A stretch of 43,871 bases of DNA, from positions 1 through 43,871 of IMG/VR virus record IMGVR_UViG_3300042402_007223; one strand, given 5' to 3'. The notes under the pieces are model-generated. The model was not told where the DNA came from. It did not search any database and was given only the letters and a program-made list of their open reading frames with translations. Positions 1-43,871 of this stretch are shown in pieces. Position numbers and translations under genes: made by a program. Position 1 is the stretch's first letter. The number at the start of each line of letters is the position of its first letter. This DNA comes from a virus.

Positions 1-821
1 TCGGTTCTACCGGAGACTTAGTTAAAAAACTTCAAGAAAAATTAGGTGCAGGTGCCGATGGATCATTTGGTCCTGGTACAGAAGCAAAATTAAAAGCATG
101 GCAAACCGCAAACGGCCTTACTGCTGATGGTATTGCTGGACCTGCTACACTTGCAAAATTAGGTATTAGCGAATCAGCTGCTCCTGTAGCTGCAGCCCCT
201 GCTGTTGCAATCCCAGCTTCATCTTTTAAATTAGCTGCGCTTAAAGGTCATGTACCTGATGCAGTTCTTGCTCAAATCCCTGATACAGCTGCTAAATTTA
301 ATATTACTACTCCTTTGCGTTTAGCTCACTTCTTGGCACAGTGTGGACACGAAAGTGGCGGATTTAAAGCAGTTAGCGAAAATGTTAATTATTCAGCAGA
401 CGGTCTTAAAAAAATCTTTGGTAAATATTTCCCAGGTAACCTAAATGAGTCTTATGCTCGTAATCCTGAGAAAATTGCTTCAAGAGTTTATGCAGATCGT
501 ATGGGTAATGGTAATGAAGCATCTAAAGATGGTTTCAAATTCCGTGGTCGTGGTTATATTCAATTAACTGGAAAATCAAACTACACAAACTTTGCTAAAT
601 TTATTGGTGAAGATACAGTAGCTAATCCAGATCTAGTTGCAACTAAATATCCTTTGGCTTCAGCAGCATTTTTCTTTGATTCAAATAAACTTTGGTCAAT
701 TTGCGATAAAGGTGCAGATACTGCAACCGTTACTGCTGTAACTAAAAGAGTAAATGGCGGAACAATTGGTCTTGATGATCGTATTAAACACTTTAACGAA
801 TATTACAATCTATTAAAATAA
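1..821 (+). CDS. GH19 chitinase-like endolysin with peptidoglycan-binding domain (5' end cut off)
   Basis: Probable endolysin that cleaves the glycan strands of host peptidoglycan. The frame is open from the window edge, so the start lies outside. The first ~55 residues read as a PG_binding_1 repeat (GDLVKKLQEKLG, then DGSFGPGTEAKLKAWQ, then DGIAGPATLAKL). An Ala/Pro linker (AAPVAAAPAVAIPAS) follows, then a glycoside hydrolase 19 domain. That domain shows the catalytic-Glu region HFLAQCGHESGGF, ENVNYSADGL, FRGRGYIQLTGKSNY and the late VTKRVNGG. An internal TTG at 315 could be mistaken for a start but would delete the wall-binding domain and part of the fold. It is the first gene of a same-strand cluster with other wall- and membrane-directed proteins. 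GH19 enzymes occur both as phage lysins and as chitinases; phage context favours lysin. Confidence 0.9.
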   Translation, partial: GSTGDLVKKLQEKLGAGADGSFGPGTEAKLKAWQTANGLTADGIAGPATLAKLGISESAAPVAAAPAVAIPASSFKLAALKGHVPDAVLAQIPDTAAKFNITTPLRLAHFLAQCGHESGGFKAVSENVNYSADGLKKIFGKYFPGNLNESYARNPEKIASRVYADRMGNGNEASKDGFKFRGRGYIQLTGKSNYTNFAKFIGEDTVANPDLVATKYPLASAAFFFDSNKLWSICDKGADTATVTAVTKRVNGGTIGLDDRIKHFNEYYNLLK

Positions 822-839
822 TTTTCGAGGAATTTTAAA

Positions 840-1223
840 ATGTTCACTCCTAATCATCTTCATCTTTTGGTACGAGGGTACCTACAAAACCCACCAAAAG
901 ATGAAGCTATTTTAAATCAGTGGTTAACTGATCTTGTTAAAAAAGTTAGAATGGTCGTTGTAGCTGGTCCAACCTCAATCTATGTAGATGAACCTGGAAA
1001 TGAAGGTATTACTGGTACAGTTACCTTAGCTACATCGCACGCAGCCATTCACGTTTGGGACAAAGCCGACCCAGCATTTTTTCAATTTGATATTTACTCT
1101 TGTTCTGAATTTTCAGCAGATGAAGTTTTAGATCACTTTGAACAATTTGGTTTGGTATCATGTGAATACATGTATATTGACCGAAATCATGGACTAAAGG
1201 TAGTTCACGAAGGAAAAAGATAA
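840..1223 (+). CDS. S-adenosylmethionine decarboxylase-like (SpeD family) protein
   Basis: A 127-residue protein of about the length of bacterial SpeD, the pyruvoyl enzyme that makes decarboxylated AdoMet for spermidine synthesis. Seen: ATSHAAIHVW with Ser66 at the place of the self-cleaved, pyruvoyl-forming serine, His71 five residues later at the proton-donor position, and FDIYSCS with Cys88 at the catalytic cysteine position. Spacing fits the family (compare Thermotoga Ser63, His68, Cys83). Odd: the residue before the serine is Thr65, where most family members have Glu, so processing or substrate may differ. Some SpeD-like proteins are known to decarboxylate arginine or ornithine instead, so the substrate is open. 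It has a GAGG Shine-Dalgarno-like site, unusual in this window, and lies between endolysin and a membrane protein. Confident of family, not of reaction. Confidence 0.75.
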   Translation: MFTPNHLHLLVRGYLQNPPKDEAILNQWLTDLVKKVRMVVVAGPTSIYVDEPGNEGITGTVTLATSHAAIHVWDKADPAFFQFDIYSCSEFSADEVLDHFEQFGLVSCEYMYIDRNHGLKVVHEGKR

Positions 1224-1229
1224 AACAAA

Positions 1230-1514
1230 ATGGCAGAAAAGCAAAATCCAATCGGTGGGCTCACTGATACGTTTTTTTCAAAGTTAAAGGAACAATCATT
1301 TACAATCATACTTATGGTTGGAGTTATTTGGTATCAGGGCAAATTGATGGAAGAGCGAGTTGCATATTGGCAAAAACAATATGAAGATCAAAAAGCCTAT
1401 ATTCAAAAAACAGCTGATGAAGATCGAACTGAGCTTCTTGAAAGAATAAAATATCTTCAAGATCAACGGGACAAATATGTCGAAGATGCAATCCAAGAGT
1501 TAAAAAACAAATAA
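1230..1514 (+). CDS. small single-span membrane protein with coiled coil (holin or spanin candidate)
   Basis: A 94-residue protein with a short N-terminal stretch, one hydrophobic segment at about residues 22-36 (SFTIILMVGVIWYQG), then a strongly charged helix rich in Glu, Lys, Gln and Arg to the end. That topology suits a class III-like holin or an inner-membrane spanin subunit, but no family was recognised. It follows the SpeD-like gene by 6 bases and precedes the Ala-rich repeat gene by 8, with no Shine-Dalgarno site (A-rich leader). Position in a cluster with an endolysin and a YkuD-like enzyme is the main reason for suspecting a lysis role. Confidence 0.6.
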   Translation: MAEKQNPIGGLTDTFFSKLKEQSFTIILMVGVIWYQGKLMEERVAYWQKQYEDQKAYIQKTADEDRTELLERIKYLQDQRDKYVEDAIQELKNK

Positions 1515-1522
1515 TATAAAAA

Positions 1523-2767
1523 ATGGAAAACAATCAAGAAGTTAAGGTAGAGGCAGAAGTTTCAGTAGAAATTTCTGATTCAGTATCTACTCAAACTGGT
1601 AATGAAGAAGTTGGCGCAAGTGCTGACGCCTCATATGATGCACAGGTTGAAGCAAGCGCAAGTGCTGAGGCCGGTATTGATGGTGGAATGGCATACGCTG
1701 GAGCTGAGGCTCACGTAAGTGCTGAAGTATCAGCAGAAGCAAACGCTGAAGCCCATGCTAGTCAAGAACTAGGTGGAGGCGTAAGTGTTGAAGCTGAAAC
1801 CGATGCTCATGCAGAGGCTCACGCAAGCGCAGAAGCAAATGCTGAAGCTCATGCAGAAGCAGGTTGGAATGGAACAGATGCCGTAATTGAAGCTGGAGCT
1901 AGCGTTGATGCTAGAGTAGAAGTTGAAGCTAGTGCTGAAGCCCATGCTGAAGCTGGATTAGACACTCCACTTGGAGAAGTTAAAGTTGGAGCAGAAGCTG
2001 AAGGTCATGCTGGAGCTTATGCTGAAGCACATGCTGGAGTTGAGGGTCATGCCTCAGTTGGAGAGCATGGAGTTGATGTAGGTGGTGGCGCAATGGCTGG
2101 AGCCGGGGCAGGAGTTGAAGCTGGCGGATCTGCTGGTATCGATACTCCAATTGGTAACGCAGATGCAAGCGCTGAAGTTGGTGCAAGTATAGGAGTTCAG
2201 GTTGGCGTTGAGGGTGAAGCTCATGCAACGTATAATAATGGAGAAGTTTCAATTGGTATTAGTGGAGAAGCCGCCTTATTAGTAGGTTTGGATGCTGATA
2301 TTAATGTTGATTTAGACTTAAATCCAGCAATTGATCTTGCAAATAACGCAGATGAAATTGCAAAAGCAGCAGCAGAAGAGGCACATAAACAAGCTGAAAT
2401 CGCAGCTGAGGAAGCTAAGAAAGCAGCAGAACTTGCAGCAGCTGAAGCGCAAAGAGCAGCAGAAGAAGCTGATCGTATTGCAAAGGAAGCAGCAGAAGAA
2501 GCTAAAAGAGTAGCAGCTGAAGCTAAACGTATTGCCGATGAACAAGCCGCTGCTGCAGCTAGAGAAATTGAAAGACAGGCAGCTGAGGCTAAAAGAGTAG
2601 CAGATGAAGCAGCGAGAGTTGCAGCAGCTGAAGCTCAACGTGCAGCGGAAGAAACTAAAAGAGCTGCTGAACAGGCAGCAAGAGAAGCCGAAAATCTAGC
2701 AAATCAAGCAGCTAGAGAATTAGAAAAGGCCGCAAAGAAAGCCAATCCTAAAAATTGGTTTAGATAA
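1523..2767 (+). CDS. 414-residue Ala/Glu-rich repeat protein, function unknown
   Basis: A low-complexity protein in two parts. Residues ~1-270 are built of short alternating repeats of the type AEAHAEA, ASAEA and VEAGAS, rich in Ala, Glu, Gly, Val and His, with repeated DTPIG/DTPLG motifs; these could form extended beta structure. Residues ~275-405 are an almost pure charged helix of Ala, Glu, Lys and Arg (AAEEAKRVAAEAKRIADEQ type), like the stalks of TolA or other long coiled coils. The C-terminus is KKANPKNWFR. No signal peptide, membrane span or cysteine is seen. It sits between two membrane-anchored proteins of the putative lysis cluster, so a spacer or scaffold across the envelope is possible, as is a virion fibre. 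The reading frame is uninterrupted. Function not recognised. Confidence 0.75.
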   Translation: MENNQEVKVEAEVSVEISDSVSTQTGNEEVGASADASYDAQVEASASAEAGIDGGMAYAGAEAHVSAEVSAEANAEAHASQELGGGVSVEAETDAHAEAHASAEANAEAHAEAGWNGTDAVIEAGASVDARVEVEASAEAHAEAGLDTPLGEVKVGAEAEGHAGAYAEAHAGVEGHASVGEHGVDVGGGAMAGAGAGVEAGGSAGIDTPIGNADASAEVGASIGVQVGVEGEAHATYNNGEVSIGISGEAALLVGLDADINVDLDLNPAIDLANNADEIAKAAAEEAHKQAEIAAEEAKKAAELAAAEAQRAAEEADRIAKEAAEEAKRVAAEAKRIADEQAAAAAREIERQAAEAKRVADEAARVAAAEAQRAAEETKRAAEQAAREAENLANQAARELEKAAKKANPKNWFR

Positions 2768-2785
2768 AAATAAATTTTTTAAATT

Positions 2786-3379
2786 ATGAGTTGTTACACT
2801 AGAGAACAGATTGAAAATGCAGTAAAATCAAAGGGATATGTTTGGTTTGAAGGTGCAAAGGACTATGATCTTAATATTGTTGGAGTTAGAAATTCGGCAA
2901 CTGGTCAAAAAGTTACAAATGCATTTGATGATTGCATTACTGTATCATATAAACTAGGAGGCGAATGGAAATCTCATTGCTGGATGGCCACAACGGATCC
3001 AGGTAAAAAGGGAGTTATGGAATACCATAATGCAGCGGGAGTTGCCAGACTAGTTGAAGGTCAATATAGAGGTTCACACACGTTAGGTTTACACCAAGGT
3101 AAGTACGAAGCTCTTAAGCAACAAAAACCTGTAAAAGTATATCGTGATGCAGACAAAGATCTAGAATACGATGAAAACAAAATTCAAGAAGGTATTTTTG
3201 GTATTAACATCCATAAAGCTGGAGCAGATTCTACCTATGTAGAAAACTGGTCAGAAGGATGTCAAGTATTTAAAAAGGCTGCTGAGTTTGAAGATTTTAT
3301 GGCTCTTTGTAGAAAAGCCGCTGCAATCCATGGTAAATCATTTACCTACACTCTAATTGAGTCTAAGGATATTGTATAA
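2786..3379 (+). CDS. YkuD-like (L,D-transpeptidase/carboxypeptidase fold) putative cell-wall enzyme
   Basis: A 197-residue protein whose C-terminal half carries GINIHKAG (His143) and, 13 residues later, WSEGCQVF (Ser156, Gly158, Cys159). His plus S-x-G-C is the active-site signature of YkuD-type L,D-transpeptidases and related L,D-peptidases, which act on the stem peptides of peptidoglycan. The canonical arginine after the cysteine is replaced here. No signal peptide is visible, so it would rely on membrane disruption or virion delivery to reach the wall. It lies in the lysis-like cluster and its stop codon overlaps the next gene (TAATG), suggesting coupled translation. A second wall enzyme beside the GH19 endolysin would attack a different bond. 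Family call is by motif only. Confidence 0.6.
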   Translation: MSCYTREQIENAVKSKGYVWFEGAKDYDLNIVGVRNSATGQKVTNAFDDCITVSYKLGGEWKSHCWMATTDPGKKGVMEYHNAAGVARLVEGQYRGSHTLGLHQGKYEALKQQKPVKVYRDADKDLEYDENKIQEGIFGINIHKAGADSTYVENWSEGCQVFKKAAEFEDFMALCRKAAAIHGKSFTYTLIESKDIV

Positions 3380-3921
3380 TGATTAAGTACATTAAAGACA
3401 TATTAACTACAATTACACCAGGGCAGAGACTTTTTGCCCTGGTATTTTTACTAATTGCTATAACACTAATGACAGTTGGCCCACGCCTATTCGATAGTGT
3501 TACAATGGACCATGAAGAACTCAACCTTAAGGTAAATCGTCAAAAAACTGAAATCTTTGAATTAAATTCACGAGTTGGAGAATTAACACAACAAGTATTA
3601 GACAATCAACGTAGCTGCACAAATGACTTAATTGCAAAAGAAAAGGAAATTCTTGGCATTATTACTTCAATTGAAATTGAAATGGAACGTGGACAAACCA
3701 CTATTACTAGAACTGAGAAACGAGCAGAAACTAGCAATCGAATGATAAGACGCTCGCCTAGCTCAACTGAAGATACTATTCAAGTTGCATATTCAATAAT
3801 ACCAGATGAACTTGAGCAGACTATAATTGAGACACGAACTGATAATAGTAAAGCTTTAAATTCAATTAAACAACTTAAAAAGAAAATTTCTTCTGATATT
3901 GAGGAGAAGAAAAAACAATAA
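3379..3921 (+). CDS. membrane-anchored coiled-coil protein (inner-membrane spanin candidate)
   Basis: A 180-residue protein with an N-terminal membrane segment at about residues 18-36 (LFALVFLLIAITLMTVG), then a long charged, largely helical domain with coiled-coil character (EELNLKVNRQKTEIFELNSRVGE region) and a basic C-terminus. One N-in membrane anchor plus a periplasmic coiled coil is the layout of T4/lambda i-spanins, but it is larger than usual and no o-spanin lipoprotein was found nearby. It overlaps the YkuD-like gene by one base and is the last gene before a terminator at 3958, so it closes the lysis-like transcription unit. Role is inferred from topology and position. Confidence 0.55.
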   Translation: MIKYIKDILTTITPGQRLFALVFLLIAITLMTVGPRLFDSVTMDHEELNLKVNRQKTEIFELNSRVGELTQQVLDNQRSCTNDLIAKEKEILGIITSIEIEMERGQTTITRTEKRAETSNRMIRRSPSSTEDTIQVAYSIIPDELEQTIIETRTDNSKALNSIKQLKKKISSDIEEKKKQ

Positions 3922-3957
3922 AGGATTCCTTTGGAACCTAGAGCTCCAACTCTAAAT

Positions 3958-3983
3958 AAGCTGCTTTCGGGCAGCTTTTTTTA
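3958..3983 (+). terminator. Rho-independent terminator
   Basis: Perfect 7-bp stem AAGCTGC/GCAGCTT around the stable loop TTTCGG, followed by a run of T. It ends the 1-3921 gene cluster. The gap between genes here (3922-4033) holds this hairpin and nothing else recognised. Confidence 0.85.
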
Positions 3984-4033
3984 TGCATAAACTTTGGTAA
4001 TTGACTATAGTAAAATATCTTAAACCTATTAAT

Positions 4034-4342
4034 ATGGAAAATCACGAAAATCTAGAGCCAATTGGCGAAGTTACATTAATTCAACCAATGCAACCGCAGT
4101 ATCTTTTTACAATCAATGATTCTGGCGAAAAACTAGTTGAAATTGATAAAACTGGTAATATTACCTATATGAAAGATGAAGAGGCTCTTAATGAAGCAAG
4201 TAGAGTTTTTTGGAATAGTATTCAAGGAAATTTTTTAGTAATTCAAACCAATCTACTTGATGAAACTCCAAACGATATGGAATTGGGTAAATTAGTTAGA
4301 CAACTGTACAATAAGAAAACTTCAGAAACAAAATGGATGTAA
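4034..4342 (+). CDS. hypothetical protein
   Basis: A 102-residue acidic protein with a likely small beta-rich core (PQYLFTINDSGEKLVEIDKTGNITY) followed by a helix (EEALNEASRVFWNSIQG). The ATG at 4034 is chosen; an in-frame TTG at 4001 would add 11 residues but lies within the A/T-rich, promoter-like stretch after the terminator. It overlaps the next gene by 10 bases. No family recognised. Confidence 0.7.
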   Translation: MENHENLEPIGEVTLIQPMQPQYLFTINDSGEKLVEIDKTGNITYMKDEEALNEASRVFWNSIQGNFLVIQTNLLDETPNDMELGKLVRQLYNKKTSETKWM

Positions 4343-4689
4343 TTGATATTGGTCATAAGGTATTTGATAGACTAGTCGATTCGTATGGAGAAGATCCTGC
4401 AAGTCGACTTCTATTTTTAGCTGGTTGCACAACCGGTTTTGAATGGTTTGTTATTAATTCTGATAAGACTGTACTTGTTACTGATCATGGTATTTCAGCA
4501 AATTGGGACGATGAAGTAATTACTCAAATTAACGCTGACATCCAAGCCGAAAAACGTAAACTTGACGAAGCTGCTGCAAAGAAATTTGCACAAGAAATGG
4601 AAAAGGGCCGCGATAAATTTAAAGATGGCGATACTTACCATTTTTGGAGTGATACTTCAAACAATATAAACATTGATATAAAATTTTAA
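4333..4689 (+). CDS. hypothetical protein
   Basis: A 118-residue protein. The N-terminal half reads as a small globular domain (DPASRLLFLAGCTTGFEWFVI, then TVLVTDHGISANWD); residues ~60-95 are a charged helix (ADIQAEKRKLDEAAAKKFAQEM) and the end is polar with NINIDIKF. It starts inside the preceding gene (10-base overlap) and is followed 2 bases later by another small gene, so it belongs to a run of tightly packed accessory genes. Family not recognised. Confidence 0.65.
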   Translation: MDVIDIGHKVFDRLVDSYGEDPASRLLFLAGCTTGFEWFVINSDKTVLVTDHGISANWDDEVITQINADIQAEKRKLDEAAAKKFAQEMEKGRDKFKDGDTYHFWSDTSNNINIDIKF

Positions 4690-4691
4690 AT

Positions 4692-4886
4692 ATGAGCTAC
4701 GTAATTGTAAAAATGGTAAAGACAAATGACGCTTCTTCGCATCTTCCAGTTATATTATTGGACAGTACTAGTGAGGTAATGGAATTTGAAACTGAACAAG
4801 CAGCAGAAGAAATGCGACGAAGATTTCAGGTAAACTCTGATTCGGGGTATTCCTATCAAATTAAAAAAATTGGAAACCATGAGTAA
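4692..4886 (+). CDS. small hypothetical protein
   Basis: A 64-residue protein with an alternating hydrophobic start (MSYVIVKMVK) and a FETEQAAEEMRRRFQ helix near the middle. Layout is that of small phage proteins with a beta-beta-alpha-beta fold. Its last codons overlap the next gene by 8 bases. No function assigned. Confidence 0.6.
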   Translation: MSYVIVKMVKTNDASSHLPVILLDSTSEVMEFETEQAAEEMRRRFQVNSDSGYSYQIKKIGNHE

Positions 4887-5172
4887 AAATCTAAAGCTAA
4901 TTATTGATATTCTCCTAATTAGCACATTTGTTATGATATTTTCGTTTGTTCCAGAAAATGCAAGAGAGTTTTTTGGCGATTGGCTATGTCAAGGAAGCGG
5001 AGAAGCAATCAAAGATACTTATCACTATGTTGGTTGTAATTATGCTGGAAATGGCTATCACGATCCCGAATGGCATTGGGGTTTTCGACACTATGTATGG
5101 ATGTTAACTGGATTGGCCATAACTGTAGTCAGAGTAATTAGCCTTATTTCAAAATACGAAAACACTAAATAA
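4879..5172 (+). CDS. small two-span membrane protein
   Basis: A 97-residue protein with two hydrophobic segments: residues ~4-24 (LKLIIDILLISTFVMIFSFV) and ~71-90 (YVWMLTGLAITVVRVISLI). The loop between them has two cysteines and many aromatic residues (DPEWHWGFRHY). ATG 4879 is chosen over an in-frame TTG nine bases upstream. It overlaps both neighbours (8 bases upstream, 1 base downstream), which suggests translational coupling with the HAD phosphatase that follows. Could be a superinfection-exclusion or host-membrane modifying protein, but nothing in the sequence shows this. Confidence 0.6.
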   Translation: MSKNLKLIIDILLISTFVMIFSFVPENAREFFGDWLCQGSGEAIKDTYHYVGCNYAGNGYHDPEWHWGFRHYVWMLTGLAITVVRVISLISKYENTK

Positions 5173-5534
5173 TGACAAAGGTTTTTTTAATTGATATAGA
5201 TGGTACTATTTGTGATGATATTAAGAATGAGGATTCTCATCTCTTTGCAAGCGCAAATGTATTCCCAGATTCACTAAGTATAATTAATAAATGGTATGAC
5301 GAGGGCCACGTTATTACATTTTTTACTGCTCGTGAAAGTAAAGACCGTAAGGTTACTGAAGATTGGCTAAATCAAAATGGTTTTAAATATCATGGATTAG
5401 TAATGGATAAGCCAAGAATTAAGGATGACCAAGAATATGTGTGGATTGATAATCGAAAGGTTAGAGCAGTAACTTATCTTGGAACCTGGTCAGAATTAAC
5501 AGAAGTTGACGCTAAAATTAAAGTATTTAAATAA
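5172..5534 (+). CDS. HAD-superfamily phosphatase
   Basis: A 120-residue minimal HAD hydrolase. Motif I is FLIDIDGTICDD (nucleophile Asp8 and acid/base Asp10), motif II is TFFTARE, a lysine-containing motif III lies in LVMDKPRIKDD, and motif IV acidic residues are probably in YVWIDNRK. The small size, with no cap domain, matches the phosphatases sometimes found in capsule or nucleotide loci. Substrate cannot be read from sequence. It lies one base into the stop of the membrane-protein gene and directly upstream of thymidylate synthase, so a nucleotide-monophosphate substrate is an attractive but unproven idea. It is one of three HAD domains in this window. Confidence 0.8.
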   Translation: MTKVFLIDIDGTICDDIKNEDSHLFASANVFPDSLSIINKWYDEGHVITFFTARESKDRKVTEDWLNQNGFKYHGLVMDKPRIKDDQEYVWIDNRKVRAVTYLGTWSELTEVDAKIKVFK

Positions 5535-5535
5535 T

Positions 5536-6708
5536 ATGAATAGTCTAGATACACAATACACAGATTTGCTTAAAACAATTTTAACTCATGGAGTTGAAAA
5601 GAGCGATCGAACTGGCACCGGAACCTTAAGCATTTTTGGCTATACTGTTCGTCATAATATGAAAGAAGGTTTTCCACTCTTAACTACTAAAAAGATGGCT
5701 TGGAAAACTATGGTAACAGAATTAATTTGGTTTCTTCGTGGAGATACTAATATTCAATTCTTAGTTCAAAATGGTTGTAATATCTGGAATGGAGATGCAT
5801 ATAAAAACTATGTAACTCAATTAGCAAAAGAGCATTCAAAATATTATATTCCAATGGAGATGCCAGCCTTTGTTGAACGTATTAAAACTGATGATGCATT
5901 TGCAAAAGAATTTGGAGAATTGGGTCCAATTTATGGTAGACAGTGGAGAAGTTGGGAAGGATTAAATTCCAATACAGATCAAATTGCGACTTTAATTAAA
6001 GACCTTAAAACAAATCCTGATTCAAGAAGATTAATGGTTAATGCTTGGAATGTTGGCGAGCTGAACAACATGGTTCTTCCTCCATGTCACTATGGTTTTC
6101 AACTCTATACGAAAGAATTAACTATTGCTGAACGAATTAAATGGGTAATGGAGAATACTGATGTTGAGCTAGAGAATGTTGCTATTACAGAACGAGCTTT
6201 TCATGAATCAACTCCACAAAGATCAATCTCTCTAATGTGGAATCAGCGATCAGTTGATACATTCTTAGGTTTACCTTTTAATATTGCATCGTACGGTCTA
6301 TTATTAGAGATTATTGCAAAGATGGTTAACATGGTTCCTGATCAATTAGTAGGAAATCTTGGAGATACTCATCTTTATCTAAATCATATTAATGCAGCAA
6401 AGGAACAAATTGGATATCAATATAGTCTAGACGAAAGACGCGCAATGGTTACACAAGAGATGTTTAATGAAATTTATAATGGAGGAGACCCGAGTACCCT
6501 ATCGCATTCAGAAATCGACCAGTGGGGTATTCCAAGAGTTAAGGATAGAGAATCTTTCTTTTTACCAACATTAAAACACATGAAGACCGATGAGTTTTAT
6601 AAATCACTAGGCGAAGACCTAAGTTTAATTACACATTTAGATAATACTGATTTTGCAATTAAAAATTATAAATCTCACCCATCAATTAAAGCACCACTAA
6701 GTAATTAA
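5536..6708 (+). CDS. thyA: thymidylate synthase
   Basis: Converts dUMP to dTMP using methylene-tetrahydrofolate, supplying thymidylate for phage DNA synthesis. Seen: DRTGTGTLSIFGY and TTKKMAWKTMVTELIWFLRG at the N-terminus, GPIYGRQWRSWEG, the phosphate-binding DSRRLMVNAWN, catalytic Cys184 in LPPCHYGFQ, then RSISLMWNQRSVDTFLGLPFNIASY and GDTHLYLNH. At 390 residues it is longer than E. coli ThyA (264): an extra ~30-residue charged segment separates QLYTKEL from RSISLMW, and the C-terminal part before SHPSIKAPLSN is expanded. ATG 5536 follows the HAD stop by one base; an earlier in-frame codon at 5506 lies inside the HAD gene. No dihydrofolate reductase is in the window. Confidence 0.97.
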   Translation: MNSLDTQYTDLLKTILTHGVEKSDRTGTGTLSIFGYTVRHNMKEGFPLLTTKKMAWKTMVTELIWFLRGDTNIQFLVQNGCNIWNGDAYKNYVTQLAKEHSKYYIPMEMPAFVERIKTDDAFAKEFGELGPIYGRQWRSWEGLNSNTDQIATLIKDLKTNPDSRRLMVNAWNVGELNNMVLPPCHYGFQLYTKELTIAERIKWVMENTDVELENVAITERAFHESTPQRSISLMWNQRSVDTFLGLPFNIASYGLLLEIIAKMVNMVPDQLVGNLGDTHLYLNHINAAKEQIGYQYSLDERRAMVTQEMFNEIYNGGDPSTLSHSEIDQWGIPRVKDRESFFLPTLKHMKTDEFYKSLGEDLSLITHLDNTDFAIKNYKSHPSIKAPLSN

Positions 6709-6709
6709 T

Positions 6710-6946
6710 ATGAAAACTCTTAAAATTAGATTTGTCAAAATATACGACTCATACACAGTTCAACAAAAAACTTGGTTTGGCTGGAAAGATCTTAGATATG
6801 TAGTTGACATGGGATATGGTTCAGTTTCCTATCCATATGGTGGAAAAACTAAAGAAGCTGCATTACTCGATGTGCTTGAAAATAAATTTAAGGCTGACCG
6901 AAGATTTATTAAGGTTATTGAATATCCTACAATAAAAATATATTAA
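6710..6946 (+). CDS. small hypothetical protein
   Basis: A 78-residue basic, aromatic-rich protein (KTWFGWKDLRYVVDMGYG, then YPYGGKTKEAALLDVLENKF). It reads like a small beta-hairpin domain followed by a helix and resembles short accessory proteins common in T4-like phages. It starts one base after the thymidylate synthase stop and is probably co-transcribed with it. No function assigned. Confidence 0.65.
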   Translation: MKTLKIRFVKIYDSYTVQQKTWFGWKDLRYVVDMGYGSVSYPYGGKTKEAALLDVLENKFKADRRFIKVIEYPTIKIY

Positions 6947-6968
6947 ACTTCAAGTTAAATAATCTTGA

Positions 6969-7214
6969 ATGCACATCCTAATATCGCCCGAAGAATTTGA
7001 ACCAGAATTTAGAAATAGTTGGAAAGCGGGAGTAATTTCACAGCCTTCTATCGACTATGCAACAAATGCAATCCATGTTTGGTTTGAGGGCAGGGACTGT
7101 ATCTTATTTAAATTTAAAGACTATGGGTGGATTCATGATAATCGATTTAATACCTATACGATTGCAGCCGGTCCAGCTGGTATATTAATTCAAATAGCGA
7201 AAACAGGGGAATAA
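6969..7214 (+). CDS. small hypothetical protein
   Basis: An 81-residue protein with a mostly beta pattern (HVWFEGRDCILFKFKDYGWIH, then TYTIAAGPAGILIQIA). No signal peptide or membrane span. A GAATAAATAT late-promoter-like motif overlaps its stop codon and lies just ahead of the nuclease gene. Not recognised. Confidence 0.6.
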   Translation: MHILISPEEFEPEFRNSWKAGVISQPSIDYATNAIHVWFEGRDCILFKFKDYGWIHDNRFNTYTIAAGPAGILIQIAKTGE

Positions 7215-7222
7215 ATATTCCT

Positions 7223-7888
7223 ATGAAACGTATATTTTACATTTTGCTATTTTTGTTACCGGTGGTAGCATCAGCACAGACCCAAACCAAATTTGCTACA
7301 ACTGATACAGTTAGACTAAAGCATACAAACTACACAGCAGTTTTTTCAAAATCACTAAAGTACCCTATTCTTGTTGAATGGTGGACGACTAAAGCAATGG
7401 TAACTTGTCCAGCTCCACTTAAGAGAAAGGACGCATTTAAACCAGATCCACTTCTTCCAAATGAAACTAATATTGCTGCAGATTATGTTGGTTCAGGTAC
7501 TGATAGAGGTCATATGATGCCAGCTGCAGACAATCTTTGCCAAACTCAATTGGTACAGGACGAATGTTTCTATTTTTCAAATATGTCAGCTCAATATCAT
7601 TCGCTAAATGCTGGAGACTGGAAGTCATTAGAGACTTATACTCGTCAAACTGCAGCCGTTGCAGATTCAGTTAAAGTATGGTGTGGCAATATTGGAGTTG
7701 CTAAAACTATTGGTAAAGGTACAGCAGTTCCTACACATTGCTGGAAAGTCATCTATATTAAATCTAAAAATGAATGGCACGCTTATCTTTTTGCAAATAC
7801 CACAAATAAACCAGATGGTATGCAAAATAACGAAGTCCCTGTAGCTCAAATCGAAAAGATCACTGGATTTAAGTTCAAAGTTAATTAA
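7223..7888 (+). CDS. secreted DNA/RNA non-specific endonuclease (NUC1 family)
   Basis: A beta-beta-alpha-metal endonuclease with an export signal. Residues 1-18 are a classical signal peptide (MKRIFYILLFLLPVVASA|Q, cleavage after ASA). The catalytic DRGH motif is at residues 94-97 in GTDRGHMMPAAD (His97 general base), and the Mg-binding Asn120 lies in FYFSNMSAQ, followed by LNAGDWKSLE, all as in NUC1/EndA-type enzymes. The mature length of ~200 residues fits the family. Action would be in the periplasm or outside the cell, unusual for a phage enzyme; it may clear extracellular or competing injected DNA, or have come from the host. No RBS; an imperfect hairpin GGAAT-AAAT-ATTCC precedes the ATG. 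Substrate specificity is not readable. Confidence 0.9.
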   Translation: MKRIFYILLFLLPVVASAQTQTKFATTDTVRLKHTNYTAVFSKSLKYPILVEWWTTKAMVTCPAPLKRKDAFKPDPLLPNETNIAADYVGSGTDRGHMMPAADNLCQTQLVQDECFYFSNMSAQYHSLNAGDWKSLETYTRQTAAVADSVKVWCGNIGVAKTIGKGTAVPTHCWKVIYIKSKNEWHAYLFANTTNKPDGMQNNEVPVAQIEKITGFKFKVN

Positions 7889-7894
7889 ATTAGG

Positions 7895-7900
7895 TATAAT
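7895..7900 (+). promoter_or_regulatory. putative -10 element (TATAAT) upstream of 7920 gene
   Basis: TATAAT in the context TTAGGTATAATAT, 20 bases before the ATG at 7920. The same TTTAG or TTAGG plus TATAAT/TATATT arrangement recurs at 8566, 12903, 25443 and 41634. No convincing -35 box was found. Probably an early or middle promoter using host sigma factor. Confidence 0.4.
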
Positions 7901-7919
7901 ATCCTAAACATTGACTGTT

Positions 7920-8558
7920 ATGGATATTAAATTTGCAGATAGCTTTACTAAAAGCTTAAAAAAACTGATTTGGCACGAAAGTCGTGTCTATAAATTTTGG
8001 GCATTTTTTCGTTACGATATTTCCCGTTTTATTAAAAATGTTTGGCGGTTTAGAAAAGCCCTAAGCAACCACTATTGGTGGGATCATCATGGTACCTTAA
8101 TGTTTATGGAAACTGCCTTGACCCACATGGCAGATAATCTAGAAAAACGAGGAATGGAAGTGGATGAATCTAGGCTAAAGAAGGTTTCTAAAATGCGCCG
8201 AGCAATTGAGATTATCAAAAACTACAATGAAAGTAATTATATTGAAATGGCTGAAGCTGAGTTAGGCCCAATTTATCATCATGAGTGGGAATTCGAACCA
8301 GTTCCAGACAAACCGGAATATTTTCAATTGGTAGATAAAGATACGCCATCTGAACGTAAACACAATCGTAAAGTTTACGATAGAGCTCGCCAAATTGAAG
8401 AGCAGGAGTGGAAAGAATTATTTACAATCTTAGAAGGTCAAGACTATAAAAAGTTTAACACAATATTCAAAAAGGCCAGAAAAGAGGGTATGCGTGATGA
8501 TCGCGATCTTTGGAATAATTGGTTTGACGGTAGTGGTTTAAAAGGCTGGTGGGACTAA
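7920..8558 (+). CDS. hypothetical protein
   Basis: A 212-residue protein rich in aromatic and charged residues. The first ~60 residues are basic and aromatic (HESRVYKFWAFFRYDISRFIKNVWRF) and are followed by a histidine-rich stretch (HYWWDHHGTLMFME). The rest is highly charged helix (MADNLEKRGMEVDESRLKKVSKMRRAIEIIK; EHNRK-type region) ending in a Trp-rich tail (WNNWFDGSGLKGWWD). ATG 7920 is preferred over TTG 7911. A putative promoter lies just upstream. The sequence gives no enzyme motif; the HHG plus Trp pattern recalls other uncharacterised T4-like phage proteins. Function unknown. Confidence 0.7.
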   Translation: MDIKFADSFTKSLKKLIWHESRVYKFWAFFRYDISRFIKNVWRFRKALSNHYWWDHHGTLMFMETALTHMADNLEKRGMEVDESRLKKVSKMRRAIEIIKNYNESNYIEMAEAELGPIYHHEWEFEPVPDKPEYFQLVDKDTPSERKHNRKVYDRARQIEEQEWKELFTILEGQDYKKFNTIFKKARKEGMRDDRDLWNNWFDGSGLKGWWD

Positions 8559-8565
8559 AATTTAG

Positions 8566-8571
8566 TATAAT
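8566..8571 (+). promoter_or_regulatory. putative -10 element (TATAAT), possibly giving a leaderless transcript
   Basis: TATAAT within ATTTAGTATAATATT. The ATG at 8578 lies only 6 bases downstream, so the predicted transcription start coincides with the start codon. No -35 element recognised. Confidence 0.4.
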
Positions 8572-8577
8572 ATTATT

Positions 8578-8733
8578 ATGGAAAAGCAACCTACTTTTAA
8601 AATATTTGTAAGAGAATACTGTAAGCGAAACAGCATTCCTCTATCTAAACTTATCCTAGATAGAAAATTGGCAACTAAAATCAGAAAAATTTATAACACA
8701 ACATATGGAATCGAAATTAAAGAAATTGCCTAG
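8578..8733 (+). CDS. small basic hypothetical protein (51 residues)
   Basis: A short frame of 51 residues starting MEKQPTFKIFVREYCKRNSI and ending in IKEIA, with many Lys, Arg and Ile residues. It fills the gap between two larger genes, begins at an ATG just after a TATAAT box, and overlaps the next gene by 29 bases in another frame. Without it there would be a 146-base gap in an otherwise tightly packed operon, which supports it being real. No family recognised. Confidence 0.5.
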   Translation: MEKQPTFKIFVREYCKRNSIPLSKLILDRKLATKIRKIYNTTYGIEIKEIA

Positions 8734-8932
8734 TGGCGATATTACAGAGTTTGCAAAAGAGACTGCTCAAGCCATGATGCAGGCAATGGGTCAAGCTAAA
8801 TTAATGGGTTTACTAAAAACCGATGATGATATGCTAGATCTTATGGCAGTTGGCATGGAAGAAGCATTTACTATATTAATTGAAAGAATGGAAGAACCAG
8901 AGGAGGGTACTGAATCTAAAATTATTCTATAA
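8705..8932 (+). CDS. small acidic hypothetical protein
   Basis: A 75-residue, Met-rich helical protein (FAKETAQAMMQAMGQAKLMG, then DDDMLDLMAVGMEEAFTILIERM) with an acidic tail. It shares one base with the next gene (stop/start overlap TAATG), so the two are probably translationally coupled. No function assigned. Confidence 0.65.
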   Translation: MESKLKKLPSGDITEFAKETAQAMMQAMGQAKLMGLLKTDDDMLDLMAVGMEEAFTILIERMEEPEEGTESKIIL

Positions 8933-9561
8933 TGCGAAATTCCTCAACTCTTGATATTGTTCTTAAACGAACTCCCAAAAGCTTTTCGGCCAAGCCAAAA
9001 CATGAGGAAGATACCGTAAAACCAAACTATGAATCATATGAAATTCTTAGTGAGGTTGCATTTAATTCTATTTTAACCCCACCCAAACTTGTGAAAACTC
9101 CAGGCTTTATTAAAAGGTTCGTTAATCGTCTTGCATTTAAGTTTAAACGATATTTAGTTAATCAAAAACTAAAAAAGTTTTATTCAACTCGATCTGGAGT
9201 TGCAATTGATGATAGAGCTGCTCTTGCAATAAAAGCCCTTGATGTTTCGCTTAAGGACCCAAAGAATACTCTGTTAATTGCACCAACAAGCGGTGCACGA
9301 TATGTACAAACCCCAAACGCACATGTCTTTATTATTCTTAAATATCAGACTATAATTTTATCAAATCACCAATACTATTATGAAATTGCAATTTCACAAA
9401 CGGTATTTGATTATCTACTTGATAGATTTGATAGAATGATCGAAAGTCGTCGCAGACAAATGGAGAAAAAAATGCTCCATAATTCAAAGACAACACTAGA
9501 ACAAGCTGTTGCAAGTTTAGAAGGCAAAATGCTTAAACATACTAATAAAAATCCACGATAA
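8932..9561 (+). CDS. hypothetical protein
   Basis: A 209-residue basic protein. N-terminal ~40 residues look disordered and basic; residues ~60-95 form a Lys/Arg/Phe-rich helix (GFIKRFVNRLAFKFKRYLVN); the middle (LLIAPTSGARYVQTPNAHVFIILKYQ) is beta-rich; the end is a charged helix (RFDRMIESRRRQMEKKM). Net positive charge suggests nucleic-acid contact, but no motif proves it. It directly precedes the ClpC-like gene by 6 bases. Confidence 0.65.
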   Translation: MRNSSTLDIVLKRTPKSFSAKPKHEEDTVKPNYESYEILSEVAFNSILTPPKLVKTPGFIKRFVNRLAFKFKRYLVNQKLKKFYSTRSGVAIDDRAALAIKALDVSLKDPKNTLLIAPTSGARYVQTPNAHVFIILKYQTIILSNHQYYYEIAISQTVFDYLLDRFDRMIESRRRQMEKKMLHNSKTTLEQAVASLEGKMLKHTNKNPR

Positions 9562-9567
9562 TATACT

Positions 9568-11559
9568 ATGTCAAAAAGAGACACACGAACACCAGTCCTA
9601 GATAATTTCGGAAAGGACCTTACCCAACTTGCGCTTGAAGGAAGAATGGATCCAGTAATTGGCCGTCTTGCTGAAGTTAAAAGATGCAGTCAAATCTTAT
9701 CTAGACGTAAAAAGAATAATCCGATTCTAATTGGAGAACCTGGAGTTGGTAAAACTGCAATTGTTGAAGGCATTGCCAAAATGATTATTGATAAAACTTG
9801 CCCAAGGGTTCTATTTGACAAGAAAATTATTGCACTTGAAATTAGTAGCCTTGTTGCTGGAACTAAATATAGAGGGCAGTTTGAAGAGCGAATGGAGGCT
9901 ATTATTAATGAAGTAAGCGCCAATCCAAATATTATCCTATTCATTGATGAAATTCATACTATGGTTGGAGCAGGTTCAGCCAGCGGATCGCTAGATGCTG
10001 CTAATATCCTAAAGCCGGCATTGGCTCGTGGAGAAATTCAATGTATTGGAGCCACTACAATTGATGAATACAGAGAGTCTATTGAAAAGGATGGCGCGCT
10101 TAATCGACGTTTTCAACAAGTAGTAGTTGAACAGTCTACTCCAGAGCAAACTCGCCAAATTCTTGAAAATATTAAAGAATACTATGAGAGTCACCACTCA
10201 GTTACTTACAGCGCATCTGCATTGGACTCATGTGTAAAATTAGCAGATCGATACTTAACTGAAAGATTTTTTCCAGATAAAGCAATTGACTTATTGGATG
10301 AAGCTGGCGCTAATGTCCATATCGATGGAATAGTTGTTCCTCAAAAAATTAGAGAGCTTGAAGAAGAGCTTGGTGAAATTTCAAAAAATAAAAGAAGTGC
10401 AGTCGAATCACAAAAATACGAAGCTGCTGCTAAATTAAGAGATGCTGAGCGTGATCAATTAGTTAAAATTGATGAAGCTAAAGTTGAGTGGGAAAAAACT
10501 CTAAAAGACAATCGACTTGAAGTAGATGACCGTAAAATCGCTGAGGTTGTTGCCGAAATGACTGGAATTCCAGTAGCAAAGCTAACGCAAACCGATCTTG
10601 AAAAAATTGCAGCATTAGAATCAGATTTGAGTAAGCGAGTTATTGGCCAGGCTGAAGCAATTAAAAAATTATCTAGAGCTATTAAGAGAAGTCGTGCAAA
10701 TATTGCTTCTCGTAAAAAACCAATTGGAACTTTTATGTTTTTAGGTCCAACTGGAGTTGGAAAAACCGAATTGGCTAAAGCCTTAGCAAAAGAAATGTTT
10801 GATTCTGAAGAAAATATTATCAGAGTTGATATGAATGAATATGGAGAAAAATTTACAGCTTCTAAAATGATGGGAGCGCCTCCAGGCTATGTGGGATACG
10901 AAGAAGGCGGTCAATTGACTGAAAAGGTTCGTAGAAAACCATATTCAGTAGTTTTATTAGACGAAATTGAAAAAGCTCATCCAGATATCTTTAATAATTT
11001 GCTCCAAATCTTAGATGAGGGTTATGCAGTTGATGGAAGAGGCCGAAAAATTAATTTTAGGAATACTGTTGTCATTATGACGTCCAATGTTGGAGTAAAA
11101 GACATGCAAGATCGCGGAGTTGGTATTGGATTTGCAACTGCCAATAATATTGAAAAGGAAAAGGCACTAGCTAAGAGTATTTTAGATAAAGCTCTCAAAA
11201 ATAAGTTCCAACCTGAATTCTTGAATAGAGTAGATGATATTATTATTTTTGATTCACTAGAAAAGGCCGAAATTGGTCAAATTTTAGAAATTGAACTTAA
11301 AGATTTGCTTGCACGATCACTAGAAAATGGTTACACCTTTGAATTAGATCAACTTGCTAAAGATTTTATTATTGAACACGGCTATGATGAGAAATATGGA
11401 GCACGTCCAATTAAGCGAATGGTTCAAAATCACGTTGAGGACCTTCTAGCTGAACTTTGGATTGATTCTAAGCTAAAAGATAATGGTCATGTCAATATTA
11501 CTATCTCAGAAGACGGTAATGGACTAAAAGAGTCAAGTATAGAGGACCGATCTAGATAA
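9568..11559 (+). CDS. ClpC-like AAA+ protein unfoldase lacking the N-terminal Clp repeat domain
   Basis: A 663-residue double-AAA+ ATPase of the Clp/Hsp100 family. The D1 module begins at once (Walker A GEPGVGKT at 56-63, Walker B LFIDEIHT near 126). A UVR-type insert follows (QKYEAAAKLRDAERDQL, 282-298), then D2 (Walker A GPTGVGKT at 393-400, LLDEIEKAHPDIFNNLLQ, and sensor arginine region YGARPIKRM). The UVR insert marks ClpC rather than ClpB, which has a long middle coiled coil. The tripeptide Ile520-Gly-Phe522 in GVGIGFAT is at the ClpP-docking loop, so it could feed host ClpP. The usual ~150-residue Clp_N domain, which binds adaptors and substrates, is missing, as in no standard host ClpC. 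It may redirect host proteolysis or remodel virion proteins. Starts with ATG, no Shine-Dalgarno site. Confidence 0.92.
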   Translation: MSKRDTRTPVLDNFGKDLTQLALEGRMDPVIGRLAEVKRCSQILSRRKKNNPILIGEPGVGKTAIVEGIAKMIIDKTCPRVLFDKKIIALEISSLVAGTKYRGQFEERMEAIINEVSANPNIILFIDEIHTMVGAGSASGSLDAANILKPALARGEIQCIGATTIDEYRESIEKDGALNRRFQQVVVEQSTPEQTRQILENIKEYYESHHSVTYSASALDSCVKLADRYLTERFFPDKAIDLLDEAGANVHIDGIVVPQKIRELEEELGEISKNKRSAVESQKYEAAAKLRDAERDQLVKIDEAKVEWEKTLKDNRLEVDDRKIAEVVAEMTGIPVAKLTQTDLEKIAALESDLSKRVIGQAEAIKKLSRAIKRSRANIASRKKPIGTFMFLGPTGVGKTELAKALAKEMFDSEENIIRVDMNEYGEKFTASKMMGAPPGYVGYEEGGQLTEKVRRKPYSVVLLDEIEKAHPDIFNNLLQILDEGYAVDGRGRKINFRNTVVIMTSNVGVKDMQDRGVGIGFATANNIEKEKALAKSILDKALKNKFQPEFLNRVDDIIIFDSLEKAEIGQILEIELKDLLARSLENGYTFELDQLAKDFIIEHGYDEKYGARPIKRMVQNHVEDLLAELWIDSKLKDNGHVNITISEDGNGLKESSIEDRSR

Positions 11560-11563
11560 ATAA
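11555..11563 (+). promoter_or_regulatory. T4-type late promoter (GATAAATAA)
   Basis: GATAAATAA, 20 bases ahead of the ATG at 11584. It matches the T4 late -10 consensus TATAAATA recognised by gp55 sigma, and has the same spacing as the motifs at 14289, 26592 and 42554. It partly overlaps the stop of the ClpC-like gene. Confidence 0.55.
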
Positions 11564-11583
11564 CCCTGAAATAACTATTTAAA

Positions 11584-12816
11584 ATGGGAAAATTTTCTAA
11601 TAAAGACCTACCTTCTTTCTTAAAGAAGCCGAACTACTACTCAGAAGATGAGCAGTTTGATGGAGAAACTGGCAGAAATCCAGAAGTAACAGAAGACTGT
11701 GAAACTTGTGGTCAAGAACCTCGGATTGCTGAAAATAAAGTATTAAGATTTGCAGATTTCTTAACTGAAAAGAAGAAATACAATCCTAAATACGATAAAG
11801 ATGGCGATGGAGATAATGACTTTGAAGATTACAAAGCATTTAAAACTGACGCTATCAAAAAGAAAAAGACTGTTGCTATCAAAGAAGGTGTAATGTCTGA
11901 AATTGATATTTTAGCAAAAGAATCTAAAACTTTTAAGAGTTTTGTTAGAGCATTTAAAAAGGAATACAGTAACCTAAATGCTGGTGATAATAAAGAGCTA
12001 GAATCTTGGTTAAAATCTGTATATGATTCAGCTAAGTCACGCACAAATGAATCATGGGATCCTAGAGATGCATACGAATATGGTGCAACTTCAAACTGTT
12101 GCGGCGCATCAGTTATGATGGGTGATATTTGTTCAGACTGTGGCGAACACTGTGAAGCTGAATATTGGGATGAAGAAGGAGATGGAGAAAATCCAGAAGA
12201 ATTTGGTTCGTCTAAATCATATAATGAAGGTCATACTTGCCATGATGGTAGCAAATCGATGCTATCCGAAGCTGCACACTACTTAATTGAATCTATGTGC
12301 GAGTCTACTTGTTCAGAAGCCGCAATGTATGAAAGTGATGAAGATCCTGAACATAAATTTGAAGGTTATTTAGAGTCTGCTTGTTCATATATGGAAAGCC
12401 GTATGTATGAAATAGTAGATGATGGTATGACTATTAATGAATATGCAAATAATGAATCTGCTTGTTACGAATCTACTTGCGAATCAATCGATACAGTTTG
12501 TGAAAAACTTTGTAGCGAAGCGTTAGAACTCCATAATGATGATTCTGATATATCTTACAATGATTATGTTAAAGAGGCAATTGGATGTTATAGAAATGGT
12601 TTAATGGAATGTGCAATGAGTGAGTCTGACCATATGGATGTAAATGAGTCTGAAGAATCAGCAGATGCAATTTATTCAAAGGTTGCACAATGGATCGCTG
12701 ATACTAATAATCAAGAACGCGCATTATCAATGTCAAAGGAGCAACAGGCTGCTGAAATTAAAGTAACTCCACAGCAGTATGAAGAGGCAATTAAACAAAT
12801 TAAGAAAGAAATATAA
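11584..12816 (+). CDS. Cys-rich, EF-hand-containing putative internal head protein
   Basis: A 410-residue acidic protein with several parts. Residues 51-65 (NKVLRFADFLTEKKK) resemble a T4 capsid-targeting/gp21 cleavage signal, with predicted cleavage after Glu62. Residues 71-82 (DKDGDGDNDFED) match a Ca-binding EF-hand or dockerin-type loop. Residues ~172-192 have a zinc-ribbon pattern (SNCCGAS...CSDCGEHC). The rest is a Cys/Ser/Glu-rich acidic region with many CESxC repeats, then a helical C-terminus. It is preceded by a late promoter and followed by a terminator, so it is a late transcription unit by itself. It may be packaged in the head and injected. No enzyme motif seen. Confidence 0.65.
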   Translation: MGKFSNKDLPSFLKKPNYYSEDEQFDGETGRNPEVTEDCETCGQEPRIAENKVLRFADFLTEKKKYNPKYDKDGDGDNDFEDYKAFKTDAIKKKKTVAIKEGVMSEIDILAKESKTFKSFVRAFKKEYSNLNAGDNKELESWLKSVYDSAKSRTNESWDPRDAYEYGATSNCCGASVMMGDICSDCGEHCEAEYWDEEGDGENPEEFGSSKSYNEGHTCHDGSKSMLSEAAHYLIESMCESTCSEAAMYESDEDPEHKFEGYLESACSYMESRMYEIVDDGMTINEYANNESACYESTCESIDTVCEKLCSEALELHNDDSDISYNDYVKEAIGCYRNGLMECAMSESDHMDVNESEESADAIYSKVAQWIADTNNQERALSMSKEQQAAEIKVTPQQYEEAIKQIKKEI

Positions 12817-12846
12817 GCAGATCTTTCCAATTGGAAGAACCTGATC

Positions 12847-12883
12847 AAAAAACGCAAGGCCCAGAAGCTTTGCGTTTTTTGCT
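12847..12883 (+). terminator. Rho-independent terminator, possibly bidirectional
   Basis: Stem AAAAACGCAAGGC paired with GCTTTGCGTTTTT (one G-T pair) around CCAGAA, with A-run before and T-run after. It follows the Cys-rich gene. The 12817-12953 gap also holds a TTCCAATTGGAA palindrome near 12828, a TATATT box at 12903 and a late-promoter motif at 12924. Confidence 0.85.
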
Positions 12884-12923
12884 TTTATTAGGCCAGATTT
12901 AGTATATTTACATTGAATAACTG

Positions 12924-12936
12924 GCTAAATAAATAA
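12924..12936 (+). promoter_or_regulatory. T4-type late promoter (CTAAATAAATAA)
   Basis: GCTAAATAAATAA ends 17 bases before the GTG at 12954. A separate TATATT at 12903-12908, with TTTG about 21 bases further upstream, also fits the Bacteroidota consensus TTTG-N19-21-TAnnTTTG apart from its last base, so both early and late control are possible. Confidence 0.5.
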
Positions 12937-12953
12937 CAAAAAATAGTAGGCCA

Positions 12954-14297
12954 GTGCAAAGAGTAAACGAAATGGCATTTTCTAGAGATAACTCAATTAT
13001 CATATTTGATTTAGATGACACGCTAGTTGTCACTAATGCAAAGATCCTAGTTAAGGATGCACTTACTGGTGAGACCTTTGATCTTACTCCACAGGAGTTT
13101 AATGAATACGAAAAGGAACCACATCACGAAGTAGACTATAATCAATTCAATGATGCTAATATCTTAAAGGCTGGTCGATTGGTAGAATGGGTACTTAACA
13201 TATTGCGTTCTGCATATGAATCTGGAACAGCTGTCGGAATTATTACAGCTAGAGATAATAAGAAACTAGTCAGAGAATTTCTATTATCCCATGGGATCGA
13301 TATTCACCCAAAATTAATCTATGCAGTTAGCGATCCAGAATTTGGATTCGAAGGAACCATTGCTGAAAAGAAAAAAGAGGCTTTCCGAAAGTTAATTACT
13401 AAAGGGTTTAGACACTTTACTTTTTATGATGATGACCGTAAAAATTTGGAACTTGCAAAAAGTCTAGAAGACGAATTTGAAGAAATTACAATGAAGACCA
13501 GAAAAATTGGTCGTACTCAAGTTCCAAAATTAGATATTAGAACAGTTGGTATTTTTAGTGGTAAATTTAAACCACCTCATACTGGTCACTATGAAGCAAT
13601 TGCAAAAATTGCTGAAGAAAATGACGAGGTTCATGTTTTTATTTCAAAAACTGAAATGGCTGGTATTACTGGAAAGGCTGCACAAGATGTATTAGATTAT
13701 TATCTTGAAGACTTTGACAATGTTGAACTTCACCTGGCAGAGGTTACTCCAGTTAGAAGTGGTTATGAATTTGTTGAATCACTTGGTAAAACTCAATACG
13801 CACCAAATACAGTCGTTAATCTCTATGCAACTGATAAAGATATGCCTCGCTGGGCCGCTATGGAAAAGTGGAAAGGCAGTATCTCTAAAATTAACCGAAT
13901 TGAAACAGCTCGTCCTGAATTTGGAGGAAACTCTGGCGCAGAAGGAGATGAAGATGGTGTATCTGGAACCTTAATGAGAGAGTTTTGGTTAGCACAAGAT
14001 TTTGATAAGTTTTCACAGGGGATCCCTGAAGGAAAGGATCCCAAAAAGGTTTGGATGATATTAGGCGGAAAGATTGAAGAGGACCTGCTAACCCCAGAAT
14101 TACTCAGAGACCGCAAGAAAAGTAATCCAGATATGGATGATTTACCACCAGAGCGAGCTCCACAAAGAGTTGGCGGAACTATACGAGTACCTGCACAATG
14201 GGGCATGTATAAAGGCGGAAGACAGGAACTTGGAGCAAATCCAGGATCTGGGACAAGCCGTATAAAAACTTTTTCGGACTATATTTCCGATAAATAA
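12954..14297 (+). CDS. HAD phosphatase fused to NMN-adenylyltransferase-like nucleotidyltransferase
   Basis: A 447-residue two-domain protein. Residues ~12-180 are a HAD domain: FDLDDTLVVT (Asp19, Asp21), IITARDNKK and FYDDDRKN. Residues ~190-400 are an HxGH-type nucleotidylyltransferase: GIFSGKFKPPHTGH (His209, His212) and SGTLMR (337-342), as in NadD/NadM/NadR enzymes that make NAD or other dinucleotides. The C-terminus is basic, ending IKTFSDYISDK, which recalls the head-targeting motif in this phage. GTG 12954 is chosen because its distance from the late motif matches other late genes here; ATG 12972 is the alternative. NMNAT domains are known in T4-like phages such as KVP40 for NAD salvage. 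The HAD-NMNAT order is unusual. Substrates are not proven. Confidence 0.8.
   Translation: MQRVNEMAFSRDNSIIIFDLDDTLVVTNAKILVKDALTGETFDLTPQEFNEYEKEPHHEVDYNQFNDANILKAGRLVEWVLNILRSAYESGTAVGIITARDNKKLVREFLLSHGIDIHPKLIYAVSDPEFGFEGTIAEKKKEAFRKLITKGFRHFTFYDDDRKNLELAKSLEDEFEEITMKTRKIGRTQVPKLDIRTVGIFSGKFKPPHTGHYEAIAKIAEENDEVHVFISKTEMAGITGKAAQDVLDYYLEDFDNVELHLAEVTPVRSGYEFVESLGKTQYAPNTVVNLYATDKDMPRWAAMEKWKGSISKINRIETARPEFGGNSGAEGDEDGVSGTLMREFWLAQDFDKFSQGIPEGKDPKKVWMILGGKIEEDLLTPELLRDRKKSNPDMDDLPPERAPQRVGGTIRVPAQWGMYKGGRQELGANPGSGTSRIKTFSDYISDK
14289..14297 (+). promoter_or_regulatory. T4-type late promoter (GATAAATAA)
   Basis: GATAAATAAC, 19 bases before ATG 14317. It overlaps the stop codon of the HAD-nucleotidyltransferase fusion gene, like the motifs at 11555 and 26592. 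Confidence 0.5.
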
Positions 14298-14316
14298 CAA
14301 AAAGAATAAAACTACA

Positions 14317-14544
14317 ATGGTTAAGTCATTTCAAAACTATTTTGGACTAAACGAAGATGCTGCTGCAGATTTAGTTGCGTTAAATCAACAAGAAGCTGCT
14401 GCAATGCAAAAAGTGTTAGACGCACAAAAGGAACTTGATGCAATTAAATTAAAAATTGCTGATGTTACTAAAGCCAAAACAGAAGAAGATAAAAAGAAAG
14501 CTGAAGCCGCTAAGCTTGCTGCAGCTCAGGCGCCCACTGCCTAA
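14317..14544 (+). CDS. small Ala/Lys-rich helical protein with possible head-targeting start
   Basis: A 75-residue protein. It begins MVKSFQNYFGLNEDAA, similar in pattern to T4 internal-protein targeting sequences (MKTYQEFIAEA) with a possible cleavage after Glu13. The rest is one long charged helix of Ala, Lys, Gln and Glu (QQEAAAMQKVLDAQKEL, TEEDKKKAEAAKLAAAQ). A late promoter precedes it and another overlaps its stop, so it is a late gene. It could be a prohead core or injected protein; the evidence is pattern only. Confidence 0.6.
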   Translation: MVKSFQNYFGLNEDAAADLVALNQQEAAAMQKVLDAQKELDAIKLKIADVTKAKTEEDKKKAEAAKLAAAQAPTA

Positions 14545-14549
14545 ATAAA
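14541..14549 (+). promoter_or_regulatory. late-promoter-like motif (CTAAATAAA)
   Basis: CTAAATAAAATAAC overlapping the stop of the preceding gene and ending about 14 bases before GTG 14564. Weaker match than the other late motifs. Confidence 0.35.
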
Positions 14550-14563
14550 ATAACGCAAATCGC

Positions 14564-15298
14564 GTGACTAGACAAGAATTAATATCAGATATTATTGATG
14601 AAGTAACGTTTTCGGGGTCCCTTCCATATCAACTTCCAACCAAAGAAGTAGAAAGGGTAATTAAAAACGCCGAGGTGTTCTTTTATGATAATTGGCAGTA
14701 TGCTCTAGATAAAGCGTATTTGCAAATTCCAACTGACGTATTTACAGCTGCCCAATTTACAAGTAGCCGTACTATTACACTTCCAGATTGCGTACAGTTT
14801 GTACATAAAGCGGTTGAACCAACTGGAGCTTCTGTGTTCTCAACGATTGACCGAGATTTCGGTGAAAATAAATTCGTAGGGGCAGAAATGTACTTAACTC
14901 CATTTGTTGGAGAATCTTTAATGTATAGAACAGTAATGTTTTCATTTTTGGATCTAACTAGAGCATTCCTGTTAGATACAATTGCATATGATTATAATAA
15001 AAACACCAAACAATTAATGGTGCTTGGGCGAACTCCAAAAAGAGGAGCTGTTCTTGAAGTTGCAAAAAAGATTGATCCATCTAATCTTTATGAAGATGAA
15101 ATGTTTCAACGATATTGCAGAGCAAAATCTAAGCAAAGACTTGGGGAAATGATTACAACGTTCGACTATGTTTTGCCTGGAGATGTTAAAATAAACTATG
15201 CTAACTTAGTAACAAAAGCTGATACTGAAATGACTGCAGTTTTAGAGGCAATTAAAGGTGAAAACTCTGCCGGTTGGATGTATACAATGAGATTCTAA
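14564..15298 (+). CDS. putative neck/head-tail connector protein
   Basis: A 244-residue protein with a GTG start (TRQELISDIIDEVTFSGSLPYQLP, then EVERVIKNAEVFFYDNWQYA). Layout and length recall T4-like neck proteins (gp13/gp14) and the connector proteins of Bacteroidota phages that begin with a helical ELI..I..E motif. The C-terminal third is helical (MFQRYCRAKSKQRLGEMI). It sits two bases before a gp25-like gene, across a terminator from the portal gene, and follows a late-promoter-like motif. No enzyme motifs. Identity is a guess from pattern and neighbourhood. Confidence 0.4.
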   Translation: MTRQELISDIIDEVTFSGSLPYQLPTKEVERVIKNAEVFFYDNWQYALDKAYLQIPTDVFTAAQFTSSRTITLPDCVQFVHKAVEPTGASVFSTIDRDFGENKFVGAEMYLTPFVGESLMYRTVMFSFLDLTRAFLLDTIAYDYNKNTKQLMVLGRTPKRGAVLEVAKKIDPSNLYEDEMFQRYCRAKSKQRLGEMITTFDYVLPGDVKINYANLVTKADTEMTAVLEAIKGENSAGWMYTMRF

Positions 15299-15299
15299 T

Positions 15300-15677
15300 A
15301 TGATTACAGATATTTACATAAAACACAAAAACGAACCAGGTTATACTGAAGAGTCAATGGTTGAACAAGAAGAGATGCAACTTTTATTATCTCAAATTAA
15401 AATGACCTTAATGACTCCAAATAGATCAGTTTTAGGCGAAGCCGCGTATGGAATCGATGAAGATAATTACCTATTTGAATTTAGTGAAGATTTTGATATA
15501 GTTAATGTTGAAGAACAAGTACGATCTCAATTAGAACAATATTGTACACTACTAAAAAATAGAGATTGGGAAGCAAAGGCATATTTAGTAACAAATGACA
15601 ATGATCAATATCGAGATGCGGTTCACGTTGTTTTGTCAGTAGATAAAAATACTAGGTTTGTTATTGCATACGAATAA
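15300..15677 (+). CDS. gp25-like baseplate wedge protein
   Basis: A 125-residue protein, close to T4 gp25 (132). gp25 and its relatives in other contractile machines form part of the wedge core that joins the baseplate to the sheath. Seen: EEMQLLLSQIKMTLMTPNRSVLGEAAYGID, resembling the start of the gp25 fold (a helix, then TLL.P.G...P.FG), followed by an acidic helix (EEQVRSQLEQYC) and a beta-hairpin (DAVHVVLSVDKNTRFVIAYE). The usual EPR motif is not visible, which lowers confidence. It ends just before a bidirectional terminator facing the portal gene. Confidence 0.5.
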   Translation: MITDIYIKHKNEPGYTEESMVEQEEMQLLLSQIKMTLMTPNRSVLGEAAYGIDEDNYLFEFSEDFDIVNVEEQVRSQLEQYCTLLKNRDWEAKAYLVTNDNDQYRDAVHVVLSVDKNTRFVIAYE

Positions 15678-15693
15678 CCTATTCAATATAAAA

Positions 15694-15722
15694 AAGAAAA
15701 GCCGCTAATGCGGCTTTTTTTA
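15694..15722. terminator. bidirectional Rho-independent terminator between convergent genes
   Basis: Stem AAAGCCGC/GCGGCTTT with loop TAAT, T-run on the right and an A-run on the left (T-run on the other strand). It serves the rightward gp25-like gene and the leftward portal gene. Confidence 0.85.
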
Positions 15723-15742
15723 TGTAGTAATATACGACTTAC

Positions 15743-17452
15743 TTATAGAGCGCCTGGTGCGCCTAATTCGGTTGCAGTTTCTTTTCCGGCTGCAGCTTCA
15801 GCGCCAGCTCCTCCTTCTGGAGCAGATCCAGCTTCAGGTGCTGCACCTGGTGCTGCGGCTTCGCCGGCCTCACCCTCTCCGGTTGGAGTTTGGTTCATAT
15901 AATCTTTATTCTTTTGAAGATCTTCATCGCTCATTCTTAAATACTCTTTAACTAAGTATTCAGTAGAGAAGTATGGCTTACCTTCATCATCAACAACTCC
16001 TTTAAGAGCGTTAAGAGTAGCAAGACGTTTATTAAGTAAATCTTGTTGCTTGATTTCTTCAAATACGTTATCATCATGCCAGTTAATACCTACTGCATTT
16101 TTAAAACGGTAATCGTCTTTTAGGTCTTTAAAATCAAGACACATTTGAAGATATAGCGGTTTAGTCAATAATTCTTTAAAGGCTGAACGAAGACGTGTTA
16201 TAAACTTATTATAACGAATTTCTTCACGACGAATACCTTCAGCATTCATTGTATATTGGCCTGCACCATTTGCCGAATCCCATCTTGAATAAGGAATCTT
16301 GGAGTCCATCTTTAACTTTTCTTTGAAATAGTTAAGAAGTTCAGAACCTGACATATTTGGACCAGCATATTCCAATGGAGCAATTTCAATTGCCTGATTT
16401 TGGTCATTTACTGGTAAAATATAATTCTTATAGAATAATAGGTTAGGGCGACCATCTACTTGGATTTCTCCAGTATTAGTATCAAAGAAAATATCCTCCT
16501 TTAATTGATTTGCAAATTCACGAACATCTTCCTTTGCTTTATTTAAAGACTTACTTCCAATTGGAACTTTAGTTGTTAAACGAATAGGAGCATTCATAGT
16601 ATGCCAAATAACTTTAGAGTGTTCAATAACACGCATTAAGTTAAATGATCTAACCATTCTTTCAACGAATGAAATACGTTTTGTTCTAAAGTGATTTGAA
16701 TACGATAAGTAAAGAACTTGAGAATCTGTAAGAGTTCTTACTTTAGATTCTCCTGCAACTTTCTGAGCCCATTCTAAAAAGATCTTTCCTGCTGCATCCT
16801 TTTTAATTTGTGGATATAGAGTAGATGGATCAATTTCTTTAAATCCAATAATTTCTCTTGGGTTTTGTAAGTCATCATAAAGAATTTCAAATGCTAAATG
16901 ACCTTCAATCAACCACTGATAAAAATATTGCCATGCTGAAATTCCTTCATTAAAGCCCCATGCATTGTAGATTCTTTCAAAATTTTCGTTATATTTTTCA
17001 ATAACTTTTTCTTGATATTTAAGACGCTGCTCTTTATTTTTTCCTTTATAGAGCATTTCACCAACCAAGTCATTTGGATATGCAAAACGGTTATCTTCAT
17101 CAAATACAATAACGTCATCGGTAATTGATTCGATTACAAATTCAATTTCACCGTTTGATGCAAGATCTCTTAATCTTTCTCGTTTGGTTGCGTAATCTAA
17201 TTGAAAGAATGCAATAGCTTTAGTTCTAAGAGCAGATGTAGTATCTGATATTGCCATAGTTGCTCTGGCTAAGGAGTCTTGCTGGCCACCAGCTAAAACA
17301 TTTCCCCTTGCCTGCATTAACTGACTTTCAATAAATCCTATCGATTGTGAGTTCTTAATTAAAAGATCCTCGTACTTCATACCAACTCGGCTTAAATCTG
17401 ATAGTCTTGATTTAAGTCCTCCTAAGCCGATATTGTCTAGAAATCCTGCCAT
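15743..17452 (-). CDS. 20: portal vertex protein (gp20-like)
   Basis: Forms the dodecameric ring at the head vertex through which DNA is packaged and ejected. The 569-residue length is near T4 gp20 (524). Typical portal features include the helical N-terminus, the crown/wing region YAWGFNEGISAWQYFYQWLIEGHLAFEILYDD-like segment around residues 160-195, IDPSTLYP, and SYSNHFRTKRISFVERMVRSFNLMRVIEHSKVIWHTMNAP-type stem helices. KIPYSRWDS and YNKFITRLRSAF follow in the clip/stem. The last ~55 residues are a low-complexity Ala/Gly/Glu/Pro tail (EAGEAAAPGAAPEAGSAPEGG), absent from T4 gp20 and possibly internal to the head. Last gene of the leftward unit; ends before a bidirectional terminator. Confidence 0.85.
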   Translation of the reverse strand: MAGFLDNIGLGGLKSRLSDLSRVGMKYEDLLIKNSQSIGFIESQLMQARGNVLAGGQQDSLARATMAISDTTSALRTKAIAFFQLDYATKRERLRDLASNGEIEFVIESITDDVIVFDEDNRFAYPNDLVGEMLYKGKNKEQRLKYQEKVIEKYNENFERIYNAWGFNEGISAWQYFYQWLIEGHLAFEILYDDLQNPREIIGFKEIDPSTLYPQIKKDAAGKIFLEWAQKVAGESKVRTLTDSQVLYLSYSNHFRTKRISFVERMVRSFNLMRVIEHSKVIWHTMNAPIRLTTKVPIGSKSLNKAKEDVREFANQLKEDIFFDTNTGEIQVDGRPNLLFYKNYILPVNDQNQAIEIAPLEYAGPNMSGSELLNYFKEKLKMDSKIPYSRWDSANGAGQYTMNAEGIRREEIRYNKFITRLRSAFKELLTKPLYLQMCLDFKDLKDDYRFKNAVGINWHDDNVFEEIKQQDLLNKRLATLNALKGVVDDEGKPYFSTEYLVKEYLRMSDEDLQKNKDYMNQTPTGEGEAGEAAAPGAAPEAGSAPEGGAGAEAAAGKETATELGAPGAL

Positions 17453-17454
17453 AA

Positions 17455-18120
17455 TTATGCGTTAAATTGTGATATTACTGAGTCCATACTTAAAGATCTG
17501 GTTTGAATTCCATCGAAAATATTAGTTTGAGCAATTCTGGGAACCAGGTGAAATGGTATAAGTGTTGGGTTTGTAATATTTGCTTTTTGATATTTATTTA
17601 CTGCGTAACGAATGTTAAATCTACCTCCGCTCGCATTTTGAAAAAGATCTGCCATCATAAATGGATTTGCATTAAATCCTATTAGTGCTGCATATTCAGG
17701 TAGCTGGTATAGTCTCCTGGTATCACCAATAAACTCCCCTTTATCATCATATGATTTACTTATGATACTATTAAGTGTTTGCCAAAGTATGTTCAGGATA
17801 ATCTGAGTAGCCCCTACGGGCATTACTTTAAGATTCAATATAGTAACTTCAGTTGCACTATTTGATAGACAAATACCAATTGGAAGCTGGTCGTAATATG
17901 GCCGTTTAATTGAATATTTTGCCATTTCTTTTGCATCAAGATATTGATCCGCAGTTGGGATTTGTTGGTCATCAACTGGCTGAGCGAAAAATGTGTAAAT
18001 ATGACCAGGAATAAAAACAGATTCAGGCAATGGCGAAATACTACTAAAAAATGGATCTTCTAGTTTTTCACCTTTATTTCTGAAATCGTCTATTTGGGCA
18101 CTAAATGTTGGCTTGATCAT
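17455..18120 (-). CDS. putative virion protein (DNA end-protector/head-completion type), identity uncertain
   Basis: A 221-residue protein between gp4 and the portal. A stretch near the N-terminus (SVFIPGHIYTFFAQP) and the middle (KRPYYDQLPIGICLS, then ILNLKVMPVGATQIILNIL) match a pattern I recall from T4-like phage virion proteins of the type PGxxYTF...PYYDxxPLxxxL...LNxxxxPxxxR. Such proteins are sometimes annotated as DNA-end protectors. In T4, genes 2, 3 and 4 (DNA-end and tail/head completion) cluster, and the gene lies next to gp4 here. That is the basis of the call. No catalytic motif. It could equally be a tail-completion protein. Confidence 0.4.
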   Translation of the reverse strand: MIKPTFSAQIDDFRNKGEKLEDPFFSSISPLPESVFIPGHIYTFFAQPVDDQQIPTADQYLDAKEMAKYSIKRPYYDQLPIGICLSNSATEVTILNLKVMPVGATQIILNILWQTLNSIISKSYDDKGEFIGDTRRLYQLPEYAALIGFNANPFMMADLFQNASGGRFNIRYAVNKYQKANITNPTLIPFHLVPRIAQTNIFDGIQTRSLSMDSVISQFNA

Positions 18121-18129
18121 CTTTATATT

Positions 18130-18642
18130 CTACAAACTTTTAAATAAGAAGTTTTCGGTAATAATACCGAACCTAATTCCTTTTTGTGCTGCATAGTCTC
18201 TGGCTGCCTCAAATTTGGCCTGATTCATAACAAACTGCTTTGCAGCATAGACATAATTTGCAGTTTGTTTATCGGTCATTCTCTTTGGTTTAGTTGGAGG
18301 CGAAACATATTTGTTTGGCTTAATCTCGATTAACCAATTTTCTTCAGTATTATTTGGGCCTACTAATTTAACAAAGAAATCAATATAATAAATGTGACCA
18401 CGTTTGTCCATTGGATTGTAATAAGGAATTCCAAATGGTTCAGATGAATATTTAAGAACAGATGGACTTGAATCTAACCACTTCAAAAACTTATATTCCC
18501 AACTAGATCTATAAATGATTTGGGTAGGATCACCCATATATCGATCTGGATTTTGAGGTCTAAAATAACCTTGTTTTACAGATCCACCAATTCTAGGTTT
18601 AAGAAATGTTTTAATATTCTTTTTTTGATTAGGGTCTTTCAT
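18130..18642 (-). CDS. 4: head completion protein gp4 (TnsA-like nuclease fold)
   Basis: A 170-residue homologue of T4 gp4/50, which acts at head completion just before tail joining. Seen: IIYRSSWEYKFLKWLDSSPSVLKYSSEPFGIPY, IYYIDFFVKL (PD-like aspartate) and WLIEIKPNKY (E-x-K). Together these form a PD-(D/E)xK nuclease core (TnsA-like), followed by AKFEAARDYAAQKGIRFGIITE, the usual C-terminal helix-strand of this family. Strong match in order and length. A TATAAATA late-promoter motif lies on this strand 5 bases ahead of the ATG (18655-18648), so its transcript may be nearly leaderless. It follows the primase gene by 8 bases. Confidence 0.88.
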   Translation of the reverse strand: MKDPNQKKNIKTFLKPRIGGSVKQGYFRPQNPDRYMGDPTQIIYRSSWEYKFLKWLDSSPSVLKYSSEPFGIPYYNPMDKRGHIYYIDFFVKLVGPNNTEENWLIEIKPNKYVSPPTKPKRMTDKQTANYVYAAKQFVMNQAKFEAARDYAAQKGIRFGIITENFLFKSL

Positions 18643-18647
18643 ATTAA

Positions 18648-18655
18648 TATTTATA
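18648..18655 (-). promoter_or_regulatory. T4-type late promoter (TATAAATA) ahead of gp4
   Basis: Exact TATAAATA on the minus strand, overlapping the primase stop, 5 bases before the gp4 ATG. Perfect consensus but unusually close to the start codon, implying a very short or leaderless transcript, or chance. Confidence 0.45.
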
Positions 18656-19757
18656 GATAGACGATATCATATACAGAATTACTAAAGTGCTTACCTATTA
18701 AGTCTTGAAATTTTGAAATTGTAAAGGTTGGATCTTGTCGATTTAGAAATAAGAAAAGATCGTTAATATCTTTAATTTTTGATAGCTTGATAATTTGAGT
18801 AGGAAATTTCTTTTTTAATTCTGCAATTAAACTATTCCATAAAAATACGGAATAGCCATCTTTAATAAAGGCTAACATTGAGTCTTTTCCTGCTTTATCA
18901 CGATCAAATATAATTTTAATATCAACTGCACCCATTGCTTTTAGGATTGATTTGGCTTTGGAAACACCAGAAGTAGCCAATCCATTCTTTAAAAACATAG
19001 AGTCAATTTGACCCTCAGTTACCATAAGTGGCTGAGTAAAATCAACATTTAGGATATTAAAATAGTTATTAAGATAGTTTGCATCGTCAATAATTTCTGG
19101 AGTATCTCCATTTGTAAATATTTTAGAAACCTCGTTATAAGATTTAATTAAATATTTTCTGTCAGTAAATGGATCTAGACTTCTGGTAGCAAGACCTAGG
19201 ATTTTACCAGAACGATGGTCGAAATTAAAGATATAGACTTTATTGTCCATTGTATCAGCATACATAATATCGCCAAAGTTTTGAACTTTAGTTAAGCCTC
19301 TGGATTGGGCAAACTTAAATGCAGCAGAATTTTCTGAAATTTGATCAAGTCTTCTTAGGGAAAATCTGTTTATGACATCAGTAATCGATATCATACTTTT
19401 GCGGTTAGATGTTAGGAATCTAACAAGATGGTTTTCAGTAGTTTTTTTGTAATTTACTTCAAGGTCCTTTTCTTCTAGAAATAGGGATGAAATAATTCCA
19501 TATTGATTACTTAAACTGGCTACAAATTCAGCAAGGCTCATCCATGCCATGCAACCATCGTTAAAACATTTATAGGTTTTAGTTTCCAAATAGAGATGGC
19601 CTCTTTTTTTGGATGCTTTGACCTTAGAGTCTCCACAAAATGGGCAAGCGAAATTTAATTTACCGTCGCTTTCTTCAATAGTCTGTTTATCGTGAATGCC
19701 AGGAAACCTGGCGCCCAAGACACTTTTAACAAACTTTGAAACCTCATGTATTTCCAT
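18651..19757 (-). CDS. 61: DNA primase (gp61-like)
   Basis: A 368-residue primase, similar in length to T4 gp61 (342). It makes RNA primers for lagging-strand synthesis with the replicative helicase. Residues 38-69 form a zinc-binding site (CPFCGDSK, Cys38/Cys41, and CFNDGC, Cys64/Cys69). The TOPRIM catalytic domain follows: LMVTEGQIDSMFLKNG with the catalytic Glu, IKIIFDRDKAGKDS with the DxD-type metal-binding aspartates, and a C-terminal KIKDINDLFLFL. Transcribed with the polymerase fragment just upstream (4-base gap) and gp4 downstream, so replication and head genes share a leftward operon. No helicase gp41 gene is in the window. Confidence 0.88.
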   Translation of the reverse strand: MEIHEVSKFVKSVLGARFPGIHDKQTIEESDGKLNFACPFCGDSKVKASKKRGHLYLETKTYKCFNDGCMAWMSLAEFVASLSNQYGIISSLFLEEKDLEVNYKKTTENHLVRFLTSNRKSMISITDVINRFSLRRLDQISENSAAFKFAQSRGLTKVQNFGDIMYADTMDNKVYIFNFDHRSGKILGLATRSLDPFTDRKYLIKSYNEVSKIFTNGDTPEIIDDANYLNNYFNILNVDFTQPLMVTEGQIDSMFLKNGLATSGVSKAKSILKAMGAVDIKIIFDRDKAGKDSMLAFIKDGYSVFLWNSLIAELKKKFPTQIIKLSKIKDINDLFLFLNRQDPTFTISKFQDLIGKHFSNSVYDIVYL

Positions 19758-19761
19758 CTAA

Positions 19762-21192
19762 TTAATCTTCTACTTCTTCTAGCTCATCTTCTTCGACTAC
19801 GACTGCTTTTGAAGCTTTCTTTTTCTTGATTTTATCAATATATTTTGCAAGTTCAGCATCTGGAACTACTACTGTATTTAAGCCATACTTAGATACGATA
19901 CTTAGATATTGTGGCATTAACTGAGGCGGAATTGCTGAATCTGGATTTGCAATAAACTCTTGAAGAGCTTCCGGAACTAGGGTATTTTCAAATGTTTCCG
20001 AATCTACAATATGAATTGGGAAAGATTGAATATCTTGACCTTTTTTGGGTTTATGTTTAACTACTTCAATTGCACGGCGTAATTGCGGATTAATTTGAGG
20101 TAATCCCATTGCAAGAAGTAATTTATTTAAAGGTTCGCAGATCAAACGGAAAAACTGTTGATCTTTATCCATAGGTATGGCAAATTCAGTTGGATAAACG
20201 CCAGGGGAAAATGCAAAAATATCAAATTCATATGGATTTGGAGCAGCATAGTAAAATTTAACTTTACCGCTAATTACACGATTATATTTCTTATTGCCGG
20301 TTTCTTTTAACATGAAATTGTGGTACGCTGCGGCTCTAGTATAGATTGGAACGCCTTTATCTAACTTTAAAGGATGTTCACACTTAACATACTTATCATA
20401 AGTACGCACAGAAAATGAGAAACTAATATCATCTGGAGTTAAAGCTTCCATTTCAGCTCGCAGCGCTTGTAATTTAGGAATTAATTCAGCTTCAAGGTCT
20501 AAATCATAGCCACGATCTAAGAAGAAGTCATATAATTTTTCAAGGTGTGCTCTTGCCCAAATTGGATAAGAAGATTGAACTTTTTCAAGACCTTTTACTA
20601 CTTGACTTTCTTTTTCTGATAATTCTTCAGCTGGATTGTCTTCATAACTTACCTTAAGAACATATTTCTTTTTAGCACACCAAATTGCAGCTCTTGAAAG
20701 ATTTTCCATTTCAAACTCTTGGCGATTATCAGTATTAAATGCAGTTGCATATTTTTGAAAAGCTGCTTTGAAATAACCGCTTAGTCTTTCGCGATTGATT
20801 GCCAAGCAAAACTTAAGAGCTTCTGTATCATTTAAGGAAAAACCTTCAATTGAGTTAATTGCTGGATGAAAACTAACATAACATGAGTCTGTGTCAGTAT
20901 AAATTGCGGCTTCTTCTTTAACTTGATTAATCTTTAGATTGGATATGCCAAGCTTTTCATGTAATTCAGTGTCTAGGTGCCATTTTTCTGTAAAGTAGTG
21001 ATTAACTGCTTTAATTGAAAATTTAATAAGGTCTTGGCCTTGTAGAGTAATTGATTGCGCAATATCTGTATCGTGAAAATAGAAATATTTGTTACCGAAG
21101 GCTCCATAAAACGAGTTAATCAAGATTTTTAGAGCGTTTTGCTCAAGATTAAGACGTTTAATCTCTTTGTCTAATTGTTCTTTAGTTTGCAT
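19762..21192 (-). CDS. 43B: DNA polymerase, C-terminal fragment (split gp43)
   Basis: C-terminal half of a family B replicative polymerase, 476 residues (T4 gp43 is 898). It starts just before motif B: LKILINSFYGAFGN (Lys22, Asn26, Tyr29, Gly30), then motif C YTDTDS (98-103) with the catalytic aspartates, and the KKKY thumb motif near 173. The exonuclease domain and motif A are absent. In frame upstream of the ATG there is a stop within ~35 bases (21226-21228), and no N-terminal half is seen anywhere in the window, so the gene is genuinely split here. The C-terminus is basic then acidic (KKKKASKAVVVEEDELEEVED). Split gene 43 is known from some Aeromonas T4-like phages. The other half should be encoded elsewhere in this genome. 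Confidence 0.9.
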   Translation of the reverse strand: MQTKEQLDKEIKRLNLEQNALKILINSFYGAFGNKYFYFHDTDIAQSITLQGQDLIKFSIKAVNHYFTEKWHLDTELHEKLGISNLKINQVKEEAAIYTDTDSCYVSFHPAINSIEGFSLNDTEALKFCLAINRERLSGYFKAAFQKYATAFNTDNRQEFEMENLSRAAIWCAKKKYVLKVSYEDNPAEELSEKESQVVKGLEKVQSSYPIWARAHLEKLYDFFLDRGYDLDLEAELIPKLQALRAEMEALTPDDISFSFSVRTYDKYVKCEHPLKLDKGVPIYTRAAAYHNFMLKETGNKKYNRVISGKVKFYYAAPNPYEFDIFAFSPGVYPTEFAIPMDKDQQFFRLICEPLNKLLLAMGLPQINPQLRRAIEVVKHKPKKGQDIQSFPIHIVDSETFENTLVPEALQEFIANPDSAIPPQLMPQYLSIVSKYGLNTVVVPDAELAKYIDKIKKKKASKAVVVEEDELEEVED

Positions 21193-21247
21193 ACATAAGT
21201 ATTTTACTTGGTTGGGGTTCTTAGTTTAACCTATCAGTATAATACTA

Positions 21248-21255
21248 ATAAATAA
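21248..21255 (+). promoter_or_regulatory. late promoter (ATAAATAA) upstream of 21267 gene
   Basis: ATAAATAA, 11 bases before ATG 21267. A TATAAT at 21238-21243 lies just upstream, so early and late signals are superimposed in the 74-base gap between divergent genes. Confidence 0.5.
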
Positions 21256-21266
21256 TTAAAATTAGC

Positions 21267-21881
21267 ATGGCATTGGTAGCACAGGACAGAACTTTATCGA
21301 AAGTTTACGCAAATTATCCATTTTTGCGAAATTTTCCATTTCAGGATTTTCACATTGAAGCGGAGGAGCTAAAAAAGCCCCAAACTGAAGATGGGGAATT
21401 TGCCATGGCAGCAAGCCCAATAACAAATCCATTCATAATTAATTTTGTCTATACCAGAGAAAAGCAAAAGACTGCAATTTCAGTTTTTGATAGAGAATTG
21501 GATTGGTTAAGCGCCAGAGCAGAGACAATTACTGAACTTGATGATATTGTAAAGATAATTAATGAGTCTCTACCGACTAATGATATTATTAAAAAGAGAG
21601 ATGCTGTCCTGGTAGTTGAACATTGGCTTAAAAAGATTGCCGACGATCGCGCCACGCTAAATTATAGTACATTTAATGACATTTTGATGCGCCTGATCGG
21701 AGTTACGCAGCTCAAAGAGACTGTCCAATTGATAAATAATATCAATAAGTTATCTTCTGGTGCAAATGTGATAAAAATGGATAAAAAGCAATACGATATT
21801 ATTATGACGTATTACGATTTCCAAATGATTTATTGCAAATTGGTACTTGGAATAATTATTGCAGCAAAAATATCGCTTTAA
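21267..21881 (+). CDS. hypothetical protein
   Basis: A 204-residue protein starting MALVAQDRTLSKVYANYPFLRNFPFQDFHIEAEELKKP. It is mostly helical, with no zinc, P-loop or membrane motif. Its length (T4 gp26 208, gp59 217) and late promoter allow a baseplate-hub chaperone or other assembly role, but I recognise no family. It is read divergently from the split polymerase gene and is followed by two further unknown genes. Confidence 0.65.
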   Translation: MALVAQDRTLSKVYANYPFLRNFPFQDFHIEAEELKKPQTEDGEFAMAASPITNPFIINFVYTREKQKTAISVFDRELDWLSARAETITELDDIVKIINESLPTNDIIKKRDAVLVVEHWLKKIADDRATLNYSTFNDILMRLIGVTQLKETVQLINNINKLSSGANVIKMDKKQYDIIMTYYDFQMIYCKLVLGIIIAAKISL

Positions 21882-21882
21882 A

Positions 21883-22134
21883 ATGTCACAAATCGACCAA
21901 TTTTTAAACTATTTGTCTACACTAAACGAATCAACGATTCAATTAACAAAACAGGACTATCAAAAAATTTGTTCGATTAGGGATAAGGTTACTGAACTAG
22001 CAGTTAAGGTGTCACAAACACAAGTGGTTGCGCAACCCAAATCAACATCAGTAAAAGAAAAGGTAAAGGCTCCAGCGTATCAAGCAATTAGCGAAAGCAT
22101 TTTACAATTTACCGAATATTTTGAATCTAAGTAA
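21883..22134 (+). CDS. small hypothetical protein
   Basis: An 83-residue helical protein from ATG 21883 (an in-frame codon at 21859 would overlap the previous gene needlessly). N-terminus MSQIDQFLNYLSTLNES and C-terminus ILQFTEYFESK both resemble the F-x-x-F/Y-L pattern of the head-targeting motif in this phage, but neither has the full consensus. The middle is basic and Ser/Thr/Gln/Val-rich. It starts 1 base after the preceding stop. No function assigned. Confidence 0.6.
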   Translation: MSQIDQFLNYLSTLNESTIQLTKQDYQKICSIRDKVTELAVKVSQTQVVAQPKSTSVKEKVKAPAYQAISESILQFTEYFESK

Positions 22135-22136
22135 AG

Positions 22137-22919
22137 ATGAAGCATATTAAACTATTTGAAAATTTTAGCAGAGAGTACCTAAAGACAAATAATAATTCTT
22201 TAGCAGCTTTTTATGCAGATAAGCTTGGAGACTTTTGGTTAGAAAAGGATTTACTTGAAAAACTTGAAAAGTTTGAATCAAGAGTGGACTCATTATTTTC
22301 AGATAGTTGGAATCTAAATAGAGGCCGTGGCCACTACAATGGAGACTACTTTGCCCTAAATGTAAAGGTTTATAATTACCCAGATGAAGACGAAGTTCAG
22401 GCAAAGATTGGTATTGAACTTGATGAGGAACGACTTTCTGATATTTGGTATAGATGGTTGCAAGATCAAGCCGAAATGTTTCAAGAAGATATTGAACAGT
22501 CTTACGATTGGGTTGGTCATGTTGGTTGGGGTGGAAATAGTGGCGGATGGCTACACCTTTCGCCAGACAACGACGCAGATAGATTATTAGAATACGCTGA
22601 AGAAACCATTACTGACTATTTAGATACTAAAGAATATTACGATGAAGAAACTATCGAAGATGTTGCTAAAGCAATTAATAGCCCTGAATGGAAACGTCTA
22701 GCTGAACTTGGTTTAGTTGAAGATGAAGATTCAGTAAAGGATATTACTGATAAGCTAACAGAAGCAATTAAATGGTTTAAGGCTGAATATGCGAAGTTAG
22801 ATCAAATTGAAGAAGATCTTAAGTCAATCCAGCGTCAACACAGAGAATTTGAGCAAAATGCAAAGAAATATTTTCTAGAGTTTTTAGAAGAAGAGATTGC
22901 AGACGGCCACTTAGGTTAA
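22137..22919 (+). CDS. hypothetical protein
   Basis: A 260-residue acidic protein. It begins MKHIKLFENFSREYL, a short basic/aromatic head like other proteins in this phage. The middle has an aromatic Gly/Trp-rich stretch (YDWVGHVGWGGNSGGWLHLSP) and the last ~110 residues are charged coiled coil (LDQIEEDLKSIQRQHREFEQNAKKYFLEFLEEE). Its stop codon interleaves with that of the convergent UvsW gene (4-base overlap TTAA). Function not recognised. Confidence 0.65.
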   Translation: MKHIKLFENFSREYLKTNNNSLAAFYADKLGDFWLEKDLLEKLEKFESRVDSLFSDSWNLNRGRGHYNGDYFALNVKVYNYPDEDEVQAKIGIELDEERLSDIWYRWLQDQAEMFQEDIEQSYDWVGHVGWGGNSGGWLHLSPDNDADRLLEYAEETITDYLDTKEYYDEETIEDVAKAINSPEWKRLAELGLVEDEDSVKDITDKLTEAIKWFKAEYAKLDQIEEDLKSIQRQHREFEQNAKKYFLEFLEEEIADGHLG

Positions 22920-24478
22920 CCCTTAATAAACTTACTTAAATCGTAATTGTGCTTAGACACAATCCACCTTTCCTTTTCATAAATTTTCTCGCGAACCTTA
23001 CCATGTTTTACAATATAACCATTTAGATCGTCAATTAGATCATAAATTGTTACTTTGCTTTTTCCAGCCAATTTACGCATTCCACGACCTACTGCTTGGC
23101 GAATAGTAATTTCAGACTTATAACTTTCTGCAAAAATAATGCTCTGCACGTTTTTTAAGTCAATACCAGTTGCAAAGGTTGCATAACTTGCAACTAGGGT
23201 TACGTTAGATCCTGCCTCCATTGCATCTTTGTATTCAGCCCGGTCATCACCACTTACTTCACCATCAATATAGAATGAATTTGGATTCCATTCAGAAATT
23301 CTCTCTTTAATTCGCTGACCGTATTTGTCTTTTACATTAATAAACAGGATTAAGGTATTTCCACCTAGCTTTTTAACTAGTGATGAAATAAAATCTACAC
23401 GAGGTTCATACGAAATAATAAAATCCTTTTCCATTTGAAACATGTTCTTACCGTAATCTTCAATGCGATGGAATTGGCTTTTACCGTGTTCCTGCATGTA
23501 TTTGTAGTTTTGGATAAATGGCTCATTCTCTGGATATTTTAAGGAAAGTATTTTAATAAACACATCGGGTGAGTGTTTATTTTCAATTAAGAAACTTGAC
23601 TTAAGAGTCATGCTTAGTGGGCCAATATATTCTTGGATTTTATAAAAATCGGAAAAATCTTCATCGACTTGAATTGTTCCAGAAAGTCCTAACTTATACT
23701 CAACATTGGTTGAAGCTAAGAGAATATCTTTGATAGTATCACCTCTAGAAGTATGACACTCATCTACACAAAGAACAGTAAATTTCTTAAAGAAGTCTCC
23801 ATCGCGTTTAGCTAAACTTTGATAAGTTGAAATTACAAGATCTGCTTCTTCAAATTTCTTATCCGAATATTTGTTTTTACCACCAACTTCTAAGATATTC
23901 CAGTTAATTAATCCAGTATGATAGTCTTTTACAAATTTCTCTGCAGTTTGGCCAACTAGTGAAATATTAGGAACTACTATAAGGGCCTTTTTATCTTTGC
24001 CGTTAATAATTCCCTTGCGTTTAAGAAAGCTTAAATATAAAAATAGGATTAGGGTTTTACCAGCAGAAGTTGCTAATTCTTGAGCACTAAACTTAAACTT
24101 AAGTGCTCGATATGCAGCTTCCATTTGATAATCGTATGGAGTAAGATCCACGCCATCCAATAAGACACTTGCAAATTTATCAAGTTGGTCCTTTGTAAAT
24201 TCAAGATTAAGTAGAGAATCTAATCCATCTAATTCAATCTCATGGCCATAAATTTGGCTAAACTGTTTAATTTGATACCAAAGACCCACACCAATTCGGT
24301 TTTCTCGATCTATGAACTTGTCATAACCGTCCCAAAGGCGACGTTGAAATAGAGGGCTGAAGTGATAGCCCTTTGCTCTTTTCTTAAAGAAGTTCTTAAG
24401 ATCGACTATCTCTTTCTTAAGATCATTGTGTATTAATTGAAAATATCTTTTGTCTGGTGTTAACTTAAACTTTAGCAA
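22916..24478 (-). CDS. uvsW: UvsW-like recombination/branch-migration helicase
   Basis: A superfamily 2 helicase of 520 residues (T4 UvsW 503). UvsW unwinds R-loops and branched DNA and helps switch from origin- to recombination-dependent replication. Seen: an N-terminal UvsW-type domain (FKLTPDKRYFQLIH; YHFSPLFQRRLWDGYDKF), Q-motif region LTPYDYQMEA, Walker A ATSAGKT (136-142), motif II VDECHTS, motif III LSGT, and motif VI QAVGRGMRK. It starts at TTG 24478, 15 bases after the stop of the upstream UvsY-like gene; no ATG lies between, so a rare start codon is forced unless the protein begins later. T4 also has uvsW and uvsY close together. Confidence 0.9.
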   Translation of the reverse strand: MLKFKLTPDKRYFQLIHNDLKKEIVDLKNFFKKRAKGYHFSPLFQRRLWDGYDKFIDRENRIGVGLWYQIKQFSQIYGHEIELDGLDSLLNLEFTKDQLDKFASVLLDGVDLTPYDYQMEAAYRALKFKFSAQELATSAGKTLILFLYLSFLKRKGIINGKDKKALIVVPNISLVGQTAEKFVKDYHTGLINWNILEVGGKNKYSDKKFEEADLVISTYQSLAKRDGDFFKKFTVLCVDECHTSRGDTIKDILLASTNVEYKLGLSGTIQVDEDFSDFYKIQEYIGPLSMTLKSSFLIENKHSPDVFIKILSLKYPENEPFIQNYKYMQEHGKSQFHRIEDYGKNMFQMEKDFIISYEPRVDFISSLVKKLGGNTLILFINVKDKYGQRIKERISEWNPNSFYIDGEVSGDDRAEYKDAMEAGSNVTLVASYATFATGIDLKNVQSIIFAESYKSEITIRQAVGRGMRKLAGKSKVTIYDLIDDLNGYIVKHGKVREKIYEKERWIVSKHNYDLSKFIKG

Positions 24479-24493
24479 ACTCGGTGGATGTTT

Positions 24494-24943
24494 TTACACA
24501 CCCAGCATCTTTTCAATATCAAGTCTAGTTTTAATTCCGAAAAGAGCGGCATCTACGGTCTTGATTGTGTCTTGATAAAATTGAGTTTGGCTTTCGATTT
24601 GTTCGATCGTTTCTTTGATGTTAGACGTTTTTCCGTCGACAATAGTAGTCTTTTCGTTAGAATTGTATCTTAGCTGGGATGTTCTGGAGACTGCTTCCCA
24701 TTCGTCTCCCTTTTGTTCTCTATATTTCTTTTTATAGCGATTGTAATGTTCAATTAGGGTATGGTTTTCTTCGAGCAATCTCTGTCTTAAACTTAAGAAA
24801 TAAACCTGAGCATCGGCTAGGCGTTTAATATTATTCATATAGCCAATGCCTTCTTGCACCTCTTCAGACACAACCTTACGCTTTGCTGAAAAAACATCAG
24901 ATAAACTCTTCTTAACTTCTTGTGATTGTTGTTCGAATTCCAT
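24494..24943 (-). CDS. uvsY: UvsY-like recombination mediator (putative)
   Basis: A 149-residue helical protein, close to T4 UvsY (137), which loads UvsX recombinase on gp32-covered DNA. The pattern fits: a long helix, a YKKKYREQKGDEW segment, a polar middle containing LRYNSNEKTTIVDGK, and a final helix TVDAALFGIKTRLDIEKMLG, comparable to the T4 UvsY end (LDFCSGALDAIKSR...I). It lies directly upstream of UvsW as in T4. There is no sequence motif that proves it. It has a decent ribosome site (AAGAAGGT before ATG). No UvsX or gp32 is in the window. Confidence 0.55.
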   Translation of the reverse strand: MEFEQQSQEVKKSLSDVFSAKRKVVSEEVQEGIGYMNNIKRLADAQVYFLSLRQRLLEENHTLIEHYNRYKKKYREQKGDEWEAVSRTSQLRYNSNEKTTIVDGKTSNIKETIEQIESQTQFYQDTIKTVDAALFGIKTRLDIEKMLGV

Positions 24944-24974
24944 ACCTTCTTTTACTTGGTACTGGACTTAAGGT

Positions 24975-25436
24975 TTAGACAAAGGTATAGCAAGTACTCT
25001 CGACTTTAAAATAATAGCTATCAAATTCAGTTGGATTTAAGCTAGTATAAATGTCAGTTCCAATTGAGTGCTTATCACCATTTTTATAATATGAACTAAT
25101 TTGGCCTGCATAGAGGCAAATAATTGAATCAATATGGTATTGTTTTAAACTACCTAACATCATTTGCTTAAACTCTGCATCCGGAACCTTTGAACCAACA
25201 TTTGTTACAAAAATACTTGGATAGATTATTGGGTAACCTCCCATTTGGTGATTAGTCATAAATGTTTGACGAACATATGGCAAGGCCCCAAATTTAGAAA
25301 GATCTGTTAGGAATTGTCGATAAATCTTTGGGTTACTGAAAGTAAAGACAGCAAATGGTAGCTTTCTCTGGATAGTTTCCCTAACCAGATTAACTCTATT
25401 TCCCTCGTACTCTCCTTTTATAAACTCTAAGTTCAA
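24975..25436 (-). CDS. hypothetical protein
   Basis: A 153-residue protein read from TTG 25436 (no ATG is available near the open frame's start). It has an alpha/beta pattern (LPFAVFTFSNPKIYRQFLTDLSKFG; IIYPSIFVTNVGSKV; DSIICLYAGQ), with a C-terminal aromatic segment ending in CYTFV. A TATACT box lies 7 bases upstream on this strand, shared back-to-back with the promoter of the rightward HAD gene. No known family recognised. Confidence 0.6.
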   Translation of the reverse strand: MNLEFIKGEYEGNRVNLVRETIQRKLPFAVFTFSNPKIYRQFLTDLSKFGALPYVRQTFMTNHQMGGYPIIYPSIFVTNVGSKVPDAEFKQMMLGSLKQYHIDSIICLYAGQISSYYKNGDKHSIGTDIYTSLNPTEFDSYYFKVESTCYTFV

Positions 25437-25442
25437 TTTTAG

Positions 25443-25449
25443 TATAATA
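25443..25449. promoter_or_regulatory. putative shared divergent promoter core (TATAAT / TATACT)
   Basis: In the 37-base gap between divergent genes the plus strand reads TTTTAGTATAATAATA, giving TATAAT at 25443-25448 for the rightward HAD gene (ATG 25474). The complementary strand reads TATTATACTAAAATTG, giving TATACT at 25449-25444 for the leftward gene, whose TTG is 7 bases away. No -35 box on either side. Confidence 0.4.
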
Positions 25450-25473
25450 ATATTTCAAAGTTATTTATTTCAT

Positions 25474-26004
25474 ATGGAGAAAGTTTTAAACGTAGTAGAT
25501 TTTGATGAAACCTTATTTAGGGTTCCGCCATTTACCCATGCAGGGACAGAATTTAAAAAACCATACGAATGGTTCGATAACCCAAAGTCACTAAATACAA
25601 ACCTGTATCGTTTACAGTTAATCGAATCAGTCTTTAATCAATTGGATAAAGCCCATACTACGATAATCCTTAGTCATCGAGTTGAAAAGACCAGAAAGGC
25701 AATGGAAGCCGTATTGGATAAGTTTGGAATTACTAAGCACTTTAATCAAATTATTTTATGCGAGCGTAATACCGACAAGCCACAAATGTTACTAGAATAC
25801 CTAGATAAGGTTGGCCCAAGTTTTGATAAAATCAGAATATTTGAGGATTCGCTAGTTCAAATTGACCGATATGTTAAAGATCCATATCTTTCTAGAGTTA
25901 CTGGAAAAATTGAATATTGGTTTGTTGATAAGACTGAACTACTACAGATTGACGGAAAGATTGGTATATTAACTAGAGAAAGAATACAACTTAAATACTC
26001 ATGA
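25474..26004 (+). CDS. HAD-superfamily phosphatase (Swiss-army-knife RNA-repair-like HAD)
   Basis: A 176-residue HAD hydrolase. Motif I is VVDFDETLFRVP (Asp9 nucleophile, Asp11), motif II IILSHRVE, and motif IV FEDSLVQ. The opening DFDETLFRVP and length are like the HAD domains I associate with RNA-repair contexts (T4 Pnkp 3'-phosphatase and SAK-HAD proteins). It overlaps the next gene, a P-loop kinase, by 4 bases (ATGA). A 3'-phosphatase beside a 5'-kinase would equal a split T4 polynucleotide kinase/phosphatase. That role is inferred from motif and order; a nucleotide phosphatase is the alternative. Confidence 0.75.
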   Translation: MEKVLNVVDFDETLFRVPPFTHAGTEFKKPYEWFDNPKSLNTNLYRLQLIESVFNQLDKAHTTIILSHRVEKTRKAMEAVLDKFGITKHFNQIILCERNTDKPQMLLEYLDKVGPSFDKIRIFEDSLVQIDRYVKDPYLSRVTGKIEYWFVDKTELLQIDGKIGILTRERIQLKYS

Positions 26005-26600
26005 TAATTTTTATTGAAGGCACTCGTCATTCTGGCAAAACCTATTTGCTAAACCAATTAATTGAAAGACATGGTGCTGATCTAAACCTATTTTATTATA
26101 AATTTTATTTAGCAAACGAATACTCTTCAATTGTTAAAGATTGGGATAAGTCTGATAAAGGAATCCACTATTTTAGTATGGGTAATATTATGACAATCTT
26201 AGATCTACATAAACACTTTCCAGAAAAGATTTTTGTATTTGACCGAGCTCATATTACAGCTGGCACCTGGGCTACCCTATGGAATCGTATAACTTTTGAT
26301 GAAGCTCAATCTGAGCTAGCTGGTTTAATTAATCGGCCAGGATATCAAGACTGTAAAACTGTTATGATTGATGCGCCCGATCAATTTAAACAGGATCAAT
26401 CTCGTCAAAAAGACCTATGGGACGGCCTAATTTCCCCAAGTGAAGAAAAAAGAATTATGCACAATTTAATTCAATCTGCACCATGGACATTTAAAGAAGG
26501 CCGATTAGGTAATTCATTTAGTACATTTACCAATAATTTTGATCCAGAATCAGTTGATGAGTTCTGTGATCTAATAGAAAAACTAGTTCGGGATAAATAA
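26001..26600 (+). CDS. P-loop nucleoside/polynucleotide kinase
   Basis: A 199-residue kinase-like protein. The Walker A is FIEGTRHSGKTYLLNQLIE (residues 6-13 GTRHSGKT). A DRAH motif in FVFDRAHITAGTWATLWNR lies where dNMP and polynucleotide kinases have their DR[SH]-type base/phosphate contact. A lid with Arg/Lys (QSRQKDLW) follows. Family between thymidylate-kinase-like dNMP kinases and polynucleotide kinases; sequence alone does not decide. Translationally coupled to the HAD gene. A late-promoter motif (GATAAATAA) overlaps its stop, starting the next unit. Confidence 0.7.
   Translation: MIIFIEGTRHSGKTYLLNQLIERHGADLNLFYYKFYLANEYSSIVKDWDKSDKGIHYFSMGNIMTILDLHKHFPEKIFVFDRAHITAGTWATLWNRITFDEAQSELAGLINRPGYQDCKTVMIDAPDQFKQDQSRQKDLWDGLISPSEEKRIMHNLIQSAPWTFKEGRLGNSFSTFTNNFDPESVDEFCDLIEKLVRDK
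26592..26600 (+). promoter_or_regulatory. T4-type late promoter (GATAAATAA)
   Basis: GATAAATAATC over the kinase stop codon, 21 bases before ATG 26622. It would drive the 26622 and 27139 genes late in infection. Confidence 0.55.
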
Positions 26601-26621
26601 TCAGAAATAGGCAACTATAAA

Positions 26622-27122
26622 ATGACAAAACGTATTATTGGAGACTTTAATCAGTTCCTAAACGAAGCAGAAGAATCAGCACCACTTAAAGGATTACCAT
26701 TCCAGGAGCTTATGGATCAATTAGTTAAATTAACTGATCTTACTTCAGATAGCCTAAGTATTGGAACCCCAGCTGATATCTATGGTCACTCAACTTCATA
26801 TAAAACAGACCTTTCTGAAGTTCAAGCTAGACTAGCTGATGTTGACCGTTACTATGCGACAAAAATGAAGCAAGAAGTTCGTTTCTTTTGTTGGAACCTT
26901 AATTGGAAGGATTACTCGTCTGGTAGAGAACTAGAAAAGAAACTTCCTGAAGGAACTATCCAAGCATACCAAAATATTGATTTAGGAAAACTTATCACTT
27001 ATTTTGAAGAGAACCCAGAAGATGCAGGTTTATTAAAAGGAATTAACCTTAGCGTTTCTTCAAAGGCCGGACAGGAATTTGCAAAGGACATGGGCGCTGG
27101 AAAATACGGATCTTTAGACTAA
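26622..27122 (+). CDS. putative head-targeted internal protein
   Basis: A 166-residue protein beginning MTKRIIGDFNQFLNEAEESAP. FNQFLNE|A matches the T4 internal-protein capsid-targeting/gp21 cleavage pattern (MKTYQEFIAE|A), predicting removal of ~15 residues by the prohead protease. The rest is a globular, unrecognised domain (SIGTPADIYGHSTSY; EVRFFCWNLNWKDYSSGRELEKKLP; AGLLKGINLSVSSKAGQEFAKDMG). It has its own late promoter and precedes the large fusion gene by 16 bases. Probably packaged with DNA and injected; function after injection unknown. Confidence 0.6.
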   Translation: MTKRIIGDFNQFLNEAEESAPLKGLPFQELMDQLVKLTDLTSDSLSIGTPADIYGHSTSYKTDLSEVQARLADVDRYYATKMKQEVRFFCWNLNWKDYSSGRELEKKLPEGTIQAYQNIDLGKLITYFEENPEDAGLLKGINLSVSSKAGQEFAKDMGAGKYGSLD

Positions 27123-27138
27123 TAACAATTTAAATTTT

Positions 27139-30033
27139 ATGGCAGGATTAAACCACTTAAAAGACATTTACGAAAAGAAGGGCAAAGAATTTTTAGAAGC
27201 TCTTCTTAATAAAGAAGTTATCGTTAACGAAAAAATGGACGGTGCATTTTTTGGTGCACAAAGAAACTGCGGAAACTCAGAAGAACCATTTGACTTTTTT
27301 AAACGTAATACTAAACTTACTGGTGTTGATCGTGTCCTAAGTTCATATTATAATCCTGCACTTAAACACTTTGATGAGCTATCATCTGACGTAATTGAAA
27401 AGCTTCCATGCAACTATCATTTTGGCATGGAATATTTTAGTTCGCCAACTGCTCAGTCAATTCAATATGATAGATTGCCTAAAAATCACTTAATTCTAAG
27501 CTATATTCATATATTGGATGAGGCTGGAGAACAGGCTGAGACTATTCAAGATAAAGAAGATCTAGACAAATGGGCAGATGTTTTAGATATTGAACGACCA
27601 CCAATTATTTTTCAAGGAAAGCTAACAGAAGATCAAAAAGAAAAGATTTTGGATTTTGTTTATACTCCGCTTGATGAATTGGTTGGAAAATTTAAAACTG
27701 CATCATTTACTAAATATATTATTAATGTCTTAAACCCTGAACTTAAAACTTCATTTTTACGAGACAGTGCGGACAAGGATATTGAAGGTATTGTATTTAG
27801 ATTCTACGAGCCAAATGGAGAAGACTCTGTATTTTTAGCAAAATTAGTTGATCCGGTTTTCCAAGCAAGAGCAAAAGAAAAAGCTCAAGCTAGAGTAGAA
27901 GCCCCAAAAACTGATGATTACATTTGGATTATGACTGCCGACTTAATGAATTTCATTGAGACATATTCACAAGCAGATCTTGATGCAATTAAACCAAATG
28001 GCACAACCTTTGAAAGAAGATACATTCAAATTATAAATGCAATCTTCAAAGATTTTGTTCAGGAGCACGGTAGCAAATATCGTGGACTTGAAATTACAAC
28101 ACCAGAATTCTTAAATAAACCTGAATTTGACGTTAACCGAGCATTAATTAATGATGATATTGTTATCAATTTAATTGATTCTGATAAAACACTCAAAGAA
28201 CTTTATAGAGTTTTCCTAAATACGTTTAGAAAGAAGAACATTAGAGTTAGCTCAACATTCTTTAATAAAACTATGAAAGAAACTTTAAAGTCTCAGATTG
28301 CTAAAGTTCAATTAGCAGCAGAAGATAAGTTAAACGAAGCATTTTTCCCTACTTTTAATCAATTTTTTGGAACAGACGAGGATGCAACTGATTTTTTCAG
28401 TCAATTTCAAGCTGATCAAAATAAAAAAAAAGATATTGAAGTAGTAGTCTATTTAGATAAGTTCCAGCCGCTGAGCAAAGAACACGAAAGAATTGCTTCT
28501 AATATTAAAGGAAAATATGATGTACCGTGCTTAATGGTAGCATATCACCCAGGCCAAAGAAACTCAGCATTTCCAATGGCTCCCGAAACAGTTAAAACTT
28601 CAATCGATAGATTATCAAAAACGTCAGACTATGTAGTAGGAGGCGGAACTGTTGATTCAATTGGTATTGATGAATTAATTAAAGCAATTGGTCAAGGATA
28701 TTCAATTAAAGCGGTTGCAACAAATTTGGAATTTGTTCCAGATTTAGCAATCGATATAAATCGTATTAATAAAAAAGCACCTTATGCTAAGATTCCAACT
28801 CAGCTTAAAGTTGTAGAGGTGCCTAAGATAGAATTAGAAGGCGACTTAATTAAGTCGATTAAAGATCAGGATTTTGCGCTATACAAAAACTTAACTAGCA
28901 AACCGCTTCACTCTGAATTCTATAATATGGGTAAAGAAATTGAAGAGTCTCTAGTAACTGAATCAATTTCAGTTGAAGAACTAGATAAGAAGAAAACGGC
29001 TCTATTGGACCTTATTATTGATGCTCCATACAATGAAGCTCTCTATAAAAAGATTGAAAAACTCTTAAAGAGAACCCACAATGATGTAACTAAAGATCTA
29101 TTTGATATTCTTAGCAAAACTAAGGGTTATAAAGATTTAGCAAAAACTATTGTTACAATTGCAGACGATCTTGACCAAGATGATGATCTATTAGCATATT
29201 TAGATAATCCAACTATTACACTTGAAGATATTGTATCAAATCCAAATGGAAATCTAAAGACTTTATTTAATACCACTGGGCTTAAACCGGAGTTATATGA
29301 ACAACTATTCAATTTAATTGGATCAGTTGGAAATGTAAATATTGGTCGTGGAGAAATCTTAATGTCTATTCTAGTTAAAGACGCAGTAAATGCTGATAAT
29401 AAAACTAAAGGTGATATTAAGGTTGGAAGTGATTCAATTGAAATTAAATCAAGTGGAGATAATTTTAGATTAACTGGACAAAGTGGAACTGGTATGGGAG
29501 CAGATGCAGGAAACTATATCAGAAAAGGTTTATCTGACATATTTACAGAAGCTGGCCAAGAAGTTCCAGAATATCTTGAAAATTCTACGTCATTTGCACC
29601 AAGTGCAGCAGCAAATCCAAGAAAAGAATATTTTAGTCAAGGAATTACCGCAGCTGTTCAGGCATCAAATAAAGCAGACGTGGTTGAAATCTTAGCCTCT
29701 GGGTTTAACTTAATTTATAAAAACTACAAAGAAGAACTGGTTTCAACTTTTAATAATGCAATTGCCGAAGATGGAACATTTACAAATGCTGCATATCTAA
29801 ACGGGGTCTTGAAAATTGAATTTGACCGATATTTACAAGATGGAACCTATTTTATGGCAGTAAGTAAGCATACTGGAGATTATGTGTTAATTAATGGAAA
29901 GATTTCAGACGATCAGCTTAAATACTTTAAAGTTGAGCAGGCTAATAATATTAGAACTAAATCTACTTCTTCAGACTCTCTATTAGGAATCGATATTAAC
30001 ATGGATTCTTTCTTAACAGCTCCTCAAGAATAA
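27139..30033 (+). CDS. ligase-like nucleotidyltransferase + HxGH-like domain + PD-(D/E)xK nuclease fusion
   Basis: A 964-residue multidomain protein. Residues ~1-250 carry the nucleotidyltransferase motifs of RNA/DNA ligases: I EKMDGAFFG (Lys32 is the AMP-accepting lysine), IIIa FGMEYF (95-100), IV DIEGIVFRF (214-222), V LAKLVDP (233-239). Residues ~430-600 resemble a Rossmann cytidylyl/adenylyltransferase (VVVYLDKFQPLSKEHERIA; the second His of HxGH is present as KEH, the first replaced by Leu/Ser), so it may be inactive. Residues ~745-785 hold GDIKVGSDSIEIKSSG, a PD-(D/E)xK nuclease core (Asp759, Glu767, Lys769). A VTE|S site at ~610 could be cleaved by gp21. Late promoter upstream; neighbours are a kinase and HAD phosphatase. 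Could seal or edit nucleic acid ends, or act as an injected anti-host protein. No comparable architecture known to me. Confidence 0.7.
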   Translation: MAGLNHLKDIYEKKGKEFLEALLNKEVIVNEKMDGAFFGAQRNCGNSEEPFDFFKRNTKLTGVDRVLSSYYNPALKHFDELSSDVIEKLPCNYHFGMEYFSSPTAQSIQYDRLPKNHLILSYIHILDEAGEQAETIQDKEDLDKWADVLDIERPPIIFQGKLTEDQKEKILDFVYTPLDELVGKFKTASFTKYIINVLNPELKTSFLRDSADKDIEGIVFRFYEPNGEDSVFLAKLVDPVFQARAKEKAQARVEAPKTDDYIWIMTADLMNFIETYSQADLDAIKPNGTTFERRYIQIINAIFKDFVQEHGSKYRGLEITTPEFLNKPEFDVNRALINDDIVINLIDSDKTLKELYRVFLNTFRKKNIRVSSTFFNKTMKETLKSQIAKVQLAAEDKLNEAFFPTFNQFFGTDEDATDFFSQFQADQNKKKDIEVVVYLDKFQPLSKEHERIASNIKGKYDVPCLMVAYHPGQRNSAFPMAPETVKTSIDRLSKTSDYVVGGGTVDSIGIDELIKAIGQGYSIKAVATNLEFVPDLAIDINRINKKAPYAKIPTQLKVVEVPKIELEGDLIKSIKDQDFALYKNLTSKPLHSEFYNMGKEIEESLVTESISVEELDKKKTALLDLIIDAPYNEALYKKIEKLLKRTHNDVTKDLFDILSKTKGYKDLAKTIVTIADDLDQDDDLLAYLDNPTITLEDIVSNPNGNLKTLFNTTGLKPELYEQLFNLIGSVGNVNIGRGEILMSILVKDAVNADNKTKGDIKVGSDSIEIKSSGDNFRLTGQSGTGMGADAGNYIRKGLSDIFTEAGQEVPEYLENSTSFAPSAAANPRKEYFSQGITAAVQASNKADVVEILASGFNLIYKNYKEELVSTFNNAIAEDGTFTNAAYLNGVLKIEFDRYLQDGTYFMAVSKHTGDYVLINGKISDDQLKYFKVEQANNIRTKSTSSDSLLGIDINMDSFLTAPQE

Positions 30034-30047
30034 GTCTAGACTCGCTC

Positions 30048-30057
30048 GAATAAATAT
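30048..30057 (+). promoter_or_regulatory. T4-type late promoter (GAATAAATAT)
   Basis: GAATAAATAT in the 42-base gap after the ligase fusion, 18 bases before GTG 30076. Drives the Dps-like and following putative head genes. Confidence 0.5.
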
Positions 30058-30075
30058 CTTAAAAGGGCGAAGCTT

Positions 30076-30255
30076 GTGAATTCTTCTCAGAAAAACTATA
30101 AAGATTATATCCAAGGTAAGACCAGATTGGAAAATGCAGTTATGCAGCATCCAAGTGGAAATAATCCAATTATGGATCTTTTACAGAAGGAGACAAATAG
30201 AACATTTTGGATTAAACCGTTCGCCGATTGGAAAAAACAAACTACAAAGAAATGA
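30076..30255 (+). CDS. small basic protein (59 residues, GTG start)
   Basis: A short frame (NSSQKNYKDYIQGKTRLENAV, then NPIMDLLQKETNRTFWIKPF, ending WKKQTTKK). It starts 18 bases after a late-promoter motif and its TGA overlaps the ATG of the Dps-like gene (ATGA), both hallmarks of a real, coupled gene. The spacing from the promoter also matches other late genes. Strongly basic at the C-terminus. No family recognised; it may be a DNA-contacting or head-related protein. Confidence 0.6.
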   Translation: MNSSQKNYKDYIQGKTRLENAVMQHPSGNNPIMDLLQKETNRTFWIKPFADWKKQTTKK

Positions 30256-30671
30256 TTCCATTTGAACTACAAAGTGGACTAGATGAACCTCAAAATGAGG
30301 GTATGGATGTATCTACTTTCATGCTAAGTCTACTGCAAATTAGAGACCAAGCTCATATTTTACATTGGCAAACAACTAACGAGGCCCAGCACAATGCGTT
30401 TGGCGCATTTTATGACGATTTCTTAGGGTTAGTTGATGAAATTGCTGAGCAAGTTATTGGAAAATATGGAAGATTTAAAGTTGGAGGTAGCGCTATTCTT
30501 GTAATGGATTATGAGTCAGCTATGCCAATCTTTATTCAAAATATTGAAAAGGTATTTTGCCAAGATTTTTGTGAAATATTCGAACAAGAATCAAATACTG
30601 AATTGTATAACTTAAGAGACGAATTTTTATCTCTTAAAAATAAATTAGCTTACAGATTAACCCTAGACTAA
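30252..30671 (+). CDS. Dps/ferritin-like helical-bundle protein
   Basis: A 139-residue protein. STFMLSLLQIRDQAHILHWQTTNEAQHNAFGAFYDDFLGLVDEIAEQVIG is the helical pattern of Dps and related ferritin-like proteins: first helix ending in H-x-x-H-W, then a YDD...DEIAE helix whose Asp/Glu residues sit like the ferroxidase or helix-pairing positions. It is shorter than host Dps (~160-170) and the fourth helix is weak, so iron oxidation is not certain. Similar short Dps-like proteins occur in T4-like cyanophages. ATG 30252 is chosen; an in-frame TTG at 30228 would overlap the small upstream gene more. Overlaps the next gene by one base (TAATG). Could protect or compact DNA in head or host. Confidence 0.7.
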   Translation: MIPFELQSGLDEPQNEGMDVSTFMLSLLQIRDQAHILHWQTTNEAQHNAFGAFYDDFLGLVDEIAEQVIGKYGRFKVGGSAILVMDYESAMPIFIQNIEKVFCQDFCEIFEQESNTELYNLRDEFLSLKNKLAYRLTLD

Positions 30672-32284
30672 TGCTTAAATTTAAACACATACATATCCTT
30701 GAACAACTCTTACTAGAGTCGGAGTTAATTATTATTGGGAATGAAATTTCTGATATTATCACCTTTGCAAAAAACAATGGGCAAAAGGAAGAGGATATTA
30801 TGAAAAAGGTAGATGAGTTTTTATCAAGACTTATCGAAAATGATATTCTAAATAAAGCTAAAACTGATCCTCAGGTTCTTCAACAATTAAGTCAAGCTTT
30901 TCTTAATAAAGAATGGATTGATATTCTAAATAAGTATATTGATTTTATAACTCAAGTTTTAAAATATGAAACTGATGCACTTGATGAAATGATTAAAAAT
31001 GGTGATGATGTTGAATTACAATTGGAAAGAATTCGTGCATACAAAGGCAGAATGGCAATTGTTTGGGAAGCATATCACACAATTGAAGAAAGTAACTGGA
31101 CAGAAGAAGTTAATGCTCTCCTAGATAAAATTAAAGTTTCATTTACGGATCAAAAGAAAAATGAAGCCGAGGTTAGTAAATTATTAATTACTGGCGCCAA
31201 AGAGAAGATGGAAAATACTCAAGCTGACTCTGAGGATTTTAAAAAGACAGTTGATGATACAGTAAAGGTTGCTTATATTATTTCTGATTTTTCAAATAAA
31301 GATGAAGATAAAAAGAAGCCTGAACCAGATGTAATCGATGTTGAATGGGAAGAAGTTAAAGACGAAATGGATAAAGACGTTAATGACTTTAGAAAAGCAA
31401 CCGATGATTTTAATACACGTACTGAAGGAAAGGCTGCAAATATTACTAAGCGTGATGTTATTATTAGAAATGCAATCGAAGAATTAAGAAACTGGGGAGA
31501 TTTAAACACTCTAGAATCTCAATTTGTGAAAGTTCGCATTATGATTATGACGGATGAGCGTGGAGAAATTGATCCATTTACTAAACGTAGAAGAGATCTT
31601 CCTCAACTAGATATGTCTGCAAAGAGACAATATATGGCAGAAGCAGCTGACGCCTATTTAGAAGCAAAAGCACGTCTTGGTAAATATAAAACGGATCTTG
31701 ATGTAAAAAGATATAAAGGAATTTCATATTCGCCATCAATAACCTTACCTCTATTCGAAAGAATTAAAATTCCTATTACCTCTAAACAAATGTTAGATGC
31801 AAGTAGAATCAACTATTTGCTAAAAATTGGAACCTATTTAGGATCTATTATGACAGATACTGAATGGGAAGGTGCTGAACAAAAAAATCTTGGTAAAATT
31901 GTTGCAAAATTTAGAAAGGCAACTCTACCAATTATTGGCCGAACCATTTCCAGAACTGCCAAAAAGGTAGGTGGAAAAGAATCTCAGTTAAAGGCTGAAA
32001 AATGGACGCGTTTTCTTTTTACAAGCCAAGAAAGCGGATTAGACGATCCACAAAGTAAAATTAAAGGAGCAACTAAAGTTGGATCTGGTACAGTTAAAGA
32101 AGATGCAATAGCACCGGGAGTATCGTTTCAAACACCTGCTTCAATAAGCGGATCTGGCAACCCAGTCGCACCTACTCCAACCACAGTTGGTTCTGGTGAT
32201 AATTTTCAACCAACTAAAACCAAAAAGTCTAATAAGAATATTATGGACTTTAAAACATTTTATAAAAATTTAGGAAAAAACTAA
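30671..32284 (+). CDS. large helical protein, function unknown
   Basis: A 537-residue highly charged helical protein. The N-terminus (MLKFKHIHILEQLLLESELI) has a possible gp21-type site LLLE|S, and the C-terminus NIMDFKTFYKNLGKN resembles the F-x-x-F pattern seen elsewhere here. Middle segments include VIDVEWEEVKDEM, and KRRRDLPQLDMSAKRQYM before KRYKGISYSPSITLPLFERIKIP. The last ~120 residues are basic and Ser/Thr/Pro/Gly-rich. No membrane, zinc or NTP motif. Size, charge and place among putative head genes allow an injected or prohead-core protein. Coupled to the Dps-like gene and directly followed by the next. Confidence 0.6.
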   Translation: MLKFKHIHILEQLLLESELIIIGNEISDIITFAKNNGQKEEDIMKKVDEFLSRLIENDILNKAKTDPQVLQQLSQAFLNKEWIDILNKYIDFITQVLKYETDALDEMIKNGDDVELQLERIRAYKGRMAIVWEAYHTIEESNWTEEVNALLDKIKVSFTDQKKNEAEVSKLLITGAKEKMENTQADSEDFKKTVDDTVKVAYIISDFSNKDEDKKKPEPDVIDVEWEEVKDEMDKDVNDFRKATDDFNTRTEGKAANITKRDVIIRNAIEELRNWGDLNTLESQFVKVRIMIMTDERGEIDPFTKRRRDLPQLDMSAKRQYMAEAADAYLEAKARLGKYKTDLDVKRYKGISYSPSITLPLFERIKIPITSKQMLDASRINYLLKIGTYLGSIMTDTEWEGAEQKNLGKIVAKFRKATLPIIGRTISRTAKKVGGKESQLKAEKWTRFLFTSQESGLDDPQSKIKGATKVGSGTVKEDAIAPGVSFQTPASISGSGNPVAPTPTTVGSGDNFQPTKTKKSNKNIMDFKTFYKNLGKN

Positions 32285-32638
32285 ATGAAAACTATTAAAA
32301 CATTCGAAGCATTTGCTAATGATGATTTTGAACCTAATCAAATTCAACCATTTAACAACGAACCTGAAATTTCTCATAGCGAGGAAGATTCTCACGGAGC
32401 AGAATATGAAAACTATATGTTTTTCGGAAATCTTAAAACAATTAAGCGTCTAGTTGACATTTTATTGGAAATGGATGAGGCTAAAGTTGACTCAATCTTA
32501 TCTAATGGACATGCATGGGCGGCTGACCATATTGCAACATCAAAGGATGACGTTGAAGAGGTTCTTAACTTTTTAATGAATGAAGTAGAAGACTCAAAGG
32601 AGACTGAACTTCTTACTGACATTAGAGAAGAAAATTAA
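32285..32638 (+). CDS. small acidic phage protein
   Basis: A 117-residue protein starting MKTIKTFEAFANDDF, then an acidic linker and a domain YMFFGNLKTIKRLVDILLEMDEAKVDSILSNGHAWAADHIATSKDDVEEVLNFL. That last part (GHAWAADHIATSKDD) is one I associate with widespread, uncharacterised T4-like phage proteins. It shares the K-T-I-K-x-F-E-x-F start with others in this region but lacks a clear cleavage site. No function assigned. Confidence 0.65.
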   Translation: MKTIKTFEAFANDDFEPNQIQPFNNEPEISHSEEDSHGAEYENYMFFGNLKTIKRLVDILLEMDEAKVDSILSNGHAWAADHIATSKDDVEEVLNFLMNEVEDSKETELLTDIREEN

Positions 32639-32686
32639 AAACAATGGCTAAAAGCCAACTAAAATAAAAAATTAATAAATTTAATC

Positions 32687-32899
32687 ATGGGACAAGCATC
32701 AGATTTAGCAATGGCTAGAGGATTTAGAACTGCAGTTGTTACGCCAGCAGTTATCACAAAGGACGTAGAAAAAGCAGTTAAGGCAGCCGAAAAAGCAGCA
32801 AAAGACGCACAAAAGGCAGCTGAGAAAGTAGCAAAAGAAGCAGCTGAAGCAGTAGAAGCTGCAGTTGAAGCGGTAGTTGAGACTAAAGAAGCAGAATAA
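32687..32899 (+). CDS. small Ala/Lys/Glu-rich helical protein
   Basis: A 70-residue protein with an ordinary start (MGQASDLAMARGFRTAVVTP) and then a nearly pure helix of Ala, Lys, Glu and Val repeats (EKAVKAAEKAAKDAQKAAEK). Composition resembles histone H1-like tails and the helical half of the 1523 gene. It may bind DNA or act as a core protein; the sequence alone cannot tell. The 48-base gap before it holds a stretch of A/T and nothing recognised. Confidence 0.6.
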   Translation: MGQASDLAMARGFRTAVVTPAVITKDVEKAVKAAEKAAKDAQKAAEKVAKEAAEAVEAAVEAVVETKEAE

Positions 32900-32902
32900 T
32901 TA

Positions 32903-33430
32903 ATGTCGCCTAACCTACAATATCATTTAAATGAAAATATGTGTATCGCTGAGTCGGTTTTTAGACCTGGCAGTGATGCACATATTTCGTTATTGACTGA
33001 GGCTAGGTTTTATTTTGAAAATGGAGTAACTCTTGATCCAATTACAGAGGAGTTATTCATAAAAACTGATTTAGGTTTTATTGCTGAATATGCAGGGGAG
33101 CCGGTTCCATTGGATTTTCCAATTGAAGAAATTAATGAAGCTGATTATAAAGGAAAGGACGTAGACCTTAACTATCCACGCAGAGGAGGAGCTAAGAAAT
33201 ATCATGTTTACGTAAAGAATCCTAAGACTGGCCGAGTAATGAAAATTGCATTCGGCGATATTCACGGTGGACTTACGGCAAAGGTTAGTAACCCTAAAGC
33301 AAGAGCAAGTTTTGCAGCTAGACATCAGTGTCATCTCAAAAAAGATAAAACTAAAGCTGGATATTGGGCATGTCGAATAAATCGATACGCTCACTTATGG
33401 GGAGGTAAAACTTACCCAGGCTATTGGTAA
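32903..33430 (+). CDS. conserved T4-like phage protein with C-terminal basic domain (DUF5872-like)
   Basis: A 175-residue protein. The C-terminal ~75 residues (YPRRGGAKKYHVYVKNPKTG, then MKIAFGD, ARASFAARHQCHLKKDKTKAGYWACRINRY) match a pattern I know from many T4-like phages: PRRGG-x-KK-x-x-VYVK-x-PKTG ... FGD ... SF-AARH-x-C ... AGYWACR. The Pfam name DUF5872 is from memory and unverified. A His and two Cys (HQCH, WAC) suggest metal binding. The N-terminal half is acidic, with LLTEARFYFENG similar to a gp21-type cleavage site (LLTE|A). It is adjacent to other putative head-internal genes. Confidence 0.65.
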   Translation: MSPNLQYHLNENMCIAESVFRPGSDAHISLLTEARFYFENGVTLDPITEELFIKTDLGFIAEYAGEPVPLDFPIEEINEADYKGKDVDLNYPRRGGAKKYHVYVKNPKTGRVMKIAFGDIHGGLTAKVSNPKARASFAARHQCHLKKDKTKAGYWACRINRYAHLWGGKTYPGYW

Positions 33431-33438
33431 TTAATACT

Positions 33439-33723
33439 ATGAATAAAGTACTTTCATACTTAGAATTTATTACAGAGGCGAAAAAAACTAAAAATTCGCC
33501 TGATTGGCATGATTCAGATGCTCCTGATGCAAATGGTAAATTTAAAAATCTTGGAATCAAGGCATTAGCTTCATGGTTAATCAAAACCAGAAAGGGTGAT
33601 ATGAGAAAGATCACTGGAAGTCTTAACCAGCAAATAGTTTTTAACCGTAATGATAATCCGTCTTATGCCAAAAAGATGGAAAAGGTTAGAGAAGAGGTAA
33701 AAAGACAACTTAAGAAAAAGTAA
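33439..33723 (+). CDS. small basic head-targeted internal protein
   Basis: A 94-residue basic protein starting MNKVLSYLEFITEAKKTKNSP. YLEFITE|A is the closest match in this window to the T4 internal-protein signal (MKTYQEFIAE|A), with cleavage expected after Glu13. The mature part (GIKALASWLIKTRKGDMRKITGS, then QQIVFNRNDNPSYAKKMEK) is Lys/Arg-rich, as expected of a DNA-associated internal protein. ATG 33439 is chosen; a TTG 15 bases upstream would add residues ahead of the signal and overlap the preceding gene. Likely packaged in the head with the DNA. Confidence 0.7.
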   Translation: MNKVLSYLEFITEAKKTKNSPDWHDSDAPDANGKFKNLGIKALASWLIKTRKGDMRKITGSLNQQIVFNRNDNPSYAKKMEKVREEVKRQLKKK

Positions 33724-33729
33724 TATACT

Positions 33730-34206
33730 ATGTACGTAAAGCCATTTAGCGAATATGTAAGTTTGCTTGAGAAGAAATCAAACTCAGAAAATCCTGCACA
33801 ATATAAAGCTCCAGAAGGAAGCTCTAGAGATAAAAAGTTAGATAAGGCTAAACGTCTATTAGATAGTGGTAAAAAGGAAGCTGCGTATAAACTCAGAGAT
33901 GAGATGGAAGCAGCTGAAAGAAAAAAATCTGGTTGGAAAAATACCCCAAGACCAGATTCAAAGGTAACTGAAGCTAGTAAGAAAAAATCTTCCAATCTTA
34001 GTAAAGAAACTCTAGCTAAGATCAAAGCGGTTGCTGATAAAAAAGGTTATTCGTTTGCCGATTTAAAACGTGAATACACTAAAGGTCTAGGTGCATTCTA
34101 CTCTTCTGGTTCAAGACCAGGAATGACTGCTCATCAATGGGCAATGGCTAGAGTAAATGCGGCAAGTCCAAGTAAATCTTGGGCAGATGTCAAAAAGACT
34201 AAGTAA
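33730..34206 (+). CDS. basic putative internal head protein (DUF5824-like C-terminus)
   Basis: A 158-residue, very basic protein. The start MYVKPFSEYVSLLEKKSN has the F-x-E-Y-x-x-L-L-E|K pattern of the head-targeting motif. The C-terminal ~65 residues (LSKETLAKIKAVADKKGYSF, then LGAFYSSGSRPGMTAHQWAMARVN) resemble a small domain I recall from many T4-like phages (ending G-x-R-P-G-x-T-x-x-Q-W-A-M-A-R-V-N; Pfam name unverified). The middle is Lys/Arg/Ala-rich. It follows the 33439 gene by 6 bases and is followed at once by a small gene. Probably a DNA-binding internal protein. Confidence 0.65.
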   Translation: MYVKPFSEYVSLLEKKSNSENPAQYKAPEGSSRDKKLDKAKRLLDSGKKEAAYKLRDEMEAAERKKSGWKNTPRPDSKVTEASKKKSSNLSKETLAKIKAVADKKGYSFADLKREYTKGLGAFYSSGSRPGMTAHQWAMARVNAASPSKSWADVKKTK

Positions 34207-34207
34207 C

Positions 34208-34474
34208 ATGCATCCATATAAAGATATATCATCTGGCGATAACTGGGTAATACGAGAATTCACCCAAGCGGTTAACCCAATTGAACTATTATGGCATAGA
34301 GATGATGAAGACCGTGACCTTGAATTAATTGAAGGTACTAATTGGAAGATACAATTAGATAATCAATTACCGATTGCTTTAACCAAAAACTCCAAAATAA
34401 ATATTAAAAAGCACGATTATCATAGACTAATTAAAGGAGATGGTAATTTAGTTGTAAAAATCTATAAATCTTAA
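34208..34474 (+). CDS. small cupin-like protein
   Basis: An 88-residue protein with WHRDDEDRDLELIEGTNWKIQLDNQLPIAL, then HDYHRLIKGDGNLVVKI. This has the beta-strand pattern and histidine/aspartate spacing (WHRD...H-x-x-H-R) of tiny cupin-like proteins found in T4-like phages. Metal binding is suggested by HRD and HDYH but not proven. ATG 34208 is chosen; a codon further upstream overlaps the previous gene in another frame. One base separates it from the next gene. Confidence 0.6.
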   Translation: MHPYKDISSGDNWVIREFTQAVNPIELLWHRDDEDRDLELIEGTNWKIQLDNQLPIALTKNSKINIKKHDYHRLIKGDGNLVVKIYKS

Positions 34475-34475
34475 A

Positions 34476-35195
34476 ATGGCATTCGAAATCGGCGATAGAG
34501 TTAAGCTTAGATTATCCAAAGATACAATGGATCGTCTTAATCTTGTTGGAGCACCAATTGATAATAAAATAGTAACTATTGGAAAAGTTTATAAATTGGA
34601 CTATGCGCCAGATCAAACTTTATACATGGTTGATTTAGAAGAACCAATTAAATTTGAAGAAACTACATTTGATGAAATTTATGATCTTAGAGATGCTGAT
34701 CTAGATTTGATTGACGTAAACGAGCCTCTACCAGAAAGTAAAGTATTAAGGTTTTCTTCTTTTTTAAATGAAGCGAAGAACCCTGCTAGCTGGTATTTTG
34801 GAATTGCTGATTGCCATGGTGTAGAATCCTTTAATAAAGAAAATATTGACCATACTTATTTAGACCAATTAGATAGAATTCATGATTTAGGGTTGGCTGA
34901 TGAAACTGCTCCAACTAGAAAAAGCGTAATGAAAGAGTATAATGGTCAACTAAATATGATGATGATGCGTTGTAGATTTAATGAACAACGTCACCCAGTG
35001 GTTTATAGAGTTTTATTAACCGATGACGTTGCCGATTATATTCAATCTTTGGTTGATCAAAGTGATTATATTGGTGCACTAAATGCAATTAAAGATCACT
35101 CAACAGAGATTCAATTAGCCAGAGGTCAAGGAGCCAATCTAGAAAGACGCTGGAAAATGATTCCTAATCCAGATCTTGATCCATTCCACGGATAA
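34476..35195 (+). CDS. two-part protein with internal head-targeting/cleavage motif
   Basis: A 239-residue protein in two halves. Residues ~1-80 look like a small beta-barrel (GDRVKLRLSKDTM, then TIGKVYKLDYAPDQTLYMVDL). Residues 87-101 are ESKVLRFSSFLNEAK, nearly the same as ENKVLRFADFLTEKK in the 11584 gene, and predict gp21 cleavage after Glu99. The C-terminal ~140 residues (ASWYFGIADCHGVESF...) form a separate, unrecognised domain containing His. If cut, the C-terminal domain would be released inside the head. It is followed by a 63-base gap before the baseplate operon. Confidence 0.6.
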   Translation: MAFEIGDRVKLRLSKDTMDRLNLVGAPIDNKIVTIGKVYKLDYAPDQTLYMVDLEEPIKFEETTFDEIYDLRDADLDLIDVNEPLPESKVLRFSSFLNEAKNPASWYFGIADCHGVESFNKENIDHTYLDQLDRIHDLGLADETAPTRKSVMKEYNGQLNMMMMRCRFNEQRHPVVYRVLLTDDVADYIQSLVDQSDYIGALNAIKDHSTEIQLARGQGANLERRWKMIPNPDLDPFHG

Positions 35196-35240
35196 TCCAT
35201 TCTTTTACGGTACGAACTCTCCAACTATCACAAATAGATA

Positions 35241-35249
35241 ATAAAAAGA
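35241..35249 (+). promoter_or_regulatory. weak late-promoter-like motif (GATAATAAA)
   Basis: A/T-rich GATAATAAAAAG within the 63-base gap before the baseplate genes, about 10 bases before ATG 35259. Match to the late consensus is weak; recorded because a promoter is expected here. Confidence 0.25.
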
Positions 35250-35258
35250 TTTGTCGAT

Positions 35259-37064
35259 ATGGCAGCTAACGGGAAGAAATTAATTGACTCATCAACTGGA
35301 TCAGTACAATCGTCTGGCTCAAGCACTTCACTATTTAATGCATTTTATGTATTTAAATATAGCGGTGGAGTTGGAACAATTGACGAATCCATATATTCTT
35401 CAAATAATGTAAAGTCTCAAAATGGTGCATCTCCAGTAGTTGTTAGTAATCCAACCGCTTCTGCAATTATCGAATGGGCTAAGAAAATACCAAGAAAACA
35501 TAAATACAATCCGTACGTAGTTAAAGATTCACCATATACTTGGTCAGATTTCTTATTTTGTAAATGGTATGGAATTATTCCAAATAACCGTCTTGTTACC
35601 TTAAGAAAATATCCATTGGGTGTTACTGATACAGCCGGTACAAAAAGAGCAGGCAAACCTTCAAATATTCCAGTTGCACAGGCAGTAACGTGGTTTGGAG
35701 CTAAATCTGGTAATGACATTAACTCACTATGGCAAAGTAGTTGGGAACTTGCATGGACAAAGAAAGATACTACAGCAAAGGACGTTCAAGGTACAAACAT
35801 AGTAAACGTAACTCAATCTTTAGTAGGCGCGCTTGCTGACAGTGCAAATCCATTTGTTAAAAAGGCACTAGCCAACTTTGCTGGAGGTGCCGATCTAATT
35901 GCAGCAAAAGGTGATCCAAATCAGAGGCCCGACTATATACAGTTGGGAACTGCTGCAATCGAAAAGAAACAAATTGAATTTCTTAAAAGTCTATACTCAG
36001 ATACTGGAGCATATTGGAATCAAGTTCAGGGTCCAGTAAATGTTAAAAACCAATTTTTGATTAGAGATAGAGGCTTAAGCTCAAAGGCACCAGATAGCAA
36101 CTGGAAACTTATTTTTGAATATAAAACTGATGCATATTTTGGAATGAATCAACGAAGAGTTGGTTTAGATATTCTTGCAAATATGTTAGAGCTTACCTAC
36201 TCTTCTGGAGAATGGTTAGAGTCTCTAAACATTTATTATAAAAATGCTGGAATTTCACTATCATCTGACGAACAAAAGGCAATTGAATCATGTTTAGTCG
36301 AAGGTCATCTTGATCCAGGAAAACTTGCTGAAGAATATTTTAAGATTGCTAAAACCAGAGTAGATTCAATATTAGCGGAAGGTATTAAAACAGCAAAGGG
36401 AGCGGCTAAGGCTGTAACCAATCTAGCCGGACAAACATTAGGTGGTATACTAGACGGTAAATTTGATTTTGACGCATATAAAGGAATGAATGCAACGGAC
36501 AAAGCTTCTCTAGAAGGGGCCATATATCGAGAATTAACAGTTGCTCTAGCTGATAGTTTTCCAGGATTCTTACAACAAAGAGCAAGTGTTGCAAATACGC
36601 CAACTGGTAACTGGCACCTTACTATCGGTAATCCAATGAATCCAATTATGCGAATTGGTGATTTGATTGTACGAAGCTGTGAGCTATCGTTTGGTGAAGA
36701 ACTTGGTCCAGATGATTTTCCGATAGATATGAAATTTACAGTAACGTTATCACCAACTAAACCTAGAGATTCTAGAGATATTAGAAGATCATTTAATCTT
36801 GGACGTACTGATTATGTAGATTCTTTTACTGGAAATACTTTTGATCAAGCCAATACATATGGTACAGTAAATAAAAGAATACAAGAGATTAGTGCCGGAA
36901 AAGGTGGAGCTGGTAATTCGCCAGCCCAAATTCCAGACACAGCTCTCAATCACGCTAAAACTTGGCTAAATACTAGATATGGAACTGGCATGGTTAACGT
37001 AGATTATCTACAACAAGTTTATTTCTATGTAGCAAAAGAAGGTGTCGTTGGAGGAAAAAAATAA
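35259..37064 (+). CDS. baseplate/tail-tube junction protein (gp48/gp54-like)
   Basis: A 601-residue structural protein. In the C-terminal third, GNWHLTIGNPMNPIMRIGDLIVRSCELSFGEELGPDDFPID is the pattern of contractile-tail baseplate tube proteins (a TIGNP...IGDL...LGPDDFP core, then KFTVTLSPTKPRDSRDIRR), which initiate the tail tube in the way of T4 gp48/gp54. The larger N-terminal part is polar (Ser/Thr/Gly-rich) and unrecognised. It starts the baseplate operon, ahead of gp53-like and gp27-like genes. Whether it is the gp48 or gp54 counterpart cannot be decided by eye. Confidence 0.5.
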   Translation: MAANGKKLIDSSTGSVQSSGSSTSLFNAFYVFKYSGGVGTIDESIYSSNNVKSQNGASPVVVSNPTASAIIEWAKKIPRKHKYNPYVVKDSPYTWSDFLFCKWYGIIPNNRLVTLRKYPLGVTDTAGTKRAGKPSNIPVAQAVTWFGAKSGNDINSLWQSSWELAWTKKDTTAKDVQGTNIVNVTQSLVGALADSANPFVKKALANFAGGADLIAAKGDPNQRPDYIQLGTAAIEKKQIEFLKSLYSDTGAYWNQVQGPVNVKNQFLIRDRGLSSKAPDSNWKLIFEYKTDAYFGMNQRRVGLDILANMLELTYSSGEWLESLNIYYKNAGISLSSDEQKAIESCLVEGHLDPGKLAEEYFKIAKTRVDSILAEGIKTAKGAAKAVTNLAGQTLGGILDGKFDFDAYKGMNATDKASLEGAIYRELTVALADSFPGFLQQRASVANTPTGNWHLTIGNPMNPIMRIGDLIVRSCELSFGEELGPDDFPIDMKFTVTLSPTKPRDSRDIRRSFNLGRTDYVDSFTGNTFDQANTYGTVNKRIQEISAGKGGAGNSPAQIPDTALNHAKTWLNTRYGTGMVNVDYLQQVYFYVAKEGVVGGKK

Positions 37065-37073
37065 GATAGCTAA

Positions 37074-37643
37074 ATGATATTATTAAAGAGTTTACTAACT
37101 AAGCCATTTTTTGATGGAAGCTATACTAGAAGAATTTTAGGTAAGAAAACTGTAGATTTTTCAAGCCAACCTCTAACTAGTGAATTTACATGGCATGTAG
37201 TTGAACCAGATGAAGAGATGCGAATGGATTTAGTATCGTCTCTATATTATGGAACAGAAAACTATGTAGATATTTTATGTAAATATAATAGTATATCAAA
37301 CCCATTTAGTTTAGAGCGTGGTCAATTAATTAAAGTACCCAATCAACCTGAAGAATTATATTTACAAACTGAAGATATTATTGATAAAGGAACAGTTAAG
37401 GCAACTCCTAATTTAATTCCTGTAAATAAGAGAGATTCGGCTAGAGTCGGTTATTTAAAAACTCTAGGAACTGCCTTGGCGCCACCAAATACTAATTTAC
37501 CAAATGATAAGAATATTAAAGTTGAAAATGGTAGAATTATATTTGGAGCAGATGTTACTAAAGTTAATAAACAAGACTGCCCGACCCCTATTTCAAGATC
37601 TAATGTATTAAAAAATTTAATTGAATCTAAAATATTTAAGTAA
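37074..37643 (+). CDS. 53: baseplate wedge protein (gp53-like, LysM-type fold)
   Basis: A 189-residue protein (T4 gp53 is 196). The segment MRMDLVSSLYYGTENYVDILCKYNSISNPFSLERGQLIKVP has the LysM-like pattern (MDLVS...YYG...Y...L...N...NPF.L..GQ.I.VP) typical of gp53 in T4-like phages, which joins wedges into the baseplate. The N-terminal ~40 residues (LLTKPFFDGSYTRRILGKKT) and a basic C-terminus flank it. Neighbours are other baseplate genes and it overlaps the next by one base (TAATG), suggesting coupling. Confidence 0.6.
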   Translation: MILLKSLLTKPFFDGSYTRRILGKKTVDFSSQPLTSEFTWHVVEPDEEMRMDLVSSLYYGTENYVDILCKYNSISNPFSLERGQLIKVPNQPEELYLQTEDIIDKGTVKATPNLIPVNKRDSARVGYLKTLGTALAPPNTNLPNDKNIKVENGRIIFGADVTKVNKQDCPTPISRSNVLKNLIESKIFK

Positions 37644-39163
37644 TGGCAGTTGACCCAAATCAAATATTAGCAATCACTCAACCTAAACTGGAAATTAGAA
37701 GAATTTCACACTTAAATGTAGATGAAATTAATGAAGTTAATCCCGAAGCAGGTAACAATTCATCAGTTCAAACGACTGCAGGTTTTCTTGTGCCTTATGT
37801 TGAAGTTGATAATTATATTATTCCAAACGGAAAATTGCTATCTCTTTCAATTAATCAAAGTGGATTTTTGCCTGAACTTACAATGAGTTTTATGGATGTA
37901 ACTGGAGCATTTTCTGGAATGTATTTTCCTAGAACCAATCCTATATTAAAATTATACATAAAGTCATTAGCTCCTGCAATTAAACCAATTAGATCGGATT
38001 TTTTAATAACGAATATTACTAGTTCAGAAATGGGAAATTCGTATGGCTCTCAGACAATCGAAACCATTTATACAGTGTCTGCAAAGCTATTTGTCCCTGG
38101 ATTATATGGTAATTTTGTACAAAGTATTCCAAACAAAAAGTCATGGGAAGCGCTTAAGCAAATTGCAGATTCCCTTAAATTAGGATTTGCGACTAATGAG
38201 ACCTCAACTGATGATGCAATGACTTGGATCAATCCAAATGATACGGTTGAAAATTTTATCAAATCGATTTGCAGTAGGGCATATAAAAATGATAAAAGCT
38301 TTTTTGACTGTTTTATTGATGTTAATTATATCTTAACCTTTATTAATTACGAAAAGGCCCTAAGTAAAGATACTAAACCGATGCAAACTCCAATTGGAGC
38401 AGACATATTTCAATATGTGGACTTAACTGGACCAAATAAAAATGTTACACAAGATGATAAGCCGAGGGAAGAGGGAACTACTGATATTGTATTAACGACG
38501 TCACTAGATTCAAGTAGAACTGGATTTCATATTGCTCACTATGCAATGTATTCAAACCATGGAGAAGTTTTAGCTAATCAAAATTTTAGAAAAAAGGTAC
38601 TATGGCACGATCGTGCAAATTATACTAGTACTAAAAAACCATTTGAATTTTATATTGAGCCATTAAGTGAAAAAACTATTAATAGTAAAGAAACAGTATA
38701 TCAAAAACCAAAACTTAAAACTTTTGAAACTGAGTCTGCTAGTAGATGGCTTGGAATAGATTATAATAATAATCATACCCATTATAAATTTTCAAGACTA
38801 TTAAATCAACATAATGTGTCTGAACTTGAAAAAAATTATTTGGTTGTTAAACTTCCAGGTGTAGTTCAGGCAGTTCATCGTGGAGCCAAACTTTCTGTAT
38901 TAATAACTAGATTAGTTAGTTCAGAGCAGGATGGAATGCGAACCGATACTAAATTTGAAGATCGACCAGAATCTTTATCTGGATCTAGAGAAAAGCCAGA
39001 TCTATATACGTCTGGCCCATATATAGTAAAAGATATTAGATATGAATATGATGCAGCTCCACAAAGTTCGCAACTTAGATATTCAACTGAATTAGTATTA
39101 GTTAGACGCGAGTGGATTGAGATCGGAGAAGATAATAAATTAGCATCAGAAAAAAATAATTAA
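37643..39163 (+). CDS. 27: baseplate hub protein (gp27-like)
   Basis: A 506-residue protein with the order of contractile-tail hubs (T4 gp27 is 391; phage gpD types similar). Beta-rich N-terminus with ELTMSFMDVTGAFSG, LITNITSS and TVSAKLFVPG. A domain containing WINPNDTVENFIKSICSRAYKNDKSFFDCFIDVNYILTFINYE is the usual hub motif (P-x-x-T-x-x-x-F-I...). C-terminal GPYIVKDIRYEYDA and a final beta strand. It should form the trimeric hub on which the spike sits, and lies between gp53-like and the repeat-tailed tail gene. Length exceeds T4 gp27, so extra domains are present. Confidence 0.55.
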   Translation: MAVDPNQILAITQPKLEIRRISHLNVDEINEVNPEAGNNSSVQTTAGFLVPYVEVDNYIIPNGKLLSLSINQSGFLPELTMSFMDVTGAFSGMYFPRTNPILKLYIKSLAPAIKPIRSDFLITNITSSEMGNSYGSQTIETIYTVSAKLFVPGLYGNFVQSIPNKKSWEALKQIADSLKLGFATNETSTDDAMTWINPNDTVENFIKSICSRAYKNDKSFFDCFIDVNYILTFINYEKALSKDTKPMQTPIGADIFQYVDLTGPNKNVTQDDKPREEGTTDIVLTTSLDSSRTGFHIAHYAMYSNHGEVLANQNFRKKVLWHDRANYTSTKKPFEFYIEPLSEKTINSKETVYQKPKLKTFETESASRWLGIDYNNNHTHYKFSRLLNQHNVSELEKNYLVVKLPGVVQAVHRGAKLSVLITRLVSSEQDGMRTDTKFEDRPESLSGSREKPDLYTSGPYIVKDIRYEYDAAPQSSQLRYSTELVLVRREWIEIGEDNKLASEKNN

Positions 39164-39165
39164 TT

Positions 39166-40824
39166 ATGAGTTTCAACTTACCTGTAAATGATTTCCTTGG
39201 AGCACTAGGATCAGATCTTTCAAGTGATGGTAAAAAGAATTCTGGCGTTGCTGCTATTCTTGATACAAAGACTAAAGCTTTGCCTAATATTATACAGTCA
39301 TTTAGACAAGGTCGAGTTGATACAGTCGGCTATGACGATCCAACTTATTTTGGATTTGCAATTGATATTCACAGTCAAGCAGCTGAGGCTAATGCTATTA
39401 TAAATCCTTACACTGGACTTAGATCTAGCCCGTTATTCTATCTTCCGACCTGGGCAAAAATGCCAAAAGATGGAAGTGGTATAATGCCATCTAATGTGAG
39501 TGGTAAGGAATATAAAGACCTTACAAAACATGCTAGTGAAGCTTGTGCAGTTCAATACTTGAATAGTTATTCACTAAAATTAGACGATACGCCAGATGAA
39601 TATGAGTCTGATTTTGTACCGCTACGATCTAAATCAAAGGAGGGCAGAACTCGTCCAAGCGGGGCTCTAAATAGATCTTACTATTTAATGGAGTTTATTA
39701 AGATTTTAAATTATATTCAAGAAAAAACTCCATGGGTACTTAAAGAATTAGATGGAATTCCTGGACTATGGAAAGCTACTCAAGCGGGATACGATTATTC
39801 ACCAATTGAACTTACTATTACTGGAGACGAAACAGTTGACCTTAGATTAACTAGACTTGCTGAAACTTATAGAATGTTAAGTTACGATTCATTTAATGGA
39901 AGAAAAATTCTTCCACCTAACCTTGAAAAATTCTCAATGGATATCTACTTTATGGATTTGAGATTTCTACGAAACGCCCAAAACGCTGGAATCAATCTTA
40001 TCGGTGGTTCTAGCGCGCAATACGATGAAGCATTTAGTGCTCAAGTAAACTTTGGAGGAATCGCATTTAGATGCATGGGTTGTAGATTTGATTTTTCTAA
40101 CTTTTTGGAACAGTCGGCTGCTGCTAAAGCATCAATTGGAGATAGCTCTGGATTTCAACCAAAGTTTAAAATTATAGTAGATCGAGTAATGCCTTCAAGT
40201 TATTTTGGAGATAAAGCGTTTGGGACTGGCAAGTTAAAGTTAGATGAAGAATTAGTAGATTTATCTGGTGTATATGGAAATGCATTCGGCGGAGCCCTTA
40301 ACCTTGGGCCATTTACCGGTGGAGTAAACAGAGTTCTTTCAGCTGGAAGACGAGCCTTAACTAATATATTAGGAGCTCCACAAAGAGCACTGAACGATGC
40401 ACTGCTTGGAGTACAGAGAAGATTTGAATCAGGTGTTGACAATTTATTAGGATCTGGCCCGCTAAACTCAAGACCATTTGAGAAAAAATCTGTCGAAAAC
40501 TTATTGAATGAAAGAAAATCGCCGGTTCCAATTAATAATGACGTATTTCCAGGAAGAGATGGTAGAGGTATTTTACCAATTAAAAAGGACGTATTTCCAG
40601 GAGCAGATAATAGAAAGGTTAATCCGATTAAGACCGACGTATTTCCAGGAGCAGATAATAGAGGTAAACTTCCTATTAAAAATGATGTATTTCCAGGAAA
40701 ATCAACTCAACCAACTGGAAAGCTTAGTCGAGACATGTTTCCAGGAGACGTTCCAATTATGAATTTAATAAACCAAAGAAAATCTGGAGGTAAAATAACT
40801 AGTCAAAACCCATTTAAGAAATAA
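39166..40824 (+). CDS. baseplate/tail structural protein with 16-residue C-terminal repeats
   Basis: A 552-residue structural protein between the hub and the spike. Segments YDSFNGRKILPPNLEKFSMDIYFMDLRFLRN (near residue 245) and FAIDIHSQA, YLPTWAKMP are of the type found in T4-like tail-baseplate proteins. Residues from about 390 are Gly/Ala-rich (GGALNLGPFTGGVNRVLSAGRRAL). The last ~100 residues carry five tandem copies of a 16-residue repeat around DVFPGADNR. The function of the tail is unknown. It overlaps the spike gene by one base. Could be a tail-tube initiator relative; not certain. Confidence 0.5.
   Translation: MSFNLPVNDFLGALGSDLSSDGKKNSGVAAILDTKTKALPNIIQSFRQGRVDTVGYDDPTYFGFAIDIHSQAAEANAIINPYTGLRSSPLFYLPTWAKMPKDGSGIMPSNVSGKEYKDLTKHASEACAVQYLNSYSLKLDDTPDEYESDFVPLRSKSKEGRTRPSGALNRSYYLMEFIKILNYIQEKTPWVLKELDGIPGLWKATQAGYDYSPIELTITGDETVDLRLTRLAETYRMLSYDSFNGRKILPPNLEKFSMDIYFMDLRFLRNAQNAGINLIGGSSAQYDEAFSAQVNFGGIAFRCMGCRFDFSNFLEQSAAAKASIGDSSGFQPKFKIIVDRVMPSSYFGDKAFGTGKLKLDEELVDLSGVYGNAFGGALNLGPFTGGVNRVLSAGRRALTNILGAPQRALNDALLGVQRRFESGVDNLLGSGPLNSRPFEKKSVENLLNERKSPVPINNDVFPGRDGRGILPIKKDVFPGADNRKVNPIKTDVFPGADNRGKLPIKNDVFPGKSTQPTGKLSRDMFPGDVPIMNLINQRKSGGKITSQNPFKK
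40528..40767 (+). repeat. five 48-base coding repeats (16-residue DVFPG repeats)
   Basis: Units start at 40528, 40576, 40624, 40672 and 40720, exactly 48 bases apart, each encoding PIxxDVFPGxDxRxxx (the fifth is degraded: KLSRDMFPG). The GACGTATTTCCAGGA core is identical in the first three copies, so amplification appears recent. Confidence 0.9.
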
Positions 40825-41627
40825 TGATTTTAAATCGTGACATAGATATTAAGAGAAGTTCAGACTCGACTGCCGATTATTTTATAAAAAAATATATGGG
40901 TACAGTAGTTGATGCAAACGATCCTTTAAAACAGGGTCGATGTAAGATCATGGTGCATGGACTATTTGATACTCTTAAAACTGAAGATCTTCCATGGGCA
41001 AACCCTAGTACAAAGCCTACATTTTTTGGAAAAGAGGGCGCTGCTAGTATTTCAATCCCTAAAAATGGGGCACTAGTTGTAGTAACATTTGACCAAGGAG
41101 ACATTTATTCGCCAGAATATTCCCAATTACAGGAACTTGCAGCAGATCTTCAAGAAGAATTAAAGAAAGACGGTGAGTATTTAGGATCCCATTTTATCTT
41201 ATGGGATGGAGACGAACAACTTAAATTGTGGTTTACTGTAGGAAAGGGATTAACTTTTGAAAACAAAAAATCCAGAATTAATATTGCCCAGGACTCAACC
41301 ATTACAATTGAGCATAAAGATACTGAATCTATTATTGAATTAGAGGGTCCAACTATTAAAATTGTTGCAAATTCAACCGTTGATATTACAGCAACATCAG
41401 AAGTTAGAGTAACTTCCGAACAAGTATGGCTTAGAGGAGATTTTACCAGACTTGGTGCAAGCGGTCTAACTGAGCCAGCCGTTATGGGAGACGCCCTAAT
41501 GGCAACAATTGAATCACTTGCCTCTATGATCGATGGTAAGTTACCATCTACCCCAGGCCTAGCCAAAGGCGTTGTAAGTTTGGCAAAACCATTAATTTTA
41601 TCAGATACTGTTACCGTAGGTAAGTAA
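40824..41627 (+). CDS. 5: baseplate spike protein (gp5-like) lacking the lysozyme domain
   Basis: A 267-residue protein with an OB-fold start ([39 protein letters not shown], as in gp5/gpV spikes) and a C-terminal beta-helix of short repeats ([50 protein letters not shown]). T4 gp5 (575 residues) has a lysozyme domain between these; here it is missing, so the spike would pierce without enzymatic help. The last ~40 residues ([17 protein letters not shown]) probably cap the helix. Follows the repeat-tailed tail gene with a one-base overlap. Confidence 0.75.
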
Positions 41628-41633
41628 TTTAGG

Positions 41634-41639
41634 TATATT
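41634..41639 (+). promoter_or_regulatory. putative -10 element (TATATT), possibly leaderless
   Basis: TATATT within AATTTAGGTATATTAATT, with GTG 41647 only 7 bases downstream. Same TTTAGG-TATAwT form as sites at 7895, 8566 and 25443. Confidence 0.35.
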
Positions 41640-41646
41640 AATTATA

Positions 41647-42510
41647 GTGAAAGACTATTATAATATACTAGAAGTAGAGCGCGGATGCAGCCAGGACGAT
41701 ATTAAAAAGGCATATCGAAAACTTGCCATTAAATATCACCCTGACAAAAATCCTGATGGCGATTCCAAATTTAAGGAAATCGCTGAGGCTTATGGTGTAT
41801 TAGGAGATGCAGAAAAACGCAAATCATACGATCGCGGCGGGTCGGCTGGATCTACATTTGAAGATCTTCGTGATATGTTTGGTGGATTTACAACTGATGA
41901 TATTTTTACTCAAAACTGGGGTCTTAATCTAGACATTGTTGTTAACCAAACGGTTGAACTTAAAGATTTATTGGTTGGTAAAACAATTGAAGTTGTTTAC
42001 ACTAAACGTGGAGAATCTACCCCAAATAGGTTTAGCGTAGATCTTAACCCAGAAAAAACTAAACATCAATTAATATTTGATGGTAAGCGCGCATTTTCCA
42101 GATTAACTTTCCAGAATATGGGAAATTCTGGTAAACTTGGCGGAGGCTCAATGTTTAATCGTACATTTATTGGAAATCTATATGTTTTACTAGAGATTAT
42201 TGTCCCTAGTGGAATTGATATTGACTCGGCCGGTAATATAGTAGACAACCGAGAAGTAAACTTGGACGAGTTAATTAATATTGAAAACTTAATTTTTACT
42301 TCTGTTTCTGGAACCAACTTTAAAATAAAGTCAATTAACGCTAAATCTTTTAGCGATATTAAGATAACTATTCCAGGAAGAGGTCTGGGTTCGATTAACC
42401 AAAATAAAGGTGCCTATATCTTTAAAATTCACACCAAGATACCTAATTTCGATAAACTAACTGATTCTGAGAAGCTGGATCTAATAAGCCTAATAAATAA
42501 GACTAAATAG
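41647..42510 (+). CDS. DnaJ-like (Hsp40) co-chaperone without zinc-finger domain
   Basis: A 287-residue J-protein. Residues ~1-65 are a J domain: DYYNILEV...[20 protein letters not shown] with the HPD motif at 32-34 and [22 protein letters not shown] short Gly/Phe-rich linker ([22 protein letters not shown]) and a C-terminal substrate-binding region ([17 protein letters not shown]...; [10 protein letters not shown]) follow. The four CxxCxGxG zinc motifs are absent, as in CbpA-type proteins. It should recruit host DnaK. GTG start; a promoter-like TATATT is 7 bases away. Next gene is the prohead protease, so head assembly is a plausible client. Confidence 0.85.
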
Positions 42511-42553
42511 GTGTCAACTTGTCACTTGTTGCGAATTATTTCTATCGATATGA

Positions 42554-42563
42554 TATAAATAAT
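42554..42563 (+). promoter_or_regulatory. T4-type late promoter (TATAAATAAT)
   Basis: Exact TATAAATA extended by AT, 17 bases before GTG 42581; the best late-promoter match on the plus strand. It drives the prohead protease gene. The 70-base gap before it also has the near-repeat TTGTCACTTGTTG. Confidence 0.7.
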
Positions 42564-42580
42564 AAAAAAAATCAGGCAAC

Positions 42581-43871
42581 GTGGTCCTTACAGGCGTAAA
42601 CGAAATTACAAAAACCTCAGATATGCTCTTCATTATAGAAAGAGTAAATGAAGGTTTAAACTCAGCAAAACTAGATAATGGTGATATCGTTATGGAAGGT
42701 GTTTGTGCAGTATTTGACACAAAGAATAACAACAACCGTATCTACGAAAAAGCCGAGTATCTTCCTCACCTAGAATACTTAAACGAGAAAATCGAAAGAG
42801 GTCAATTATTTGGTGAGCTAGACCACCCTCAAAATTTTGACGTTTCACTTAAAAACGTTTCTCACGTAGTTGAGAAATTATGGTACGATCAAAATTCTAA
42901 TAACGTAAAAATTAAAGTACGTCTGCTAAATACACCAGCTGGCCAGATTGCAAAAACTCTAGTTGAGTCAGGCTGTACAATTTCAACTTCATCAAGAGCC
43001 GCTGGCCAAGTAATGAATGAAGGTAAAGTAAAAATCCAAAGAATATTCACGTACGATCTAGTAGCTGAACCTGGTTTCAGCGAAGCCGTTCTTAGAAGAT
43101 CAGTTAATGAGAGCTTCCAAAGCAATTACTCTATGCTTTTCGAATCTTTGGAAAATATTAAATCTACGTCAATTGTAAATAAATTGGTTGATATTTCTGA
43201 AAGCTTAAACCTCGAGGAATCAATCAAAGTTTATAAGATAAATAATGAAGAGATAGTACAAACTATGGAAAATAATAACAAACACATGACTAATGAGTTT
43301 GTAACGAAAGAAGCATTCAACCAATACTCTGAACTTGTTAAAGGCAAGTTTGACGCACTTAAAGAGAGTGTAGATAAAATGGTTGATAACTTCGCAGTTA
43401 CCGAAGAAGACCAAGAGGAAGATCCAACTTTGGTTGAAGATCCAAATGCCGAAAAAGAAGAAGCGCCTGCAACTAATGAGCAATTGGTTGAATACGTTAA
43501 CTATCTTTCAAGCGAGCTAAGCAAAGTAATTGAATACAACAATTACCTTTCTGGAATGATGAACAAATCAATTAATTATTCTGAGCATGTTGCTGAGAAA
43601 GTTAATAAAGTAATTGATTATTCTGATTATCTTGCAGAAAAAGTTGAACAAGGTATTGGCTATGCTGAATACGTTGGAGAAAACTTAAATAATGCAATTG
43701 ATTATTCTGAGCATATTGCTGAAAACGTAAACAAAAATATTAAGTACACAGAATACTTAGCAGAAAACCTTGATAAAGGAATTCAATATTCTGAGTATGT
43801 TGCTGAAAAATCAGAACAAGGTATCAGATACACTGAATACGTTGCTGAAAACTTAAAGCACTCTATTGGTT
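42581..43871 (+). CDS. 21: prohead maturation protease (gp21-like) with long repeat tail, 3' end cut off
   Basis: Protease of the herpesvirus/T4 prohead type that cleaves scaffold and capsid proteins during maturation. GTG start (VVLTGVNEITKTSDM). Catalytic His82 is in FGELDHPQNF and nucleophile Ser138 in GCTISTSSRAAG; VRLLNTPAGQIAK and DLVAEPGF flank them, all in the usual order. T4 gp21 has 212 residues. Here a helical region (~180-270), an acidic linker (EEDQEEDPTLVEDPNAEKEE, ~276-295) and then at least nine 14-residue repeats from residue 305 continue to the window edge. The tail may be a fused scaffold (gp22-like), or a self-cleaved prosegment. Reads off the end; the stop is not seen. 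Late promoter upstream. Confidence 0.85.
   Translation, partial: MVLTGVNEITKTSDMLFIIERVNEGLNSAKLDNGDIVMEGVCAVFDTKNNNNRIYEKAEYLPHLEYLNEKIERGQLFGELDHPQNFDVSLKNVSHVVEKLWYDQNSNNVKIKVRLLNTPAGQIAKTLVESGCTISTSSRAAGQVMNEGKVKIQRIFTYDLVAEPGFSEAVLRRSVNESFQSNYSMLFESLENIKSTSIVNKLVDISESLNLEESIKVYKINNEEIVQTMENNNKHMTNEFVTKEAFNQYSELVKGKFDALKESVDKMVDNFAVTEEDQEEDPTLVEDPNAEKEEAPATNEQLVEYVNYLSSELSKVIEYNNYLSGMMNKSINYSEHVAEKVNKVIDYSDYLAEKVEQGIGYAEYVGENLNNAIDYSEHIAENVNKNIKYTEYLAENLDKGIQYSEYVAEKSEQGIRYTEYVAENLKHSIG
43493..43870 (+). repeat. nine 42-base coding repeats (14-residue helical repeats)
   Basis: Exact 42-base periodicity from 43493, each unit encoding a variant of YSEYVAEKVNKxID. Tyr at position 1, Ala at 6, Glu at 7, Asn/Lys at 8 and Ile at 13 recur (first two copies are degraded). 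The array continues beyond the window. Pattern suggests an amphipathic helix or coiled coil. Confidence 0.9.

Follow-up and report, generated by a model that had tools for sequence, protein, structure and literature searches.

The stretch of DNA analysed here (the window) comprises 43,871 bases of a single virus record. On the minus strand it encodes a T4-type portal protein, gp20 (15743..17452; Portal_T4, PF07230, E 9.9e-67), and at its end, on the plus strand, lies a gene for a gp21-type prohead protease (Peptidase_S77, PF03420, E 5.5e-12) that is fused to a scaffold (42623..43870). An earlier sequence-only reading of this DNA had built on a gp21 homologue in the window; the homologue is present, though only as a partial gene (42623-43870) that runs off the window end. 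The window likewise stops short of Gp23, which was found in the relative G001 as the next gene after the protease (E 9e-48). A DnaJ-like gene (41647-42510, +) directly precedes the protease–scaffold gene, and the T4 late-promoter word TATAAATA is located just upstream of the latter at 42554-42561 (+). Elsewhere on the plus strand, the window contains a gene for a Dps-like protein (phrog_858, 30228-30671), immediately before the 30671 gene, and one for a 414-aa low-complexity protein rich in Ala, Glu and His with AEAHASAEA repeats (1523-2767).

A nucleotide search revealed no close relative of the window among public phages. The nearest named relatives are T4-like phages of Bacteroidota, together with unannotated huge phages of 462-735 kb. 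For comparison we used the long relatives G001 (approximately 216 kb, 98% portal identity) and G002 (270 kb, 67%), furthermore G004 (180 kb), G005 (114 kb), LR756504, LR756500 and the first 400 kb of LR756501, as well as the phages T4, PTm1, PAU, Lak-A1 and immuto.

Four genes on the plus strand of the window carry a near-identical short module, which we refer to as the tag. In the 11584 gene (11584..12816), which codes for a cargo candidate of 410 aa with a DxDxD loop and a Cys zinc-ribbon-like part, the tag reads NKVLRFADFLTEKKK and covers codons 51-65 (11734..11778). This gene directly follows a ClpB/C-like ATPase gene (9568-11559, +). The 34476 gene (34476..35195) codes for a KOW-like small protein fused to an N-terminally tagged protein, both of which are separate genes in relatives, and has the tag ESKVLRFSSFLNEAK at residues 87-101 (34734..34778), at the gene-fusion junction. 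The remaining two cargo candidates, one of 94 aa (33439..33723) and one of 166 aa without known family (26622..27122), carry the N-terminal tags MNKVLSYLEFITEAK (33439..33483) and IIGDFNQFLNEAEES (26634..26678) respectively. The module is hence N-terminal in 26622 and 33439, and internal in 11584 and 34476.

The sequence-only reading had claimed this module for at least four otherwise unrelated proteins and had proposed a scan for [YF]xxF[LI]xE[AK]. In a six-frame translation of the window this pattern has exactly four matches, all in coding frames and at the positions claimed (11584, 26622, 33439 and 34476), compared with 0.08 expected and a maximum of two in 300 within-protein residue shuffles. 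With the tags masked, no significant cross-similarity was detected among the four proteins (lowest E 0.55), nor do they have a Pfam or PHROG family in common. Among 13 orthologues of the 11584 protein the tag core F..F[LV].E is invariant while the x positions vary; NKVLRFADFLTEK and NKVLRFTQFVNEK are examples of orthologue tags that keep the core and change these positions.

Weaker versions had been reported for the 14317 and 33730 genes. Both exist and are conserved in orthologues. The N-terminal variant MVKSFQNYFGLNED (14317..14358, +) is conserved in 17 orthologues, with a pN of 0.017 compared with 0.148 in the remainder of the protein. In MYVKPFSEYVSLLEKK (33730..33777, +), likewise N-terminal, the Glu is displaced; the G004 orthologue reads MIKSLVQSFNEYTLNEAK. 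Additionally, two degenerate N-terminal tags were identified on the plus strand, MKHIKLFENFSRE (22137..22175), whose G002 and G004 orthologues possess full tags (HTFSQFILER, FTFSQFILER), and MKTIKTFEAFAND (32285..32323), in which the aromatic pair is retained without the L-x-E. A possible C-terminal tag, RIKTFSDYISDK (14259..14294, +), has Asp in place of Glu and is conserved in G001 and G005. A general class of C-terminal tags was rejected, since there is no overall enrichment, though a few such tags are conserved. A protein with an arm just around and after its predicted propeptide cut has orthologues in G002 and G004 that end in the tag-like VLGFADFIKEQNN.

To extend the analysis to whole genomes, the pattern [YF]xx[FY][ILVM]xE was counted at protein N-termini and compared with shuffles; gene starts came from our own simple caller, so that single tag counts may shift slightly. 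Observed counts clearly exceeded the expected ones in G001 (11 observed, 0.41 expected), G005 (6, 0.15), G002 (13, 0.56), G004 (10, 0.37), LR756504 (22, 2.6), LR756500 (22, 1.8) and the first 400 kb of LR756501 (35, 1.5). T4 has 3 (0.41 expected), PTm1 2 (0.66), PAU 0 (0.52), Lak-A1 2 (1.2) and immuto 1 (0.33). As N-terminal counts in PTm1, Lak-A1 and immuto show no enrichment of this type over shuffles, the tag is not a general feature of T4-like phages of Bacteroidota. In the tagged phages pooled, 110 cores start within the first 10 residues, compared with approximately five per later 10-residue bin. An unbiased gapped-pattern search led to the same core: F.QF and F..F..E rank first in G002 and G004, whereas in G001, LR756504 and LR756500 the top N-terminal patterns include F..F..E or Y..F..E. 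The module takes the form hydrophobic-x-x-[FY]-x-x-[FY]-[ILV]-x-E-[AKSNG] and is usually N-terminal. N-terminal aromatic pairs without a strict L-x-E are also enriched, though only in tagged phages, and variants with a shifted Glu exist; such an enrichment is expected if docking and cutting are separable. The 70 tagged proteins fall into 54 unrelated clusters and, when aligned, have only MKxIKxFxxFxNE in common, which bears out the claim that the carriers share nothing besides the tag. The late-promoter-like word TATAAATA is not enriched before tagged genes and is rare in the relatives (7 copies in approximately 217 kb of G001).

The domains behind the tags are re-used in various combinations. 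The zinc-ribbon-like part of the 11584 protein occurs in G002 as a stand-alone 62-residue protein behind an N-terminal tag (MKNLVNSFTKFVNESWDP...), and the 33439 domain has another tag in G005 (MSSIKTFTAWINEAK) and, in G002 and G004, lies at the C-terminal end of larger tagged proteins. The first 60 residues of the 34476 protein match a small KOW-like gene that stands alone in L277 (E 1e-5) and in G004, and the remainder corresponds to a separate gene with its own starting tag in L276-L282 and G002, for instance MKNNYVKPFGIFNES. Judged by these matches, the internal tag of 34476 lies where two genes, each on its own in relatives, are joined, and cleavage at this site would release the two parts of the fusion. 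A basic tagged protein (pI 10) adjoins the capsid gene in G001 and G002, has a homologue in G005 and resembles the T4 internal proteins. Taken as whole sets, the tagged proteins are basic in LR756500 only, and outside this phage basic charge fails as a cargo marker. Other tagged proteins match PPK2, methyltransferases, MoxR-type AAA, VWA, Nudix, LRR and GluRS(-like) proteins. The 35 N-terminally tagged proteins in the first 400 kb of LR756501 include polyphosphate kinase 2, a methyltransferase, a DeoC-like aldolase and a radical SAM protein. The tag is present on a MoxR-type AAA protein in one phage (L196:4314-5876) and on a DUF2201 VWA/metallopeptidase-like protein in another (L244:321-1793).

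In T4, residues 4 and 7 of the capsid-targeting sequence (CTS) control targeting and residues 8 and 10 control processing, and the specificity of gp21 is [ILV]-x-E (PMC9026906). In the tag, exactly these positions are taken by its two aromatics (4 and 7) and its [IL]xE (8 and 10). T4 gp23 itself is cut inside FGSFLTE↓A, and the capsid protein of the present phage group retains [IL]NE↓[AS]. All counted tags have F/Y at 0 and +3 because the search pattern requires it, but the profile scores the T4 CTS independently. A profile built from G002 and G004 N-terminal tags only and run blind on T4 returned 61.1, ipII and ipIII as three of the four top matches; ipII and ipIII are annotated as 'internal virion protein'. 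The same profile gave no match below E 1 in PTm1 and PAU. T4 gene 61.1 (NC_000866 18966-19130), which scores beside ipII and ipIII, encodes the 54-aa hypothetical protein gp61.1 with the CTS-like start MKTFKEFIKED. The module thus combines aromatics at 4 and 7, an [L/I]-x-E after the second aromatic, unrelated carriers and a gp21-type protease. It is also N-terminal in the pooled relatives, yet two of the four window examples are internal, one of them at a fusion junction. By its sequence, the motif is a T4-type CTS, and the proposal of a T4-type targeting and cleavage signal made in the sequence-only reading is supported by the match at the key CTS positions, by the recovery of ipII and ipIII, by the otherwise unrelated carriers and by the T4-type portal, gp23 capsid protein and gp21 protease.

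It might be argued that the motif is a gp21-type cleavage site only, without a targeting role, in proteins that enter the head otherwise and need processing. This would fit the [ILV]-x-E specificity of gp21 (PMC9026906), and both the capsid protein and the scaffold also have [ILV]-x-E. Furthermore, tag and scaffold repeat (see below) are alike in little besides the core. However, the [IL]NE↓[AS] sites in the capsid proteins of the group lack the aromatic pair. In the tags, this pair equals the Glu in conservation and is enriched also where the L-x-E is absent or shifted, and the aromatics of the T4 counterpart have been shown to drive targeting (PMC9026906). We therefore consider a role in cleavage alone rather unlikely.

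The scaffold part of the protease–scaffold fusion (43478..43870, +) carries tandem 14-residue repeats, NKxIxYSEYLAENL, with the core Y..Y[LIV].E. Nine complete units are present in the window and about eleven in full-length relatives; NKNIKYTEYLAENL and DKGIQYTEYVAEKS are examples. Units in LR756504, LR756502 and LR756501 read LDKNIAYSEYIAEN, close to the YQEFIAEA of the T4 CTS. Tag and repeat have in common an aromatic residue (0), an acidic residue or Gln (+2), an aromatic (+3), [ILV] (+4), Glu (+6) and a small polar residue (+7), and differ in the position of the upstream hydrophobic residue (−3 in the tag, −2 in the repeat) and at +5 (Asn compared with Ala). By chance, the core would be expected in approximately 0.4-1% of random 14-mer units. 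A repeat with the tag core is absent from T4 gp22 and from the scaffolds of PTm1, Lak and PAU, and LR756500 has only two clean scaffold repeats, yet 22 tags. When the scaffold-repeat profile alone was used as a tag finder, nothing but the tag next to the capsid gene and an internal module of G001 rose above noise, and most tags are not significant in this profile. A structure prediction for the full scaffold reached a pLDDT of 39, too poor for use; the repeats were drawn as helix. Docking of tags to the repeats is likely from the shared core, and imitation of the repeats by the tags is plausible, a weaker step than the rest of our reading because the flanks differ and T4 gp22 is without the repeat. 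The earlier reading had noted neither the core-bearing scaffold repeat nor the tag at the fusion junction nor the size of the tagged set in relatives.

Alternatively, the module could be a docking peptide for another phage or host complex, such as an assembly site, a membrane, a chaperone or the degradation machinery, unrelated to the head. Several tagged proteins resemble metabolic or regulatory enzymes, chaperone-like genes are present in the window (ClpB/C-like 9568, DnaJ 41647), and the missing enrichment of TATAAATA means that expression timing lends no support to a link with the head. On the other hand, the T4 internal head proteins were recovered by the blind profile, the same core stands in tandem in the scaffold, and a basic tagged protein lies beside the capsid gene, so that a destination other than the head appears improbable. 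Chance, or a generic amphipathic N-terminal helix, hardly comes into consideration: the pattern is indeed short, and its residues are common in helices, but counts are 8- to 40-fold over shuffles, sharply N-terminal and confined to some phage lineages, the core positions stay constant in a tag that otherwise varies, and equal counts were seen neither in shuffles nor in PTm1, PAU, Lak or immuto.

Most probably, then, cargo docks by its tags in the core of the scaffold, and the protease subsequently cuts these tags; packaging, cleavage and injection are what we infer from these sequences. The two tag aromatics would anchor cargo in the scaffold core as it grows, probably by fitting in between the repeats of the scaffold or by mimicking them, and the shell would close around this core. 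The fused gp21-type protease would then cut after the motif Glu in the cargo tags and in the scaffold repeats, and these cuts would dissolve the core and free the cargo. Finally, DNA would enter, and the freed proteins would be ejected with the DNA at infection. Against this reading stands the resemblance of some tagged proteins to ordinary enzymes (PPK2, methyltransferase, GluRS-like). If such enzyme-like proteins are packaged, we predict that they are delivered at infection. Literature searches yielded no virion proteomics or cleavage data for phages of this group, and no usable virion proteomics for PTm1, immuto and PAU relatives.

More tentatively, it is possible that huge T4-like phages possess a general cargo-loading code. 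In such a code, each genome would place a transplantable peptide, equal to one scaffold-repeat unit, on tens of unrelated proteins and enzymes and would also use it as a splitting site in fusions, the virions would inject a large, readable set of pre-made proteins, and tag and scaffold would evolve together into lineage dialects (FxxFLNE, YxxFLNE, LYEA). With the tag, the gene list of an anonymous phage can be turned, from sequence alone, into a predicted set of head-packaged and probably injected proteins, also for uncultivated phages as large as 735 kb. The tandem copies of the tag core in the scaffold suggest a molecular basis for CTS recognition, which seems unsettled for T4 in the literature searched, and in the laboratory a new tag–scaffold pair might help to fill phage heads with proteins of choice. 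As a principle, the CTS is already known from T4; the scale reached here, the use of tags at fusion junctions, the dialects and a scaffold repeat with the same core appear to be undescribed in the literature searched, in which subscription journals were thinly covered.

The closest known system is the CTS of T4 ipII and ipIII (MKTYQEFIAEA, removed by gp21). It has the same aromatics at 4 and 7 and an [IL]xE before the cut, is N-terminal, is carried by unrelated proteins and goes along with a gp21 (S77) protease in the genome. By pattern there are three carriers in T4, whereas the relatives studied here have 10-35 or more (G005: 6), including enzyme-like proteins. Unlike in T4, internal copies occur here at a gene-fusion junction, the consensus is FxQFhNE or YxxFLNE, and cleavage and packaging are predicted. 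Like T4 gp21 and gp22, the present phages have an S77 protease and a scaffold adjoining gp23 with multiple predicted [ILV]xE cuts, but here protease and scaffold form one polypeptide with exact 14-residue repeats containing the tag core. Protease–scaffold fusions are annotated in PTm1 and XacN1, and the PTm1 fusion has different repeats. In the giant Salmonella phage SPN3US, ejection and internal head proteins are cut by the phage's own prohead protease (PMC5694885, PMC7411985). Many packaged, protease-processed and ejected proteins in a large head would be a feature of the present group as well, SPN3US being of another lineage. Finally, approximately 10 unrelated neighbouring genes of PAU (101450-122097, L124) have only an N-terminal MKT[LI]xxLYEA(KLNEA) in common, and two of their products are annotated as 'internal capsid protein'. 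The PAU motif is LYE rather than F..F[LI].E, and its protease and scaffold genes are separate; the LYEA module looks like another dialect of the same principle.
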